From assembly GCF_019192965.1 (NCBI RefSeq), contig NZ_JAHTKU010000011.1, positions 248,001-312,000 of the forward strand: 64,000 bases of DNA, in the 5' to 3' direction. This DNA is from Nocardioides daeguensis. GTDB lineage: Bacteria > Actinomycetota > Actinomycetes > Propionibacteriales > Nocardioidaceae. The position numbers and the translations under genes are program-made. Shown piece after piece: positions 1-64,000 of this stretch (position 1 is its first letter; each line of letters starts with the position of its first letter). The notes below the pieces were generated by a model. It did no database searches and was not told the origin of the DNA. It saw nothing but the letters and a program-made list of their open reading frames with translations.

Positions 1-128
1 GGCAGGACCGGGCGGGAAGGACCACTCGGCGACACGACGCCTCCTCGGGTGCGGACGTTGGGTGCTCCTGAGCCTACGTTCCGCGGCACAGGGCGCCGAG
101 GGGGTGCCGCGCGGCCCCTTCCTTCTCC
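1..128. other. Leading stretch without a recognised gene
   Basis: These first bases hold no open frame that resembles a known protein on either strand. The end of the stretch is the upstream region of the ACT-domain gene, whose -10-like box starts at 129. Any neighbouring gene must lie outside the window. Confidence 0.5.
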
Positions 129-134
129 TAGCCT
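129..134 (+). promoter_or_regulatory. -10 box of a leaderless-type promoter (ACT gene)
   Basis: TAGCCT lies six bases upstream of the ATG at 141. This spacing places transcription start at or next to the start codon, the pattern of leaderless mRNA in actinobacteria. No clear -35 was identified. Confidence 0.4.
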
Positions 135-140
135 CGGTCC

Positions 141-689
141 ATGGCCACCTTCACGCTCACCTGCATCGGCGACGACCGGCCCGGTCTCGTCTCCGACCTC
201 TCGGCCCGCCTCCACGCGCACGGCGCGAGCTGGAACCGCAGCCAGATGGCGCGGCTGGCCGGGAAGTTCGCCGGGATCCTGCTGCTGGAGGTCCCGGACG
301 CGCGCGCCGACGAGCTGGTCGCCGAGCTGGCGGACCTGGAGGGCGTCGGCCTGCAGGTGACCCTCGCCCGGACCGACGCCCCGGCCGACGGGCCCGGGCT
401 CCGGTTCAGCCTGGACCTGCTCGGCGCCGACCGCCCCGGCATCGTCGCCGAGATCTCCGCCGTGCTCGCCCGCGAGCAGGTGAGCATCCGGGACCTGGTC
501 ACCGACGTCCGGGACGCGCCGATGGCCGGGGGGCACCTGTTCGAGGCGCAGGCGCTGCTCGAGGCACCACTGGGGAGCCGGATCGAGGACCTGCGCGCCA
601 CCCTCGAGGCGATCGCGGACGAGCTGATGGTCGAGGTGACCCTCTCGGAGTCCGACAGCCCGGACCGGGGCTCGGCTGAGGCGCACTGA
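141..689 (+). CDS. Double ACT-domain protein, GcvR-like
   Basis: A 182-residue protein built of two ACT modules, about residues 3-80 and 90-165. Each opens with the same pattern, an aspartate followed by RPG (DDRPGLVSDLS and ADRPGIVAEIS), which in ACT domains forms the ligand-binding turn. Tandem ACT proteins of this size are annotated as glycine-cleavage repressor-like (GcvR) or amino-acid sensing proteins. There is no DNA-binding or catalytic domain, so it probably acts by protein contact or as a small-molecule sensor; the ligand cannot be read from the sequence. The ATG at 141 was chosen because it precedes the first ACT strand directly and has a -10-like box six bases upstream. The next gene starts four bases after its stop. 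Confidence 0.75.
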   Translation: MATFTLTCIGDDRPGLVSDLSARLHAHGASWNRSQMARLAGKFAGILLLEVPDARADELVAELADLEGVGLQVTLARTDAPADGPGLRFSLDLLGADRPGIVAEISAVLAREQVSIRDLVTDVRDAPMAGGHLFEAQALLEAPLGSRIEDLRATLEAIADELMVEVTLSESDSPDRGSAEAH

Positions 690-693
690 TCGC

Positions 694-963
694 ATGCCCT
701 TCTGGTCGCTCCGTCCCGACACCACGCTCGACTGGGCGCTGTGGACGCTCGGGGCCGCGTTCGTGGTGCTGACCGTCATGGTCATCGCGCGTGACACCCG
801 CGGGCGGAAGGTCACCGGGTGGGACGGCCTGGCCGTGGCGTTCGTCGTGCTCGGCGGACCGGGAGCGGCCTTCCTGTTCCTGTCGGTCTACTGGGTGCTC
901 GCCGGTCGAGCGGACCGGCGAGCCCGGCGGGCCCGACTCAGCCCGCGAGACGGGGGCGCCTGA
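694..963 (+). CDS. Small two-helix membrane protein
   Basis: An 89-residue protein with two hydrophobic stretches, about residues 14-33 and 46-68, and a strongly basic tail rich in Arg. The charge pattern suggests two membrane helices with the Arg-rich C-terminus in the cytoplasm. I do not recognise a family. It begins four bases after the ACT-domain gene and is probably co-transcribed with it. The frame is open and its amino-acid pattern is that of a real membrane protein, but no function can be stated. Confidence 0.55.
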   Translation: MPFWSLRPDTTLDWALWTLGAAFVVLTVMVIARDTRGRKVTGWDGLAVAFVVLGGPGAAFLFLSVYWVLAGRADRRARRARLSPRDGGA

Positions 964-1019
964 TCTGGGGGCGAGCCCGAGCAACGCTCCCCGCGAGGCC
1001 GATGGCTCCGGCCCGGCTC

Positions 1020-1035
1020 GTCGCCTCGTGGCGAC
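1020..1035. terminator. Weak hairpin at the 3' end of the ABC-F gene
   Basis: GTCGCC-TCGT-GGCGAC forms a perfect six-pair stem with a four-base loop between two convergent genes. There is no T-run on either side, so it is only a weak terminator candidate. Confidence 0.25.
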
Positions 1036-1039
1036 CGGG

Positions 1040-2692
1040 TCAGGCGAACTGGGTGGCGGTGACGCGCCCGTCCTGGACCTGCCAGCGCTGGTCGAGTCGG
1101 ACGTTGTCGAGCAGCCGACGGTCGTGGGTGACGAGCAGCAGCGCGCCGTCGTACGACTCGAGGGCCTGCTCGAGCTGTTCGATCGCCGGCAGGTCGAGGT
1201 GGTTGGTGGGCTCGTCGAGGACGAGCAGGTTGACCCCGCGGGCCTGCAGGAGCGCCATCGCGGCGCGGGTGCGCTCGCCGGGGGACAGGCGCCCGACGAG
1301 GCTGGTGACCTGGTCGGCCTTGAGGCCGAACTTCGCCAGCAGGGTGCGGACGTCGGCCGGCGCCAGGTCAGGCATGGCGGCCTCGAACGCGGCTCCGAGC
1401 GGCAGGTCGTCGTCCAGGCCGGTGCGGGTCTGGTCGATCTCGCCGATCGCGACCGAGGCGCCGAGGCCCGACCTGCCGGTGGCCGGGGCGAGACGACCGA
1501 GGAGGAGCCGTAGCAGCGTCGTCTTGCCTGCCCCGTTGGGGCCGACGATGCCGATGCGGTCGCCGGCGCTGACCTGGAGCGAGGCCGGTCCGAACGTGAA
1601 GTCGCCGAGTCGGGCGGTGGCCTCGTCGAGCGTGGCGACGACCGAGCTGGACCGCGGCGCCGCGGCGATCGAGAACCGCAGCTCCCACTCCTTGCGCGGC
1701 TCCTCGACCTCCTCCAGGCGCGCGATCCGCGACTCCATCTGCCGAACCTTCTGGGCCTGCTTCTCCGAGGACTCCGACTGCGCCCGCCGTCGGATCTTGT
1801 CGTTGTCGGGGGACTTCCGCATCGCGTTCCGCACGCCCTGCGAGCTCCACTCCCGCTGCACCCGCGCGCGGCTGACCAGGTCGGCCTTCTTGTCGGCGAA
1901 CTCCTCGTAGGCCTCCCGCGCGTGCCGCCGCGCGATGGCCCGCTCCTCCAGGAAGGCGTCGTAGCCGCCGTCGTACACGGCCACCTGGTGCTGGGCGAGG
2001 TCGAGCTCGACCACGCGGGTCACCACGCGGGACAGGAACTCGCGGTCGTGCGAGACCAGCACGACACCAGCCCGGAGCCCCCGCACGAACGTCTCCAGGC
2101 GCTCCAGTCCGGCGAGGTCGAGGTCGTTGGTCGGCTCGTCGAGGAGCACCAGGTCGAAGCGGCTGAGCATCAGCACCGCCAGCGCCGCGCGCGCCGCCTG
2201 GCCTCCCGACAGGGAGGTCATCAGGGCGTCGGGACCGACCTCGAGGCCGAGGTCGGCCAGCATCGGTGCCAGCCGTTCGTCGAGGTCCGGGGCGCCACTG
2301 GCCAGCCAGTGGTCGAGGCTGTGGGCGTAGGCATCCGCCGTGGCCGGCGAGTCGTCGCCGCTCCCCAGCGCCGCCGCGGCCTCCTCCATCGCCACCGTCG
2401 CGGCGGCGGCCCCGGTACGGCGCGCGACGTACTCGCCGACCGTCTCGCCCTCGATCCGTTCGTGCTCCTGGGGGAGCCATCCGACGAACGCGTCCGAAGG
2501 AGCGGTCGACACGACGCCGTCGAGCGGAGCCAGGTCGCCCGCCAGGATCCGCAGCAGGGTGGACTTGCCCGCGCCGTTGGCGCCGACCACCCCGACCACG
2601 TCGCCCGGCGCGACCGTCAGGTCGAGGGACTCGAACAGGGTGCGGTGAGCGTGGCCCCCGGCAAGGTCCTTGGCAACGAGGGTGGCGCTCAT
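1040..2692 (-). CDS. ABC-F family ATPase
   Basis: A 550-residue soluble protein with two ABC ATPase domains and no membrane segments, the layout of ABC-F proteins that act at the ribosome in translation or antibiotic protection. Domain 1 has Walker A GANGAGKST at residues 37-45, signature LSGGQ and Walker B followed by DEPTNDLDL. Domain 2 has GPNGAGKTT, signature LSPGE and DEPTNHLDL. The linker of about 80 residues between them is charged and helical (RAQSESSEKQAQKVRQMESR), as in ABC-F proteins. Which member this is cannot be decided; resistance and housekeeping ABC-F proteins look alike here. A TACGAT box lies six bases from the ATG, suggesting a leaderless transcript separate from the importer operon 28 bases upstream. 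Confidence 0.88.
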   Translation of the reverse strand: MSATLVAKDLAGGHAHRTLFESLDLTVAPGDVVGVVGANGAGKSTLLRILAGDLAPLDGVVSTAPSDAFVGWLPQEHERIEGETVGEYVARRTGAAAATVAMEEAAAALGSGDDSPATADAYAHSLDHWLASGAPDLDERLAPMLADLGLEVGPDALMTSLSGGQAARAALAVLMLSRFDLVLLDEPTNDLDLAGLERLETFVRGLRAGVVLVSHDREFLSRVVTRVVELDLAQHQVAVYDGGYDAFLEERAIARRHAREAYEEFADKKADLVSRARVQREWSSQGVRNAMRKSPDNDKIRRRAQSESSEKQAQKVRQMESRIARLEEVEEPRKEWELRFSIAAAPRSSSVVATLDEATARLGDFTFGPASLQVSAGDRIGIVGPNGAGKTTLLRLLLGRLAPATGRSGLGASVAIGEIDQTRTGLDDDLPLGAAFEAAMPDLAPADVRTLLAKFGLKADQVTSLVGRLSPGERTRAAMALLQARGVNLLVLDEPTNHLDLPAIEQLEQALESYDGALLLVTHDRRLLDNVRLDQRWQVQDGRVTATQFA

Positions 2693-2698
2693 GGGGCG

Positions 2699-2704
2699 AT
2701 CGTA
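2699..2704 (-). promoter_or_regulatory. -10 box of a leaderless-type promoter (ABC-F gene)
   Basis: On the minus strand TACGAT ends six bases before the ATG at 2692. The position fits a transcript starting at the start codon. Confidence 0.4.
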
Positions 2705-2720
2705 GTGAGCGACCGGGCGT

Positions 2721-4514
2721 TCAGCTCAGCCAGTTCCGGTCCTCGCGGGGGACCGCGTCGAGCAGCTCCTGGGTGTAGGGGTGCGTGGGAGCGTCCAGCA
2801 CCTGCGAGGTGCTCCCGGCCTCGACGCACCGACCGCCGCGGAGCACGTAGACCCGCTGCGTCGCCTGCCGGACGACCGCGAGGTCGTGGGTGACGAAGAG
2901 CAGGGCCATGTCGAGCTCACGGACGAGCCGGGCGAGCAGGTCGAGGACCTGGGCCTGCACCGAGACGTCGAGCGCCGACACCGACTCGTCGCAGACGAGC
3001 AGCTCCGGCTCGGGGGCGAGCGCACGGGCGATCGCGACGCGTTGGCGCTCGCCGCCCGACAGGGCCGCGGGCCGCCGCCGGGCGTGAGCCGGTGTCAGGC
3101 CGACGAGCTCGAGCAGCGCGGCGACGTCGGACGCACCGTGCGGGCGCCCGAACGCCGCCAGCGAGTCCGCGAGCGTCGCGCCGACCGAGCGCACGGGATG
3201 CAGGCTGGAGTACGGGTCCTGGAAGACCATCTGGACGACGCCGCGCAACCGGCGCGCCTCACCCCCGTCCAGGTCGTCCCACGACGAGAACGTCCGGCCG
3301 GACAGCTCGATCGTGCCGGCGGTCGGCGTCTCGAGTCCCACGACGCAGCGGGCCAGCGTCGTCTTGCCGGAGCCGGACTCGCCGACCAGGCCGACGGTCT
3401 CGCCGCGGGCGACGAGGAGGTCGACGGCGTCGAGCGCCGGCGCGGCCGCCCCGTGGAAGGACTTGCCGAGACCGGTCACGCGCAGCAGCGCCCGGTCGCC
3501 GGCGGACACCGGCGCGGGCGGCGCAGCGGCCTCGCCGCGGTCGCGGCGAAGCGGCCCGAGCTCCCGGATGCGAGCACAGGCGCTCACGTGGCCGGCGCCG
3601 ACCTCGAGGAGCGGCGGCGGTCCGGCGGTGCAGACGGTGGTCACGTGGGCGCAGCGGTCGGCGAACGGGCAGCGGTCGGCCACCTCGTCGTGCGCCGGGA
3701 CCGACCCGGGCGGCGCCGGGAGCGACGCGAGCCGCTCGTCGACCGGCGGCTCCGCGTCGAGCAGCGCGGCCGTGTAGGGGTGGCGCGGCTCGGCCTGGAT
3801 CTGGGCCGTCGGTCCGACCTCCAGCATCCTGCCGGCGTACATCACCATCACGCGCTCGCACATCGAGAACGCGACGCGCAGGTCGTGGGTGATCATCACG
3901 AAGGACATGCCGCGGTCGTGCTGGATCCGGCGGACCAGGCGCAGGATCTCGCGCTGGGTGGTCACGTCGAGCGCGGTCGTCGGCTCGTCGGCCACGAGCA
4001 CCTCGGGGTCGCTGACCAGGGCGGCGGCGATGCCGACCCGCTGTCGCATGCCGCCCGAGAGCTGGATCGGGTAGCGGTCGGCGACCTCGGGGGAGAGGCC
4101 GACCTCCTCGAGGCGCCGGGCCACCTCCTCGCGGCGCCGACGTCGGTCGCGGCGTACGGCGCGCGGCATCCCGTCGGCGAGCTGGGCTCCGACCCGGCGC
4201 AACGGGTTGAGCATCGTGAAGGGGTCCTGCATCAGCAGCGCGATCCGGCGCCCGTGCAGCGGGCGCGCGAGCCGGGGGTCGCTGATGAGGGTGCCGGCGA
4301 CCTCGACGTGCCCCTCGGCGACCAGCCCGGCCGGCAGCAGGGCCAGCAGGGAACGGGCGGTGAGGCTCTTGCCGGACCCGGACTCGCCCACGATCGCGAG
4401 CGACTCACCGGGTGCCAGCGCGAGGTCGACGCCCGACACGAGGACCCGGTCGGCCCCGTCGGCGCCGGGCATGCGCACCCGGAGCCCGCGTACGTCGACG
4501 CAGAGTGCGCTCAT
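2721..4514 (-). CDS. Peptide ABC transporter, fused double ATP-binding protein (DppD-DppF type)
   Basis: A 597-residue energising subunit for a dipeptide/oligopeptide/nickel-family importer, with both ATPases in one chain. Domain 1 has Walker A GESGSGKS, signature LSGGMRQR and Walker B DEPTTALD. It is followed by the oligopeptide-type C-terminal segment with Cys residues (CPFADRCAHVTTVC), typical of DppD/OppD. Domain 2 has GESGSGKT, LSGGERQR and DESVSALD, and a tail ending in HPYTQELLDAVP. The ATG at 4514 overlaps the permease stop by four bases (ATGA), so translation is probably coupled. It is the last gene of the leftward operon. Substrate is unknown; the neighbouring peptidase suggests peptides. 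Confidence 0.9.
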   Translation of the reverse strand: MSALCVDVRGLRVRMPGADGADRVLVSGVDLALAPGESLAIVGESGSGKSLTARSLLALLPAGLVAEGHVEVAGTLISDPRLARPLHGRRIALLMQDPFTMLNPLRRVGAQLADGMPRAVRRDRRRRREEVARRLEEVGLSPEVADRYPIQLSGGMRQRVGIAAALVSDPEVLVADEPTTALDVTTQREILRLVRRIQHDRGMSFVMITHDLRVAFSMCERVMVMYAGRMLEVGPTAQIQAEPRHPYTAALLDAEPPVDERLASLPAPPGSVPAHDEVADRCPFADRCAHVTTVCTAGPPPLLEVGAGHVSACARIRELGPLRRDRGEAAAPPAPVSAGDRALLRVTGLGKSFHGAAAPALDAVDLLVARGETVGLVGESGSGKTTLARCVVGLETPTAGTIELSGRTFSSWDDLDGGEARRLRGVVQMVFQDPYSSLHPVRSVGATLADSLAAFGRPHGASDVAALLELVGLTPAHARRRPAALSGGERQRVAIARALAPEPELLVCDESVSALDVSVQAQVLDLLARLVRELDMALLFVTHDLAVVRQATQRVYVLRGGRCVEAGSTSQVLDAPTHPYTQELLDAVPREDRNWLS

Positions 4515-5392
4515 CGTCGGAGTCCTCTCTCGTCGAGGCGTCGGTGCAGCCAGTCGCCGACCACGTTGACGGCCGCGGCGGTGAGGATGATGGCCAGGCC
4601 GGGGGTGACGACGGCCCAGGTGTTGGAGAGCAGCAGGCTGCGGTTGTCGGCGAGCATGCGGCCCCAGTCGGCCGATCCGGGCGCGATGCCGAGACCGAGG
4701 AACGACAGTGACGACAGCGCGACGAGCGCGAAGCCGAAGTTGAGGAAGGCGTTGCCGGTCACGACCGGGGCGATGTTGGGCCAGACGTAGCGCAGTGCGA
4801 TGGTCCGGTCGCGCAGGTTGGAGAGCCGGGCCGCCTCGACGTAGGGCCGCTGCCGCTGCTCGAGCACGGCGGCGCGGACCACCCGCGTGTCGCCCGGTGA
4901 GAACAGCACGACCAGGGTGAGGACGGCGAGCAGGTAGCCGCCGCCGACCACGCCGGTGACGACGATGGCGACGAGCAGTGCCGGGAGGGAGAACATCAGG
5001 TCCGTCCAGCGCATCGCGACCTGGTCGACCCAGCCCCCGCGATAGCCGGCGGGCAGGCCGATCAGGTGGCCCAGGAGCAGCGAGCCCGCGGCGATCAGCA
5101 ACGCTCCGAGCACGGAGCTGCGCGCGCCGACGGCGACCATCTGCAGCACGTCGCGCCCGAGGTCGTCGGTGCCGAGCGGGTGGGCGGCGCTGGGCTGCGA
5201 GACGCCGAGCAGCACGTCCTGCTGGGTGGCGTCGGGAAGGAACAGCGGACCGACGAGCGCGGCGAGCAGAGCGAGGCCGGAGACGACCAGGCCCACGGCG
5301 ACGACGGTGCCCGGCCACCGGCGGGGGCGTGCGCGGCGACGGCGCCCGCCGGGAACGGCTGCGGACGGATCGGTGGGCAGCGGCGTGCTCAT
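4511..5392 (-). CDS. Peptide ABC transporter permease (DppC type)
   Basis: A 293-residue inner-membrane permease. The N-terminus has a basic cytoplasmic stretch, then a first helix around residues 27-50. The family-typical HPLGTDDLGRDVLQMVAVGARSS segment follows, with further helices and an EAA-type loop near VEAARLSNLRDRTIALRYVWPNI that contacts the ATPase. Length and order match DppC/OppC proteins, which form the translocation pore with a DppB partner. It overlaps the upstream permease and the downstream ATPase genes by four bases each, the sign of a tightly coupled operon. Confidence 0.9.
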   Translation of the reverse strand: MSTPLPTDPSAAVPGGRRRRARPRRWPGTVVAVGLVVSGLALLAALVGPLFLPDATQQDVLLGVSQPSAAHPLGTDDLGRDVLQMVAVGARSSVLGALLIAAGSLLLGHLIGLPAGYRGGWVDQVAMRWTDLMFSLPALLVAIVVTGVVGGGYLLAVLTLVVLFSPGDTRVVRAAVLEQRQRPYVEAARLSNLRDRTIALRYVWPNIAPVVTGNAFLNFGFALVALSSLSFLGLGIAPGSADWGRMLADNRSLLLSNTWAVVTPGLAIILTAAAVNVVGDWLHRRLDERGLRR

Positions 5393-6348
5393 CGCTTCCT
5401 CCTCACGAGCGAGACCCGCGGGTCCGCTGCGGCGTACGCCGCGTCGACGGCGAGGTTGACCAGCGCGATCAGGATCGTGAGCAGCAGCGCCACTCCCTGC
5501 ACGACGGGCACGTCCTTGAAGGTGACCGAGTCGACCAGCAGCGAGCCCAGACCCGGCAGGGCGAAGACCACCTCGACGAGCACCGATCCGACCAGGATGG
5601 AGGTGAGCACCAGGCCGGTCGCCGTCAGGATCGGCACGGCGCAGTTGCGCAGCGCGTAGCGCAGCACCCGTACGCCGCCGAGGCCGCGGGCCCGGGCGAA
5701 GACGACGTAGTCCTGGTCGAGCTCACGCACGAGTGAGGTCCGGGTGAAGCGGACCAGCAGGCCGGCGCCGCCGATCGCCAGGGCGGTCGCGGGGAGCACC
5801 AGGTGCCACCACCGGTCGAGCCCACCGTCCCCGGCGCCGTACACGGGGAACCAGCCGAGCTTCACCGCGAGCAGGCCGAGCAGGAGCAGGCCGACGGCGA
5901 ACGGCGGCGCGCTCAGACCGGCGACGCTCAGCACGACGATGCCCTGGTCGGCGGCGCGGCCCCGGCGCAGGGCGGCGGCGATGCCGGCGGGGATCCCGAG
6001 CAGGAGCGCGAAGAGCGTGCCGAGCGTCGAGAGCTGCAGCGTCAGCGTGGCCCGCGACGAGATCGCCACGTCGACCGGCTCGCCCGAGCGGATGGAGGTG
6101 CCGAGGTCGCCGTGCAGGGCGCCGGCGAGCCAGTTCCAGTACTGCACGAGCAGGGGGTCGTCGAGGTGGTACTGCGCGCGGATCGCGGCGCGGGTCTCCT
6201 CCGTGGCCGGGCGGTTGCCGAGCAGGGTGTGCTCGACCGAGCCCGGGGCCAGGTAGACGAGGCAGTAGATGCCGAAGGAGAGGACCAGCAGCACGACCGC
6301 CGTGCCGGCCAGCCGGCCGAGCAGGAACCGGAGCCACGCGGTGGCCAT
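5389..6348 (-). CDS. Peptide ABC transporter permease (DppB type)
   Basis: A 319-residue inner-membrane permease of the DppB/OppB family. The first helix begins a few residues after the start (FLLGRLAGTAVVLLVLSFGIYCLVYL) and leads into PGSVEHTLLG, the usual DppB periplasmic entry. The central permease domain has about five more helices and an EAA loop near VVFARARGLGGVRVLRYALRN. The start at 6348 is one base after the stop of the peptidase gene. It works with the DppC-type permease encoded next. Confidence 0.9.
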   Translation of the reverse strand: MATAWLRFLLGRLAGTAVVLLVLSFGIYCLVYLAPGSVEHTLLGNRPATEETRAAIRAQYHLDDPLLVQYWNWLAGALHGDLGTSIRSGEPVDVAISSRATLTLQLSTLGTLFALLLGIPAGIAAALRRGRAADQGIVVLSVAGLSAPPFAVGLLLLGLLAVKLGWFPVYGAGDGGLDRWWHLVLPATALAIGGAGLLVRFTRTSLVRELDQDYVVFARARGLGGVRVLRYALRNCAVPILTATGLVLTSILVGSVLVEVVFALPGLGSLLVDSVTFKDVPVVQGVALLLTILIALVNLAVDAAYAAADPRVSLVRRKR

Positions 6349-6349
6349 G

Positions 6350-8290
6350 TCAGTCCTCCGTGCCGTCGAGCACGCCGTGGTCGCGCAACCAGCTCGCCAC
6401 CCGGGCCGCGGCGTCGCGACGGTGCTCGGGCTCGATCAGCTCGTGTCCCTCGCGGGGATAGACGACCAGCTCGCTCGGTACGCCGAGCCGAGCCAGCTCG
6501 CCGAAGAGCTGCTCGGCCTGGGCCAGCGGTGTGATCCGGTCGAGGGCGCCGTGCAGGAACAGGGTGGGCACGGCGCTGGAGGTGACCCGGTAGAGCGGGG
6601 AGGGCCCGACGAGGGCGTCTCGGCCGGCAGCCGAGCCGAGGTCGCCGGCCGGGTGGTAGACGGCGTCGTAGCCGCCCCCGATCGCGCTCGTCGTGACGAA
6701 GCCGAGCCAGTCGCTGACGCCCGACATCACCACCGCCGCCCGGAAGCGGGGCTGGGTCACGGCGGCCTGGGCGGACAGGTAGCCGCCGTAGCTCAGGCCC
6801 ATGACCGCCGTCCGGTCGGGGTCGGCGAGACCTCGCTCCACCAGGTGGTCGGCTCCGGCGAGCACGTCGGCAAGGTCGGCGCCGCCCGTGTCGCCGCGGA
6901 CCTGGGTGGCATACGCCTGGCCGCGACCGCTGCTGCCGCGGGGGTTGGGCAGCAGGACCACGGCCCCGGCGGCAGCCAGGGGGAGGGCGAGCTGGTTGGA
7001 CTCGGCCGGGGCGAAGGACGCCGACCACAGCCAGGTCGGGCCGCCGTGCAGGAGCAGCACGAGCGGCAGCGGGCCGCTGGCCGCGGCGGGCCGCAGCACC
7101 AGACCGTGCACCTCGGTCCCGTCGGGCGAGGTCCAGGTGGCTCGCTCGGTGAGGACCTCCGGCGCCTCCTTGCGCAGGGTCGCGTTGTGGTCGGTGAGCC
7201 GCGTGGTGCCCGGCTCGTCCAGGCACAGGGAGACGACCTCCGGCGGCTGTCCGGGCTCCTCCCAGACGGTGTACGCCGTGGCGCCGTCGGGGGCGACCGC
7301 GAGCGCGGGCTGGCCGGCGTCGCCGTGCATGCTGGCCAGGTGCGTCCAGCGGCCGGTCACGGTGGCCGCTTCTCCCGGACCAGGGACGGCGATCCGACCG
7401 ACCTGCACCCCGAGATCCTCCCAGCCGGCGAACCACAGCCGGTCCTCGTCCAGCCAGCCGACGTCGGTGGCGTCGTCGAGGTCGGCGACGGTCCGCCAGG
7501 CGCCGGTGGGCAGGTCGTGGACGTGCACCACGCCCGAGACGATCGACTGACCCTCGATGACGGCGACGCGGTCGCCGGTCGGTGCGAGTCGGGGGCGGGC
7601 CAGCTGGCCGTCGGTGCGGTAGAGCTCGCGCACCGTCGCGCGCTCGGAGGTGAGGCCGTCGACGAGGAGGAGGGTGGGCCGGTAGTACCCGGCCGGGGCC
7701 GGGTCCTGGGAGGCGACGACGACGGCGCGCTCGCCGACCGCGTGGACATCCCACGCCGACCAGCGACCCAGGTCGATGGCCGCGTGGTGCACCGCGCCGT
7801 CGGCGACGGCGACGTGCACCAGGCGGCGGAGCGGGAGCGCGTCGCCGCGCCGTACCTCGGGGTCGTCGGGGTCGGTGCCGCGCACGCGCAGTCCGAGGTG
7901 CATGCCGTCGCGCTCGGATCCGACGTCGGCGACCCGCAGCAGCGCGCTGCCCGGGCCGAGCGGGACGAGGTCCTCGATCGCGCCGGCGAGCTGCGTGGTG
8001 GCGATCGTCGAGCCGTCCGGGGCGAGCAGCGAGAGCCGGGTCGGCTCGCCGTGCTCACCCAGGGTGACCACCCACAGCTCGGCGCTCCCGACCGACCAGC
8101 GCACGAGCGTCGGCTCGGCCGACAGCGGCCAGGTGGTCGCTGCGCCGCCCGGCAGCGTCGGGTCCAGGAGGTGCACCTCGGGGTCGGCGCCCACGCCGAT
8201 GAGGGCCAGGCGGCGACCGTCCTGGTCGAGGGTGAGGGAGGCGGGATAGGCGAGCTCGACGAGCGCGTCGTGCAGCGGGAGCGGGGTCAT
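6350..8290 (-). CDS. S9-family prolyl-oligopeptidase-like serine peptidase
   Basis: A 646-residue protein with an N-terminal beta-propeller-like region of about 390 residues and a C-terminal alpha/beta-hydrolase domain. The catalytic triad can be placed: Ser500 in GLSYGG, Asp584 in GALDRITP and His616 in EGHEL, with the oxyanion HGGPTW motif upstream. S9C-type enzymes of this layout are acylaminoacyl peptidases or dipeptidyl peptidases that cleave short peptides. No signal peptide is seen, so it is probably cytoplasmic. The start at 8290 overlaps the stop of the binding-protein gene by four bases. Lying inside the importer operon, it is a good candidate to hydrolyse the imported peptides; this is inference. 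Confidence 0.88.
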
Positions 8291-9948
8291 GCGGTCGTGA
8301 CGTGCTGGACCCACGGGCCGAGGAAGAAGTAGGGCCCGAAGTCCTCGGCCTGCAGACCGGGTCCGAAGGCGGTCGCCGTCTTCGCCCACCACAGCGGCTG
8401 GTAGGCCACGTCGGCGGCCGCCTTGACCAGCGCCTGGCCGAGCAGGTCGCCGCGCTTGGCCGGGTCGGTCTGGGCGACCTCCTGGTCCAGCAGGGCGGTC
8501 ACCTCCGCGTTCCGGTACTCCGCGAGGTTGGTGCCGCCCGACTCGGCGTACGCGCCGTTGAGCAGGAGCTGGACGTACTCCGCGGGGTCGCCGGTGCCGG
8601 GGAAGTACCAACCCACAGCGATGCCGGCGTGCTTGCCGAGGTCCGCGATCCACTGCTCGAGCGTGATCTCCTGGACCTTCAAGTCGATCCCGAGCCCCTT
8701 GAGGTTCTCCGCGAGCGTGAGCAGCGCCCGGCCGATCAACGGCCCGCTGTTGGGGTAGGTGAGCGTCGCCGAGAAGCCGTCGGGCACGGAGGACTCCGCG
8801 AGCAGCGACGCGGCCGCGTCGAGGTCGAAGTCGACCTGGGGGATGCTCGCATAGAGGTCGTCGACCTGGCTCTTGGTGAGCAGGCCGCCCCATTGCTCGG
8901 TCGTCGGGATCGTCAGCGCCACCTCGGCGTTGCCGCGCAGCACGCTCTCGACGACGGCGGGGCGATCGATGCAGTGGGCGACCGCGGTGCGGACCTTGGG
9001 GTCGGACCACGGAGCGACCGAGGTGTTGAAGGCCAGCGTGACCAGGGAGTTGTCGGTGGCGGTCTCGATGCTGACACCGTCGATCGCCTGCCAGTCCTTG
9101 ACCTGGTTCGGCGGGACCGAGAGCGCGATGTCCACGGAGCCGTCGCGCATGGCCAGCAGCCGGGTGTTCTCGTCGGTGATGAAGTCGAGCCGGACCTTGG
9201 CGACCTCGACCCGGCCGCCCCACCACGCGTCGTTGCGCTCGAGCACGACGTGCGAGTCGGGCGCGAACTCGGTGACGACGTAGGGGCCGGTGCCGAGGAG
9301 CAGTGCCTGCGGGGTGCCGACCTTGTCGCCGTGCTCGTCGAGGAAGGCGCGGCTCGACACCTGCAGCGTGCTGGGGCTGGGCACCCAGCCGAAGCCCGAC
9401 GTCGGCGTCGAGAGGGTGAAGGTGATCTCGTCGTCGGCCGTCGCCTTCACCGACTTCATCGGCGCATACGCGTAGGCCAGCGCGGAGGTGGATCCCTTGC
9501 GGCTGTTGACCTCGATCGAGGCGATCACGTCGTCGGCGGTGAGCGGGTTGCCGTCGGAGAAGGTGACGTCCGGGCGCAGCTTGTAGACGTAGGTGAGCGG
9601 GTCGGGCTGGGTCCACGCGGTGGCGAGCGACGGCGCGAGCGCGCCGTCGGCGCCGATCGCCGTGAGACCCTCGAGGCACAGCAAGGCGATGACGTAGTTG
9701 ATGATCCCCGCCTCGCGGGTGACGTCGAGGGTGCTGATCGAGGAGGGGAGGGCGACGGTGAGGCTGTCCAGCCGCCTGCCCGCGCCGTCCGACTCGTCGT
9801 CAGGGGAGCAGGCGGCGAGCGCCGGACCGGCGACGGCGAGGCCGCCGGCCAGGCCGATCACCTGCAGGAGGCGGCGCCGGCTGAAGCCGGGACCGCCCGG
9901 CATCGTGGCGCCGGTGGCGGTGGAGGTGGCGCGAGCAAACGGGGTCAT
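8287..9948 (-). CDS. Peptide ABC transporter substrate-binding lipoprotein, Tat-type signal
   Basis: A 553-residue solute-binding protein of the SBP_bac_5 (DppA/OppA) family. The N-terminus carries a twin-arginine signal ([10 protein letters not shown]) and a hydrophobic stretch ending in a LAAC lipobox, so it should be folded before export and lipid-anchored outside the membrane. Family landmarks are [23 protein letters not shown] and [10 protein letters not shown]. The frame stays open upstream to 10020, but that extension would run across the divergent promoter and palindrome. I chose the ATG at 9948, which has a purine-rich AAGGCAGG upstream. It is the first gene of the leftward operon. 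Confidence 0.9.
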
Positions 9949-9981
9949 GGGGGCCTGCCTTGGAGGAGTCGCGTTTACCAG

Positions 9982-10011
9982 TTGTTCCCGATTGGGAACG
10001 TACGATATACA
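9982..10011 (+). promoter_or_regulatory. Promoter of the mycoredoxin-Cds1-XRE operon
   Basis: TTGTTC (9982-9987) and TATACA (10006-10011) are 18 bases apart. The downstream GTG start lies at 10049. The palindrome at 9984-9999 covers most of the -35 and the spacer. Confidence 0.5.
9984..9999. promoter_or_regulatory. Palindromic operator between divergent operons
   Basis: GTTCCC-GATT-GGGAAC is a perfect 6-4-6 inverted repeat. It overlaps the rightward -35/spacer and the start point of the leftward promoter, so a dimeric protein bound here could block both operons. The XRE-cupin regulator at 11430 is the obvious candidate; the assignment is inference. Confidence 0.6.
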
Positions 10012-10030
10012 GCAGCCCATCGGCCGTCAA
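10002..10030 (-). promoter_or_regulatory. Promoter of the leftward importer operon
   Basis: On the minus strand TTGACG (10030-10025) and TATCGT (10007-10002) are separated by 17 bases, a near-consensus sigma-70 promoter. The predicted start falls at about 9995, inside the palindrome at 9984-9999. Confidence 0.55.
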
Positions 10031-10048
10031 CGAGTTGCAGGAGATTCC

Positions 10049-10297
10049 GTGAACCCGCAAGCGATCGTCTATTCCGCCACCTGGTGCGGTCACTGCACCC
10101 GGCTGAAGTCCCAGCTCGACCGGGCCCAGGTGTCCTACGTCGTGGTCGACGTCGACGAGCACCCCGAGCACCTCGACCGGCTCGCCGAGCTCAACGGTGG
10201 CTCGTGGCTGATCCCCACGGTGGAGCTGCCCGACGGCACGGCGCTGGTCAACCCGCCCGCGGCGGCCGTCGCGGCTGCGCTGGCGGCCGGCTCGTGA
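10049..10297 (+). CDS. Mycoredoxin/glutaredoxin-like thiol oxidoreductase
   Basis: An 82-residue thioredoxin-fold protein with a CGHC redox motif (Cys13, Cys16) directly after the first strand. The second half has the cis-proline TVP-type segment ([11 protein letters not shown]) and NPP near the C-terminus. This layout and length match actinobacterial mycoredoxins, which reduce mycothiol-mixed disulfides, more closely than NrdH. The GTG start at 10049 is preceded by GCAGGAGA and places the motif at the usual distance from the N-terminus. Its stop overlaps the start of the Cds1-like gene by four bases. In this context it may reduce disulfides of imported cystine or peptides; this is inference. 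Confidence 0.85.
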
Positions 10298-11430
10298 CGG
10301 CCTCCTCCGACCGGGCCTGGGCCCACGAGGCGGTTCGGCGGATCGAGGCCGACGCCAACCGCTCGGCCGACACCCACCTGCACGTGCTGCCGCTGCCCGA
10401 GGACTGGGGCGTCCGCATCTACCTCAAGGACGAGTCGGTGCACCCCACCGGCAGTCTCAAGCACCGGCTGGCGCGGTCGCTGTTCCTCTACGCCCTCTGC
10501 AACGGGTGGCTGGGTCCCGACAGCGTCGTCGTCGAGGCCAGCTCGGGATCGACCGCGGTCTCGGAGGCCTACTTCGCCCGCCTGCTCGGGCTGCGCTTCG
10601 TCGCGGTGGTGCCGCGGTCGACGTCGCAGGAGAAGATCGAGCTGATCGGCTTCTACGGCGGTGAGTGCCGCTTCGTCGACGACCCCACCACGGTCTACGC
10701 CGAGGCCGCGCGGATCGCGAGGGAGTGCGGCGGGCACTACCTCGACCAGTTCACCTACGCCGAGCGCGCGACCGACTGGCGCGGCAACAACAACATCGCG
10801 GAGTCGATCCTCCAGCAGCTGGCGCTCGAGCCGCACCCGGTGCCTGCGTGGGTCGTCGTGGGGGCCGGCACGGGCGGCACCGCGGCGACCATCGGTCGCT
10901 ACCTGCGGCACCGTCGCCTCGACACCCGGCTGAGCGTGGTCGACCCGGAAGGATCGGCGTTCTACCAGGCCTGGCGCGATGGCGACCGGGCCGTCACCGG
11001 CGCCGGGTCGGCGATCGAGGGCATCGGCCGGCCGCGCGTGGAGCCGTCGTTCGAGCCGAACGTCGTCGACCACATGGCGCGGGTCCCCGACGCTGCGTCG
11101 CTGGCCGCGATGCACTGGTGCAGCGAGGCGATCGGTCGCCCGGTCGGCGGCTCCACCGGCACGTCGGTCTGGGGCGCGCTCGTGCTCGCCGCGCAGATGC
11201 GTCGCGCAGGCGTGCGTGGCAGCGTCGTGACCCTGATCTGCGACGGCGGCGACCGCTACCGCAAGACCTACTACGACCCGGACTGGCTCGCTGCGTCGGG
11301 GCTCGACCTCGCGATGTACCGGGCCGCGCTGGACGCCTTCGTGGCCGGCCACGCCGACGACCTGCCCGTCCTGGAGCAGGCGCACCGGCCCGGATCTGTG
11401 CGAGCATCGGGTCCGACAGGAGGTGGGTGA
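10294..11430 (+). CDS. cds1: Cds1-like PLP-dependent L-cysteine desulfhydrase
   Basis: A 378-residue fold-type II PLP enzyme of the cysteine synthase superfamily. The PLP lysine is Lys56 in GSLKHR; the substrate loop is [14 protein letters not shown] and the phosphate-binding glycine loop is [16 protein letters not shown]. The segments [20 protein letters not shown] and [15 protein letters not shown] agree with mycobacterial Cds1 (Rv3684 family), which converts L-cysteine to pyruvate, ammonia and sulfide, rather than with biosynthetic CysK. I recalled this similarity; it was not searched. The GTG at 10294 sits within the stop of the mycoredoxin gene (GTGA), so the two are translationally coupled. 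It probably removes cysteine delivered by the divergent importer and peptidase. Confidence 0.82.
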
Positions 11431-12029
11431 TGAGCAGTCGCCAGGAGCCGCAGCCGGACCTCGCCGAGGCCGGTGCGGGTGAGGACGCGGCGAAGGAGGC
11501 GCTCGCCGGCAACGTCCGCCGGCTGCGCCTGGCGCGGGGCATGAGTCTGCGCGACCTCGCCGACGCCACCGGCTCGAGCAAGGGCCTGCTCTCCCAGGTC
11601 GAGCGTGGTCTCGCGAACCCGACGCTCGGCGTGCTCACCCGGATCTCCGAGGCCCTCGACGTCACCCTGCACGAGCTCGTGCGCAGCCCCCTCCTCGCGC
11701 CCGAGGTGGTCTCCGGCGACTGGGGCGACCTCGCCGAGATCGACGACGTCGCGGTCCGCACCCTGTTCACCTCCTTCGAGCGCCGCCGCCTCGAGATCTC
11801 CGAGTCGGCCGTCCCTGCGGACCATCCCAGCTCCAAGAGCTCCCACGGGCGCGGCTCGGTCGAGTACGCCTACGTGCTCGACGGATCGGTCGTCGTCGCC
11901 TCCAACGGTTGGAGCGTCGCCCTGTCGCGAGGCGACGGGCTGCGCTTCTCCGCGGAGTTCGAGCACGTGTACACCGGCGGACGCCACGGCGCCCGGCTGC
12001 TCACCGTCGTCGCGTTCACCGACGACTGA
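11430..12029 (+). CDS. XRE-family regulator with C-terminal cupin
   Basis: A 199-residue transcription factor. An XRE/Cro-type helix-turn-helix spans about residues 28-85 (RRLRLARGMSLRDLADATG, then SKGLLSQVERGLANPT). A cupin-2 domain occupies about residues 130-198 (EYAYVLDGSVVVASNGW, with the later RGDGLRF turn). In this family the cupin usually binds a small ligand and the HTH binds short palindromes as a dimer. The ATG overlaps the stop of the Cds1-like gene by one base (TGATG) and AGGAGGTG precedes it. It is the likely regulator of its own operon and of the divergent importer through the palindrome at 9984-9999. Confidence 0.88.
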   Translation: MSSRQEPQPDLAEAGAGEDAAKEALAGNVRRLRLARGMSLRDLADATGSSKGLLSQVERGLANPTLGVLTRISEALDVTLHELVRSPLLAPEVVSGDWGDLAEIDDVAVRTLFTSFERRRLEISESAVPADHPSSKSSHGRGSVEYAYVLDGSVVVASNGWSVALSRGDGLRFSAEFEHVYTGGRHGARLLTVVAFTDD

Positions 12030-12043
12030 GCGTCCCCAAGGCG

Positions 12044-12277
12044 TCAGTGGTCCTCGCCCCAGTTGGCGATGATCACGGCGATGGGCGGGAGCACGGCGGC
12101 GATCGCCGACATGATGACGGCGGCCGTCGTCGACCACAGCCGGACCAGGTTCCAGGCGAGCAGCACCAGCAGCAGGCACGTGCCCATGAGTGCGAAGTAC
12201 CAGCGCTTGCGCCGACGCAGCCGCTCGCTCTGCGAGCGGCGCGCTTGGCTGATCGTGAACCGCTGACGTCGTGCCAT
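12044..12277 (-). CDS. DUF3099 membrane protein
   Basis: A 77-residue protein with a short basic N-terminus (FTISQARRSQSERLRRRKRWYF) and two hydrophobic helices separated by a short loop. It ends in LPPIAVIIANWG. This arrangement is that of the actinobacterial DUF3099 family, whose function is unknown. The ATG at 12277 is preferred over an upstream in-frame GTG because GGAAGGCG precedes it at normal distance. It lies convergent to the XRE-cupin gene and just downstream of the SNF2-like gene. Confidence 0.78.
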   Translation of the reverse strand: MARRQRFTISQARRSQSERLRRRKRWYFALMGTCLLLVLLAWNLVRLWSTTAAVIMSAIAAVLPPIAVIIANWGEDH

Positions 12278-12300
12278 CGCCTTCCACCCAACCACGTGGC

Positions 12301-14028
12301 TCAGGCGCTGTCCTCGGTCAGCGCGGTGGTGGGCAGCCAGTCGGCGCCGAGGAGCCCGGCGAGGTCGGCGAGCCCCGTGGTGTCGCTGCCCACGGTGTCG
12401 GCGGCGGCGGCGATCCGCTCCACCATCACCTTGCCGACCTGCTCCTCGACGGTGCCCTCGGCGTACGCGATGTGCCAGGGCGAGACCTGGTGGTCGCGAT
12501 GGGTGCGGCCGGTGACCTGGCGTCCGGCGATGCCCGAGAAGCGGGCCTGGTGGAAGACGCCGACCCGCGGCTCGGTGCTCGCCTGGCGCCCGTCGGCGAG
12601 GGTCTCGCCGGCGTGGAGGCTGATCGAGGCGACGGTGGTGAAGACGCAGACCTTCGCCTCACCGGTCTGGAACCGCAGCCGCTCCGCCTCGGCGTCGAAC
12701 CGGTCCCTGCCGTAGACCGAGGCCACCGCGATGCCGGCGTCGCGCAGCCGGTCGGCGATCGGGTCGGCGGCGGTCGCGACGAACTCCACCGAGCACGCCA
12801 CCTGCCGCTCGGCCCGCACCTGCTGGGCGATCCAGTCGACCGTCGAGTCGACCCGGATCAGGCCCGCCTTCTGCCGGAACCGCAGCAGCGCCGCCCGGCC
12901 CTTCGCGACATTGCGGCCGCGCCGGGCGATGTCCATCTCGCGGCAGAACTCACCCCACTCCGCCTCGTACGCCGATCGCTCGGCCGGTGTCAGTGCCACC
13001 GGCATCCCGGAGATCGGCACCGGTCCCCACGGCGCCGCGCGGTGCAGCATCGCTGCGGGCCGCTCCTCGGCGAGCCAGCCCCGCACGAGCTTCAGGTCCG
13101 CGGCCCGCCGCGCGGGATCGGTGGTCCACGTGGCGCCGTACCGCCCGGGCTCGACGGCGACCCCGTGGCGTTGCAACGCCTCGGCGAACGCGGCCGCGGG
13201 CTGGGTGGCCGTCGTCCACCCCTTCATCGACTCGCCGAGGACCTGTGCATAGGCCGGCGCGAGGTACGGCAGCTCGAGCGGGGTGTGGCCGGGCGTCGCG
13301 GTCGTCGCGATGACGAACGGCGCCTTGTCGTGGGGCAGGGCATGCCCGGAGATGCGGGTCCAGTGCTTCCAGCGCTTGGTGGTCGTGCGCCGCAACGCGT
13401 GCGCCTCGTCCGCGATGATCACGTCCCACGGGTGGTCCTTGACCTTCTCCAGTCGGTCCCACGTGATCACGACCCACTCCAGGCCGCCGTCGCCGAGCGC
13501 CGTGATCGTGCGGCACCAGTGGCCGATCGTGATCGCGGCCGGTCGGTCGGCCACGACCAGCACCCGCCGGGCGCCGCGCAGGTCGCCCACCGCCATCGCC
13601 CCGAGCACTGCCGAGATGGTCTTGCCGACGCCGGGCTCGTCGGCCAGCAGGAACATCCGTCCTCCCGCCTCGGCACGGGCCGCGATCGCGTCGGCCGCCT
13701 CGAACTGGAGCCTCCGGGGCTCGAGCGCGTCGGTGGCCACGGGAGGGGGGACGGGGCTGTCGGGGTTGAGGGTGTTCTCGATGAACCGGCCGAGGGTGTG
13801 GGGGCCGGGGGAGTACGGCGCGAGGTGGGCGGGGAGCCGGCTGCCGACGTACAGGTGGGTCTTGACCGCCGGGTGCCAGGTGGCGCCGTCGACCTGCGTC
13901 CCGTACGGGACGTCGAGGACCCACACTCGCTCGCCGGGCCCCGCCACGGGCAGGGGCCGCGGTTGGCGCGTCCCGCTACGGCGCGTCCCGCTGCGGCGGC
14001 GGGCGCTGGATCGGCGAGAGCTGGCCAC
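12301..14028 (-). CDS. SNF2-like DEAD/DEAH ATPase, phage-helicase type
   Basis: A 575-residue superfamily 2 ATPase. Walker A is GVGKT at residues 133-137 and motif II is DEAH at 207-210. TATP, the motif III position, follows. The C-terminal half has motif V/VI features (GVFHQARFSGIAGRQVTGRTHRD), with the arginines expected of a RecA-like lobe 2. The first 90 residues (WVLDVPYGTQVDGATWHP onwards) are not a standard helicase region. The compact size, that N-terminus and the absence of accessory domains recall single-chain helicases of actinophages. No phage genes flank it. Start is a GTG with TAGCGT six bases upstream. Substrate and role are unknown. Confidence 0.75.
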   Translation of the reverse strand: MASSRRSSARRRSGTRRSGTRQPRPLPVAGPGERVWVLDVPYGTQVDGATWHPAVKTHLYVGSRLPAHLAPYSPGPHTLGRFIENTLNPDSPVPPPVATDALEPRRLQFEAADAIAARAEAGGRMFLLADEPGVGKTISAVLGAMAVGDLRGARRVLVVADRPAAITIGHWCRTITALGDGGLEWVVITWDRLEKVKDHPWDVIIADEAHALRRTTTKRWKHWTRISGHALPHDKAPFVIATTATPGHTPLELPYLAPAYAQVLGESMKGWTTATQPAAAFAEALQRHGVAVEPGRYGATWTTDPARRAADLKLVRGWLAEERPAAMLHRAAPWGPVPISGMPVALTPAERSAYEAEWGEFCREMDIARRGRNVAKGRAALLRFRQKAGLIRVDSTVDWIAQQVRAERQVACSVEFVATAADPIADRLRDAGIAVASVYGRDRFDAEAERLRFQTGEAKVCVFTTVASISLHAGETLADGRQASTEPRVGVFHQARFSGIAGRQVTGRTHRDHQVSPWHIAYAEGTVEEQVGKVMVERIAAAADTVGSDTTGLADLAGLLGADWLPTTALTEDSA

Positions 14029-14034
14029 CCCCGG

Positions 14035-14040
14035 ACGCTA
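14035..14040 (-). promoter_or_regulatory. -10 box of a leaderless-type promoter (SNF2-like gene)
   Basis: On the minus strand TAGCGT lies six bases before the GTG at 14028. Confidence 0.4.
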
Positions 14041-14117
14041 CCGGGAGCGGGCCCTCGGACCGGTGTCCGGCACGCCGTCGTACGTCGGGGCGGTGACGTC
14101 GGCCGGCTCGAGCCCGC

Positions 14118-14123
14118 TAGCCT
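14118..14123 (+). promoter_or_regulatory. -10 box of a leaderless-type promoter (MTHFR-like gene)
   Basis: TAGCCT lies seven bases before the GTG at 14131. Confidence 0.4.
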
Positions 14124-14130
14124 CACGCGC

Positions 14131-15054
14131 GTGGATGTCGCAACGTGCATCGAGGAAGGGCGCGGAGGCTTCGTCCTCTTCGCGATCACGCCACCACGGC
14201 AGTCCACACCGGCCGAGCGGCTCCCGCAGATCGCGCGTGCCACCCTGGAGCGGCTCGAGCACCTCGATCTCGACGGACTCGTCCTCTACGACATCGACGA
14301 CGAGAGCGCCCGCAACCCGGCGGAGCGCCCGTTCCCGTTCAGCCCGACGGTCGACCCGTCGGCGTACCGCGCCGAGTACCTCTCGTCGTGGCCGACGCCG
14401 GTCATCGTCTACCGCGCCGTCGGCAAGTACCAGCGCGAGGAGCTGCGCACCTGGCTCGCCGCGCAGGACGCCCGCCGTACCTTGACCGTGATGGTCGGCG
14501 CCTCGTCCAGCAGCACGTCCACGCCCGTGACCCTCCTCGACGCGCAAGCCCTGCGAGCCGAGGAGAACCCGCAGCTGCTTCTCGGCGGGGTCGCGATCCC
14601 CGAGCGGCACAGCCGTCGCGAGGACGAGCACCTGCGCCTGATCGCCAAGCAGGAGGCCGGCTGCCGGTTCTTCGTCACACAGGTGGTGTACGACCTCAAC
14701 GCCGCCAAGAACCTGGTCTCCGACTACCGCTACGCGTGCCAGGAGCGGGGGCTGACCCCGGTGCCGATCGTCTTCACCTTCTCGGTCTGCGGCTCGATGC
14801 GGACCCTGGAGTTCCTGCGCTGGCTCGGCGTCGACGTGCCCCGCTGGATCGAGAACGACCTCCGGCACTCGACGAACCCCCTCGGCGCGTCCTTCGAGCA
14901 AGCGGCCGCCACCGCCGCCGAGCTCGCCGAGTTCTGCCACCGACTCGACGTACCGTTCGGGCTCAACGTGGAGAGCGTCTCCATCCGGCGGGAGGAGATC
15001 GAGGCCTCGGTGGACCTTGCGGCGAGGCTGGGCGGGCTGGTTCGTCCTGGGTGA
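14131..15054 (+). CDS. Methylenetetrahydrofolate reductase-like protein
   Basis: A 307-residue TIM-barrel protein resembling the MetF family, which reduces 5,10-methylene-THF to 5-methyl-THF using FAD. The best landmark is KQEAGCRFFVTQVVYDL, the counterpart of the family's K-x-x-G-A-x-F-x-x-T-Q strand. The N-terminal segment GGFVLFAITPPRQ replaces the usual EFFPP motif, so this is a divergent member; mycobacteria have comparable non-canonical MTHFRs. The GTG at 14131 is chosen for the TAGCCT box seven bases upstream; the frame is open far upstream but antisense to the SNF2-like gene there. Exact substrate is uncertain. Confidence 0.65.
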   Translation: MDVATCIEEGRGGFVLFAITPPRQSTPAERLPQIARATLERLEHLDLDGLVLYDIDDESARNPAERPFPFSPTVDPSAYRAEYLSSWPTPVIVYRAVGKYQREELRTWLAAQDARRTLTVMVGASSSSTSTPVTLLDAQALRAEENPQLLLGGVAIPERHSRREDEHLRLIAKQEAGCRFFVTQVVYDLNAAKNLVSDYRYACQERGLTPVPIVFTFSVCGSMRTLEFLRWLGVDVPRWIENDLRHSTNPLGASFEQAAATAAELAEFCHRLDVPFGLNVESVSIRREEIEASVDLAARLGGLVRPG

Positions 15055-15075
15055 GGGCGGCGACTCCTCGCGGAG

Positions 15076-16284
15076 TCAGCCGGTGATGTCGCGTCCGATG
15101 AGGCGCCGGGCCACGATCCACTGCTGGAGCTCGTTGGCGCCCTCGAAGATCTCCAGGATCTTGGCGTCGCGGTACATCTCCTCGAGCCGGACGGCTTCGC
15201 CGGTCTCGCCGACCTGGCGGGCGAAGCCGACGGCGCCGTGGATCTGGATCGCCTCGCGGACCAGGTCGTTGGCCAGGCGGGTGCCGTAGGCCTTGGCCAT
15301 GGCGGCCTCGGGCTCGGCGGTGCGGTCGCCGCGGTCGAGCAGGACGGCGGCCTTCTGGTAGAGGCTGCGCGCGCACTCGAGCTCGGTGGCGCGCTGCGCC
15401 ATCTGGAACTGCCAGTGCTGCATGGCGCCGAGCGGGCGTCCGAAGACCTCGCGGGTCTGCAGGCGATGGACGGCGAGGTCGAGGGCGGCCTGGGCGACAC
15501 CCACGCCGGCGGCGCCGATGCCGATGCGGCCGCGGACGAGGGCGCCGAGTGCGACGGCCATGCCCTGGCCCGGGTCGCCGAGCAGGTTCTCGCGGGGGAC
15601 GTGGACGTCCTCGAGGACGATGTCGGCGGTGATCTGGCCGCGGTGACCCATCTTCAGGTCGGGGGTGCCGATCCGGATGCCGGGGCTGGTGAGGTCGATC
15701 AGCAGCATGTGTGCCCGCTCGCCGTCGCGACCGGCGCGCACGAGCATCGAGACGTGGCCGGCGACGACGCTGTTGGTGATCCAGCGCTTGCGGCCGTTGA
15801 CGACGAAGCCGTCGGCGGTCTCCTCCGCCCAGGTGCTGAGCCGGCTCGCGGTCAGATCCGAGCTCGTCTCGGGCTCGGTGGTGGCGAAGGCGAAGGCCTG
15901 TCGGCCGGAGACCAGGTCCGGTACCAGCCGGTCCCGGACGGCGGGGGAGGCGTGGGCCAGCGTCGCGGGGACGAGGATGCACTGGCCGTCGTACACGCCG
16001 GCGAGGGAGGAGGACTCGTAGGCGATCTCCTCGGCGACCGTGCACACGCCGAGCATGGGGTGCTCGAGGTCGCCGAAAGGGACGCCGAACAGGCCGTCGG
16101 AGGCCAGGCCGCGGAACGCCGCCCAGGGGAAGCTGTCGGCCGACTCCTCGCGGCTGCCGATCTCGCGGGCCACCGGAGCGACGTGACGGGCGACCGAGGC
16201 GCGAGCACGCGCCCGCAGCTCGACGATCTCGGCGGGGAGGAAGACGTCGTGCGACATCCGGTCCTGGGTTCGGGTGAGGGTCAT
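15076..16284 (-). CDS. Acyl-CoA dehydrogenase
   Basis: A 402-residue flavoprotein of the acyl-CoA dehydrogenase family. Visible landmarks are the FAD/substrate loop FAFATTEPETSSD, the middle beta domain with VNGRKRWITNS, and the C-terminal helix bundle with IQIHGAVGFA. The catalytic-base region is RDAKILEIFEGANELQQ, in which the Glu of FEG is present. It should oxidise an acyl-CoA at the alpha-beta position; the chain type is unknown. The ATG at 16284 was chosen because the frame upstream runs through the operator and antisense to the TetR gene. It is divergent from that TetR gene, with a long inverted repeat between them. Confidence 0.88.
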   Translation of the reverse strand: MTLTRTQDRMSHDVFLPAEIVELRARARASVARHVAPVAREIGSREESADSFPWAAFRGLASDGLFGVPFGDLEHPMLGVCTVAEEIAYESSSLAGVYDGQCILVPATLAHASPAVRDRLVPDLVSGRQAFAFATTEPETSSDLTASRLSTWAEETADGFVVNGRKRWITNSVVAGHVSMLVRAGRDGERAHMLLIDLTSPGIRIGTPDLKMGHRGQITADIVLEDVHVPRENLLGDPGQGMAVALGALVRGRIGIGAAGVGVAQAALDLAVHRLQTREVFGRPLGAMQHWQFQMAQRATELECARSLYQKAAVLLDRGDRTAEPEAAMAKAYGTRLANDLVREAIQIHGAVGFARQVGETGEAVRLEEMYRDAKILEIFEGANELQQWIVARRLIGRDITG

Positions 16285-16296
16285 GGTCGCTCCTGG

Positions 16297-16344
16297 AATC
16301 GGACATGTGTACGATTCTGAGCATAATCGTACGACTGTCCGATT
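16297..16344. promoter_or_regulatory. Operator-like inverted repeat between acyl-CoA dehydrogenase and TetR genes
   Basis: Two 20-base arms, 16297-16316 and 16325-16344, are inverted copies with 17 of 20 matching; both carry AATCGGACA and GTACGATT. An eight-base spacer separates them. The site ends four bases before the TetR gene's -10-like box, so a bound TetR dimer pair would repress both genes. Confidence 0.65.
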
Positions 16345-16347
16345 CGC

Positions 16348-16353
16348 TAGAGT
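16348..16353 (+). promoter_or_regulatory. -10 box of a leaderless-type promoter (TetR gene)
   Basis: TAGAGT lies six bases before the GTG at 16360 and directly after the inverted repeat. Confidence 0.4.
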
Positions 16354-16359
16354 GCCCCC

Positions 16360-16950
16360 GTGAGCGCAGAGACCAAGGCCGAGCGGACGCGGCGGCGGAT
16401 CCTCGACGCCTCGGCACGGGAGTTCGCGCTCCACGGGTACGGCGGCGCCAGCCTGCGCCGCATCGCCGAGGCCGCGGACCTGAAGGTCGGCAGCCTCGCC
16501 TTCCACTTCCCGACGAAGGACGACCTGGTGGCGGCGACCCTCCGAGACGGCGTCGAGGCGGCGACGGCCGCCCTGCGACACGCGGTCGACGCGGTGAGCG
16601 AGGACGCGGACCCCGTCGAGCGGCTGCGGGCCGCTGCCCGCGGTCACCTCGACGCGCTGCACGCCAGCGACGACCGGGCGGCCGCGGTGGTGCGCATGGT
16701 CGAGACGTTGCCGCCGTCGCTGCGTGCCGACCACGTCGCGCACGAGCGTGGCTTCGCGCGCGTGTGGCTCGACGTCCTCCAGCGGGGGAGGCGCGAGGGC
16801 GTGGTGCGCGACGACGTGGACCTGAGGGTGCTGCGCGACCTGGTCGTCGGGGCCCTCAACAGCACCTCGACGTCGAGCCCGCGTGCCCACCCCGACCTCG
16901 AGGCGGTGGTGGCGACGGTGCTGCGACTGCTGGCGCCCCCGCGGCGGTGA
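16360..16950 (+). CDS. TetR-family regulator (divergent to acyl-CoA dehydrogenase)
   Basis: A 196-residue regulator. The N-terminal HTH spans about residues 8-55 (RTRRRILDASAREFALHGY, then SLRRIAEAADLKVGSLAFHFPTKDDL), the classical TetR signature. The rest is a helical ligand-binding domain with no recognisable specificity. Start is GTG, placed by the TAGAGT box. Its position opposite an acyl-CoA dehydrogenase suggests an acyl-CoA or fatty-acid-type ligand and autoregulation through the repeat at 16297-16344; both points are inference. Confidence 0.88.
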   Translation: MSAETKAERTRRRILDASAREFALHGYGGASLRRIAEAADLKVGSLAFHFPTKDDLVAATLRDGVEAATAALRHAVDAVSEDADPVERLRAAARGHLDALHASDDRAAAVVRMVETLPPSLRADHVAHERGFARVWLDVLQRGRREGVVRDDVDLRVLRDLVVGALNSTSTSSPRAHPDLEAVVATVLRLLAPPRR

Positions 16951-17000
16951 CGGCGTGCGCAGTGGTCGGTGGACCGCCGGGGGCGCGCTCGCGGTTGAGG

Positions 17001-17365
17001 GACGGGCTGGCCTGTAAGCCGGGTTCTGTGATCGGCGACCATCCATCTAGGGCTGCCGTTGCCGACAGCCTCGAGCGACCTACCCGCACACTCGGACGAG
17101 CCGCCCTCGAACGTGTGCTGTCTGGTCTTGCTCCGGGTGGGGTTTGCCTAGCTGCTCCGGTCGCCCGGCGCACTGGTGGGCTCTTGCCCCACCGTTTCAC
17201 CCTTACCCCGCCCACGAGGAGCGAGGCGGTCTGTTCTCTGTGGCACTGTCCCGCGGGTCACCCCGGGTGGGTGTTACCCACCACCCTGCTCTGTGGAGCC
17301 CGGACTTTCCTCGGGACCCGACGCCTCGCGGCGATGGGTCACGCGGTCGCCCGGCCAGCCCGTCC
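17001..17365 (-). ncRNA. rnpB: RNase P RNA (class A)
   Basis: The minus strand reads as a complete bacterial RNase P RNA, the catalytic RNA that trims tRNA 5' ends. The 5' part contains the conserved GGAACGUCCGGGCUCC-type segment (seen as its complement at 17290-17320). The 3' part contains ACAGAACCCGGCUUAC, the universal P4/3'-end region, at 17014-17032 on the complement. The two ends pair through GGACGGGCUGG and CCAGCCCGUC. Boundaries are set by this end pairing and are approximate. No protein gene overlaps it. It fills most of the gap between the TetR gene and the TPR protein, whose promoter must lie in 17366-17414. Confidence 0.95.
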
Positions 17366-17414
17366 GCCGCTCACTCTAGGGAACAACCACATCCCCGGGA
17401 CAGTTGAGGGCGAC

Positions 17415-17837
17415 ATGAACGAGATGCCCGAGATCAAGGTGCTGCCGCCGATCGTGTTCCCGGGTACGACGGCACGGCACGAGGCGGCGTACCGGACCGC
17501 CCACGACTTCTTGTCCCGCCGCGCTCCGCGCGAGGCGCTCCAGGTGCTGGAGCCGGCGCTCGAGCAGGAGCCGGACAACCGGGGGCTGCGCTCGCTGCGG
17601 GCGTGGGCGTACCTGATGCGCGCCCAGCTGCAGAAGGCCACCGACGAGCTGACCGCGCTGGTCGCCGACGACCCGGTCGACGTGTGGAGCCGGCACGCGC
17701 TGGGCCGTTCGCTGGAGCGCCAGTCGAGGTACGACGACGCGCTCCCGCACCTGCGCCTGGCGGCCGCGATGACCGGCGACCCCGAGCACGAGTACGACGT
17801 CCTGCGGGTCGAGCGGCTGGCAGGTCGCCTGCAGTAG
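17415..17837 (+). CDS. Tetratricopeptide-repeat protein
   Basis: A 140-residue helical protein with about three TPR-like helix pairs. They start near residues 24, 58 and 92 (HDFLSRRAPREALQVLEPAL, LRAWAYLMRAQLQKATDEL, HALGRSLERQSRYDDALPHL). TPR arrays hold protein partners; none can be named. The ATG at 17415 was chosen because the upstream frame runs through the antisense strand of rnpB. It starts a tight cluster of four genes with spacers of ten bases or fewer. Confidence 0.75.
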   Translation: MNEMPEIKVLPPIVFPGTTARHEAAYRTAHDFLSRRAPREALQVLEPALEQEPDNRGLRSLRAWAYLMRAQLQKATDELTALVADDPVDVWSRHALGRSLERQSRYDDALPHLRLAAAMTGDPEHEYDVLRVERLAGRLQ

Positions 17838-17840
17838 GTT
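17835..17840 (+). promoter_or_regulatory. Possible -10 box before the 64-residue protein gene
   Basis: TAGGTT, which includes the stop codon of the TPR gene, lies six bases before the ATG at 17847. It may serve an internal leaderless transcript. Confidence 0.3.
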
Positions 17841-17846
17841 CGGGGC

Positions 17847-18041
17847 ATGTCCGCGGACAACGAGTACTGGTTCTGTCTGACCCATCACCAGGTCGAGGGC
17901 GTCGAGGGCTGCCCCAACAAGGACCGCCTCGGTCCGTACCCCACGCAGGCCGAGGCGGCGCGGGCGCTGGAGAAGGCGGCCGAGCGGACCGAGGCCTGGG
18001 ACCACGACCCGGCCTGGCACGACGACGCCGAGGACGAGTAG
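17847..18041 (+). CDS. Small conserved actinobacterial protein
   Basis: A 64-residue acidic protein of the pattern EYWFCLTHHQVEG, then DRLGPYPTQAEAARALEKAAERTEAWD. Short actinobacterial proteins with this YW...GPY-x-T-x-x-EA pattern are annotated as methionine aminopeptidase-like or SPOR-domain-like; none has a proven function. It lies nine bases after the TPR gene and five before the next gene. Confidence 0.7.
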   Translation: MSADNEYWFCLTHHQVEGVEGCPNKDRLGPYPTQAEAARALEKAAERTEAWDHDPAWHDDAEDE

Positions 18042-18045
18042 TCCG

Positions 18046-18357
18046 TTGGCGTACTCCCGCCGCCGCCGGATCCGTCCGGTGGCGATCGACCCTGCGACCG
18101 GACGGCGGATCTCGCCGTGGCCGTTCGTCGGCCTGGTGCTGCTGGTCTCGTCCTTCTTCCTCTACGCCGCGTCGGGGCTGCTCGCGCCGGCCTGGGCGGT
18201 CGTCGTCCTGCTGCTGACCTGGCTGGCGATGTTCGTGCTCTGCTTCGTGTGGTGGACCTCGCACCCGAGGCGCACGGTCGCGCTGGGGATCGTGTCCTTC
18301 GTGTGGTGGTGGGTCGCCGTCACGGCCGGCGGGATCTTCTTGGACTGGACGGCCTGA
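18046..18357 (+). CDS. Small three-helix membrane protein
   Basis: A 103-residue protein with a basic N-terminus and three hydrophobic segments, about residues 26-45, 47-68 and 78-98, rich in Trp and Val. No family is recognised. The start is a TTG, because no ATG or GTG precedes the first helix in frame; the true start is therefore uncertain by a few codons. Its stop is one base before the next ATG. Confidence 0.6.
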   Translation: MAYSRRRRIRPVAIDPATGRRISPWPFVGLVLLVSSFFLYAASGLLAPAWAVVVLLLTWLAMFVLCFVWWTSHPRRTVALGIVSFVWWWVAVTAGGIFLDWTA

Positions 18358-18358
18358 G

Positions 18359-18970
18359 ATGGCCAAGGTGGCCGAGCCGCGGCGTCGGCTGGCGCCGGAG
18401 GTACGGCGGGCGCAGCTGATCGCCGTCGCGGAGGACGTGTTCGTGCAGCACGGCTACCAGGGCACCGCCATCGAGGACATCGCCGCCGCGGCGGGGGTGA
18501 CCCGGACCCTGGTCTACAAGTACTTCGCCGACAAGGACGAGATCTACCTCGAGTGCCTGCGGGCCGCCCGCGACGAGCTCGACCGGGCCATCGTCGCGGC
18601 GGCCGGGGGAGAGGTGGAGATCGGGGCGCAGCTGCGCGCCGGGTTCACGGCCTACTACGCGTTCGTCCGCGACCGCGGTACGACCTGGGGGGTGCTGTTC
18701 GGCGGCGGGGCAGCGGTGGCGGGCAAGGTGGCCGCGTCGGCGGCCGAGCACCGCTACCAGACCGCGGAGGTGATCGCCGGGCTGGTGCGGGCCGCGGCCC
18801 CCCACGTCGCCGAGGACGCCGCGTCGGCGTACGCCCACGCCATCTCGGGCGCCGCCGAGCAGCTCGCCAAGTGGTGGCGGCGCCACCCCGACGTCGAGCT
18901 CGAGGCGATGGTCGAGCGGACCATGGACACCCTGTGGACCGGTCTTCGGACGATCGCCCAGGAAGGTTGA
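18359..18970 (+). CDS. TetR-family regulator
   Basis: A 203-residue TetR-type repressor. The HTH covers about residues 15-62 (RRAQLIAVAEDVFVQHGYQGT, then IEDIAAAAGVTRTLVYKYFADKDEIY). The remaining helices form the ligand domain, ending in a helix with AKWWRRHPDVELEAMVERTMDTLW. It begins one base after the stop of the membrane-protein gene and probably belongs to that operon. It is convergent with the Old Yellow Enzyme gene, three bases away. Target genes cannot be read from the sequence. Confidence 0.85.
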   Translation: MAKVAEPRRRLAPEVRRAQLIAVAEDVFVQHGYQGTAIEDIAAAAGVTRTLVYKYFADKDEIYLECLRAARDELDRAIVAAAGGEVEIGAQLRAGFTAYYAFVRDRGTTWGVLFGGGAAVAGKVAASAAEHRYQTAEVIAGLVRAAAPHVAEDAASAYAHAISGAAEQLAKWWRRHPDVELEAMVERTMDTLWTGLRTIAQEG

Positions 18971-18973
18971 GGG

Positions 18974-20218
18974 TCAGCCCCGCTTCGCCCGGAACGCCCC
19001 CGGCCCGTTGCGCAGGCCCAGCAAGAGCGCGGCCGCGGCCCAGGAGTGGTCGGGGTCGGGCTCCTTGCCGGCGCCGAGCCGGTGCAGCTGGTCGGTGTGC
19101 CACGACAGGTCGAGGGCGCCGTCGAGCTGCTTGAGGTTCGCGACCTTGCCGAGCACCGGGCGCAGCCCGGCCTTGATGTTCGAGCTGGGCAGCGCGGCCA
19201 GCCCCTCCTGGAGGATCGCGCGCGGCGCCTCCGGCAGCAGGCAGGTGGGTCGGCCGAGGCCGACGACGTCGCAGTCGCCGGACGCGACCGCCGCCTCCAT
19301 GGCCGCCGTCGAGCGGAAGCCGCCGGTCACGGCGATGGGTACGTCGCCCGCGAGGTCGCGCACCGAGGCGGCGTACTCCAGGAAGTAGGCCTCGCGCGCG
19401 GCCGTCGAGGCGGCCATCGTGCCCATCATGGCGGGAGCCTCGTAGGAGCCGCCGCTGATCTCGATCAGGTCGATGCCCTCGGCGACGAGGGCCTCGACGA
19501 CCTCGCGGGACTCGTCCTCGCTGAACCCGCCGCGCTGGAAGTCCGCGGAGTTGAGCTTGATGCCGACGCCGAAGGTCCGCGACGTCGTGGCGCGGATCGC
19601 GCGCAGAACCTCGAGCACGAACCGCCGTCGGCGCTCGGCGTCGCCGCCCCACGCGTCGTCGCGCCGGTTGGTGCGCGGGGAGAGGAACTGAGTGACGAGG
19701 TAGCCGTGCGCGCCGTGGATCTGCACGCCCGCGAAGCCGGCCTGCTCGGCGACCGCGGCGGCCGTGGCGTACCGGTCGACGATCTCGCGGATCTCCGCGT
19801 CCGCCAACGCCCGCGGCCTCGAGGCGCCCGGCACCTTGGCCTGGATCGCGCTCGGCGCGACCGGACGGTGGCGGCCGACGAGGGCGTTGGCCTGCCGGCC
19901 CGGGTGGTTGACCTGCATCCACAGCGGGGTGCCGCCGTCCTGGAAGCCGGATGCCCACGCGCGCAGCCGGTCGAGGTGCCGGTCGTCCTCGATGACCACG
20001 TTGCCGGGCTCGCCGAGGTGGCGGCGGTCGACCATCACGTTGCCGGTCACGACCAGGCCGTAGCTGCCGCCCGCCCAGCGGCTGTAGAGCCGCTCGAGCT
20101 TCGCCGAGGGCCCGCCGTCGCGCTCGCCGAGCGACTCGCTCAGCGCCGACTTCATGAACCGATTGGCCAGCTTCGCTCCGTTGGGCAGGGCGATCGGGGA
20201 GCCGAGGTGGGTGGTCAT
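18974..20218 (-). CDS. NADH:flavin oxidoreductase, Old Yellow Enzyme family
   Basis: A 414-residue FMN-dependent TIM-barrel oxidoreductase. Landmarks are NRFMKSALSE near the N-terminus, WMQVNHPGRQ, the active-site HGAHGYLVTQFLSP with NRR following, and GLGRPTCLLPEAPR near the phosphate-binding end. It should reduce activated C=C bonds or related substrates with NAD(P)H. The ATG at 20218 overlaps the SDR stop by four bases, so the two are translationally coupled and may act in the same pathway. Confidence 0.87.
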   Translation of the reverse strand: MTTHLGSPIALPNGAKLANRFMKSALSESLGERDGGPSAKLERLYSRWAGGSYGLVVTGNVMVDRRHLGEPGNVVIEDDRHLDRLRAWASGFQDGGTPLWMQVNHPGRQANALVGRHRPVAPSAIQAKVPGASRPRALADAEIREIVDRYATAAAVAEQAGFAGVQIHGAHGYLVTQFLSPRTNRRDDAWGGDAERRRRFVLEVLRAIRATTSRTFGVGIKLNSADFQRGGFSEDESREVVEALVAEGIDLIEISGGSYEAPAMMGTMAASTAAREAYFLEYAASVRDLAGDVPIAVTGGFRSTAAMEAAVASGDCDVVGLGRPTCLLPEAPRAILQEGLAALPSSNIKAGLRPVLGKVANLKQLDGALDLSWHTDQLHRLGAGKEPDPDHSWAAAALLLGLRNGPGAFRAKRG

Positions 20219-21075
20219 GCGGAGACCTTCTTCCGGGATGCCGGAGCAGCGAGGGAGGTGGTGAGGCGGCGGGAGACGGCCGCGAACGGGCGCTGGTACG
20301 ACGCCCCGAGGACCCGCACGAGCAGGTCGACCGCGACGGCGTCGGCGCCGATCAGCACCTTGGGCCGGCCGCGCCGCACGCCGCGCAGGATGGTGCGCGC
20401 GGCGGCCTCGGGCGTCGTTCGGGTGAGCTTCTCGTTGAAGACCCGCGCGATGCCGGCGGTGTCGGCGGCGTTGCTCGCGGTGGCGTTGTTGACGATGTTC
20501 GTCTTGATCCCGCCGGGGTGGACGCAGGTGACGCCGACCGGCTGGCCGGAGATGAGCAGCTCCTGGCGCAGTGCCTCGGTGAACCCGCGCACCGCGAACT
20601 TGGCCGCGTTGTAGGAGCTCTGGGTCGGGACGCCGAACAGGCCGAAGATGCTCGATACGTTGACGACGTGGCCCTCGCCCGACGCCGCGAGATGGGGGAG
20701 GAACGCCTTGGTGCCGTGCACGACGCCCCAGAAGTCGACGTCGAGGACCTTCTCGATGTCCTCGTACGGGCTCTCCTCGACCGTGCCGAAGATGGTGATA
20801 CCGGCGTTGTTGACGACCAGGTGGACCGCGCCGAAGTGGGCGGCGACCGCGTCGGCCCACGCGTGCACGGCGGCGCGGTCGCGGACGTCGAGGACCGTGC
20901 TGTGCGGCTTCGCGCCCTGGTCCCTCAGCATCAGTGCGGTCTCGGCGAGGCCGTCGGCGTCCCAGTCGCTGATCGCGACGCGGGCGCCCTCGGCGACGAG
21001 CTGGAGGGCGAGCGCGCGGCCGATGCCGGACCCTGCGCCGGTGATCGCGGCGACCTTGGCCTGGAAGTCCTTCAT
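20215..21075 (-). CDS. Short-chain dehydrogenase/reductase
   Basis: A 286-residue classical SDR. The NAD(P)-binding motif is TGAGSGIGRA near residues 12-21, NNAG follows at about residue 90, the catalytic Ser is in VNVSSIFG and the YxxxK pair is in SSYNAAKFAV. It oxidises or reduces a hydroxyl/carbonyl substrate that cannot be named. A minus-strand promoter (21083-21112) places transcription start at the ATG, so the mRNA is probably leaderless. It leads the two-gene operon with the OYE protein and is divergent from a TetR gene. Confidence 0.88.
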   Translation of the reverse strand: MKDFQAKVAAITGAGSGIGRALALQLVAEGARVAISDWDADGLAETALMLRDQGAKPHSTVLDVRDRAAVHAWADAVAAHFGAVHLVVNNAGITIFGTVEESPYEDIEKVLDVDFWGVVHGTKAFLPHLAASGEGHVVNVSSIFGLFGVPTQSSYNAAKFAVRGFTEALRQELLISGQPVGVTCVHPGGIKTNIVNNATASNAADTAGIARVFNEKLTRTTPEAAARTILRGVRRGRPKVLIGADAVAVDLLVRVLGASYQRPFAAVSRRLTTSLAAPASRKKVSA

Positions 21076-21082
21076 GGCCGGG

Positions 21083-21112
21083 AACCTAGTTCCCAGTCAG
21101 GTGACTTGACAA
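21083..21112 (-). promoter_or_regulatory. Promoter of the SDR-OYE operon
   Basis: On the minus strand TTGTCA (21112-21107) and TAGGTT (21088-21083) are 18 bases apart; the -10 ends seven bases before the ATG at 21075. The inverted repeat at 21095-21123 covers the -35. Confidence 0.5.
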
Positions 21113-21123
21113 GTCATCTGACT
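21095..21123. promoter_or_regulatory. TetR operator between SDR and TetR genes
   Basis: Arms AGTCAGGTGACTTG and CAAGTCATCTGACT flank a single central A and match at 13 of 14 positions. The site contains a rightward TTGACA at 21106-21111 and covers the leftward -35, so binding would repress both directions. Confidence 0.7.
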
Positions 21124-21158
21124 TGCAAAGGTTGCGAGACGTGCGCCACGATCGGCCC

Positions 21159-21788
21159 ATGGCAGCGGCGGCGAAGGTGACAGCGGGGCGACGACGGCAG
21201 GTCGAGCGCCGCGCCGCGACCACCGAACGCCTCCTCGACGCGACCATCGAGTGCCTCGCCGAGGACGGGTACGTCGCCACGACCACGCGCCGCGTCGCCG
21301 AGCGCGCCGGCGTCAGCCAGGGCGCCCAGCAGCACTACTTCCCGACCAAGGCCGCCCTCGTCGACGCCGCGATGCTCCGCCTCGTCGACCAGCTCCTCGC
21401 CGACGCCGCCACCCGCGGCCTCGACGTCGGCACGGAGCAGGAGCGGGCCGGCGCGCTGCTCGACCTGATCTGGGAGATCCACCACCTCCCGGTCACGCCG
21501 GCGGTCCTCGAGCTGTTCAACGTCGCGCGCACCGAACCGGCCCTGGCGGCGCGGGTCGCCGAGATCGTGTGCAGCGGCATGAGCGAGATCCAGGGGATCG
21601 CCGCGGCCCTGCTGCCGTCGTACGCCGGGCGCGAGGGGTTCGCCGAGCTCATCCAGATCGCGATGGCCACCGTCCGCGGCACGGTCGTGGTCGCCAACAT
21701 CCCCGGCGCCACCGACGCGTACCCGGGCTGGCCGGTCCTGCGCGCCCACCTCCTCGCGAGCCTCGAGCGGCTCGGCCCGCCCGCATGA
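21159..21788 (+). CDS. TetR-family regulator of the SDR-OYE pair
   Basis: A 209-residue TetR-type protein with a Lys/Arg-rich N-terminus. Its HTH spans about residues 18-62 (TTERLLDATIECLAEDGY, then TTTRRVAERAGVSQGAQQHYFPTKAALV). A helical ligand domain follows. The ATG at 21159 is preferred to an upstream in-frame start that would lie inside the operator. Divergence from the SDR gene and the inverted repeat between them make autoregulated repression of the SDR-OYE operon likely. Confidence 0.87.
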   Translation: MAAAAKVTAGRRRQVERRAATTERLLDATIECLAEDGYVATTTRRVAERAGVSQGAQQHYFPTKAALVDAAMLRLVDQLLADAATRGLDVGTEQERAGALLDLIWEIHHLPVTPAVLELFNVARTEPALAARVAEIVCSGMSEIQGIAAALLPSYAGREGFAELIQIAMATVRGTVVVANIPGATDAYPGWPVLRAHLLASLERLGPPA

Positions 21789-21840
21789 CCTTCGAGAACG
21801 GCGCCGCCGCGGTCGCGCTGGGGTGCGGCAGGATGTCCCC

Positions 21841-22407
21841 ATGGCCATCCACATCACCGACGACGCCGCCGCTGACGAGCTCCTGACGGACAACCCGTTC
21901 GCGCTGCTGGTGGGGATGATGCTCGACCAGCAGTACCCGATGGAGCACGCCTTCCTGGGTCCGCAGAAGGTGGTCGGCCGGTTCGGCAGCTTCGACCCGG
22001 CGGCCATCGCGGCCGCCGACCCGGAGGAGTTCGCGGCGCTGTGCTCGACCACCCCGGCGATCCACCGGTTCCCGGGCTCGATGGCGGCGCGACTGCAGGA
22101 GCTGGCCCGCATCGTCGTCGAGCAGTACGACGGCGACGCCTCGCGGCTGTGGACGGAGGCGGCTGACGGGAAGGACCTGCTCAAGCGGATCCAGGCGCTG
22201 CCGGGCTTCGGGGCGCAGAAGGCCAAGATCTTCACCGCGCTGGTGGCCAAGCAGCTCGGCGTACGCCCCGCCGGGTGGGAGAAGGCGGCGGGCGACTACG
22301 CGCTCGACGGCTTCCGGTCCGTCGCCGACGTGGTCGACCCGGTGTCGCTGCAGAAGGTGCGCGACTACAAGAAGGCGGCCAAGGCCGCCGCCAAGGTGAA
22401 GGCATAG
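21841..22407 (+). CDS. HhH-GPD-type base-excision repair protein
   Basis: A 188-residue all-helical protein. It contains a helix-hairpin-helix (ALPGFGAQKAKIFTALVAKQLGV, about residues 120-142) and an N-terminal FALLVGMMLDQQ segment, as in the small actinobacterial HhH-GPD proteins annotated as DNA glycosylase-like. There is no C-terminal FeS cysteine cluster, so it is not an Nth/MutY enzyme. The tail is Lys/Ala-rich and may contact DNA. The ATG at 21841 starts the domain directly. Substrate lesion is unknown. Confidence 0.78.
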   Translation: MAIHITDDAAADELLTDNPFALLVGMMLDQQYPMEHAFLGPQKVVGRFGSFDPAAIAAADPEEFAALCSTTPAIHRFPGSMAARLQELARIVVEQYDGDASRLWTEAADGKDLLKRIQALPGFGAQKAKIFTALVAKQLGVRPAGWEKAAGDYALDGFRSVADVVDPVSLQKVRDYKKAAKAAAKVKA

Positions 22408-22504
22408 CCGCCGACGACCGGCCCGGCGACCGGGCGATGACGACCCGATGACGCCCCGGTGACCGAGGGGTTGGGGGATCCGTGGCAGAATGACCACAGC
22501 GGTC

Positions 22505-22537
22505 TTGACGCCTCCGGTCTTTGCCGCGCCCTAGAAT
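22505..22537 (+). promoter_or_regulatory. Possible sigA promoter
   Basis: A good -10, TAGAAT (22532-22537), lies 21 bases after TTGACG (22505-22510). The spacing is longer than the usual 17, so the -35 assignment is doubtful. Confidence 0.3.
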
Positions 22538-22558
22538 CGTCAGCATCGAGAGGTGTTC

Positions 22559-24067
<1,509 letters not shown>

Positions 24068-24101
24068 GCCTCGACCGAGCCTCGACCGAGCACAGCTGAT
24101 C

Positions 24102-24132
24102 GGCCCCGCCGGGTTCCCGGCGGGGCCTTTCT
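24102..24132 (+). terminator. Rho-independent terminator of sigA
   Basis: A perfect 12-pair GC stem (GGCCCCGCCGGG with its complement) and a two-base loop are followed by TTTCT. It lies 35 bases after the sigA stop. Confidence 0.85.
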
Positions 24133-24169
24133 GCTCCTCCGGCCACGCTGTCCGGTCGACGGCCCCGAA

Positions 24170-24204
24170 AACGCACGAGGCCCCGAGCGGGTGCTCGGGG
24201 CCTC
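24170..24204 (-). terminator. Rho-independent terminator of the zinc-ribbon gene
   Basis: On the minus strand the 12-pair stem GAGGCCCCGAGC/GCTCGGGGCCTC with a four-base loop (24177-24204) is followed by GTGCGTTTTCGG. It serves the leftward gene ending at 24219. Confidence 0.75.
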
Positions 24205-24218
24205 GGCTCGGGACCGCG

Positions 24219-24440
24219 TCAGTCGGCGGCCGGCGTCGGCTTGGTGGTGAGCTTGTGGGTCTCGTCGTGGAAGCGGACGGCGATGTCCTTGAGCGCGTCG
24301 CCGTGCTCACGGGCGTGGTGGGCGCAGAACAGGAGCTCCCCGCCGGAGGTGAGCTCTACGCGGAGGTAGGCCTGGGCACCACAACGGTCGCAGCGGTCCT
24401 CCGCGGTCAGCGTGGCGCTGGGAGCAACAGCAGTTGTCAT
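24219..24440 (-). CDS. Small zinc-ribbon-like actinobacterial protein (DUF7455 type)
   Basis: A 73-residue protein with CDRCGAQAYLRVEL, then LLFCAHHAREH. The C-x2-C and C-x2-H pairs would bind one zinc ion. The pattern DRCDRCGAQAYVRV...GGELLFCAHH is widespread next to sigA in actinobacteria and is listed as DUF7455; function unknown. The ATG at 24440 is preferred because GAGAGAGG precedes it; upstream in-frame starts add a low-complexity extension. It is convergent with sigA and has its own terminator. Confidence 0.8.
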   Translation of the reverse strand: MTTAVAPSATLTAEDRCDRCGAQAYLRVELTSGGELLFCAHHAREHGDALKDIAVRFHDETHKLTTKPTPAAD

Positions 24441-24721
24441 CTCGGGCCTCTCTCTCATGCGATCACCACCCTCATCGGGTGTCGTCCGGATCAACGTAGC
24501 GACTGGAACAAAGATTCCCGTCGCCGTGTGTTCCATTCCACTTCTGCATTCCCTGTCATCCAACCACCCGATGGGGGAAGCTTCTGTGATTTTCCACCGC
24601 CCGAAACAAGCTTGTGACCATCCGATCGGCCGGACCGCCTGACCCGTCCGGGTCCTGCCTGTCCTCCTCTCGCTCCGAGCCGTGTCCCTGTGCGGGCTCC
24701 CGGCGTGTCGAAGGTAGATTC
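24441..24721. other. Divergent intergenic region upstream of topoisomerase subunit B gene
   Basis: About 280 bases between divergent genes, visibly less GC-rich than its flanks. It must hold promoters for both directions, but I could not assign them securely. A ten-base palindrome ACAAGCTTGT lies at 24606-24615. No open frame here resembles a protein. Confidence 0.5.
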
Positions 24722-26836
24722 GTGCCCTCAGAAGTACCCGTGATCCACCGTGAGGAGCCGGTCATCGCCGACAACACCTACAACGCCGCCCACCTCCTGG
24801 TCCTCGAGGGCCTCGAAGCCGTGCGGAAGCGTCCCGGGATGTACATCGGCTCCACCGACACCCGGGGGCTGATGCACTGTCTCTGGGAGATCATCGACAA
24901 CGGCGTCGACGAGGCCCTCGGTGGCTTCGCCCGCCGGGTCGAGGTGATCCTCCACGCGGACGACTCGGTCGAGGTCTACGACGACGGCCGCGGCATCCCG
25001 ACCGACAAGGAGCCCAAGACCGGGCTCCCCGGCGTCGAGGTCGTGGCGACCAAGCTGCACGCCGGCGGCAAGTTCGGTGGGGGCTCCTACGTCGCCACCG
25101 GCGGTCTGCACGGCGTCGGCCTGTCCGTCGTCAACGCGCTGTCGAGCCGGATGGACATCGATGTCGACCGCTCGCCGGCCAGCCAGGGCATCAGCTTCCA
25201 GCGCGGCGTGCCCGGCGTCTTCGACGGCGAGGGCCCCACGGCGGCCTTCACCCCCCGGTCCGGCCTGACCCGCAAGGGCGGTCGGGTCGCGAAGGGCAGG
25301 TCCGGGACCCGGATCCGGTTCTGGCCGGACCGTCAGATCTTCACCAAGGACGCCGACTTCGTCCTCGACGGGCTGATCGGGCGCGCCCGGCAGACGTCGT
25401 TCATCGTGCCCGGCCTCGAGCTGGTCATCAGCGACCAGCGGGCCGCCGACAAGGCGGAGTGGACCGAGGAGAAGTTCCGCCACGACGGCGGCATCGGCGA
25501 GTTCTGCGACTACCTCGCCACCGGAGAGCCGGTCACCGAGGTGCTGCGGCTGCAGGGCAGCGACGTGTTCACCGAGACCGTCCCGCTGCTCGACGACAAG
25601 GGCCACATGACCCCGCAGGACGTCGAGCGCGAGCTCACCGTCGACGTCGCGGTGCGCTGGGGCACCGGCTACGAGTCCGAGCTGCGCTCCTTCGTCAACG
25701 TGATCGCCACCCCCAAGGGCGGCACCCACGTGTCCGGCTTCGAGAGCGCCCTGACCAAGACGTTCAACGACGCCATGCGTGCCTCGAAGGCGCTCAAGGT
25801 CAACGACGACGACGTAATCAAGGACGACATCCTCGAGGGCATGACGGCCGTCGTCACGGTGCGCCTCGCGGAGCCCCAGTTCGAGGGCCAGACCAAGGAG
25901 ATCCTCGGGACGCCGGCCGCGCGGACCGTCGTACGCAAGGTCGTGGCCAAGGAGCTCAAGGAGTTCCTGACCTCCACCAAGCGGGCCGAGAAGGCGCAGG
26001 CCAAGCTCCTGATGGAGAAGGTGGTCGCGGCGTCCAAGACCCGGATCGCGGCCCGCCAGCACAAGGAGACCCAGCGCCGGAAGAACGCGCTGGAGTCCTC
26101 GACGCTGCCCGCCAAGCTCGCCGACTGCCGCTCCGGCGACAACGAGCGCACCGAGCTGTTCATCGTCGAGGGTGACTCCGCGCTCGGCACCGCCAAGCTC
26201 GCCCGCAACGCCGAGTTCCAGGCGCTGCTCCCGATCCGGGGCAAGATCCTCAACGTCCAGAAGGCGTCCGTGGGCGACATGCTCAAGAACGCCGAGTGCG
26301 CCTCGATCATCCAGGTCGTCGGCGCCGGGTCCGGACGCACCTTCGACCTCGACGCCCGCCGCTACGGCCGGATCATCTTCATGGCCGACGCCGACTCCGA
26401 CGGCGCCCACATCCGCACCCTGCTCGCGACGCTGTTCTTCAAGTACATGCCCGACCTGGTCAAGGCCGGTCGCGTCTACTCCGCCGTCCCGCCCCTGCAC
26501 CGGATCGAGATCTCGAACCCGAGGAAGGGCCAGGAGAAGTACGTCTACACCTACTCCGACGACGAGCTGCAGCGAAAGCTCGCCGAGCTCAAGAAGAAGA
26601 ACGTGCGCTGGAAGGACCCGGTCCAGCGCTACAAGGGCCTCGGCGAGATGGACGCCGACCAGCTGGCCGAGACCACGATGGACCCGCGCCGTCGTACCCT
26701 GCGCCGGCTGACGGTCGACGAGCTCGAGGTGGCCTCCGAGGTCTTCGAGCTGCTCATGGGCAGCGACGTCGCGCCGCGCAAGGAGTTCATCATCCAGGGC
26801 GCCTACGAGGTCGACATGGAGACGCTCGACGCGTGA
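24722..26836 (+). CDS. parE: Type IIA topoisomerase subunit B (topoisomerase IV/second gyrase, ParE-like)
   Basis: A 704-residue ATPase subunit. The GHKL ATPase motifs are EIIDNGVDEA, DDGRGIP and GLHGVGLSVVNALS. The TOPRIM part has IVEGDSALGTAKLARN and MADADSDGAHIRTLL, and the C-terminus ends in the RYKGLGEMDADQL and FEL-type tail. It partners the A subunit encoded at 36570-39098. This pair, near sigA and separate from the usual gyrBA locus, is known in Streptomyces as topoisomerase IV; naming here follows that layout. The GTG at 24722 is chosen because GAAGG lies seven bases upstream; the frame is open further upstream without support. Confidence 0.88.
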   Translation: MPSEVPVIHREEPVIADNTYNAAHLLVLEGLEAVRKRPGMYIGSTDTRGLMHCLWEIIDNGVDEALGGFARRVEVILHADDSVEVYDDGRGIPTDKEPKTGLPGVEVVATKLHAGGKFGGGSYVATGGLHGVGLSVVNALSSRMDIDVDRSPASQGISFQRGVPGVFDGEGPTAAFTPRSGLTRKGGRVAKGRSGTRIRFWPDRQIFTKDADFVLDGLIGRARQTSFIVPGLELVISDQRAADKAEWTEEKFRHDGGIGEFCDYLATGEPVTEVLRLQGSDVFTETVPLLDDKGHMTPQDVERELTVDVAVRWGTGYESELRSFVNVIATPKGGTHVSGFESALTKTFNDAMRASKALKVNDDDVIKDDILEGMTAVVTVRLAEPQFEGQTKEILGTPAARTVVRKVVAKELKEFLTSTKRAEKAQAKLLMEKVVAASKTRIAARQHKETQRRKNALESSTLPAKLADCRSGDNERTELFIVEGDSALGTAKLARNAEFQALLPIRGKILNVQKASVGDMLKNAECASIIQVVGAGSGRTFDLDARRYGRIIFMADADSDGAHIRTLLATLFFKYMPDLVKAGRVYSAVPPLHRIEISNPRKGQEKYVYTYSDDELQRKLAELKKKNVRWKDPVQRYKGLGEMDADQLAETTMDPRRRTLRRLTVDELEVASEVFELLMGSDVAPRKEFIIQGAYEVDMETLDA

Positions 26837-27510
26837 TCCTCGACGACCCGGTCGGTGCGTCCCTGCGGGGAGCCCACGCAGGCTTCGCCGTGGGCGCCGG
26901 TCGCGTGCTGCGGTACGACGCCGGCGTCGCCTCGTTCGCGGCGGTCCCGGCCGACCCGACGCCGGCCGACTGGGCGGACCTGGCCGCGATGCTGGGGCCG
27001 GGCGGGTTCGCGGACCTGTTCAGCTCGCCGGCGACGCCGCCGGCCGACTGGGCGCCGGTGTTCACGCTGCCGGGGTTGCAGCTGGTGGCAGGCTCTGCGG
27101 TCGCTGTTGCGGACAGGGGAGTCGAGGTCGTCGAGCTCGGGGCGGGCGACGTGCCGGACATGCTCGCGCTCGTCGAGCAGTCCCGGCCCGGCCCGTTCTG
27201 GCCGCGGACGCACGAGATGGGCACCTACCTCGGGATCCGTGAGGGCGGCGTCCTCGTCGCCATGGCCGGCGAACGGCTCCGGCCGCCGGGGTGGAGCGAG
27301 ATCAGCGCGGTGACGACCGCGCCTCAGGCGCGCGGGCGCGGGCTCGCGGGCCTGCTCGTGACCGAGGTGGCCGGGCGGGTCCGGGCCCGCGGCGAGGAGG
27401 CGTTCCTCCACGTCGCGGCCGACAACGGGCCCGCGATCGGTCTCTACGAGGCGCTCGGGTTCGAGGTCCGGCGCGAGGTCACCTTCCGCGGCTTCCGCGT
27501 ACCGGGCTGA
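26833..27510 (+). CDS. GNAT-family N-acetyltransferase
   Basis: A 225-residue protein. The C-terminal half is a GNAT domain: ISAVTTAPQARGRGLAGLLVTEV holds the acetyl-CoA-binding Q/RxxGxG/A loop and AADNGPAIGLYEALGFEVRRE is the usual ending. The N-terminal 100 residues are less conserved and may be a degenerate GNAT half, as in FR47-like proteins. The GTG start overlaps the topoisomerase stop by four bases (GTGA). Its 3' end overlaps the convergent LysR gene by 32 bases. Substrate unknown. Confidence 0.82.
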   Translation: MILDDPVGASLRGAHAGFAVGAGRVLRYDAGVASFAAVPADPTPADWADLAAMLGPGGFADLFSSPATPPADWAPVFTLPGLQLVAGSAVAVADRGVEVVELGAGDVPDMLALVEQSRPGPFWPRTHEMGTYLGIREGGVLVAMAGERLRPPGWSEISAVTTAPQARGRGLAGLLVTEVAGRVRARGEEAFLHVAADNGPAIGLYEALGFEVRREVTFRGFRVPG

Positions 27511-28429
27511 GGGCTCGACCGGGGTCGCGGGTCGCGAGCCGCCCCGCGTGGGCCACGAGCGCCGCGTGGAGGTCGCGGACCGCGGCCCGGACGTGGTGGG
27601 TCTTGCGTTGCAGCAGGACCAGGGTGACCCGAGTGGCGTCGCCGGCGATCGGGCGGGCGGTGATCAGCCCGGCGAGCTCCAGCGGGTCGCCGGCGACGCT
27701 GTAGTCGGGGAGCACCGTCACGCCCAGGCCCTGGGAGACCATGAACTTGCCCATCTCGGCGCCGTCGGTGGTGTGGCACACCCGAGGCAGCTGGCTGCCG
27801 AAGATGCGGTGCGCGAAGCGGTGCATGACGTAGCCGGCCCGCATGGCGACGAAGCGCTCCTCGCGCAGCTGCTCGACGCTCACCTCGTCGAACGCCGCCA
27901 GCGGGTGGTCGGCCGGCATCACGACGACGGGGCGCCCGTGCAGCAGGTCGGTGCCCAGCAGGTCGTGGGCCGGCTCGTCGCCGGCCAGCAGGTTGACCAG
28001 GCCGAGATCCAGTGAGCCCTCGGCGAGGCCCTGGCGGATCTCGGACTGCTGCACGTTGAGCACCTCGACGGTCGCGTTCGGGGCCGACTCCTGGAACTCC
28101 CGTGAGGCGGGCACCAGCAGGGTCGAGGTGGCCGCGCTGACCGTCCCGATCCGCACGGTGCGGCTCACGTTGTGCTGGTCGCCCGCCGAGGTCCGGAGCT
28201 GGTCGACCGCGTCCAGGACCGCGACCATGCTCGGCAGCAGGTCCAGGCCCTGGCGACTGATCCGGGCGCCGGTACGACGGCGATCGAGCAGGGTCACCCC
28301 GAGCTCCCGCTCGAGCTTGCTCACGGCCTCGCTGAGCGCGGGCTGCGAGATGTGCAGGCTCTCGCTCGCGCGCCGCAGCGACCCGTGCTGCGTCACGGCG
28401 GCGACGTACTCCAGCTGCTCGATCCTCAT
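27479..28429 (-). CDS. LysR-family regulator of the sulfur monooxygenase operon
   Basis: A 316-residue LysR-type regulator. The winged HTH is at residues 1-60 (MRIEQLEYVAAVTQHGSLRRASESLHISQPALSEAVSKLEREL). The periplasmic-binding-like effector domain follows from about residue 90. It is transcribed away from the flavin monooxygenase operon; LysR proteins usually regulate such a divergent neighbour, and sulfur-source operons are often under LysR control (Cbl/CysB type). The effector is not known. The last 32 bases overlap the end of the GNAT gene on the other strand. Confidence 0.85.
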   Translation of the reverse strand: MRIEQLEYVAAVTQHGSLRRASESLHISQPALSEAVSKLERELGVTLLDRRRTGARISRQGLDLLPSMVAVLDAVDQLRTSAGDQHNVSRTVRIGTVSAATSTLLVPASREFQESAPNATVEVLNVQQSEIRQGLAEGSLDLGLVNLLAGDEPAHDLLGTDLLHGRPVVVMPADHPLAAFDEVSVEQLREERFVAMRAGYVMHRFAHRIFGSQLPRVCHTTDGAEMGKFMVSQGLGVTVLPDYSVAGDPLELAGLITARPIAGDATRVTLVLLQRKTHHVRAAVRDLHAALVAHAGRLATRDPGRALSPVRGSRGR

Positions 28430-28443
28430 GACGGCCCCTTCAA

Positions 28444-28472
28444 TTGCAGTAAGTAGAGTTAGTTACTATGAA
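28444..28472 (+). promoter_or_regulatory. Promoter of the sulfone/sulfonate monooxygenase operon
   Basis: TTGCAG (28444-28449) and TATGAA (28467-28472) are separated by 17 bases. The predicted start is near 28479, giving a leader of about 150 bases before the ATG at 28630. Confidence 0.5.
28448..28467. promoter_or_regulatory. Inverted repeat in the promoter spacer, likely regulator site
   Basis: AGTAAGTA-GAGT-TAGTTACT is an inverted repeat with seven of eight pairs matching. It fills the spacer of the rightward promoter and lies 19 bases from the LysR start codon, so it is the best candidate site for the LysR protein. Confidence 0.5.
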
Positions 28473-28629
28473 AATCGTAGCGCAGTGCGCTGCGGGCCGG
28501 GCCTGGGCGGAGTGGAAGGCGCTGCCGATGGCTCCGTCGTCCATGGCGACGGCGAATCGGGCGGTTCCGCCTTGCCTGGCGACTCAAAGTCAAGCAATCT
28601 GATCGACATACGCGAATTGAGGAGTACTG
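28473..28629 (+). other. Leader region of the sulfur monooxygenase operon
   Basis: About 150 bases between the predicted transcription start and the first gene. It contains a small hairpin (GGCGG-TT-CCGCC) near 28560 but no recognisable SAM, FMN or cobalamin riboswitch core. GAGGAG at 28617-28624 is the ribosome-binding site of sfnG. Confidence 0.4.
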
Positions 28630-29748
28630 ATGACCAGCAGCCCGACCCGTGCACCCGAGCCGTTGAAGTTCGCCTACTGGGTGCCCAACGTGAGCGGCGG
28701 ACTCGTGGTGAGCAAGATCGAGCAGCGCACCGACTGGAGCCTCGACTACAACATCGAGCTGGCCCGGCTCGCCGAGGCGAACGGCTTCGACTACGCCCTG
28801 TCGCAGGTGCGCTACATCGCGTCGTACGGCGCCGCCTACCAGCACGAGTCGACCTCGATCAGCCTCGCCATCGCCCTGGCGACCGAGCGGCTCAAGGTGA
28901 TCGCCGCCGTCCACCCCGGCCTGTGGCAGCCCGGCGTGCTGGCCAAGCTGGTCGCGAGCTCCGACCAGTACACGAAGGGCCGGTTCTGCGTGAACGTCGT
29001 CAGCGGGTGGTTCAAGGACGAGTTCACCAAGCTCGGCGAGCCGTGGCTCGAGCACGGCGAGCGCTACCGCCGCTCGGAGGAGTTCATTGCCTACCTGCGC
29101 GAGATCTGGACCAGCGAGCACGCCGAGCTCAACGGCGACTTCTACCGGCTGCACGACTTCGACCTCAAGCCGAAGCCGTACGAGGTGCCCGGCCGCGCGC
29201 ACCCCGAGATCTTCATGGGCGGCAACTCCACCGACGCCCGCGGCATGGGTGGCCGGGTCGCCGACTGGTACTTCATGAACGGCAACACCCCCGACGGCAT
29301 CGCCGAGCAGGTCCGTGACGTCAGCGACGTCGCCGCCGTCAACGGCCGGGCCGGGCAGGTGCGCTTCGGCGTCAACGGCTTCCTCATCGGCCGCGGCACC
29401 GAGGCTGAGGCGCGCGACGTGCTGCGCGAGATCGTCGACAAGGCCGACCGCGAGGCGGTCGAGGGCTTCGGCTCCGCGGTCAAGCAGGCCGGGCAGTCGA
29501 CGGGGGACAAGGTCGGCATGTGGCAGGACTCGGAGTTCGCCGACCTGGTGCAGTACAACGACGGCTTCCGCACCGGCCTGATCGGCACGCCGGAGCAGAT
29601 CGCCCACCGGATGCTGGAGTACAAGCGCCGCGGCGTGGACCTGTTCCTGCTCGGCTTCCTGCACTTCCAGGAGGACGTGCAGTACTTCGGGCGTGAGGTG
29701 CTCCCGATCGTGCGCGAGCTCGAGGCCGCGGAGCTGGAGCGGGTCTGA
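28630..29748 (+). CDS. sfnG: FMNH2-dependent dimethylsulfone monooxygenase (SfnG-type)
   Basis: A 372-residue bacterial-luciferase-type (LLM) TIM-barrel monooxygenase. The opening FAYWVPNVSGGLVVSKIEQRTDW and the internal VNVVSGWFKDEF, EPWLEHGERYRRSEEF and FLHFQEDVQYFGREVLP agree, from memory, with SfnG of pseudomonads. SfnG uses reduced FMN and oxygen to cleave dimethylsulfone to methanesulfinate. It depends on a flavin reductase, two of which are encoded downstream. ATG with GAGGAG seven bases upstream. First gene of a five-gene operon; its stop overlaps the next start (TGATG). Confidence 0.88.
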   Translation: MTSSPTRAPEPLKFAYWVPNVSGGLVVSKIEQRTDWSLDYNIELARLAEANGFDYALSQVRYIASYGAAYQHESTSISLAIALATERLKVIAAVHPGLWQPGVLAKLVASSDQYTKGRFCVNVVSGWFKDEFTKLGEPWLEHGERYRRSEEFIAYLREIWTSEHAELNGDFYRLHDFDLKPKPYEVPGRAHPEIFMGGNSTDARGMGGRVADWYFMNGNTPDGIAEQVRDVSDVAAVNGRAGQVRFGVNGFLIGRGTEAEARDVLREIVDKADREAVEGFGSAVKQAGQSTGDKVGMWQDSEFADLVQYNDGFRTGLIGTPEQIAHRMLEYKRRGVDLFLLGFLHFQEDVQYFGREVLPIVRELEAAELERV

Positions 29749-30944
29749 TGCCGGTCCCCGTGCTGTCCTCCCACGAGGTGCTCGCCGTCGCGGCCGAGCT
29801 GGGTGAGCGGTTCGCGAAGGGCGCTGCCGCGCGCGACGCCGACCGGGTGCTGCCCGTGGCCGAGCTCGCCGAGTTGTCGGCGTCCGGTCTGCTCGCGGTG
29901 ACCGTGCCCGCGGCGTACGGCGGGGCCGGACTCCCGGCGTCCGCGGTGGCCGAGGTGTTCCGCCGGCTGGCCCTCGGCGACCCGAGCATCGCGCAGATCC
30001 CGCACAGCCACTTCGTCTACGTCAACGCGCTGTGCCACCAGGGCACGCCCGACCAGCAGTCGTTCTTCTTCGGCGAGGTCCTGGAGGGGAAGCGGTTCGG
30101 CAACGCCCAGTCCGAGATCGGCACCCGCCACGTGCGCGAGTTCCGGACGACGTTGCGGCCCGACGGCTCCGGCAGCTGGGTCCTGGACGGGGAGAAGGGC
30201 TATGCCACCGGCGCCCTGCTCGCCGACTGGATCCCGGTGCTGAGCCACCTCGACGTCGACGGCCCCCTGCACGTGGCCTGGGTGGAGCGACACGCCGCCG
30301 GCGTGACGGTCGTCGACGACTGGAACGGCATGGGCCAACGGACCACGGCCAGCGGCACGGTCCGGCTCGCCGGGGTCGCCGTCGGCGCGGACCGGATCAC
30401 GCCGTACCACCTGACCTTCGAGGGTCCGCAGACCTACGGCGCCTTCGCCCAGCTGCTGCACGCAGCCATCGACGCGGGCATCGCCCGGGCCGCCCTTGCC
30501 GACGCGGCGGAGTTCGTCACCACGAAGAGCCGGCCCCACCCGGATGCGCTCGCGGAGCTCGGCATCTCCCGGCACGCGGACGACCCCACGGTCGTGCAGG
30601 CGTTCGGGGAGCTCGAGCTCGCGGTGCGGGCCGCGGAGGCGCTGCTCGCCGAGGCCGGTCGCGCGGTCGACCGGGCCGACGCCGACCTCGATGCCGCGTC
30701 GGCCGGCGCCGCGAGCCTCGCGGTCGCGGCGGCGCGGGCCGCGACGACCAGCGCGAGCCTGGAGGCGAGCACCCGGCTCTTCGAGGTCAGCGGGACCCGG
30801 TCCGCGCTCGACTCCCTCAACCTGCATCGCCACTGGCGCAATGCGCGCACCCACACGCTCCACGACCCGGCTGCCTGGAAGGTGCGCCACCTGGGGCGGT
30901 GGGCCCTCGAGGGCCGGCTGCCTCCCCACCACGGCCAGCTCTGA
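29748..30944 (+). CDS. SfnB/DszC-like acyl-CoA-dehydrogenase-fold monooxygenase
   Basis: A 398-residue protein with the acyl-CoA dehydrogenase fold. N-terminal helices include LLAVTVPAAYGGAGLPASAVAEVFRRLALGDPS; the beta domain has VLDGEKGYATGA; the C-terminal bundle ends with LHRHWRNARTHTLHDPAAWK. The HRHWRNARTHT-type end and the lack of the dehydrogenase catalytic Glu are features of the SfnB/DszC sulfur-acquisition group. These proteins use reduced flavin to oxygenate organosulfur compounds. It is coupled to sfnG by a one-base overlap. The next start lies 44 bases downstream. Confidence 0.82.
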   Translation: MPVPVLSSHEVLAVAAELGERFAKGAAARDADRVLPVAELAELSASGLLAVTVPAAYGGAGLPASAVAEVFRRLALGDPSIAQIPHSHFVYVNALCHQGTPDQQSFFFGEVLEGKRFGNAQSEIGTRHVREFRTTLRPDGSGSWVLDGEKGYATGALLADWIPVLSHLDVDGPLHVAWVERHAAGVTVVDDWNGMGQRTTASGTVRLAGVAVGADRITPYHLTFEGPQTYGAFAQLLHAAIDAGIARAALADAAEFVTTKSRPHPDALAELGISRHADDPTVVQAFGELELAVRAAEALLAEAGRAVDRADADLDAASAGAASLAVAAARAATTSASLEASTRLFEVSGTRSALDSLNLHRHWRNARTHTLHDPAAWKVRHLGRWALEGRLPPHHGQL

Positions 30945-30988
30945 GTGACCCGCCCCCAGATCCACCCGCAGACCCGCAGAAGGACGAC

Positions 30989-32146
30989 ATGACTCAACAG
31001 CTCAAGTTCCACTGGTTCCTGCCCACCAACGGCGGCGACGGACGGCACGTGGTCGGCGGCGGACACGGCGTCAGCTCGTTCACGGGGGAGCGCCCGAACT
31101 CGGTCGCCTACCTCGGCCAGATCGCACGCAGCGCCGAGCAGCTCGGCTTCGAGGCGGCACTCACCCCGACGGGGGCGTGGTGCGAGGACGCCTGGATCTC
31201 GACGGCGATGCTGAGCTCGCTGTCGGACCGGCTGAAGTTCCTCGTCGCCTTCCGGCCCGGTCTCACCTCGCCGTTCCTCGCCGCGCAGATGGCCGGCACC
31301 TTCCAGAACCTGTCCGGCGGGCGGCTGCTGCTGAACGTGGTGACCGGCGGCGAGTCCCACGAGCAGCGGATGTACGGCGACCACCTCGACAAGGAGGGCC
31401 GCTACGAGCGCTGCGACGAGTTCCTGCACCTCGTCCGCGCGCTCTGGGCGGGAGAGACCGTCACCCACGAGGGCGAGCACTACCGGCTCGACGACGCCGT
31501 GCTGGCGCAGATCCCCGACCCGCTGCCGGAGATCTACTTCGGAGGCTCGTCGCCGGCCGCGGGCCGGGTGGCTGCCCAGCACGCCGACGTCTACCTGACC
31601 TGGGGCGAGCAGCCGGCCGCCGTACGGGAGAAGGTCGAGTGGCTCTCCAAGCTGGCCGCCGACGAGGGGCGCGAGCTGCGGTACGGCATCCGGCTCCACT
31701 CGATCGCCCGCGAGACGTCCGAGGCCGCCTGGGACGAGGCGGACCGGCTGCTCGCCGGCATCGACGACGAGCAGATCGCGCAGGTCCAGGCCGGGCTGCG
31801 GCGCAGCGAGTCGGTCGGGCAGGCCCGGATGCTGGAGCTCAACGGCGGCAGCCGGGACTCGCTGGAGATCCACCCGAACCTGTGGGCCGGTGTGGGTCTG
31901 GTGCGCGGTGGCGCCGGCACGGCGATGGTCGGCAGCTTCGGCGAGATCGCGGACCTCGTCGAGCAGTACGTCGAGGTGGGGATCTCGGAGTTCGTGATGT
32001 CCGGCTATCCCCACCTCGAGGAGTCCTATTGGTTCGGCGAGGGCGTGCTGCCCGAGCTCGCCCGGCGGGGCCTGTGGTCGCACCCGGCGCCGGCCCGGCA
32101 CGCGCCCGCCGCGGTGCCCTTCGGCGGCCGGCGGGTCGTGTCGTGA
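30989..32146 (+). CDS. FMNH2-dependent alkanesulfonate monooxygenase (SsuD-like)
   Basis: A 385-residue LLM-class monooxygenase. Landmarks are FHWFLPTNGGDGRH near the start, GFEAALTPTGAWCEDAW, LKFLVAFRPGLTSPFLAAQM and the C-terminal PNLWAGVGLVRGGAGTAMVGS with ISEFVMSGYPHLEESYWFGE. These are typical of SsuD, which releases sulfite from alkanesulfonates; methanesulfonate-type MsuD is close and cannot be excluded. The ATG at 30989 has GAAGGAC upstream. Overlaps the FMN reductase start by four bases. Confidence 0.87.
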   Translation: MTQQLKFHWFLPTNGGDGRHVVGGGHGVSSFTGERPNSVAYLGQIARSAEQLGFEAALTPTGAWCEDAWISTAMLSSLSDRLKFLVAFRPGLTSPFLAAQMAGTFQNLSGGRLLLNVVTGGESHEQRMYGDHLDKEGRYERCDEFLHLVRALWAGETVTHEGEHYRLDDAVLAQIPDPLPEIYFGGSSPAAGRVAAQHADVYLTWGEQPAAVREKVEWLSKLAADEGRELRYGIRLHSIARETSEAAWDEADRLLAGIDDEQIAQVQAGLRRSESVGQARMLELNGGSRDSLEIHPNLWAGVGLVRGGAGTAMVGSFGEIADLVEQYVEVGISEFVMSGYPHLEESYWFGEGVLPELARRGLWSHPAPARHAPAAVPFGGRRVVS

Positions 32147-32640
32147 CCACCGCTGTCGTCGTCGGCAATCCCCGGCCGGCCTCCCGCACCCTCGGTGCGG
32201 CCACCCGGCTCGCCTCGGAGCTGACCGGTACGCCGCCCGACCTGGTCGTCGACCTCGCTGCGGCGGGAGCCGGGCTGCTGGAGTGGGACGACCCCGAGAC
32301 GGGGCGCCTGGTCGAGCAGGTGGGGGAGGCGGACGTCGTGGTGTTCGCGTGCCCGACCTACAAGGGGACGTACACCGGGTTGCTCAAGCTCTTCCTCGAC
32401 CGATTCGAGGCCCGGCCCCGGCCGGCGGTCGCCGTCCCGCTGATGCTGGGCGCGGGGCCGGGCCATGCCCTCGCCGCCGAGCTGAGCCTGCGCCCGGTGC
32501 TGGCCGAGCTCGGCTTCACCACCGTGCGCGGCCTGTACGTCCTCGACAGCCAGCACGACGACCCGGCCGCCTTCGCGGCCTGGCTGGAGCAGGTCCGGCC
32601 GGTCGTCTCCGCCCTCCACCGATCGGGAGCCCCCGCATGA
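32143..32640 (+). CDS. NAD(P)H-dependent FMN reductase (SsuE/MsuE type)
   Basis: A 165-residue flavodoxin-fold reductase. VVVGNPRPASRT is the phosphate-binding loop, FACPTYKGTYTGLLKLFLDRF the flavin-binding segment and GAGPGHALAAEL the second loop. It should supply reduced FMN to the monooxygenases of the operon. The GTG at 32143 overlaps the SsuD-like stop, and its own stop overlaps the next ATG. Confidence 0.87.
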   Translation: MTTAVVVGNPRPASRTLGAATRLASELTGTPPDLVVDLAAAGAGLLEWDDPETGRLVEQVGEADVVVFACPTYKGTYTGLLKLFLDRFEARPRPAVAVPLMLGAGPGHALAAELSLRPVLAELGFTTVRGLYVLDSQHDDPAAFAAWLEQVRPVVSALHRSGAPA

Positions 32641-33146
32641 GCATCCCCGCACTGACCACCAACCAGGACCTCGACCCGGGCCGGCTCCGCGAGGCCTTCG
32701 GCGTCTACCCGAGCGGCGTCGTCGCAGTGGCCGCCGAGGTCGACGGTGCCCTCACCGGGCTCGCGGCGAGCTCCTTCACCTCCGTCAGCCTGGACCCGCC
32801 GCTGGTCTCGTTCTCGGTGGCGAACACCTCGAAGACCTGGCCGGACCTGCGCCGCGCCGACCACCTCGGACTCACCGTGCTGGCCGAGCACCACGGCGAC
32901 GTGTGCCGGCGGCTGGCGGGTCCGGTCGAGCACCGCTTCGACGACGTCGAGGTGACGGTGAGCCCCGAGGGCGCCGTGCTCCTGGCCGACGGGCTCGCGC
33001 GCTTCGACTGCACGATCCACCACGAGGTCGAGGCCGGCGACCACACCCTCGTGCTGCTCGAGCTGCACGCCGTCGAGCACGCCGACACGGCACAGCCACT
33101 GGTGTTCCACCGCAGCGGTTTCGGACGGCTCACTGCCTCAGTGTGA
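32637..33146 (+). CDS. Flavin reductase, split-barrel type
   Basis: A 169-residue protein of the flavin-reductase-like (HpaC/FMN-binding split barrel) family. Landmarks are FGVYPSGVVAVAAEVDG, LAASSFTSVSLDPPLVSFSV and the C-terminal LVFHRSGFGRL. It reduces free flavin with NAD(P)H, so the operon carries two unrelated flavin reductases. Possibly they serve different monooxygenases. Last gene of the operon; overlap with the previous gene is four bases. Confidence 0.87.
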   Translation: MSIPALTTNQDLDPGRLREAFGVYPSGVVAVAAEVDGALTGLAASSFTSVSLDPPLVSFSVANTSKTWPDLRRADHLGLTVLAEHHGDVCRRLAGPVEHRFDDVEVTVSPEGAVLLADGLARFDCTIHHEVEAGDHTLVLLELHAVEHADTAQPLVFHRSGFGRLTASV

Positions 33147-33165
33147 CCTGTGCCAGCATGAGGCC

Positions 33166-33537
33166 ATGAGCGCCGTCGACCGCACCGCCGTCGTCAAGCT
33201 GCTCAAGGCCCGTGGCGCCAAGGCCCGGCGGGGTCACCTGCGGATCCCGGTCGGCGAGCTGTTCTGGTACGTCGACGTGCTGGCCGACGGCGTCGGCCCG
33301 ACCGCGCCGCTGCGGCTGGAGGTGGGCTGCTGGACGGATGCGTTGCCGCCCGAGCCGGACGGCGGCGCCGTCGACTGCCCGCTCCTGATGGACGTCCCGC
33401 TCGGCAGGGACGCCGTCGGTGCGGCGACGAGCCTGCTCGACCAGGTCACCGCGATCGGGGACCTCGCCACCCTCGGGGGCAGCCTCGACGACCTGCGCGG
33501 CGCGCTGGTGGACCAGCGGCTGCGCGAGCTGCTCTGA
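33166..33537 (+). CDS. Hypothetical protein
   Basis: A 123-residue protein with a basic N-terminal helix (AVVKLLKARGAKARRG), then a beta-rich region with LRLEVGCWTDALPPEPDGGAVDCPLLMDVPL and a C-terminal helix. No family is recognised. It starts 19 bases after the flavin reductase gene and could be co-transcribed, but the sequence does not tie it to sulfur metabolism. A CAGCAT box six bases before the ATG may be a -10. A long hairpin follows it. Confidence 0.55.
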   Translation: MSAVDRTAVVKLLKARGAKARRGHLRIPVGELFWYVDVLADGVGPTAPLRLEVGCWTDALPPEPDGGAVDCPLLMDVPLGRDAVGAATSLLDQVTAIGDLATLGGSLDDLRGALVDQRLRELL

Positions 33538-33555
33538 TCGACCGCCTCACCGGAC

Positions 33556-33601
33556 GACACGTACGGCAGGTCTCCGTTGCCCGAGACCTGCCGTGCGTGT
33601 C
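33556..33601. terminator. Long hairpin between convergent genes
   Basis: Arms of 19 bases (starting GACACGTACGG, and its complement ending CGTGCGTGTC) match at 18 positions with an eight-base loop. It lies between convergent genes and reaches into the carbonic anhydrase stop codon. There is no T-run, so it may act as a bidirectional or Rho-assisted terminator. Confidence 0.5.
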
Positions 33602-34094
33602 AGACCTCCTGGCTGAGCAGGCCCGTGTCGACGTCGTAGATGAACCCGCCGACCTTGACCGAGTCGGGGATGAGCGGGTGCGCGGCGACCTTCCGGACGT
33701 CCTCGGCGAGCGCCGTCCTCTGGTCGGCGATGACGTGGAACGCGTGCCAGGAGACGTCCTGGCCGACCGCGGCGCCGATCTTGTCGTGGATCTCGGCCTC
33801 GGTGCTGGACGCCATCGCGCAACGGGTGTGCGGGATGACCAGGATCCGGTCCACGTTGAGCAGGTGCGTGCCGAGGACGAGCGCCTCGAGCGCGGCCTCG
33901 GTCACGCGGCCACCGGGGTTGCGGAAGATCTTCGCGTCGCCGTACTCGAGCCCGAGCATGCGCAGGGGGTCGATCCGGGAGTCCATGCAGGTCACGATGG
34001 CGACGCCCGCGTGGGCCTTGCCGTCGAAGCCGCCCTGGTCGAAGGTCTCGGCGAAGTCGCGATTCGCCTTCAGCAGGTCGTCGAAGTCACCCAT
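33600..34094 (-). CDS. Beta-class carbonic anhydrase
   Basis: A 164-residue enzyme for reversible CO2 hydration. Zinc ligands are visible: Cys in VTCMDSRID and the HTRC pair (VIPHTRCAMA), with the Asp-Arg dyad in CMDSR. Length fits the small single-domain beta-CA type. The ATG at 34094 begins the domain (MGDFDDLLKANRDFAETF); the frame is open upstream without homology. A TAACCT box lies seven bases before the start. Confidence 0.85.
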   Translation of the reverse strand: MGDFDDLLKANRDFAETFDQGGFDGKAHAGVAIVTCMDSRIDPLRMLGLEYGDAKIFRNPGGRVTEAALEALVLGTHLLNVDRILVIPHTRCAMASSTEAEIHDKIGAAVGQDVSWHAFHVIADQRTALAEDVRKVAAHPLIPDSVKVGGFIYDVDTGLLSQEV

Positions 34095-34101
34095 GGCACT
34101 C

Positions 34102-34107
34102 AGGTTA
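34102..34107 (-). promoter_or_regulatory. -10 box of a leaderless-type promoter (carbonic anhydrase)
   Basis: On the minus strand TAACCT lies seven bases before the ATG at 34094, inside the end of the MFS gene. Confidence 0.35.
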
Positions 34108-35841
34108 GCCGCCCGCGCGGAGCACCTCGGCGGTGTCCACGTCGCGGGTGTGTGCCCTCGACAACACCGCCAGGGCCAGGACGGCGGCTGCGAACGCCGC
34201 CGCGGACGCACCGCGGAAGACCGCCTGCTCCTGGACGATGCCGAGCTCGCTGATCCCGAGGCTGGGATCGGCGGCCTGGGCGGCGTAGAGCCGGCGCAGG
34301 CCGATCGTCGTCAGCGCGGAGATGCCGACGAGCATGCCGACCATCCGGGCGACGACGACCAGGGCGCTGGCCAGGCCATGGGTGTCGTCGTCGGTGGTCG
34401 CCAGGATGGCCGCGTTGACCGGAGCCAGGGCCAGGCCGAAGCCGAAGCCCCCGACGACGAGCGGGACGTTGGCGGCGAACCCGTCGAGGCTGTGGGCGTC
34501 CCACTGACCCATCACGAGGAAGGAGCCGCTGGCGGCGAGCATGCCGACGGCGGTGAGCACCCCGGCGTTGGTACGCCGCAGCAGCCAGCCGCCCACCACG
34601 GCACCGACCGGCAGGGCGGCCAGGAAGCGCAGCAGGACCAGCGCGGCACCGAGCTGGGACTCCTGCTCGGTCGTCGTCCGGGCGAAGAGCGGGATGTCGA
34701 CCAGGGCGGCGATCAGGGCCCAGCCGACCAGGAAGCTGACGACCAGCGCGCCCCAGGCGGGGACCGGGCGCAGCGTGCCGCGGGGCACGATCGGGGCGTC
34801 GGCCCGGCGCAGGTGGACGAGGAGCAGGACCACGGCGACCGCGGACCCGGTGAGGAACCACGGCCCCTGCGGGGAGAAGACCGCCACCTCGGGATCGGCG
34901 GTGGCGAAGGCCAGCACGATGCCGCCGAGCACGACGGCGAGCAGGCCGGCGCCGAGCAGGTCGGCGGCGAGCAGGTGGCCGAACCAGCCGCGCAGATCCA
35001 CGATCGCGTGCGGTCGCCACCAGCACCACGCCACCAGCAGCCCGAAAGCGGCGAGCGTCGCGACGCCGACCGGGGTGACCCAGCGGCTGCCGCCGTCGAC
35101 GTACGGGATGAAGAGCTGGCCCCAGGTGAGGTCGCGCTGCAGGCCGCCGGGCTGGACGAAGGTGAGGAAGCCCGCGAGCAGGGTCGTGGCCAGGAGCAGG
35201 AGGCCGATGACGTCGGGGAGCCGGCGGCGGGTGGTTCCAAGGCTCGGCGCCGGGCCGCCTCGCACCTCGACCACCGGCGGGCGGCGGGCGACGAGGCCGA
35301 CGGCGACGACGAGCAGCGCGCCGACGGCGAGGTTGATCGCGAAGATCCCGCGCCACGAGGTGAACGACAGCACGAGGGCGCCGAACAGCGGCCCGAGCAC
35401 GCTGCCGAACTCCTGGACGGCCGACACGACGCCGAGGGGGAGGCCGCGCCGCTCGACGGGGTACAGCGCCGCGACCAGCGACATGGTCGCGGGGACCAGC
35501 CCGCCGCCGCCGACACCCTGCAGGAACCGGCCGACGACCATGCTGGGCAGGTCGTAGGAGATCGCGGTGACCAGGGAGCCGGCGGAGAACACCACCAGCG
35601 ACATGGCCAGGACCGGGACCTGGCCGCGCAGGTCGGCGATCCGGCCGATCAGCGGCAGGATCGCGACGTACCCGAGCAGGAAGCCGGAGACGATCGGCGC
35701 GGCGCGCTGCAGCTCCTCGACGGGGATCCCGGCGCCCGCCATCATGTCGGGCAGCGCGAGGACGACGACGTAGGTGTCGACCGCCGCGAAGGCGACGGCC
35801 ACCGTGCAGAAGGCCAGCAGCAGCCGGTTCGCCGTGCTCAT
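34105..35841 (-). CDS. MFS transporter, 14-helix, P55-like
   Basis: A 578-residue major facilitator protein of the 14-helix drug:proton antiporter type. The first helix starts at residue 5 (RLLLAFCTVAVAFAAVDTYVVVLALPDMM) and the loop 2-3 motif is PLIGRIADLRGQVPVL. Motif C is near VGVVSAVQEFGSVLGPLFGALV. The upstream neighbour is an LprG-like lipoprotein. In mycobacteria lprG (Rv1411c) and p55 (Rv1410c) form a conserved operon that moves lipids to the cell envelope and affects drug tolerance. The same order here is the basis for the P55-like call. Confidence 0.83.
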   Translation of the reverse strand: MSTANRLLLAFCTVAVAFAAVDTYVVVLALPDMMAGAGIPVEELQRAAPIVSGFLLGYVAILPLIGRIADLRGQVPVLAMSLVVFSAGSLVTAISYDLPSMVVGRFLQGVGGGGLVPATMSLVAALYPVERRGLPLGVVSAVQEFGSVLGPLFGALVLSFTSWRGIFAINLAVGALLVVAVGLVARRPPVVEVRGGPAPSLGTTRRRLPDVIGLLLLATTLLAGFLTFVQPGGLQRDLTWGQLFIPYVDGGSRWVTPVGVATLAAFGLLVAWCWWRPHAIVDLRGWFGHLLAADLLGAGLLAVVLGGIVLAFATADPEVAVFSPQGPWFLTGSAVAVVLLLVHLRRADAPIVPRGTLRPVPAWGALVVSFLVGWALIAALVDIPLFARTTTEQESQLGAALVLLRFLAALPVGAVVGGWLLRRTNAGVLTAVGMLAASGSFLVMGQWDAHSLDGFAANVPLVVGGFGFGLALAPVNAAILATTDDDTHGLASALVVVARMVGMLVGISALTTIGLRRLYAAQAADPSLGISELGIVQEQAVFRGASAAAFAAAVLALAVLSRAHTRDVDTAEVLRAGG

Positions 35842-35851
35842 CGGTGCCGGC

Positions 35852-36565
35852 TCACCGGGGAGCCGAGATGTCCTTCTCCACGTCGTACGCCGTGACGTCG
35901 ATCGTGTACGTCATCGGCTCGGAGTCGGGGAAGAAGGTGCCGGTGAGCCGGGCGGTGCGCAGGTAGCCCGAGTCGTCGACACGGTAGGTCGCCTCGAAGG
36001 CGTCACCCTCGGCGCAGGGCAGGATCTTGCGGATCGAGTCGCCCGTGGCGGTGCCGGCGTAGGTGTGGAAGATCTCCTTGTTGTCCTTGCCGCCGCGCTC
36101 GGACTTGCCGGCCTTCACGCCCGTGCTGCTGGTGAGCACCGATGAGACGCCGCTCGACGGGTCGAGCAGCTCGGCGGGGTCCGGGGCGCACAGCGCCTCG
36201 GGCTGGTACTTGTCGGTCCAGCCGATGATCGGGGCGTCGATCCACAGCGTGCCGTCGACGGAGACCACGTCGATCGAGCTCGCCTCGAAGCCGCTCACCC
36301 GGCCGGCGACGCTGCCCTCGAAGGCGGGCGGGTCGGCGACGATGGTGCCGCTCGCGGCCGAGAGGTAGTCGGTGCCCGGGTCGTCGCCGGTCGACAGCGA
36401 GACCTCGATGCCGCTGGTGCCGTCGAGCAGCTCCTTGGCCTTGGCGCCGGCGTCGGACCACGGCGCGGCGGTGGAGCCGCCGTCGTCGCCCGAGCAGGCG
36501 GTCAGGCCGCCGACGGCGACGAGGGCGGAGAGCAGGCCGGCGGCCACGCGGATCGGGGTCGTCAT
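35852..36565 (-). CDS. lprG: LprG-like lipoprotein (LppX_LprAFG family)
   Basis: A 237-residue exported lipoprotein. The signal peptide has a hydrophobic core (VAAGLLSALVAVGGL) and a lipobox LTAC, so Cys is lipidated. The mature part alternates beta strands and helices of the LppX/LprG fold (LDGTSGIEVSLSTGDD, then FEGSVAGRVSGFEASSIDVVSVDGTLWI), which encloses a lipid-binding cavity. It probably carries lipids in concert with the P55-like transporter, which starts 10 bases downstream. The ATG at 36565 begins the signal peptide; an upstream in-frame start would add charged residues. Four bases separate it from the upstream topoisomerase gene. Confidence 0.82.
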   Translation of the reverse strand: MTTPIRVAAGLLSALVAVGGLTACSGDDGGSTAAPWSDAGAKAKELLDGTSGIEVSLSTGDDPGTDYLSAASGTIVADPPAFEGSVAGRVSGFEASSIDVVSVDGTLWIDAPIIGWTDKYQPEALCAPDPAELLDPSSGVSSVLTSSTGVKAGKSERGGKDNKEIFHTYAGTATGDSIRKILPCAEGDAFEATYRVDDSGYLRTARLTGTFFPDSEPMTYTIDVTAYDVEKDISAPR

Positions 36566-36569
36566 GCGC

Positions 36570-39098
36570 TCACCCTGACACATCGCCGGAAGGCGCCGCC
36601 GGGGCCTCCCGCGAGCCGGGAGCTGCGAGGACGGTGGCCAGGCTGGCGACGAGCGGACCGGCCGCGGCGGCCAGGGCCTGGCTGCTCGGCGTACCGGAGC
36701 CGTCGCGGCGGCCGTTGGCCTCGGGCAGGTCGACGGGGGCGCCGCTGGCGGCCGCGGCCCGGGCGGGTGCGGGGCCGGCCCAGGCGAACACCAGGGTGTC
36801 CTCGCCCTTGAGGAACCGGTGGCAGCGGACGCCGCCGGTCGCCCGGCCCTTGGCGGGGTACTCCCAGAAGTCGGTCACCTTGACCGAACCGGGCTCGGTG
36901 CCGGGCAGGGCGGTCGAGGAGCCGGACGAGGTCACCAGGACCACGCCGCCGGGGGAGTTGAGGTCGAGCACGCCGAACCACACGACCCGCTCGCGTTCGG
37001 TGACCCGGACGCCGGCCATGCCGCCGCCGGAGCGACCCTGCGGACGCACCGAGTCGGCGGGGTAGTGGAGCAGCTGGGCGTCGGAGGTGACGAAGCACAG
37101 CTCCTCCTGCCCGGTGCGCAGCTCGACCGCGCCGACGACCTCGTCGCCGTCCTTGAGGGTGATGACGTCCCACTCGTCCTTGCCGATCACCTCGGGGTTG
37201 ACCCGCTTCACGACGCCCTGCTTCGTGCCGAGCGCGAGACCGGGGCCGTCGGTGGTGAGGGTGGTCAGCGCGAGTGCGCGCTCCCCGGCGGCCAGCTCGA
37301 TCACCTCGGTGAGCGGCAGGCCCCCTTGGAGGTTGGGCTCGTTGGCCGACGGCGGGATCGCCGGCAGGTCGAGGACCGCGAGCCGGATCAGTCGGCCGGC
37401 GGAGGTCAGCACGCCGATGTCGGCGCGAGCCGTCGTCCGGACCGCGGACACCACGACGTCGTGGTTGGCCCGGCCGCCGCCGGTGCCGATCTCGTCGGCG
37501 TTGCTGGTGCGGGCGAGCAGGCCGGTGGAGGACAGCAGGGCGAAGCACGGGTCGTCGGCGACCTCGAGCGGCGCGGCGGCCGCGGCGACGGCGGTGGTGC
37601 CGGCCGACTCGAGCAGGACGGTACGCCGCGGCGTGCCGAACGTCTTGGCGACGTCGGCGAGCTCGGAGGAGACGAGCTTCTTCAGGAGCGCCTCGTCGCC
37701 GAGGATGGCGTCGAGCTCCTCGATCTCGCGGCGCAGCTGCTCCTGCTCCTTCTCCAGCTCGATGCGGGAGAACCGCGTGAGCCGGCGCAGCTGCATCTCC
37801 AAGATGTACTCGGCCTGGGTCTGCGAGAGCTCGAAGACCGACATCAGGCGCTCGCGCGCGGCAGCCGAGTCGTCGCTGGTGCGGATGACCTGGATGACCT
37901 CGTCGATGTCGAGCAGCGCGATGAGCAGGCCGTCGACGAGGTGCAGCCGGTCGGCCTTCTTGCCGCGGCGGAACGCGGATCGGCGTCGGACGACCTCGTA
38001 GCGGTGGTCGAGGAAGACCTCGAGCATCTCCTTGAGGCCCATGGTGCGGGGTTGGCCGTCGACCAGGGCGACGTTGTTGATGCCGAAGGAGTCCTCGAGC
38101 GGCGTCAGCTTGTAGAGCTGCTCGAGCAGGGCCTCGGGGACGAACCCGTTCTTGACCTCGATGACCAGGCGCAACCCGTTCTCGCGGTCGGTGAGGTCCT
38201 TGATGTCGGCGATGCCCTGGAGCTTCTTGGACTGGACGAGCACCTTGATCCGCTCGACGACCTTCTCGGTGCCGACGCCGTAGGGGAGCTCGGTGACCAC
38301 GATGCCCTTGCGGCGCCCGATCGTCTCCACCCGGGCGGTCGCGCGCATCTTGAACACGCCCCGGCCCGACTCGTAGGCGTCGCGGATGCCGTCGAGGCCG
38401 ACGATCTTGCCGCCCGTCGGCAGGTCGGGGCCCGGGATGAACCTCATCAGGCCGTCGATGTCGGTGTGGGGGTGCTGGATCAGGTGGCGCAGCGCCTGGA
38501 CCACCTCGACCAGGTTGTGGGGTGCCATGTTGGTCGCCATCCCGACCGCGATGCCCGTCGTACCGTTGACGACCAGGCTCGGGATCGCGGAGGGGAGCAC
38601 GGTGGGCTCGTACTCGCGGCTGTCGTAGTTGGGCTTGAAGTCGACCGTGTCCTCGTCGATCGACTCCGTCATCGCCAGCGCCGCGGGCGCCATCCGGCAC
38701 TCCGTGTAACGCATGGCGGCCGGCGGGTCGTCGGGCGAGCCGAAGTTGCCGTGGCCGTCGATGTAGGGCAGCCGCAGCGACCAGGACTGGGCGGTGCGGA
38801 CCAGGGCGTCGTAGATCGCCCCGTCGCCGTGGGGGTGCAGCCGACCCATGACCTCACCGACGACACGGGCGGACTTCACGTGCCCCCGGTCGGGCCGGAG
38901 GTTCATGTCGTTCATCGTGTAGAGGATCCGGCGCTGCACCGGCTTCAGTCCGTCGCGTGCGTCGGGCAGCGCCCGGGAGTAGATGACGGAGTAGGCGTAC
39001 TCCAGGAACGACGACTGCATCTCGTCGCGGATGTCGGTGTCGAGGATGTGCTCCTCGAAGTCCTCCGGGAGGGGTTCTGCCTTGGTACGCCGTGCCAT
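36570..39098 (-). CDS. parC: Type IIA topoisomerase subunit A (topoisomerase IV/second gyrase, ParC-like)
   Basis: An 842-residue DNA cleavage subunit. The catalytic tyrosine is Tyr131 in RYTE. The breakage-reunion domain has DARDGLKPVQRRILY and GRLHPHGDGAIYDAL, and the coiled tower around residues 420-500 precedes six beta-pinwheel blades in the C-terminal domain. The pinwheel lacks an obvious GyrA box, which favours a topoisomerase IV-like role. It partners the subunit at 24722-26836. Start at 39098 gives the usual MARRTK; an ATG nine bases earlier is equally possible. The C-terminal 50 residues are Ala/Pro-rich and not conserved. Confidence 0.88.
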   Translation of the reverse strand: MARRTKAEPLPEDFEEHILDTDIRDEMQSSFLEYAYSVIYSRALPDARDGLKPVQRRILYTMNDMNLRPDRGHVKSARVVGEVMGRLHPHGDGAIYDALVRTAQSWSLRLPYIDGHGNFGSPDDPPAAMRYTECRMAPAALAMTESIDEDTVDFKPNYDSREYEPTVLPSAIPSLVVNGTTGIAVGMATNMAPHNLVEVVQALRHLIQHPHTDIDGLMRFIPGPDLPTGGKIVGLDGIRDAYESGRGVFKMRATARVETIGRRKGIVVTELPYGVGTEKVVERIKVLVQSKKLQGIADIKDLTDRENGLRLVIEVKNGFVPEALLEQLYKLTPLEDSFGINNVALVDGQPRTMGLKEMLEVFLDHRYEVVRRRSAFRRGKKADRLHLVDGLLIALLDIDEVIQVIRTSDDSAAARERLMSVFELSQTQAEYILEMQLRRLTRFSRIELEKEQEQLRREIEELDAILGDEALLKKLVSSELADVAKTFGTPRRTVLLESAGTTAVAAAAAPLEVADDPCFALLSSTGLLARTSNADEIGTGGGRANHDVVVSAVRTTARADIGVLTSAGRLIRLAVLDLPAIPPSANEPNLQGGLPLTEVIELAAGERALALTTLTTDGPGLALGTKQGVVKRVNPEVIGKDEWDVITLKDGDEVVGAVELRTGQEELCFVTSDAQLLHYPADSVRPQGRSGGGMAGVRVTERERVVWFGVLDLNSPGGVVLVTSSGSSTALPGTEPGSVKVTDFWEYPAKGRATGGVRCHRFLKGEDTLVFAWAGPAPARAAAASGAPVDLPEANGRRDGSGTPSSQALAAAAGPLVASLATVLAAPGSREAPAAPSGDVSG

Positions 39099-39156
39099 GG
39101 AGGGCATTCTTCCGGGTGCCCCCGACAAGCCGACCGGGGGCTCGCGGGGGACCCGA

Positions 39157-39162
39157 TAGATT
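39157..39162 (+). promoter_or_regulatory. -10 box of a leaderless-type promoter (PatA-like gene)
   Basis: TAGATT lies seven bases before the GTG at 39170. Confidence 0.4.
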
Positions 39163-39169
39163 TCTCCCT

Positions 39170-41893
39170 GTGAGCCCCGGCGACCCCACCCCCACCGACG
39201 AGATCGAGCCGCCCCCGGCGCACTGGGAGGGTGACGTCGTGCTCCGCGACGGGCGTACGGCGCACATCCGGCCGATCCGCCCCGAGGACGACGAGCTGCT
39301 GGTCGAGTTCTACGCGCGGGTGTCCGACGAGTCGAAGTACTACCGCTTCTTCTCCCCGATGCCGGTGCTGTCCGAGCGCGACGTGCGCCGGTTCACCCAC
39401 GTCGACCACCGCGACCGGGTGGCGCTGGTGCTGATCCTCCAGGAGCGGATGATCGCCGTCGGCCGCTACGACGTCGTGGCCAACCGCGAGGCCGAGGTCG
39501 CCTTCCTCGTCGAGGACGAGCACCAGGGTCGGGGCATCGCCCAGCTGCTCCTCGAGCACCTGGCCCAGGCGGGGCGGGAGCGTGGCGTCGAGCGGTTCAC
39601 CGCCGAGGTGCTGCCCGACAACTCGCGGATGATCCAGACCTTCCGCGACGCCGGCTACAAGGTGGTCAGCGGCTACCACGACGGCGTGATCACCCTCGAG
39701 TTCCCGATCGACCCGACCGAGACGGCGATCGGCGTGATGCGCGACCGGGAGCACGCCGCCGAGGCCGAGTCGATCGACCGCTTCTTCCACCCGCGCTCGG
39801 TCGCGATCATCGGCGCCAGCCGCCGCCAGGACACGATCGGCCAGGTGCTGGTGCGCAACCTGGTCAACGGCGGCTTCACGGGCCGGGTCCACGTCGTCAA
39901 CCCGAGCGCGCCCGCGGTGTCGGGCTTCCCGGCGTACAAGAACGTCAACGAGGTCCCCGACGACGTCGACGTCGCGATCGTCGCCGTTCCGGCGGACGCG
40001 GTCACCGACGTGGTGCTCGACTGCGCCAACAAGGGCGTGCACGGCCTGGTCGTCATCTCGTCGGGCTTCGCCGAGACCGGTGAGGAGGGCCGCAAGCGGC
40101 AGCGTCACCTGGCCGGGCTGTGCCGGTCCTACGGCCTGCGCCTGATCGGCCCCAACTGCCTGGGCGTGATCAACACCGAGCCGGCCGTGCAGGTCAACGC
40201 GTCGCTGTCGTCGGTGATGCCGGCCCGCGGCCGTGCGGGCTTCTTCTGCCAGTCCGGTGCCCTCGGCTCGGCGATCTTGGAGAAGGTCAAGAACCGGGGT
40301 CTCGGCATCTCGACGTTCGTCAGCGCGGGCAACCGCGCCGACGTCTCCGGCAACGACCTCCTGCAGTACTGGGAGGAGGACGACGCCACCGAGGTCGTCA
40401 TGATGTACCTCGAGTCGATCGGTAACCCGCGCAAGTTCTCCCGGATCGCGCGCCGGGTCTCGGCCCGCAAGCCGATCGTGGCCGTCCGTTCCGGGCGTAC
40501 GACGCAGGGCGTGCCGATGGGCCACGCGGTGCGTCGCATCGGCGCCCCGCAGGCCGCCGTCGACGCCATGTTCCGCCAGGCCGGCGTGATCCAGGTCGAC
40601 ACCCTCGACGACATGTTCGACGTCGCCCAGCTGCTCGCCCACCAGCCGCTGCCGCGCGGGCGCCGGGTCGCGATCGTCGGGAACTCCGACGCGCTCGGGC
40701 TGCTCGCCGCCGACGCCGCCTCAGCGGTCGGCCTCGTCGTCAACCGTTCGGTCGCCCTCGGCGCCGACGCCACCGCCGAGGACTTCGAGGACGCCCTCGA
40801 CAACGCCATCGACGACCCCGACGTCGACTCGGTCATCGCCGTCTACATCCCGCCGCTCGACGTGTCCGGCGAGGAGGTCGCCAACGTGCTGGCGGCGGTG
40901 GGGGAGCAGTCCGACAAGCCGCTCGTGTCCTCCTTCCTCGGTGCCGAGGGCATCCCCGAGCTGCTGCGGGTCCCCGACGTCGCGGGCTCGTCGGCGGGAC
41001 GCGGCTCGGTGCCGTCGTACCCGGCCGTGGAGGCGGCGGTCCGTGCGCTGGCGCGGGTCGTGGACTACGCCGTGTGGCTGCACGCCCCCGACGGCCCGGT
41101 GGCGGACGCGGGCGAGGTCGACGCGCGCGGCGCCCGGCGGCTCGTCGACCGGGTCCTCGCCGACGCCGACCTCGGTGCCGCCGACCGCGAGGTCGACCTC
41201 GACCAGGACCAGGTCCGCGCGCTGCTGAACGCCTACGGCATCGAGCTGTGGTCCTCCGAGCCGGTCGCCGACGTCGACGCCGCGGTCGCCGCCGGGGAGC
41301 GGCTCGGCTGGGACGTCGTGCTCAAGTCGACCCTCGCCTCGGTGCGCGAGCGACCCGACCAGATCCACGTGTGGCGCAGCATCACCGACGCGCACGAGAT
41401 GGAGGAGGCATGGGACTACCTGGCCGGCCTGATCGATCCCGCCGTGGGGCGGTTCGTCGTGCAGCGCAACGCGCCGACCGGAGTACCCATCTCGGTGCGC
41501 TCCTTCGAGGACCCGCTGTTCGGGCCGGTCGTCTCGTTCGGCATCTCCGGGCCGGTCATCGACCTGCTGGGGGACTGGTCCTACCGGATCCCGCCGCTGA
41601 ACGCGCACGAGGTGTCGTCGATGGTGCGGGAGGTGAAGAGCTCGCCGCTGCTGTTCGGCTACCGCGGCGCGGACCCGGTCCAGGTCTCGGCGATCGAGGA
41701 CCTGATCACCCGGGTGGCGGTGCTCCAGGGCGACCTGCCCCAGGTGAGTGCGCTGGAGCTGTCGCTGGTCCTCGCCGGGGTCGACTCGGCCGCGGTGCTG
41801 ACCGCCTCGGTCCGGGTCGCGGCGGTGAAGGACCCGCGGCCGGACTCGCTGGTGCGCCGGATGCCCGACCTCATCACGACGATCGCGGAGTAG
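39170..41893 (+). CDS. Bifunctional GNAT acetyltransferase/NDP-forming acyl-CoA synthetase (PatA-like)
   Basis: A 907-residue fusion. Residues about 20-180 are a GNAT domain (acetyl-CoA loop VEDEHQGRGIAQLLLEHL). A CoA-binding Rossmann domain follows (FFHPRSVAIIGASRRQDTIG), then a succinyl-CoA-ligase-like domain with IGPNCLGVIN, FCQSGALG and a candidate phospho-histidine in MGHAVRR. The last 230 residues form an ATP-grasp domain. Actinobacterial proteins with the GNAT at the N-terminus include Streptomyces PatA, which acetylates lysines of acyl-CoA synthetases. Whether the synthetase half is active cannot be told. The GTG at 39170 is set by the TAGATT box; the gene is divergent from parC. Confidence 0.85.
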   Translation: MSPGDPTPTDEIEPPPAHWEGDVVLRDGRTAHIRPIRPEDDELLVEFYARVSDESKYYRFFSPMPVLSERDVRRFTHVDHRDRVALVLILQERMIAVGRYDVVANREAEVAFLVEDEHQGRGIAQLLLEHLAQAGRERGVERFTAEVLPDNSRMIQTFRDAGYKVVSGYHDGVITLEFPIDPTETAIGVMRDREHAAEAESIDRFFHPRSVAIIGASRRQDTIGQVLVRNLVNGGFTGRVHVVNPSAPAVSGFPAYKNVNEVPDDVDVAIVAVPADAVTDVVLDCANKGVHGLVVISSGFAETGEEGRKRQRHLAGLCRSYGLRLIGPNCLGVINTEPAVQVNASLSSVMPARGRAGFFCQSGALGSAILEKVKNRGLGISTFVSAGNRADVSGNDLLQYWEEDDATEVVMMYLESIGNPRKFSRIARRVSARKPIVAVRSGRTTQGVPMGHAVRRIGAPQAAVDAMFRQAGVIQVDTLDDMFDVAQLLAHQPLPRGRRVAIVGNSDALGLLAADAASAVGLVVNRSVALGADATAEDFEDALDNAIDDPDVDSVIAVYIPPLDVSGEEVANVLAAVGEQSDKPLVSSFLGAEGIPELLRVPDVAGSSAGRGSVPSYPAVEAAVRALARVVDYAVWLHAPDGPVADAGEVDARGARRLVDRVLADADLGAADREVDLDQDQVRALLNAYGIELWSSEPVADVDAAVAAGERLGWDVVLKSTLASVRERPDQIHVWRSITDAHEMEEAWDYLAGLIDPAVGRFVVQRNAPTGVPISVRSFEDPLFGPVVSFGISGPVIDLLGDWSYRIPPLNAHEVSSMVREVKSSPLLFGYRGADPVQVSAIEDLITRVAVLQGDLPQVSALELSLVLAGVDSAAVLTASVRVAAVKDPRPDSLVRRMPDLITTIAE

Positions 41894-41936
41894 GTCCGCC
41901 GCAGGTTCGGGCGTCCTGGCGTGCGAGGATGCGGCC

Positions 41937-42506
41937 ATGACTGACCGGGACCGGAGCACCGAGCTGAGTCGTGCGATCAACCGCACCGGCTACTACCCGG
42001 AGGTCGTCGCCGACGCCGTCGTCGACGCGGTCGCGGGCGAGAGCGTGGTGTCCTACTACGTCCACCACGAGCCGACCTTCGAGCGCGACGAGGTGCGTCG
42101 GCACCAGACGGTGATCGTGCTGACCCCGTCGCGCCTGATCCTCGCGCACACCGACGAGCACGCGGGCGACGACCTGCTGCCCGAGCCGTACACCTCGACC
42201 TCGACCGAGGCGGTCAGCCTGCGCTCGGTGGCCTCGGTCGTCGTCACCCGGATGACGACCAACCCCACCGCCGGTCCGCGCCCGCCCGCCGAGGCCGTGC
42301 TCACCATCGGCTGGGGTGCGGTCAACCGGGTCGACCTCGAGCCGGCCGGCTGCAACGACCCGCAGTGCGAGGCCGACCACGGCTACACCGGCACGCTGTC
42401 CTCCGACGACTTCTCGCTGCGGGTCTCGGCCGCCGCCGACGGCACCGACGCGGTGGGTGGGCTGCTCTCCTTCGCCGCGTCCCTCTCGGCGCTCACCCGG
42501 GGCTGA
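41937..42506 (+). CDS. DUF5998 family protein
   Basis: A 189-residue actinobacterial protein of unknown function. It has a helical N-terminus (TELSRAINRTGYYPEVVADAVVDAVAGE), a beta-rich middle with VIVLTPSRLILAHTDEH, and CNDPQCEADHGYTG, which holds two Cys and a His that could bind metal. The pattern matches DUF5998. It is followed at four bases by a phosphatase-superfamily gene, an arrangement I remember as recurrent in actinobacteria. Confidence 0.75.
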   Translation: MTDRDRSTELSRAINRTGYYPEVVADAVVDAVAGESVVSYYVHHEPTFERDEVRRHQTVIVLTPSRLILAHTDEHAGDDLLPEPYTSTSTEAVSLRSVASVVVTRMTTNPTAGPRPPAEAVLTIGWGAVNRVDLEPAGCNDPQCEADHGYTGTLSSDDFSLRVSAAADGTDAVGGLLSFAASLSALTRG

Positions 42507-42510
42507 CGCG

Positions 42511-43659
42511 TTGGCAGGGGAGCGGGAGGGCGCCGCCGCGTTCTGCGAGCCGGCGTACGGCGTCCGCTCGCTCGGCGACATCGTCCCGGCAGCGGCGCAC
42601 GCCCTCGGCAGCCCGCTCGGCCCGGCGCCCACCGGCCTGACGCTGCCCGGCGCCTCGTCGTACGTCGTCTTCCTGATCGACGGGCTCGGCGCCCGGCTGC
42701 TGGACCGCTACGCGCACGCGGCGCCGTACCTGTCGTCGCTGCTGGTGACCTCGACGCCCGCGACCGCGAGCGTGCCGTCGACGACCTCGACGTCGCTGAC
42801 CACGCTCGGGACCGGGCTGATGCCGGGCGCACACGGGCTGGTCGGCTTCACCACCCGGATCCCCGGCACCAACGACCTCCTCAACGCGCTGGTCTGGGAC
42901 AGCGACGTCGACCCGGTCCAGTGGCAGCCGCACCAGACCGCGTTCTCGTCGCTGCAGGCGGCGGGGGTGCGGGTCAGCGTGGTCAACAAGCGCGAGTTCA
43001 ACGGCAGCGGGCTGACGGTCGCGGCCCACCGCGGCGCGGAGTACGTCGGTGTCGACCGGGTCGGCGAGCGGATCGCCGCCGTCGTGGCCGCCTCCACCCC
43101 GGCACCGCGGCAGCCTGCGCTGACCTACGTCTACGACGGCGACCTCGACTGGACCGGCCACCGCTGGGGCGTCGCCTCGAGCCAGTGGCTGCAGCAGCTC
43201 GCCATGATCGACCACGAGGCCGAGCAGCTGCGCGAGGCCCTGCCGGCCGACCGCCGCCTGGTCGTGATCGCGGACCACGGCATGGTCGACGTACCCGCGG
43301 CGTCCCGGGTCGACGTCTCCGCCGACGACGACCTGCGCTCCGGTGTCGCGCTGGTCGGTGGCGAGGCACGGTTCCGTCACCTCTACTGCACCGGCGGCGC
43401 GGTGCCCGACGTCGTCGCCACCTGGCGCGAGCGGCTGGGGGAGCGGGCCGAGGTGCTCAGTCGCTCCGAGGCGATCGCTCGCGGCTGGTTCGGTCCGGTC
43501 GACCCGGCGGTGCTGCCGCGGATCGGTGACGTCGTCGTGGCCTGCCGCGGCGACTTCGCAGTGCTGTCGACCGACGGCTTCCCCTACGAGAACAAGCTGA
43601 TCGGCATGCACGGCTCGCTCACCGCGGACGAGATGCTGATCCCGGTCCTCGTCGACTGA
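42511..43659 (+). CDS. Alkaline phosphatase-superfamily phosphodiesterase/pyrophosphatase
   Basis: A 382-residue enzyme of the nucleotide pyrophosphatase/phosphodiesterase group. Metal-site motifs are visible: FLIDGLGARLLD with the first Asp, the nucleophile Thr in VPSTTSTSLTTLGTG, DGDLDWTGHRWG and IADHGMVDVP, and HGSL near the C-terminus (GMHGSLTADEMLIPVL). No signal peptide is apparent, so it may be cytoplasmic. The start is a TTG at 42511, as no ATG or GTG lies between the preceding stop and the domain; it could be off by a few codons. Confidence 0.78.
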   Translation: MAGEREGAAAFCEPAYGVRSLGDIVPAAAHALGSPLGPAPTGLTLPGASSYVVFLIDGLGARLLDRYAHAAPYLSSLLVTSTPATASVPSTTSTSLTTLGTGLMPGAHGLVGFTTRIPGTNDLLNALVWDSDVDPVQWQPHQTAFSSLQAAGVRVSVVNKREFNGSGLTVAAHRGAEYVGVDRVGERIAAVVAASTPAPRQPALTYVYDGDLDWTGHRWGVASSQWLQQLAMIDHEAEQLREALPADRRLVVIADHGMVDVPAASRVDVSADDDLRSGVALVGGEARFRHLYCTGGAVPDVVATWRERLGERAEVLSRSEAIARGWFGPVDPAVLPRIGDVVVACRGDFAVLSTDGFPYENKLIGMHGSLTADEMLIPVLVD

Positions 43660-43707
43660 GCAGGCCGCACGCCCGGCGAAACCGCTGACAGCGCGGGCGG
43701 GACCCCT

Positions 43708-43713
43708 TAGCGT
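43708..43713 (+). promoter_or_regulatory. -10 box of a leaderless-type promoter (secreted-protein gene)
   Basis: TAGCGT lies seven bases before the ATG at 43721. Confidence 0.35.
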
Positions 43714-43720
43714 CAGTGCC

Positions 43721-44515
43721 ATGAAGTTCCCTCATGCGCTCGCGGCCCTTGGTGCTGCCGTCCTGATCCCGCTCACTGTCGCCGTGCCGGCCCACGCCGA
43801 TGAGTCGTACACGGGCGTCGTGACCTCCGCGGACCCGATTGCCGCCATCATCCAGCCCGACCCCGACACGGATGCCTGCGTCAAGGCCGTCGACCCGGGG
43901 AACGCAGTGGCTCACTACGACGACGTCAACTATGTCTCGCAGTCGAGCGGCCCCCGCCGCTTCGCCCTCCAGGTGCCGCCTGGGATGGGTGCGGTCATCT
44001 ACGTGTACCGCAACGGCACTTGTGTCGCGGCGGAGTATCAACCGGACTCGGAGGCCGAAGCGCTCGCTGGAGTCGTCGACGTCGAGGGCGTCAACCTGGC
44101 GGTCGGCGACCAGGTCAGGGTCCAGATCGCCTACCTCGGAGACCCGGCGACGGCCATGCCGTGGAGCCTCACCATCCAGCAGGCAGGTACTGCGAACGGA
44201 CCGGAGACGGGCAACGCCGGCAAGTACGCCCACCTCGGCTACCAGGTCGACTGCGGCGCCCACACCACGACCGTCGCCTTCACCAAGAAGCTCGCGAAGA
44301 AGGTCGACGGCGTGCACTGGGTCAAGATCAAGGCCAACGGTGCAACGGTGAAGACGCTGAAGGGAAGGAAGCTCGCCAAGGCCCTGAAGAAGGCCCGGCG
44401 CGGCAAGCCCTACGTCGTCGCCGGTGTCCCGTCGGTCGCGACCCAGCTGTCGGTCGAGATCAAGCTCGACAACGGCAAGAAGAAGATCCTCGCGCGGGCC
44501 TACAGCGCCTGCTGA
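43721..44515 (+). CDS. Secreted protein of unknown function
   Basis: A 264-residue protein with a clear Sec signal peptide (basic MKFPH, hydrophobic core to about residue 22, cleavage after AHA). The mature part has a beta-rich region (YTGVVTSADPIAAIIQPD onwards), two Cys in the first domain, then a Lys-rich C-terminal domain of about 80 residues (VDGVHWVKIKANGATVKTLKGRKLAKALKKARRGKPY). This C-terminal piece recalls short Ig-like or stalk modules in actinobacterial surface proteins. The base composition is a little less GC-rich than its neighbours. Its stop codon abuts that of thymidine kinase. Confidence 0.65.
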   Translation: MKFPHALAALGAAVLIPLTVAVPAHADESYTGVVTSADPIAAIIQPDPDTDACVKAVDPGNAVAHYDDVNYVSQSSGPRRFALQVPPGMGAVIYVYRNGTCVAAEYQPDSEAEALAGVVDVEGVNLAVGDQVRVQIAYLGDPATAMPWSLTIQQAGTANGPETGNAGKYAHLGYQVDCGAHTTTVAFTKKLAKKVDGVHWVKIKANGATVKTLKGRKLAKALKKARRGKPYVVAGVPSVATQLSVEIKLDNGKKKILARAYSAC

Positions 44516-45193
44516 TCAGGTGAACGGCAGCGGCTCGGGCGACAGGCTCACGGCCCTCGCCCGGGCCGCGGTCATGCCGCGCCGGTGGTGCTGGCGGCAC
44601 AGGACCTCGTAGGCGACCTCGACGTCGTCGTCCGCGGCGGGCGGGTGCGCGACGTCGTCGGCGTCCTCGACGTCGCCGACCACGATCACCTCGCCCTCGG
44701 TGACCATGACCCCGTTCTCGGTGCGGGCGTTGTGGGTGGCGCGCTTGCCGCACCAGCACAGCGCCTCGACCTGCAGCACCTCGGTGCGGTCCGCGAGCTC
44801 GACCAGGCGGGCCGCGCCGGGGAACAGGCGGGTGCGGAAGTCGGTGAGGATGCCGAAGCAGAAGACGTCGATCTGCAGCTCGTCGACGACCTTGGCGAGC
44901 TGGTCGATCTGCTCGGCGGTGTAGAACTGCGCCTCGTCGCAGATCATGTAGTCGATCCGGGCGCCCCGGGTGAGGGCGTCGACGGTGTAGCGCCAGAAGT
45001 CGAAGTCGGCGGCGACCTCCTCGGCCTCGGCAACCAGGCCCAGGCGTGAGGACACCATCGCGGTGCCGGCGCGGTCGTGGCTGGTGAACAGCCGCCCCCG
45101 GCGCCCGCGCGCGGCGTGGTTGTGGTTGGTCTGCAGAGCCAGCGTCGACTTCCCGGCGTCCATCGTCCCGGTACGGAAGATCAGCTCGGCCAC
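44516..45193 (-). CDS. tdk: Thymidine kinase
   Basis: A 225-residue type II thymidine kinase that phosphorylates thymidine in the salvage pathway. Walker A is GTMDAGKST near residues 9-17, motif DEAQF near residue 85 marks the magnesium/substrate site, and the lasso domain has zinc ligands in ALCWCGKRATHNAR and CRQHHRR. The C-terminal tail is longer than in the E. coli enzyme by about 25 acidic residues. Start is GTG at 45193, with GAGGAT six bases upstream. Confidence 0.9.
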   Translation of the reverse strand: MAELIFRTGTMDAGKSTLALQTNHNHAARGRRGRLFTSHDRAGTAMVSSRLGLVAEAEEVAADFDFWRYTVDALTRGARIDYMICDEAQFYTAEQIDQLAKVVDELQIDVFCFGILTDFRTRLFPGAARLVELADRTEVLQVEALCWCGKRATHNARTENGVMVTEGEVIVVGDVEDADDVAHPPAADDDVEVAYEVLCRQHHRRGMTAARARAVSLSPEPLPFT

Positions 45194-45319
45194 CGGCGCA
45201 TCCTCTCACCCATCTTGGGGACAAATCGCATCGCAACCGGTGGAGAAGCGCCCATTCCCGTGCGCGACGGCGATCGGGAGGAGAACACTGGACCTCCCAG
45301 ACCAGGAAGCAGGTGGACC

Positions 45320-46573
45320 ATGGGGGTCGGCGCCGGCCCTGTCGGGCGCCGTGTCCGTCGGGCCATCACCATCATCTCGGTGCTCGCGGCCATCGCCGTC
45401 GTCGTGACCACGACCGGCGTCGTCGGCCGGCGCACGTCGCCGTCCGTCGACACGGACGTCGGCCGTTCCGCGGTCGCCACCGGCCCCGGCGGCCCGGCAC
45501 CTGCGCAGCCCGTGGCCCCGCCCGCCGCGGTCGAGCCGGCCCCGGCAACGGCCCCGGCCGTCGTCGTACGCAATGTCGCGACGGTCGGTGCGGACGCTGA
45601 CCGGCTGATGGACGCGCCCGACGAGGCCCTGATGGCCTACCAACGGGCCGCGACCGTCATCAACTCCGCCGCGCCCTGCAACCTCGACTGGCTGGTGCTC
45701 GCCGCCATCGGCCGGCTCGCCTCCAACCACGGCCAGGGCACCGACCTCAGCCACCGGATCACGGCCGGCGGCGAGGTGAAGCCGGCCCTGGTCGGCCGGC
45801 CGCTCAACGGCAGGGCCGGACGCAGCGAGGTGTCCGACACCGACGCCGGCGAGATCGACGGCAACCCGCGCTGGGACGCGCCGGCCGGGCCGATGGGCCT
45901 GCTGCCGCAGACCTGGTCGCAGGTCGCGGTCGACGCCGACGGCGACACGGTCCGCAACGTGCAGGACCTCGACGACGCGACCCTCGGTGCCGCGGTGCTG
46001 CTGTGCGCGAGCGGCAAGGACCTCGCACGGCCCAAGGCGCTGCGCACAGCCCTGCGTGGGTACGACGCCACGCCGGACTTCGCCCGGACCGTACGCCTCC
46101 TCGTCGCCGACTACGCGGCCGAGACCACGGCGATGGCCGTCCTCGGGACGCCGGTGACGGTGCCGGTCGACCTGCCGGTCGACCTGCCCGGCGAGTGCGG
46201 GTGCACGGGCATCGAGCTCGTCCGGGTCCGGGTCGCGGCCGTCCTCGGCGCCGCGCCCGACCCGAGCCGGGAGGAGCAGCCCGCCGCGACCGGCGTACCG
46301 CCGTCCACCGAGCCGCAGCCCGAGCCGACACCCGAGCCGACACCCGAGCCGACACCCGAGCCGACCCCCGAACCGACCCCCGAACCGACCCCCGAACCGA
46401 CACCCGAGCCGACACCCGAGCCGACACCCGAGCCGACCCCCGAATCCTTGCCGGCGCCGCCGGGGGAGACGCCCCCGGACGAGGTGCCGCCCGTGGACCA
46501 GCCGCCGGCCGGGATCCCGCCGGCCACCGAGCCCGGCAGCGAACCCGGTGCGCAGGGTGGTGCGACCTCCTAG
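45320..46573 (+). CDS. Transglycosylase-like exported protein lacking the catalytic Glu, with EPTP repeats
   Basis: A 417-residue protein. One N-terminal membrane helix or signal anchor (TIISVLAAIAVVVTTTGVV) is followed by an Ala/Pro linker. A lytic-transglycosylase-like domain occupies about residues 100-270 (LDWLVLAAIGRLASNHGQ, APAGPMGLLPQTW, VNVQDLDDATLGAAVLL type). In active relatives the catalytic Glu sits in ESxHG; here it is Ala134 (ASNHG). A tail of ten exact EPTP units (46322-46441) and a Pro/Glu-rich end follow, probably spanning the cell wall. It may bind peptidoglycan without cleaving it. The ATG at 45320 has AGGTGG upstream. Divergent from tdk. Confidence 0.75.
   Translation: MGVGAGPVGRRVRRAITIISVLAAIAVVVTTTGVVGRRTSPSVDTDVGRSAVATGPGGPAPAQPVAPPAAVEPAPATAPAVVVRNVATVGADADRLMDAPDEALMAYQRAATVINSAAPCNLDWLVLAAIGRLASNHGQGTDLSHRITAGGEVKPALVGRPLNGRAGRSEVSDTDAGEIDGNPRWDAPAGPMGLLPQTWSQVAVDADGDTVRNVQDLDDATLGAAVLLCASGKDLARPKALRTALRGYDATPDFARTVRLLVADYAAETTAMAVLGTPVTVPVDLPVDLPGECGCTGIELVRVRVAAVLGAAPDPSREEQPAATGVPPSTEPQPEPTPEPTPEPTPEPTPEPTPEPTPEPTPEPTPEPTPEPTPESLPAPPGETPPDEVPPVDQPPAGIPPATEPGSEPGAQGGATS
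46322..46441 (+). repeat. Ten tandem 12-base repeats encoding EPTP
   Basis: Ten copies of a 12-base unit (GAGCCGACACCC with GAA and ACC variants) in frame inside the transglycosylase-like gene. Variants occur in blocks, suggesting slippage or unequal exchange. Copy number is likely to vary between strains. Confidence 0.95.
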
Positions 46574-46576
46574 GGT
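46571..46576 (+). promoter_or_regulatory. -10 box of a leaderless-type promoter (M3 peptidase)
   Basis: TAGGGT, which includes the stop codon of the previous gene, lies six bases before the GTG at 46583. Confidence 0.35.
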
Positions 46577-46582
46577 GAGGGA

Positions 46583-48610
46583 GTGACGACGGACGCACTT
46601 CTCGGGACCAGCGACCTGCCCCACCAGCTGCCGCGGTTCGCGGACATCGAGGACCAGGACTATGCCCCGGCGATCGAGGCGGCCATGGCCGAGCAGCTCG
46701 CCGCGGTCGCAGCGATCAGCGCCGACCCGGCGCCACCCACCTTCGCCAACACGCTCGTCCCGCTCGAGCTGAGCGGGGTCACCCTGGCACGGGTGCTGCG
46801 GGTGTTCTGGAACAAGGCGAGCGCCGACGCCAACCCGCAGATCGACGCGGTCCGGGCGGCGTTCGCGCCACGACTGGCCGCCCACGGCGACGCGATCCTG
46901 CTCGACCCGGCGCTGTGGGCCCGGCTCCGCGCGGTCGACGCCGACCGCGCGGGCCTGGACCCCGAGGCGGCCTACCTCGTCGAGCGTTACGTGACCGAGT
47001 TCCGCCTCGCCGGCGCCGCGCTGGGCGACGACGACAAGGCGCGACTGCGGGCGCTCAACGAGCGGATCTCCAGCCAGGAGACCGCCTTCGAGCTGGCACT
47101 GCAGGCCGACAGCAACGACCTCGCGGTCGTCGTCGACGACCCGGCGTCCCTGGCCGGGCTGACCCCGGGGGAGGTGTCGGCGGCCGCAGCGGCCGCGGAG
47201 GCTCGCGGCCTCACCGGGCGGCACCTGCTCACCCTGGTGCTGCCGACCGCGCACCCGCACCTCGCCTCGCTCACCGACCGCGACCTGCGCCGTCGGCTCT
47301 CCGAGGCCCAGCGCAGCCGCGGCAGCCGCGGCGGCGAGCACGACACCCGTGCCGTCGCGCTCGACATCCTGCGGCTGCGCGCGGAGCGGGCCCGGCTGCT
47401 CGGCTTCGACAACCACGCCGCGGCGGTCACCGCCGACAACACGGCCGGGACGCCCAAGGCCGTGCGCTCCCTGCTCGAGCGGCTGGCCATACCCGCTGCC
47501 CGCAACGCGCGCGCCGAGCAGGACGCCATGTCCGAGCTGGCCGGCTTCCCGGTCGAGCCGTGGGACTGGCCGTTCTACGCCGAGCGCGTCCGCAGCGCCC
47601 GGTACGACGTCGACCTGGCCGCGCTGCGCCCCTGGTTCGAGTCCGAGCGGGTCCTGCGCGACGGCGTGTTCTTCGCCGCCGGGCGGCTCTACGGGCTGGC
47701 CTTCGAGGAGCGCCCGGACCTGCCGGGCTACCACCCCGACGTCCGGGTCTTCGAGGTGAGCCGCGACGGCACGCCGATCGGGCTGTACCTGCTCGACCTC
47801 TACACCCGCGACGCCAAGCGGGGCGGAGCCTGGATGAGCAGCTTCGTCACCCAGTCCGGGCTGCTCGGCGTCGACACCTCCGTCGTGGTCAACAACCTCA
47901 ACGTGCCCAAGCCGGCGGCGGGGGAGGCGACGCTGCTGACCTGGGACGAGACCAGGACCCTCTTCCACGAGTTCGGCCACGCCCTACACGGTCTGCTCGC
48001 GCGGGCGACGTACCCCAAGTTCGGTGGGACCGCCGTCTTCCGCGACTTCGTCGAGTACCCCTCGCAGGTCAACGAGATGTGGGTGCTGTGGCCCGAGGTG
48101 CTCGCCAGCTACGCCGTCCACCACGAGACCGGCGAGCCGATCCCCGCGGACGTCGTCGAGCGGCTGCGGGCGGCCGAGACGTTCAACGAGGGCTTCGCGA
48201 CCAGCGGGTACCTCGCCGCCGCGCTGCTCGACCTAGCGTGGCACGAGCTCGGCCCCGACGACGTCCCCACCGACCCGGCCGAGGTCGCCGGCTTCGAGCA
48301 GCGCGCCCTCGCGGCCGCCGGGCTCGACAACCCTGCCGTCCCACCGCGCTACTCCACGCCGTACTTCGCCCACAGCTTCAGCTCCGGATACGCCGCGGCC
48401 TACTACTCCTACATCTGGAGCGAGGTCCTCGACGCCGACACGGTCGCGTGGTTCCGCGACAACGGCGGGTTGACCCGCGAGAACGGCGAGGCCTACCTGC
48501 GCCACGTCATCGGCATCGGCGGCACCCGCGACCCGCTCGAGTCCTACGAGCAGTGGCGCGGCCGGCCGGCGCCGATCGAGCCGCTGCTCACCCGGCGCGG
48601 ACTGGCCTGA
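46583..48610 (+). CDS. M3-family zinc metallopeptidase (peptidyl-dipeptidase Dcp/oligopeptidase A type)
   Basis: A 675-residue cytoplasmic metallopeptidase. The zinc motif HEFGH is in TLFHEFGHALHGLL at about residue 461, with the third ligand Glu in PSQVNEMW about 28 residues later. The substrate-binding end has PPRYSTPYFAHSFSSGYAAAYYSYIW. Length and order match Dcp, which removes C-terminal dipeptides from short peptides. The start is GTG at 46583. It is probably transcribed from its own promoter, overlapping the end of the preceding gene. Confidence 0.9.
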   Translation: MTTDALLGTSDLPHQLPRFADIEDQDYAPAIEAAMAEQLAAVAAISADPAPPTFANTLVPLELSGVTLARVLRVFWNKASADANPQIDAVRAAFAPRLAAHGDAILLDPALWARLRAVDADRAGLDPEAAYLVERYVTEFRLAGAALGDDDKARLRALNERISSQETAFELALQADSNDLAVVVDDPASLAGLTPGEVSAAAAAAEARGLTGRHLLTLVLPTAHPHLASLTDRDLRRRLSEAQRSRGSRGGEHDTRAVALDILRLRAERARLLGFDNHAAAVTADNTAGTPKAVRSLLERLAIPAARNARAEQDAMSELAGFPVEPWDWPFYAERVRSARYDVDLAALRPWFESERVLRDGVFFAAGRLYGLAFEERPDLPGYHPDVRVFEVSRDGTPIGLYLLDLYTRDAKRGGAWMSSFVTQSGLLGVDTSVVVNNLNVPKPAAGEATLLTWDETRTLFHEFGHALHGLLARATYPKFGGTAVFRDFVEYPSQVNEMWVLWPEVLASYAVHHETGEPIPADVVERLRAAETFNEGFATSGYLAAALLDLAWHELGPDDVPTDPAEVAGFEQRALAAAGLDNPAVPPRYSTPYFAHSFSSGYAAAYYSYIWSEVLDADTVAWFRDNGGLTRENGEAYLRHVIGIGGTRDPLESYEQWRGRPAPIEPLLTRRGLA

Positions 48611-48667
48611 CTCGGCCGCCTGTGGAGGACCCGAGCGCGATCGCGCGCGAGGGCGGATCCTTCCGGC

Positions 48668-49514
48668 ATGGTGACGGAGGAGTGGCTGGGCGGTTCGCCA
48701 CCGGCTCACCACGCAACGGTGGGTCGCGCACACCTCGACCGTCATCGGCACGACGACCGGTGAGCTGTCCCGCGAACAGCTGCGGTGGCTCGGCGTGCTG
48801 CACGGTGGTCCGGAGGCGGTCGTCGGGGACCTGTCCGCGGCGGAGGTGGCCGGACTGCGGAACTGGCAGCGCGACGACGTGACGGTGCTGGTCCCGCACG
48901 GCACCTTCGTGGGTGCCGGTCACCCGGGTGTCGTGTTCGTGCGGACTCGTCGGCCGCTGCGCGACTGGCGCCGTCCCGGCGGTGGCCTGCCGGTGTGTCG
49001 GCTCGAGCCCGCGGTGCTGCGCTTCGCTTCGGTCCAGCGGGCCCCGCGGGTCGCGGAGGGGGTGCTCGCTGCGGTAGTCCAGCAGCAGCTGACCTCCCCG
49101 GACCGGCTCCTCGAGTGGATCGAACGGATGCAGCCACTGCGGGCCGCCGCCCGGTTCCGTCGCGTGGTGGCCGAGATCGCCGGCGGCGCCCACTCCGCGG
49201 CCGAGCTCGACGTGCGCCGGATGTGCCGGTCGGCCGGTCTGGCCCAGCCGGCGCGTCAGGTGCGGCGCAGGGACGCCGACGGGCGACTCCGGTTCACCGA
49301 CTGCGAGTGGCGCCTGGCCGGCGGTCGGGTCCTGGTGCTCGAGGTCGATGGCGGCTTCCACCGCGAGGTCGAGCACTGGGAGGAGGACATCGCTCGCCAG
49401 CGCGCGCTCACGTCGCCGTACCGGATGGTCGTCCGGTGCACCGCGCGGGAGCTGCGGGACGAGCCCGAACGGGTGGCCCGGGATCTGCGGCTGCTCGGCG
49501 TGCCCGCGGCCTGA
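48668..49514 (+). pseudogene. DUF559-like endonuclease-fold protein, probably frameshifted near its start
   Basis: From the GTG at 48795 the frame encodes 239 residues. A C-terminal DUF559/restriction-like region has VLEVDGGFHREVEHWEEDIARQRAL. Upstream in the same frame the sequence still reads as protein (VRHRLTTQRWVAHTSTVIG and GELSREQLRWLGVLHGG), but it runs back to a stop at 48672-48674 without a start codon. A plausible start, ATG at 48668 (MVTEEWLGG), is in another frame. A one-base insertion or two-base deletion near 48690 would join them. Either the gene is broken, or there is a sequence error, or a shorter GTG start without an RBS is used. Proteins of this type are common and repeated in Nocardioides genomes; function unknown. 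Confidence 0.55.
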
Positions 49515-49562
49515 GTCGGGTGGGTGAGAGTGGTCCAGAGATCACTCTCACCCACCCAACTC
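49513..49562. terminator. Long hairpin between convergent genes
   Basis: A perfect 15-pair stem (GGGTGGGTGAGAGTG with its complement), extended by four more pairs past one mismatch, has a ten-base loop. It lies between the DUF559-like gene and panB, both pointing at it. No T-run is present on either side. Confidence 0.5.
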
Positions 49563-49585
49563 ACGCAGGGCGGGGCCAGGTCAGC

Positions 49586-50461
49586 TCAGAAGGTGTGCTC
49601 GGGCGCGGGGAAGGTGCCGTCCTTGACCTCGGAGTCGTAGGCGCGGGCGGCGTCGAGGAGGACCGAGCGCAGGTCGGCGTACTGCTTGACGAAGCGCGGC
49701 AGCCTGCCCGTGCGCAGGCCGAAGGCGTCCTGCCAGACGAGGACCTGGCCGTCGCACTGGTTGCCGGCCCCGATGCCGATCGTCGGGATCTCGAGCTTGG
49801 CGGTGACCTCGGCGGCGACGTCGCCGGGGACCATCTCCATGACGACGGCGAACGCGCCGGCCTCCTGCACGGCGAGCGCGTCGCGCAGGACCCGCTCGGC
49901 GGCGTCGCCGCGACCTTGGACCCGGTAGCCGCCGAGGGCGTGCTCGGACTGGGGCGTGAAGCCGATGTGCGCCATGACGGGGATGCCGCCGCGGGCCATC
50001 TTCTCGATCTGCGGAGCCATCTCGACGCCGCCCTCGAGCTTCACGCAGTGGGCGCCGCCCTCCTTCATGAAGCGGACCGCGGTCAGGTAGCCCTGCTCCG
50101 GCGACGCCTGGTAGGAGCCGAACGGGAGGTCGCCGACCACGAGGGCGCGCGACACCGAGCGGCTCACGGCCCGGGTGAGAGGGAGCAGCTCGTCGACCGT
50201 GACGGGGATCGAGGTGCTGTTGCCGAGGACGTTGTTGGAGGCGCTGTCGCCGACGAGGAGGACCTCGACGCCGGCCTCGTCGAAGATCTGCGCGGTCAGC
50301 TGGTCGTAGCTGGTGAGCATCGAGAAGCGCTCGCCGCGCTGCTTGAGCTCGCGCAGGTGATGGGTGCGGACGCGCTTGATCGGCGCGGGTCCGGGCGACC
50401 CCGTCGCGGGGGCGGCGCCGCCGCCGTACGGGGCGGTCTCTTCGGGGGTGGTGCTGCTCAT
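49586..50461 (-). CDS. panB: 3-methyl-2-oxobutanoate hydroxymethyltransferase
   Basis: A 291-residue TIM-barrel enzyme that makes ketopantoate from 2-oxoisovalerate and methylene-THF, the first committed step to pantothenate and CoA. Family motifs are [40 protein letters not shown] with the metal-binding Asp, CVKLEGG with Lys, and VMEMVPG with Glu. [17 protein letters not shown] follows. About 35 N-terminal residues are an Ala/Pro/Gly-rich extension. The ATG at 50461 was chosen because GGAG lies eight bases upstream. Confidence 0.93.
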
Positions 50462-50582
50462 CGTCGAGCTCCGTTCTGGGTGACTCGCGGCCCGCAGGTG
50501 CGGGTCCACGTTCGTTGACGGGCACTGACGAGGCTAGTCCGGTACGACGGCCCGGCGCGCTGTGTGCTCCGTCACCCCGAAG

Positions 50583-51041
50583 TCACCCCGAACCGGCGGC
50601 GTCGGCGGCCGCTTCCAGCTCCGCGACGACGATCCGGCGCATGCCGAGCAGCGCCCGGCTGGCGGCCTCGGCCCGCCGCGGGTCGGGGTCGGCCAGCAGG
50701 TCGTGCAACCGGGTCGGGACGACCTGCCAGGACAGGCCGAACCGGTCCTTGAGCCACCCGCACACCGACTCCTGGCCGCCGTCGGTGAGCGAGTCCCAGT
50801 AGTAGTCGACCTCCGACTGGTCGCGGCACACGATCGAGAACGAGACCGCCTCGGAGAACCGGATCTCCGGGCCGCCGTTGACCGCGCGGAAGGTGAGCCC
50901 GTCGAGGGTGAACTCGCCGGCCACCGGACCGAGCCGGGTGATCGAGGAGTTCGGGAAGATCGCGGTGTAGAACCGGGCCGCCTCCTCCAGCCGGTCGTCG
51001 AACCACAGGCACGGCTGGATGTGGTTGCTCGCGACGCTCAT
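50583..51041 (-). CDS. VOC-superfamily protein (PhnB/glyoxalase-like)
   Basis: A 152-residue protein of the vicinal oxygen chelate fold, PhnB-like type. It opens with IQPCLWFDDRLEEAARFYTAIFPNSSI and has FSIVCRDQSEVDYYWDSLTDGGQESVCGWLKDRFGLSWQVVP, the usual end of the domain. These small proteins act in glyoxalase-like or resistance reactions, but many are uncharacterised; no substrate can be named. It is divergent from nadE. Confidence 0.82.
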   Translation of the reverse strand: MSVASNHIQPCLWFDDRLEEAARFYTAIFPNSSITRLGPVAGEFTLDGLTFRAVNGGPEIRFSEAVSFSIVCRDQSEVDYYWDSLTDGGQESVCGWLKDRFGLSWQVVPTRLHDLLADPDPRRAEAASRALLGMRRIVVAELEAAADAAGSG

Positions 51042-51083
51042 GCGTGGGGAGACCGGCGCCGCGCCGCTGACTCATCGGATCCC

Positions 51084-51089
51084 TAGACT
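51084..51089 (+). promoter_or_regulatory. -10 box of a leaderless-type promoter (nadE)
   Basis: TAGACT lies six bases before the GTG at 51096. Confidence 0.4.
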
Positions 51090-51095
51090 CGCCTC

Positions 51096-53111
<2,016 letters not shown>

Positions 53112-53158
53112 GCTGCGCCGCCTCGTGAGGGCCGGCGCGGCCCCTACGATGGGTCGCC

Positions 53159-54538
53159 GTGCATGAGTTCGCGATCGAGGATCGCCACGTACTCGATGCG
53201 GTCGCGGGCTGGATCTCGGATCGACTCTCCCACCCGGAGCGGTTCACCTCGCTCGACGGCGTCCCGCGGGCTCCGCTGCCGACGGTGGGGCCGACGGGGA
53301 TCGGTGTCGAAGCCACCTGGGAGGTGCTGCGCGACGAGGTCCTGCCGACAGCGTTCCCCGCGGACCACCCCCGTTACCTCGCGTTCGTGGGCGGTGCGCC
53401 GACCCCGGCGGCCGTGCTCGCCGACGCGGCGCTCTCGGCCGCGGCGATCTACGGCGGCAGCGAGCTCGAGGCCGGCGCGGTCGTGGCGGCGGAGCGTGCG
53501 GCGGCTCGTTGGTTGTGCGACCTCGTCGGCTATCCGCGCCAGGCACGAGGAACCTTCGTGAGCGGTGGCTCGATGGCGAACCTGAGCGCGCTGGTCGCGG
53601 CGCGCCACGCCCGGACCTCCGCGGGCCGCCCCGTGCCGCGCACCATCGTCGCCGGAGCCGGGGCACACGCGTCCGTGGCAGCCGCGGCGTCGATCATGGG
53701 GTGCACGCTCGTCCTGGCCGGGTCGCGGGACCGCGCGCTGCGCGCCGCCGACCTGGCGCCCGTGCTGGACGAGCTCGCGCCCGACGACGTGGTGGCGGTC
53801 GTGGCGAGCGCGGGCGCCACCAACAGCGGGGCGGTCGACGCGCTCGACGAGGTCGCCGCGGCGTGTGCGGCACGCCGGACCTGGCTGCACGTCGATGCCG
53901 CCTACGGCGGCGCCGCGCTCCTGGCGCCTGCCTCGCGTCGGCTGTTCGAGGGTATCGATCGGGCCGACTCGGTCACCATCGACCCCCACAAGTGGCTCTT
54001 CACGCCGTTCGACTGCGCGGCGGTGCTGTACCGCGACCCCCAGGTCGCCCGGGAGGCGCACCGGCAGAGCGCGGACTACCTCGACGCGGCCCAGGACGTC
54101 GGCGCGGACAACCCCGCCGACTACGCCGTGCACCTGACCCGCCGCGCTCGCGGGCTGCCGGTGTGGGCCTCGCTGGTCGCGAACGGGACCGAGGCCTATC
54201 GCCGGGCCGTCGAGGCGTGCCTGAGCACCGCCCGGTACGCCGCCGAGCGGATCGCGGCGAACCCGGTGCTGGAGCTGGTCGGCGAACCGCAGCTGTCGGT
54301 GGTCCTCTTCCGCCGGCGCGGCTGGACCCCGGCCGACTACCAGCAGTGGTCGTCGCACGCGCGCTCGCGTGGGTTCGCCCTGGTCACCCCCACCTCCTTC
54401 GGCGGCGAGACCGTCCTGCGACTGTGCTTCGTCAACCCCCGGACCACCCCGCTCGACGTCGACCTGGTGCTGGCCGGCGTGGCGGGCGGCGCGCAGCTGC
54501 CCGGCCCCATGGGTGAAAAGGTCTCGGGAATGTGGTAA
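53159..54538 (+). CDS. PLP-dependent group II decarboxylase-like protein
   Basis: A 459-residue fold-type I PLP enzyme. The PLP lysine lies in TIDPHKWLFTPFDCAAVLYRD at about residue 278. GTFVSGGSMANLSALVAAR binds the cofactor phosphate, and LHVDAAYGGAALL has the PLP-binding Asp. The fold matches aromatic-amino-acid, glutamate or diaminobutyrate decarboxylases; the substrate cannot be set. The GTG start at 53159 follows a TACGAT box with an eight-base gap. The next gene starts 66 bases later. Confidence 0.83.
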   Translation: MHEFAIEDRHVLDAVAGWISDRLSHPERFTSLDGVPRAPLPTVGPTGIGVEATWEVLRDEVLPTAFPADHPRYLAFVGGAPTPAAVLADAALSAAAIYGGSELEAGAVVAAERAAARWLCDLVGYPRQARGTFVSGGSMANLSALVAARHARTSAGRPVPRTIVAGAGAHASVAAAASIMGCTLVLAGSRDRALRAADLAPVLDELAPDDVVAVVASAGATNSGAVDALDEVAAACAARRTWLHVDAAYGGAALLAPASRRLFEGIDRADSVTIDPHKWLFTPFDCAAVLYRDPQVAREAHRQSADYLDAAQDVGADNPADYAVHLTRRARGLPVWASLVANGTEAYRRAVEACLSTARYAAERIAANPVLELVGEPQLSVVLFRRRGWTPADYQQWSSHARSRGFALVTPTSFGGETVLRLCFVNPRTTPLDVDLVLAGVAGGAQLPGPMGEKVSGMW

Positions 54539-54604
54539 GGCGGACCCCGGGGCCGCCGACAGGAACCCTAGGCCTCGACGAGCCGAGCGGCAGGAAGGAG
54601 GTCG

Positions 54605-56908
54605 ATGACCGTGCGCAGGTGGGGCGCGTCCGAGTCGCGATCTCCGCGCGTCGCCGTGGCCGAGCGCGTCGTGGGACGCCTGTCCTGGGTGTGGCTGATC
54701 GTCGGGCTCGCGGCCAACCAGCTGGCACAGTCGGCCACGCACGAGACGAGCCAGGCGATCTTGCTGACCACCCTCTCGATCTTCTTCCCGATGCTGCTCC
54801 TGCGCCTCGCCCTGGCGGTGCGCCTGTATCCGGGGCGGAGGACGGGCCTGCTCCTGCTTCTCGGCGCGGTCTTCGCCTGGTCGTTGGGCTCGATGACGGT
54901 CAACGCCGAGAGCGCCGCCACGCGGGCGCACTTCCCGGCGCCGGGGGAGTGGCTGTTCCTCGTCTCCTACGTCGGCATGGCCGGCTACCTGATGCTCGAC
55001 CTCGACCGGCGACAGCTGCGCCCGACGCGGGGGTGGCTCGACATCGCCGTGATCTGCGGCGCGACGTCGTGCCTGGCGTCGCTGCTCCTGGTCACGCCGA
55101 TCCGGCTGGCGTCCGGCCAGGAGGGAGCACCGCTCCTGCTGGCCCTGATGTACCCGCTGGCCGACCTCGCCCTGGTGCTCGCGGTGCTCGTGCAGGCGCT
55201 CCTCCACGCCCGCGGCGACCGGCGCAAGTCGGTCATGCTGGGCCTCGCCTTCACCCTGCTGGCCGCCGCGGACTCGGGGTTCACCCTCCAGGCGTCAGCA
55301 CGCACCTATGACTTCGCCAATGCCAGCAACGCGCTGTGGGGCGGCGCCTTCGCGCTGCTCGTGGCGGCAGCGTGCCGTCCTCCTCAGGCGGTCATGCGCA
55401 GTGTTCCCAAGGCCGCCGGCACCACCGTCCTGCTCAGCGCAGGCGCGGTGGCCGCCGCCGTCCTGATGATCCGGCCGGACGAGACGCTGGCCTACTACAC
55501 ACTGCCCCCGGCACTGCTCACGATGGTCGCGGTCGCCTGGCGGATGGGCCTGGCTCTCAAGGACGCGAACCGGGCCACCGAGGCGTTCGCCCTGTCGCAG
55601 ACCGACGACCTGACCAAGCTGCCGAACCGGAGGGCGGTGCGCGTCCGGTTGGAGGCGGGGCTGGCCGCCCGCAAGCCGCTGGCACTGATGATGCTGGACC
55701 TCGACGGCTTCAAGGAGATCAACGACGCGCTCGGGCACCACGTGGGGGACACGGTGCTCCGCCTGGTGGCGGTGCGGATGCGTGAGACCGTCGAGCCGCA
55801 CGACCTGGTCGCCCGGCTGGGCGGGGACGAGTTCGCGATCATCCTCGGGACCGACGACGAGATCGAGCTGATGGAGGTCGCGCACCAGGTGTTGCGCGAC
55901 CTCGGGCAGCCGATCGCCGTGGACGGCATCGAGGTCTGTCCGTCGGGCTCGATCGGGATCACGATCGCCCAGGTCGACGACGCCGACGGCGGTGACATGC
56001 TGCGACGTGCGGACGTCGCGATGTACCAGGCGAAGAGCTCGAGCATGGGGGCGGCCCTCTACGACGCCGAGCTGGACGAGTTCTCACGATCACGACTGCA
56101 GCTGGCCGAGGATCTCCGCAAGGGCATCGCCGACGACCAGATCGAGGTCTGGTACCAGCCGCAGCTGGACGTGGCCACGATGCAGATCTCCGGGCTGGAG
56201 GCGCTGGTCCGCTGGCGCCACCCGGTCGAGGGCGTGCTCAGCCCCGTCTCGTTCCTGCCGGTGGCGCGCCGGGCCGGCCTCATGGGGACGCTGTCGGAGA
56301 CGGTCGCCCGGCAGGCGGTGCGTGAGCACGTCAACCTGGTCGGGTCGGGCCTGGATCTGCGGGTCGCCATCAACTGCGCCCCGACCGAGCTGCTCGGACA
56401 GGCCTTCCTGCCCCACCTCTATGCCGCGGTCGAGGCGAGCGGGGCCCCCGTCGACGGCCTGGTCCTCGAGGTGACCGAGGACTCCTTCCTCGCGGACCCG
56501 CAGCGCACCCGCGAGGTCCTGCAGGATCTGCGCAGCCATGGCGTCCAGGTCTCGATCGACGACTACGGCACCGGGTTCTCCTCGCTCACCTATCTGCGCA
56601 ACCTCCCGGTGCAGGAGCTGAAGATCGACCGCTCCCTCGTCGCCCACGTCGCCACCGACACCCGCAGCCGCAAGATCGTGGCCTCGACGATCCAGCTCGC
56701 GCACGCGCTCGACATGCGGATCGTCGCCGAAGGCGTCGAGAACGCCGCCGACCTCGAGGCGCTGGTCGAGATGGGCATCGACACGGTGCAGGGCTACCAC
56801 CTCGCCCGGCCGATGCCGGCCCGCGAGGTCGAGAGCTGGGTGCGCGGCTGGAGCTCCGCCGCGCTGTCGGGAGAGCGGCACGCCGACGGCCGCCGGATGG
56901 CAGGATGA
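54605..56908 (+). CDS. GGDEF-EAL cyclic-di-GMP turnover protein with membrane sensor
   Basis: A 767-residue protein. The first 310 residues hold eight or nine membrane helices, probably a sensor. A GGDEF domain follows, with an intact GGDEF at about residues 405-409. Its inhibitory RxxD site is degenerate (EPHD). The EAL domain starts near residue 500, with LEALVRW near 532, INCAPTEL, EVTEDSF, DDYGTGFSS, ELKIDRS and EGVEN all present, so both catalytic centres look complete. Net activity cannot be told. The ATG has GGAAGGAGG just upstream. The gene encoding an N-acyltransferase-like protein follows after 50 bases. Confidence 0.9.
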   Translation: MTVRRWGASESRSPRVAVAERVVGRLSWVWLIVGLAANQLAQSATHETSQAILLTTLSIFFPMLLLRLALAVRLYPGRRTGLLLLLGAVFAWSLGSMTVNAESAATRAHFPAPGEWLFLVSYVGMAGYLMLDLDRRQLRPTRGWLDIAVICGATSCLASLLLVTPIRLASGQEGAPLLLALMYPLADLALVLAVLVQALLHARGDRRKSVMLGLAFTLLAAADSGFTLQASARTYDFANASNALWGGAFALLVAAACRPPQAVMRSVPKAAGTTVLLSAGAVAAAVLMIRPDETLAYYTLPPALLTMVAVAWRMGLALKDANRATEAFALSQTDDLTKLPNRRAVRVRLEAGLAARKPLALMMLDLDGFKEINDALGHHVGDTVLRLVAVRMRETVEPHDLVARLGGDEFAIILGTDDEIELMEVAHQVLRDLGQPIAVDGIEVCPSGSIGITIAQVDDADGGDMLRRADVAMYQAKSSSMGAALYDAELDEFSRSRLQLAEDLRKGIADDQIEVWYQPQLDVATMQISGLEALVRWRHPVEGVLSPVSFLPVARRAGLMGTLSETVARQAVREHVNLVGSGLDLRVAINCAPTELLGQAFLPHLYAAVEASGAPVDGLVLEVTEDSFLADPQRTREVLQDLRSHGVQVSIDDYGTGFSSLTYLRNLPVQELKIDRSLVAHVATDTRSRKIVASTIQLAHALDMRIVAEGVENAADLEALVEMGIDTVQGYHLARPMPAREVESWVRGWSSAALSGERHADGRRMAG

Positions 56909-56958
56909 GACCGCGGCGGAGCTGGAGCCCGGCCGCTCCGGACCACGAGGAGGCTGCG

Positions 56959-57657
56959 ATGAGCGCCGCCCCCCTGCGGCTCGTGCTCGACCCCGTCGGT
57001 CGGGAGCTGGCCGCCGCCCTGCGGTGCGAGGCCGACGTCTTCTTGGACCGGTACGGCAACACCGCTGCGGAGTTCGAGCGCGAGTACGGGCCCTATCGCG
57101 GCGCGACCGGTTTCATGACCGTGCTGGACGAACGGGGCGAAGCGGTCGCCACGGCTCGGGTCATCGCGCCGGGACCGGCGGGCCTGAAGACGCTCAACGA
57201 CATCTCGCGTCCACCGTGGCAGGTCGACGGCCGGCGCTCGGCCCGGGCGGCCGGCGTCGACCCGGACCGGACCTGGGACATCGCCACGATCGCGGTCAGG
57301 CCCGGCGCCGGGCGCGAGGGTCTGTGCGCGGCCGCGCTCTACCACGGCATCGTGACCGCGGCCTTCGCCAACGACATCGAGTTCGTGGTCATGATCATGG
57401 ACTCGCAGCCGCGACGCCTGCTGACCGAGCTGGGCATGCAGACCCAGGTCCTCCCCGGCACGATGACCGGGGAGTACCTGGGGTCGGACAGCAGCACCCC
57501 GCTGTGGGCCAACCTGCACCGGATGTTCGACCGCCAGCGCCAGGAGGTCCCGGACGCCTACCGGCTGATCTTCCAGGGCATCGGGCTGGACGGCATCGCC
57601 CTGCCGACGGACTGGTCGTGGCGCCCGGGAAGTGCCGTCAGCCGCGTCCGGCGGTGA
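56959..57657 (+). CDS. N-acyl amino acid synthase-like (FeeM/LuxI-fold) acyltransferase
   Basis: A 232-residue protein of the GNAT-related autoinducer synthase fold. CEADVFLDRYGNTAAEFEREYGPYRGATGFMTVLDERGEAVATARVI is the N-terminal pattern, with the D-x-x-G strand and ARVI, seen in FeeM-type N-acyl amino acid synthases and in LuxI. WDIATIAVRPGAGREGLCAAALYHGIV is the acyl-donor loop. Such enzymes join an acyl chain from ACP or CoA to an amine. ATG at 56959 with GAGGAGG upstream. Its position behind a GGDEF-EAL gene suggests a shared signalling role, not proven. Confidence 0.68.
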   Translation: MSAAPLRLVLDPVGRELAAALRCEADVFLDRYGNTAAEFEREYGPYRGATGFMTVLDERGEAVATARVIAPGPAGLKTLNDISRPPWQVDGRRSARAAGVDPDRTWDIATIAVRPGAGREGLCAAALYHGIVTAAFANDIEFVVMIMDSQPRRLLTELGMQTQVLPGTMTGEYLGSDSSTPLWANLHRMFDRQRQEVPDAYRLIFQGIGLDGIALPTDWSWRPGSAVSRVRR

Positions 57658-57681
57658 CCGGAGCCCCGGCGTACGGCGCTG

Positions 57682-58161
57682 TCACGGGAGCCGGGTCCGG
57701 GTCTCCCTGGCGTGGTCGGCCTGCATCATCCGGGCCATCGCGAAGCAGCAGATCGCCAGCGCGACCATGCCGAGGGCGAAGTGGGCCATCTGGTCGACGC
57801 TGAACAGGTTCACCGCGAGCAGGGCGAACCAGACGCCGAGGACGTCCCCGCCGACCTGCGGCAGGGCGGCGACGAGCAGTCCGATCACCAGCGTGATCGC
57901 TCCGATCCACATCACGGCGTCGGCGGCGTTGCCGGGCAGCAGGTCGTTGACCCAGGTCGAGATCGAGGCCTCCCAGGTGGAGCTCTCGGTGACGGCGTTG
58001 GTCATCATGTCGAGCCCCCACAGGACGGGGAGCGCGATGAAGGTCGCCCACAGGACCACTCGGCTCTGGTGGGCGGCGTCGACGGTGGCGAAGTGGGCGA
58101 GGTCGTGCATCTCCTCGCGCATGTCGTGGGTGAGGTTGTCCCACGCGTGGGTGCTGGCCAT
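57682..58161 (-). CDS. Four-helix membrane protein of unknown function
   Basis: A 159-residue protein. A helical N-terminus (DNLTHDMREEMHDLAHFATVDAAHQ) is followed by four hydrophobic segments, about residues 37-56, 83-103, 108-128 and 130-148. No family is recognised with confidence. The ATG at 58161 has AAAGGGG six bases upstream. A minus-strand promoter at 58211-58239 fits. It is divergent from a Cys-rich HTH regulator, which may control it. Confidence 0.6.
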   Translation of the reverse strand: MASTHAWDNLTHDMREEMHDLAHFATVDAAHQSRVVLWATFIALPVLWGLDMMTNAVTESSTWEASISTWVNDLLPGNAADAVMWIGAITLVIGLLVAALPQVGGDVLGVWFALLAVNLFSVDQMAHFALGMVALAICCFAMARMMQADHARETRTRLP

Positions 58162-58210
58162 GGCTGGCCCCTTTCTCGAGCGGTCCCCTTGGTGAGGGAC
58201 ATCACGATCG

Positions 58211-58239
58211 ACGGTAGACCTGTGAGGATCTTTCGACAA
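58211..58239 (-). promoter_or_regulatory. Promoter of the four-helix membrane protein gene
   Basis: On the minus strand TTGTCG (58239-58234) and TACCGT (58216-58211) are 17 bases apart. Confidence 0.45.
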
Positions 58240-58290
58240 GACTCGTGTCCGCTAGAGACTCGAGGGCGAGGAACGCGGGAGGGACGGGCG

Positions 58291-58983
58291 ATGGACGAGG
58301 CCTTCGGACGGCGGGTGGCACGGGTCGGCTCGCTCGCCGATCCGGTACGGCGAGCCCTGTACCGCTTCGTCGCCGAGCAGCCCGGCGCGGTGAGCCGTGA
58401 CCAGGCGGCCAGCGGTGTCGACGTACCCCGTCACACGGCGAAGTTCCACCTCGAGCGGCTGGTCGAGGAGGGCCTGCTCGTCACTGAGTTCCGCCGGTTG
58501 ACCGGCCGCACCGGGCCGGGTGCGGGCCGGCCGGCGAAGCTCTACCGCCGCTCCCGCCGCGAGCTGAGCGTGAGCGTCCCGAGCCGCCGCTACGACCTGG
58601 CCGGTCAGGTGCTGGCGGACGCGGTGGAGCGGACCCTCGCCGGCATGCCGATGCCCGACGCGCTGGCCGCCGCCGCGGACGCCGCGGCCGACGCCGTCGC
58701 CGGGGGCGCCGCCGAGCCGCTGCTCGAGACCCTCGCGCGGCTCGGCTATGAGCCGGGCGCCGAGGACGACGGCGCACTCTGCCTGGCCAACTGCCCCTTC
58801 GACCGGCTCGCCACCGACCACCGCGACCTGGTCTGCGGCGTCAACCGGAGCTTCCTCACCGCGTTGGCCCGCCGCTTCGAAGCCGTGGCCGAGCCGGTCG
58901 CCCCGGGGCCGGGATGCTGCGCGCGGGTCCGGCCGCAACTCGGTGATGGTGCACCAAAGGGCCGTGCTGCAACACGCCCGTGA
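58291..58983 (+). CDS. HTH regulator with C-terminal cysteine cluster (SufR/ArsR-like)
   Basis: A 230-residue regulator. The winged HTH occupies about residues 8-75 (ADPVRRALYRFVAEQPGAVSRDQAASGVDVPRHTAKFHLERLVEEGLL). The C-terminal part has LCLANCPFDRLATDHRDLVCGVNRSFL and PGPGCCARV, a set of Cys residues like those binding an iron-sulfur cluster in SufR-type proteins. It may sense redox or iron. The ATG at 58291 lies after GGGAGGGA. Divergent from the four-helix membrane protein; the downstream neighbour glnA2 has its own promoter-like box. Confidence 0.75.
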   Translation: MDEAFGRRVARVGSLADPVRRALYRFVAEQPGAVSRDQAASGVDVPRHTAKFHLERLVEEGLLVTEFRRLTGRTGPGAGRPAKLYRRSRRELSVSVPSRRYDLAGQVLADAVERTLAGMPMPDALAAAADAAADAVAGGAAEPLLETLARLGYEPGAEDDGALCLANCPFDRLATDHRDLVCGVNRSFLTALARRFEAVAEPVAPGPGCCARVRPQLGDGAPKGRAATRP

Positions 58984-58994
58984 CCTGGGATCAC

Positions 58995-59000
58995 TAGGCT
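58995..59000 (+). promoter_or_regulatory. -10 box of a leaderless-type promoter (glnA2)
   Basis: TAGGCT lies six bases before the ATG at 59007. Confidence 0.4.
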
Positions 59001-59006
59001 GCGGCC

Positions 59007-60347
59007 ATGGGTAAGCAAGAGGACTTCGTCCTGCGCGCTCTCGAGGAGCGCGACGTCCGGTTCGTGCGGCTGTGGTTCACCGACGTCCTGGGCTTCCTCA
59101 AGTCCGTGGCGGTCGCGCCGGCCGAGCTCGAGGGCGCCTTCTCCGAGGGCATCGGGTTCGACGGCTCGGCGATCGAGGGCTTCGCGCGGGTCTACGAGGC
59201 CGACATGCTGGCGCTGCCCGACCCGACGACCTTCCAGATCCTGCCGTGGCGCAGCATGGAGGGTCCGTCGACGGCGCGGATGTTCTGCGACATCGTGATG
59301 CCGGACGGTTCCGCGTCGTACGCCGACCCGCGCAACGTGCTCAAGCGGACCCTCGGCAAGGCGGCGGAGCAGGGGTTCACCTTCTACACCCACCCCGAGA
59401 TCGAGTTCTACCTGTTCAAGGACGAGCCGCGCGCGGGCGGGGAGCCGGTCCCGATCGACCGCAGCGGCTACTTCGACCACGCGGCCCACTCGCACGGCTC
59501 CGACTTCCGCCGCGAGGCGATCACCATGCTCGAGGCGATGGGCATCTCGGTCGAGTTCAGTCACCACGAGGGCGGACCTGGCCAGCAGGAGATCGACCTG
59601 CGCTACGCCGACGCGCTGACCACCGCCGACAACATCATGACCTTCCGCACGGTCATCCGTGAGGTCGCGCTCAGCCAGGGGATCTGGGCGACCTTCATGC
59701 CCAAGCCGTTCACCACGCACCCCGGCTCGGGCATGCACACGCACCTCTCCCTCTTCGAGGGCGACCAGAACGCCTTCTACGAGGCAGGCGCCGAGTACCA
59801 GCTGTCGAAGACCGGACGCCAGTTCATCGCCGGCATCCTGCGTCACGCCAGCGAGATCAGCGTCGTCACCAACCAGTGGGTGAACTCCTACAAGCGGATG
59901 ATGTTCGGCGGTGAGGCGCCGTCCTACATCTGCTGGGGTCACAACAACCGCTCCGCGATGGTCCGGGTGCCGATGTACAAGCCGATGAAGGGCCAGTCGA
60001 CCCGGGTCGAGCTGCGCACCATCGACTCGGCGTGCAACCCCTACCTCGCGTACGCCGCCGTGCTGGCCGCGGGCCTGAAGGGCATCGAGAACGACTACGA
60101 GCTGCCGCGCGAGGCCGAGGACGACGTGTGGGCGCTGACCGAGCGCGAGCGGCGCAGCCTCGGCATCGAGCCGCTGCCGAAGAGCCTGCACGACGCGATC
60201 GCGATCGCGGAGCGCTCCGAGCTGCTCGCCGAGACGTTGGGGGAGCAGGTCTTCGACTACTTCCTGCGCAACAAGCGAGCCGAGTGGGACGAGTACCGCG
60301 GCCAGGTCTCGGCCTTCGAGCGGGACCGGATGCTCCCGGTTCTCTAG
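59007..60347 (+). CDS. glnA2: Glutamine synthetase, GlnA2 type
   Basis: A 446-residue type I glutamine synthetase. Landmarks are EGIGFDGSAIEGF, THPEIEFYLF with metal-binding Glu, EFSHHEGGPGQQEIDLRYADAL, and MPKPFTTHPGSGMHTHLSL; NRSAMVRVPMY follows. Length is shorter than GlnA1, and the position directly before glnE matches mycobacterial GlnA2. The usual adenylylation-site block is replaced by IENDYELPREAEDDVW, so its control by GlnE is uncertain. It assimilates ammonia into glutamine, or acts on a related substrate. Confidence 0.9.
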   Translation: MGKQEDFVLRALEERDVRFVRLWFTDVLGFLKSVAVAPAELEGAFSEGIGFDGSAIEGFARVYEADMLALPDPTTFQILPWRSMEGPSTARMFCDIVMPDGSASYADPRNVLKRTLGKAAEQGFTFYTHPEIEFYLFKDEPRAGGEPVPIDRSGYFDHAAHSHGSDFRREAITMLEAMGISVEFSHHEGGPGQQEIDLRYADALTTADNIMTFRTVIREVALSQGIWATFMPKPFTTHPGSGMHTHLSLFEGDQNAFYEAGAEYQLSKTGRQFIAGILRHASEISVVTNQWVNSYKRMMFGGEAPSYICWGHNNRSAMVRVPMYKPMKGQSTRVELRTIDSACNPYLAYAAVLAAGLKGIENDYELPREAEDDVWALTERERRSLGIEPLPKSLHDAIAIAERSELLAETLGEQVFDYFLRNKRAEWDEYRGQVSAFERDRMLPVL

Positions 60348-60368
60348 GACCCCGCCCCAGGACCTGCC

Positions 60369-63296
60369 GTGAACCGGGCCACCCCGCGCACCGAGCTGCT
60401 CCGGCTCGGGTTCGTCGACCTCGATCGCGCGGTCGCGGACCTGGCTCGGCTCGGTCCGGGGGCCGGCGACCTGCTCGCCCTGCTGGGACGCACGGCCGAG
60501 CCGGACGCGGCACTGCGCGGTCTGTGCCGGCTCGCCGACGCCGCTGAGCAGACGGGCGAGCGCGCCGAGCTGCTCGCCGCCGTCCGCGACGACGAGGGCA
60601 CCGCGATGCGGCTGCTCTGCGTCCTCGGCGCGAGCGCCGCGCTGGCCGATCACCTGGCCACCCATCCCGAGCAGTGGCGCGAGCTCGCGGACCCGGACCT
60701 CGGCTCCACGCGCCCGGCCGCCTGGGCGGTGCGCGCCGCGCTGATCGAGGCGGTCACCGGCAAGCCCGACCACGAGGCGGTGGACGCGCTGCGGGTGGAG
60801 TACCGCCGCCACCTGCTGCGGCTCGCCGCCCGCGACCTCACCCACCACCTCGGCGTCGACGACGCCGCGGCGGAGCTGTCCGACCTCGCCGCCGGCACCC
60901 TGGACGCCGCCCTGGTCGTGGCCCGGGCGCGGGTCGGGGAGCCCGCGGCCGGCGTACGGCTGGCGGTGGTGGCGATGGGCAAGTGCGGCGGGCACGAGCT
61001 CAACTACGTCTCCGACGTCGACGTGGTCTTCGCCCACGAGGGCGACGAGCGGGTCGCCGCGCGCCTGGCCGCGCAGATGATGCAGGTCTGCGCCGACCAC
61101 ACCGCCGAGGGCACGATCTGGCCGGTCGACGCGGCCCTGCGGCCCGAGGGCAAGGCCGGCCCACTGAGCCGGACCCTGGCCAGTCACCAGAGCTACTACG
61201 AGCGCTGGGCCGAGCCGTGGGAGTTCCAGGCCCTGCTCAAGGCCCGGCCGGTCGCCGGCGACCGCGAGCTCGGCCGCGCGTTCGTCGCGATGGTCGCCCC
61301 GATGGTCTGGTCGGCGGCGGACCGCGAGGGCTTCGTCGACGCCGCGCGTGCGATGCGTCGCCGGGTCCTCGACCACCTCCCGGCCCGCGAGGCCGACCGT
61401 CAGCTCAAGCTCGGGTCCGGCGGCCTGCGTGACGTCGAGTTCGCCGTCCAGCTGCTCCAGCTCGTCCACGGGCGCGGGGACGAGTCGATCCGACTGCCGA
61501 CGACCCTGAGCGCCCTGGACCGTCTCACCGCGGGCGGGTACGTCGGTCGCGAGGACGGCGAGGCGCTGCACCGCGCGTACGCCTTCCTGCGCCAGCTCGA
61601 GCACCGGATCCAGCTGCACCGGCTGCAGCGCACCCACGTCGTCCCCGCCGACGAGGCGGCACTGCGGCGCCTCGGGCGCAGCCTGGGCTTCTTCAAGGAG
61701 TCGGGGAAGCAGCTGGAGGAGACCTGGCACGACCACCGCCGCGAGGTCAGCCGGCTGCACCAGAAGATCTTCTACCGGCCGCTCCTCTCCGCGGTCGCGC
61801 GGATCGGCGGCGACGAGGTGCGGCTGTCCTCGGAGGCCGCCGGCGCCCGTCTCGCCGCCCTCGGGTACGCCGACCCCCAGGCCGCGCTGCGCAACCTGGA
61901 GGCGCTGACCAGCGGCGTGAGCCGCACCGCCGCCATCCAGCGCACCCTGCTGCCGGCGATGCTGCAGTGGTTCGCCGAGTGTCCCGACCCCGACGGCGGC
62001 CTGTTCGGGTTCCGCCGGATCAGCGAGGCCCTCGGCCGCACCCCCTGGTACCTGTCCACCCTGCGCGACGAGGGCGAGGTCGCGGAGCGGCTGGCCCACC
62101 TGCTGGCCACCTCCCGCTACTGCACCGACCTGCTCGAGCGCGAGCCCGCGGGCGTCCGCCTGCTCGGCGGCGTCCTCCACCCGCTCGGCTCGGCCGCGCT
62201 CACCGAGGAGATGCTGGCGACCGGCGGCCGGCAGGACGGCTTCGACAAGGGCGTGCGCGCCGTACGCGCCGTCCGGCGCCGGGAGCTGCTGCGGATCGCC
62301 GCCGGCGACGTGCTCGGCCTGGTCGACGTCGCCGACGTCGGCTTCGCGCTCACCCGGCTCACCGACGCCACCCTCGAGGCCACGCTGCGGGGCGCGATCG
62401 AGTCGACGGCCCGCTCCCGCGGCACCGAGACCGTCCCGACCCGGATCGCGATCGTCGCCATGGGCCGCTACGGCGGCTTCGAGCTCTCCTACGGCAGCGA
62501 CGCCGACGTGCTGTTCGTGCACGACCCCGTCGAGGGCGCGGACGCCCACGAGGCCACGACCTTCGCGCGGCTCGTCGCCGAGGAGGTGCGCCGGGGGCTC
62601 GCCGTACCCGGGCCGGACCCGGCGCTCGTCGTCGACGCCGACCTGCGCCCCGAGGGCCGCCAGGGGCCGCTGGTCCGCACCCTCGACGCGTATGCCGCCT
62701 ACTACGCCAAGTGGTCCCACGTGTGGGAGGCCCAGGCACTCCTGCGCGCCGACGCCGTCGTCGGAGACCCGGACCTGCGCGAACGGTTCACCGCCCTCAT
62801 CGACCCGCTGCGCTACCCGGCGGGTGGGCTGAGTGACGACGACGTCATCGAGGTGCGCCGGATCAAGGGCCGCGTCGACAAGGAGCGGCTCCCGCGCGGC
62901 GCCGACCCCGCCCTCCACCTCAAGCTCGGCCGCGGGGGACTGGCCGACATCGAGTGGACCGTCCAGCTGCTGCAGCTGCGCCACGGCGCCGAGGTGCCCG
63001 GTCTGCGCACCACCCAGACCCTGGCCGCGCTCACCGCGGCCGCCGAGGCGGACCTGATCACCCACGACGACGCCGTGACCCTCGGCGCGTCGTGGCGGCT
63101 CGCCACCCGGGTCCGCAACGCGGTGCTGCTCGCGCGGGGACGCGCCGGCGACGAGTTCCCCCGCACGGTGCTCGAGCGCCGCGCCGTCGCCGGGATCCTC
63201 GGCTACCAGCCGACCGAGACGGATCGGCTGCTCGACGACTACCTGCGGGTCACCCGGCACGCGCACGCGGTCGTGGACCGGGTCTTCTGGGAGTAG
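60369..63296 (+). CDS. glnE: Bifunctional glutamine synthetase adenylyltransferase/deadenylase
   Basis: A 975-residue GlnE. It has two nucleotidyltransferase domains: the first with KCGGHELNYVSDVDVVF (GxGxxE-type plus DxD) near residues 199-215, the second with GRYGGFELSYGSDADVLFVH near residues 700-720. Helical linkers repeat RDVEFAVQLLQL and ADIEWTVQLLQL. It adds and removes AMP on glutamine synthetase in response to nitrogen state. GTG start at 60369, 21 bases after glnA2, so the two are one operon. The main GlnA lies outside the window. Confidence 0.93.
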   Translation: MNRATPRTELLRLGFVDLDRAVADLARLGPGAGDLLALLGRTAEPDAALRGLCRLADAAEQTGERAELLAAVRDDEGTAMRLLCVLGASAALADHLATHPEQWRELADPDLGSTRPAAWAVRAALIEAVTGKPDHEAVDALRVEYRRHLLRLAARDLTHHLGVDDAAAELSDLAAGTLDAALVVARARVGEPAAGVRLAVVAMGKCGGHELNYVSDVDVVFAHEGDERVAARLAAQMMQVCADHTAEGTIWPVDAALRPEGKAGPLSRTLASHQSYYERWAEPWEFQALLKARPVAGDRELGRAFVAMVAPMVWSAADREGFVDAARAMRRRVLDHLPAREADRQLKLGSGGLRDVEFAVQLLQLVHGRGDESIRLPTTLSALDRLTAGGYVGREDGEALHRAYAFLRQLEHRIQLHRLQRTHVVPADEAALRRLGRSLGFFKESGKQLEETWHDHRREVSRLHQKIFYRPLLSAVARIGGDEVRLSSEAAGARLAALGYADPQAALRNLEALTSGVSRTAAIQRTLLPAMLQWFAECPDPDGGLFGFRRISEALGRTPWYLSTLRDEGEVAERLAHLLATSRYCTDLLEREPAGVRLLGGVLHPLGSAALTEEMLATGGRQDGFDKGVRAVRAVRRRELLRIAAGDVLGLVDVADVGFALTRLTDATLEATLRGAIESTARSRGTETVPTRIAIVAMGRYGGFELSYGSDADVLFVHDPVEGADAHEATTFARLVAEEVRRGLAVPGPDPALVVDADLRPEGRQGPLVRTLDAYAAYYAKWSHVWEAQALLRADAVVGDPDLRERFTALIDPLRYPAGGLSDDDVIEVRRIKGRVDKERLPRGADPALHLKLGRGGLADIEWTVQLLQLRHGAEVPGLRTTQTLAALTAAAEADLITHDDAVTLGASWRLATRVRNAVLLARGRAGDEFPRTVLERRAVAGILGYQPTETDRLLDDYLRVTRHAHAVVDRVFWE

Positions 63297-63351
63297 CCCC
63301 GTCCGCTCGTCGCGTCGCCCGAGCCGGGCGGGGCGGGGCGGTGGAAAAGGT

Positions 63352-63391
63352 GTCGGGCCGCGACCTCTGGGGGGGTCGGTCGCGGCCCGAC
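63352..63391 (+). terminator. Hairpin after glnE
   Basis: A perfect 14-pair GC-rich stem (GTCGGGCCGCGACC with its complement) has a 12-base G-rich loop, 55 bases after the glnE stop. No T-run follows, so termination strength is unclear. Confidence 0.5.
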
Positions 63392-63510
63392 ATCCGACAT
63401 CATAGACACATCATTGGATCGTGGGGAGGGGAAGGGGGCGGTTGACCTGACACATGTCCACATTTGCCGGCCAGCCTCAGGAGGCTGGCTCGGCCCCCTG
63501 CCAGCCGGGC
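63392..63510. other. Intergenic stretch between glnE and the hydratase gene
   Basis: About 120 bases, less GC-rich around 63392-63420 (repeated CATC) with a G-rich run at 63420-63441 and TTGACC at 63442. A stem GCCAGCCTC-AG-GAGGCTGGC at 63470-63489 may end the leftward gene. No protein frame is recognised. Confidence 0.4.
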
Positions 63511-64000
63511 TCAGACGGAGACGTCGATGGTGCCGAGCGAGGCGATGGTGAGCCGGTAGCTGCTGCCGGCTAGGAGGGGCTCGGCGTCGGTGAGGGCGCC
63601 GGCGAGGACCAACGAGCCCGCCGGCAGGGCGTCGCCGCGGGCCGCGAGGTGGCCGGAGAGGTGCACGAGCGCGGCGTACGGGTCGCCGAGGATCGCGGCC
63701 CCGGTCGCCTCGTGCCGGACCTCGCCGTCCACGCTGAGCGTGCAGCGCAGGGTGGCGAGTTCCGGAACGTCCGCCCCAGGATGCAGGTCGCCGAGAACCA
63801 CGCCGGCGGCGCTGGTGTTGTCGGCGACGACGTCGGCGAGCCGGAACCGGTAGTCCTCGTACCGGGAGTCGATGATCTCGGCGGCGATCCCGACCGACGC
63901 CACCGCGGCCCGCGCCTCGGCGAGGGTGAGCCGGGAGGAGACCGGCCGGCCCAGCACGAACGCGATCTCCGGCTCGATCCGCGGCTGGATCCAGCCCGCG
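63511..64000 (-). CDS. 2-keto-4-pentenoate hydratase/fumarylacetoacetate hydrolase-like, 5' end outside the window
   Basis: The C-terminal 162 or so residues of a hydratase of the MhpD/DmpE group, used in meta-cleavage of aromatic compounds. The frame runs off the window edge and reads IQPRIEPEIAFVLGRPVSS; EPEIAF holds the metal-binding Glu residues. Further on are IIDSRYEDYRFRLADVVADN and GDPYAALVHLSGHLAARGDALPAGSLVLAGAL, typical of the family. 4-oxalocrotonate decarboxylase (DmpH) is related and cannot be excluded. Catabolic neighbours would be expected to the right of the window. Confidence 0.82.
   Translation of the reverse strand, partial: AGWIQPRIEPEIAFVLGRPVSSRLTLAEARAAVASVGIAAEIIDSRYEDYRFRLADVVADNTSAAGVVLGDLHPGADVPELATLRCTLSVDGEVRHEATGAAILGDPYAALVHLSGHLAARGDALPAGSLVLAGALTDAEPLLAGSSYRLTIASLGTIDVSV

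Follow-up and report, generated by a model that had tools for sequence, protein, structure and literature searches.

In BDSF quorum sensing of Burkholderia and Cronobacter, the genes for the synthase RpfF and the GGDEF-EAL receptor RpfR are convergent, and RpfR also restrains the synthase (PMC6361424). RpfF dehydrates and hydrolyses acyl-ACP to give free unsaturated fatty acids, and RpfR has the domain arrangement FI-PAS-GGDEF-EAL (PMC6361424). The making and reading of acyl signals in Actinomycetota are poorly known. LuxI homologues reported from actinobacteria are without canonical LuxR partners (PMC13136126). Another actinobacterial N-acyltransferase is TyzA of Mycobacterium tuberculosis, a protein of 322 aa whose model resembles FeeM and BjaI (PMC10404671).

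The window examined here is a stretch of 64,000 nucleotides from Nocardioides daeguensis. The genome is 4.66 Mb in size, and its closest kin are Nocardioides and Pimelobacter. The original prediction for this stretch was a unit at 54605-57657 in which the gene for a membrane-bound GGDEF-EAL protein, with both active sites intact, is followed after 50 bases by a gene for a FeeM/LuxI-like protein with a strong ribosome binding site. ORF and Pfam analyses showed this to be correct in its essentials. The GGDEF-EAL protein (767 aa) is encoded by one ORF at 54605-56908 on the + strand. The putative N-acyltransferase of the autoinducer-synthase/FeeM fold (232 aa) is encoded at 56959-57657 (+), and its ATG at 56959 lies 50 bases 3' of the GGDEF-EAL stop codon and is preceded, at normal spacing, by GGAGG. 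Acyltransferase homologues share this start point with the window protein. A second in-frame ATG at 56905 overlaps the GGDEF-EAL stop codon (ATGA), as it does in most relatives belonging to the Nocardioides/Aeromicrobium clade, hereafter the window clade. The boundary of the predicted unit did not hold, as a gene for a PLP group II decarboxylase (459 aa) at 53159-54538 (+) belongs to the cassette too and is its first gene.

The cassette resembles RpfF/RpfR in that a synthase gene adjoins a GGDEF-EAL gene, the receptor role being putative here, and in that the convergent arrangement is also the most widespread one outside the window clade. The parts differ. In place of RpfF there is an acyltransferase of the LuxI/FeeM fold, in place of RpfR there is a multi-helix membrane protein in which Pfam detected no PAS domain, and a decarboxylase has been added. 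The cassette is also set apart from TyzA, which by its description is clustered with ThiF-like and nitroreductase-type enzymes making acyl-oxazolones (PMC10404671).

GGDEF domains synthesize c-di-GMP and EAL domains break it down. In the window protein, Pfam placed a GGDEF domain at residues 332-480 (55598-56044, +; E 2.5e-40) and an EAL domain at residues 502-736 (56108-56812, +; E 1.5e-68). The GGDEF motif is at residues 406-410, and the metal-binding and catalytic positions of the EAL domain are complete (E532, N590, E622, D652, D653, K673, E709 and Q729), so that both c-di-GMP active sites are intact as predicted. The partners in other loci retain these catalytic residues with few or no exceptions, one partner being a mere fragment beside the end of its contig. 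An RxxD inhibitory site was neither visible in the window protein nor conserved among the partners. The N-terminal region of about 325 hydrophobic residues (54605-55579, +) is a putative sensor that matches no Pfam family. Hydropathy analysis gave 6 clear membrane segments in the window protein and 9-10 in several homologues, and this N-terminal region is predicted to hold 6-10 membrane helices.

Relatives of this membrane region scoring >370 bits were found in 8/98 genomes of the genus, all of them acyltransferase carriers, and the next best score was 32 bits. The acyltransferase itself was screened for in a 294-genome family sample, which includes all but 14 of these 98 genomes. The membrane region is homologous between two classes of Actinomycetota (hhalign E 3.4e-6).

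The acyltransferase, ACYLTRANSFERASE, gave a confident AlphaFold model (mean pLDDT 90.2) from an alignment of 24 homologues, and structure comparison bore out the predicted FeeM/LuxI-like fold. Among solved structures FeeM comes closest (Z 16.6, with an rmsd of 2.7 for 180 residues), yet the two proteins are only 11% identical, and neither phmmer nor profile searches of PDB sequences reached FeeM. LasI is next (Z 15.9, with an rmsd of 3.0 for 182 residues), and the LuxI-family structures LasI and BjaI together span Z 14.7-15.9. The ranks behind FeeM and LasI are taken by further AHL synthases and by general GNAT enzymes. Given this fold, the modeled enzyme is very probably an N-acyltransferase. 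The protein has no Pfam match, autoinducer synthase families included. Its sole significant sequence match is TIGR03694, the PEP-CTERM/exosortase-associated acyltransferase family, at 22.4 bits (E 7e-5), which is below the cut-off of 111.95. Homologues reach E values down to 5e-7 with 19-29 bits overall against the cut-off of 112, and a PEP-CTERM acyltransferase identity was rejected on account of these low scores.

Eleven residues are invariant in the 24 acyltransferase homologues, namely E24, F28, G33, R67, K77, W87, W106, A126, G175, S176 and P198. When PDB sequences were searched with profiles of the acyltransferase and of the AdoMet_dc-like protein, LasI alone yielded a usable residue alignment, and this alignment was used to compare the LuxI active site. 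Three LuxI positions, F29, E44 and R70, have counterparts in F28, E42 and R67, of which F28 and R67 are invariant and E42 nearly so. The conserved LuxI positions R25, W35, D46 and D49 (V. fischeri numbering; PMC5539150) are lost, being replaced by E24, N34, G44 and a variable residue. Because four LuxI catalytic positions are lost, the acyltransferase is probably not a homoserine-lactone synthase. It has the autoinducer-synthase fold, and to judge from these residues S-adenosylmethionine-to-lactone chemistry is improbable.

The acyltransferase was found in 28/294 genomes of the family, one of the 28 having a weak match that is probably due to chance. Further carriers were obtained by profile searches across the class, the phylum and a second class; all genome searches covered samples of genomes. 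A plasmid-borne origin was rejected, as a plasmid collection contained no acyltransferase match. Neighbourhoods were then compared at 43 distinct loci from two classes of Actinomycetota (44 rows, L032 and L039 being one genome). The GGDEF-EAL gene adjoins the acyltransferase gene in 42/43 of them, and the pair is thus conserved. The lone exception, L095, runs into a transposase-like gene and the end of its contig.

Four geometries were observed. Within the window clade the GGDEF-EAL gene is upstream on the same strand, mostly with a 4-base ATGA overlap, while in most loci outside it the two genes are convergent. At L078 and L079 the GGDEF-EAL gene is downstream on the same strand, and at L091 it is upstream on the opposite strand. 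Adjacency in 42/43 loci across these geometries led us to reject chance neighbours. Frozen synteny as the only explanation was also rejected, because the geometry changes and the outer neighbours of the pair vary between loci. Distances between acyltransferases and between GGDEF-EAL proteins are correlated (r = 0.98, 41 pairs), a result that shared descent alone could explain. Carriers within one genus are kin, and co-occurrence within a genus was treated as non-independent evidence. We consider a functional link between the acyltransferase and the GGDEF-EAL protein to be almost certain.

The decarboxylase of the window passes Pfam Pyridoxal_deC with 180.7 bits (cut-off 27) and has the PLP lysine in an HKW motif. 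Its nearest solved relatives include 4obu (a pyridoxal-dependent decarboxylase), a putative decarboxylase of desferrioxamine biosynthesis, and DOPA and diaminobutyrate decarboxylases, a range that does not fix the substrate. A close copy of its gene stands directly upstream of the GGDEF-EAL gene in 20/23 loci of the window clade, and any decarboxylase gene is missing at the site in three Pimelobacter-group loci. Among Aeromicrobium genomes, 9/9 with the acyltransferase have the PLP enzyme and 0/40 without it do. In the genus sample six genomes contain a close copy (>600 bits), and each of the six also carries the acyltransferase. A tree of the acyltransferases unites the PLP-type cassettes in a single clade (support 100/100) that excludes those of the AdoMet_dc type. 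Being confined to one clade, the link of the PLP enzyme to the cassette may represent one evolutionary event.

Outside the window clade, a small gene encoding about 115-128 aa is located upstream of the acyltransferase gene in 15/20 loci, often abutting or overlapping it. Of the other five, L055 has a remnant of the gene, L075 is truncated where its contig stops, and no small AdoMet_dc-like gene was seen in the neighbourhoods of L074, L093 and L097. The small protein passes Pfam AdoMet_dc (40.6 bits, cut-off 25) and falls far under the SAM_DCase equivalog cut-off. Its model (pLDDT 90.9) matches the AdoMetDC of T. maritima with Z 14.6. The protein thus shares family and fold with SpeD and with the SpeD homologues that have turned into ornithine and arginine decarboxylases (PMC10407285). 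In T. maritima the corresponding residues are S63, H68 and C83, and His68 is one of three residues essential for self-processing (PMC10407285). The positions of the pyruvoyl serine and the active-site cysteine are invariant in the AdoMet_dc-like proteins. Alignment with a Leptospira SpeD confirmed that the serine, which belongs to an ETSG sequence, and the cysteine are kept, and placed a tyrosine at the His68 position. Decarboxylase activity is uncertain because tyrosine replaces an essential histidine. No relatives of the AdoMet_dc-like protein were found in the viral contigs searched.

Two unrelated decarboxylase families therefore appear, from gene content, to serve one cassette. Strict mutual exclusion of the two was considered and dropped, since genus g389 (L095, L096 and L098) carries both within about 5 kb. 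There a gene for a related PLP decarboxylase is found about 4 kb away from the AdoMet_dc-like gene, and a helicase gene separates the two. Six loci with a visible site have no decarboxylase there, three from the Pimelobacter group and three from the sister group, so a decarboxylase is not indispensable in cis.

The reading that we favor, with a probability of roughly 0.45, is that the cassette couples N-acyl amine synthesis to c-di-GMP. In the first step a decarboxylase would convert an amino acid to an amine. This enzyme would be of the PLP type in the window clade and the AdoMet-decarboxylase-fold protein in other actinobacteria. In the second step the LuxI/FeeM-fold enzyme, as its fold implies, would couple a fatty acyl group to the amine supplied by the decarboxylase. 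The recurrence of two unrelated decarboxylase families in one cassette is the main reason for supposing that the acyltransferase uses a decarboxylated amino acid, and we put the chance that its acceptor is the amine from the decarboxylase at about even. In the third step the membrane protein would detect the product, or a state that the product reports, through its helical N-terminal region, and the balance between GGDEF and EAL activity would presumably shift. That the GGDEF-EAL protein is the sensor of the acyltransferase product has a chance just short of even. The whole would be a pair of lipid-signal synthase and receptor with c-di-GMP output, similar to RpfF/RpfR in function and built from unrelated parts.

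The rival that survives best reverses the direction of control. Local c-di-GMP would switch the acyltransferase, directly or by contact with the GGDEF-EAL protein, and the acyl amine would be a structural or surface lipid and no signal. The adjacency and co-occurrence data also fit this arrangement, the GGDEF and EAL motifs are both intact, and control by contact is plausible in view of the binding and restraint of RpfF by RpfR (PMC6361424). However, Pfam and NCBIfam revealed no recognisable c-di-GMP-binding domain in the acyltransferase, and product detection accounts at least as well for a dedicated membrane region that goes together with the acyltransferase. We regard reverse control as unlikely.

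A weaker rival changes the acceptor. Like FeeM and TyzA, the enzyme would make N-acyl amino acids, and the decarboxylase would have a separate role, e.g. by drawing on a competing pool or by processing the acylated product. FeeM, the top structural match, is an N-acyl amino acid synthase, the FeeM-like TyzA of M. tuberculosis acylates Tyr/Phe (PMC10404671), and the six loci without a visible decarboxylase also fit. On the other hand, an irrelevant decarboxylation is hard to square with two unrelated families recurring beside the acyltransferase, and we find this explanation improbable. A solo AHL synthase of the Actinomycetota kind beside a c-di-GMP enzyme is very improbable and was rejected, for although LasI and BjaI are among the top structural matches and AHL production in Rhodococcus kroppenstedtii needs a luxI homologue (PMC13136126), the R25, W35, D46 and D49 positions are not retained and Pfam detects no autoinducer synthase.

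Returning to N-acyl amine synthesis coupled to c-di-GMP, the conserved pair of synthase and GGDEF-EAL protein is a candidate for the missing receptor, and it may also reveal what feeds into an orphan c-di-GMP protein. In one clade a PLP decarboxylase has taken the place of the AdoMet-decarboxylase-fold protein, a change that points, from genome evidence alone, to an amine as the substrate class. The view that acyl-signal synthases of this fold are little studied in actinobacteria needs qualifying, as TyzA has been characterised (PMC10404671) and a luxI gene for AHL has been reported (PMC13136126). A published description of a decarboxylase–acyltransferase–GGDEF-EAL cassette was not found in the literature searched, which included few subscription papers. 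LuxI homologues in Actinomycetota were the subject of a 2026 study that makes no mention of Nocardioidaceae, c-di-GMP, GGDEF, FeeM or decarboxylases. The cassette is an apparently undescribed combination of parts that all belong to known superfamilies. Whether it amounts to a novel actinobacterial signalling class, in which a LuxI-fold N-acyl amine synthase has its own decarboxylase and a membrane c-di-GMP receptor and lacks a LuxR-type regulator, is doubtful at this stage.

The gene that flanks the cassette in the window, at 51096-53111 (+), encodes a glutamine-dependent NAD synthetase with Pfam NAD_synthase and CN_hydrolase domains. It lies outside the cassette, and its position beside it is retained in several Nocardioides/Pimelobacter loci.

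The AdoMet_dc-like protein, a small AdoMet-decarboxylase-fold protein encoded near the acyltransferase in sister loci, is one branch within a broader SpeD subfamily. The hallmarks of this subfamily are an N-terminal LAP.I.RQRL motif and replacement of His68 (T. maritima AdoMetDC numbering) by Tyr. We found no description in the literature of the function of the SpeD subfamily with this motif. In one locus an EAL-domain gene is followed directly by a subfamily member (35% identity; L101:1-1313), and no acyltransferase was seen in the stretch examined around the pair. This arrangement is a second direct link between the AdoMet_dc-like protein family and c-di-GMP.

Subfamily members were also identified on plasmids of Acaryochloris (L105:8040-8396), Nostoc (L104:8001-8363) and Halioglobus (L106:8001-8354). 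None of these three genes is adjoined by a cassette-type acyltransferase; on the Acaryochloris plasmid an ordinary GNAT gene precedes the subfamily gene. Two genomes that carry the cassette, G627 and G698, have a second copy of the AdoMet_dc-like gene elsewhere (71% identical; L099:7998-8462 and L100:3814-4257), at both loci without an acyltransferase.

In one genus (L095, L096 and L098) the AdoMet_dc-like gene has, at a distance of ∼4 kb and with a helicase gene in between, a PLP decarboxylase gene whose product is 44–46% identical to that of the window. The genome that contains the window also encodes, at another site (G000:C26:225219-226526), a paralogue with 51% identity to the cassette's PLP decarboxylase, and copies similar to this paralogue occur in several relatives, including cassette-free ones.

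Other neighbors of the cassette were noted. Directly downstream of the window's acyltransferase, on the opposite strand, is a small ORF (57682-58239, minus strand) that was assigned to no family and is 72–82% conserved in Pimelobacter-group loci. In two loci of one genus a tryptophan-2,3-dioxygenase-family gene is located directly upstream of the GGDEF-EAL gene (L073:4655-5509 and L076:4623-5477).
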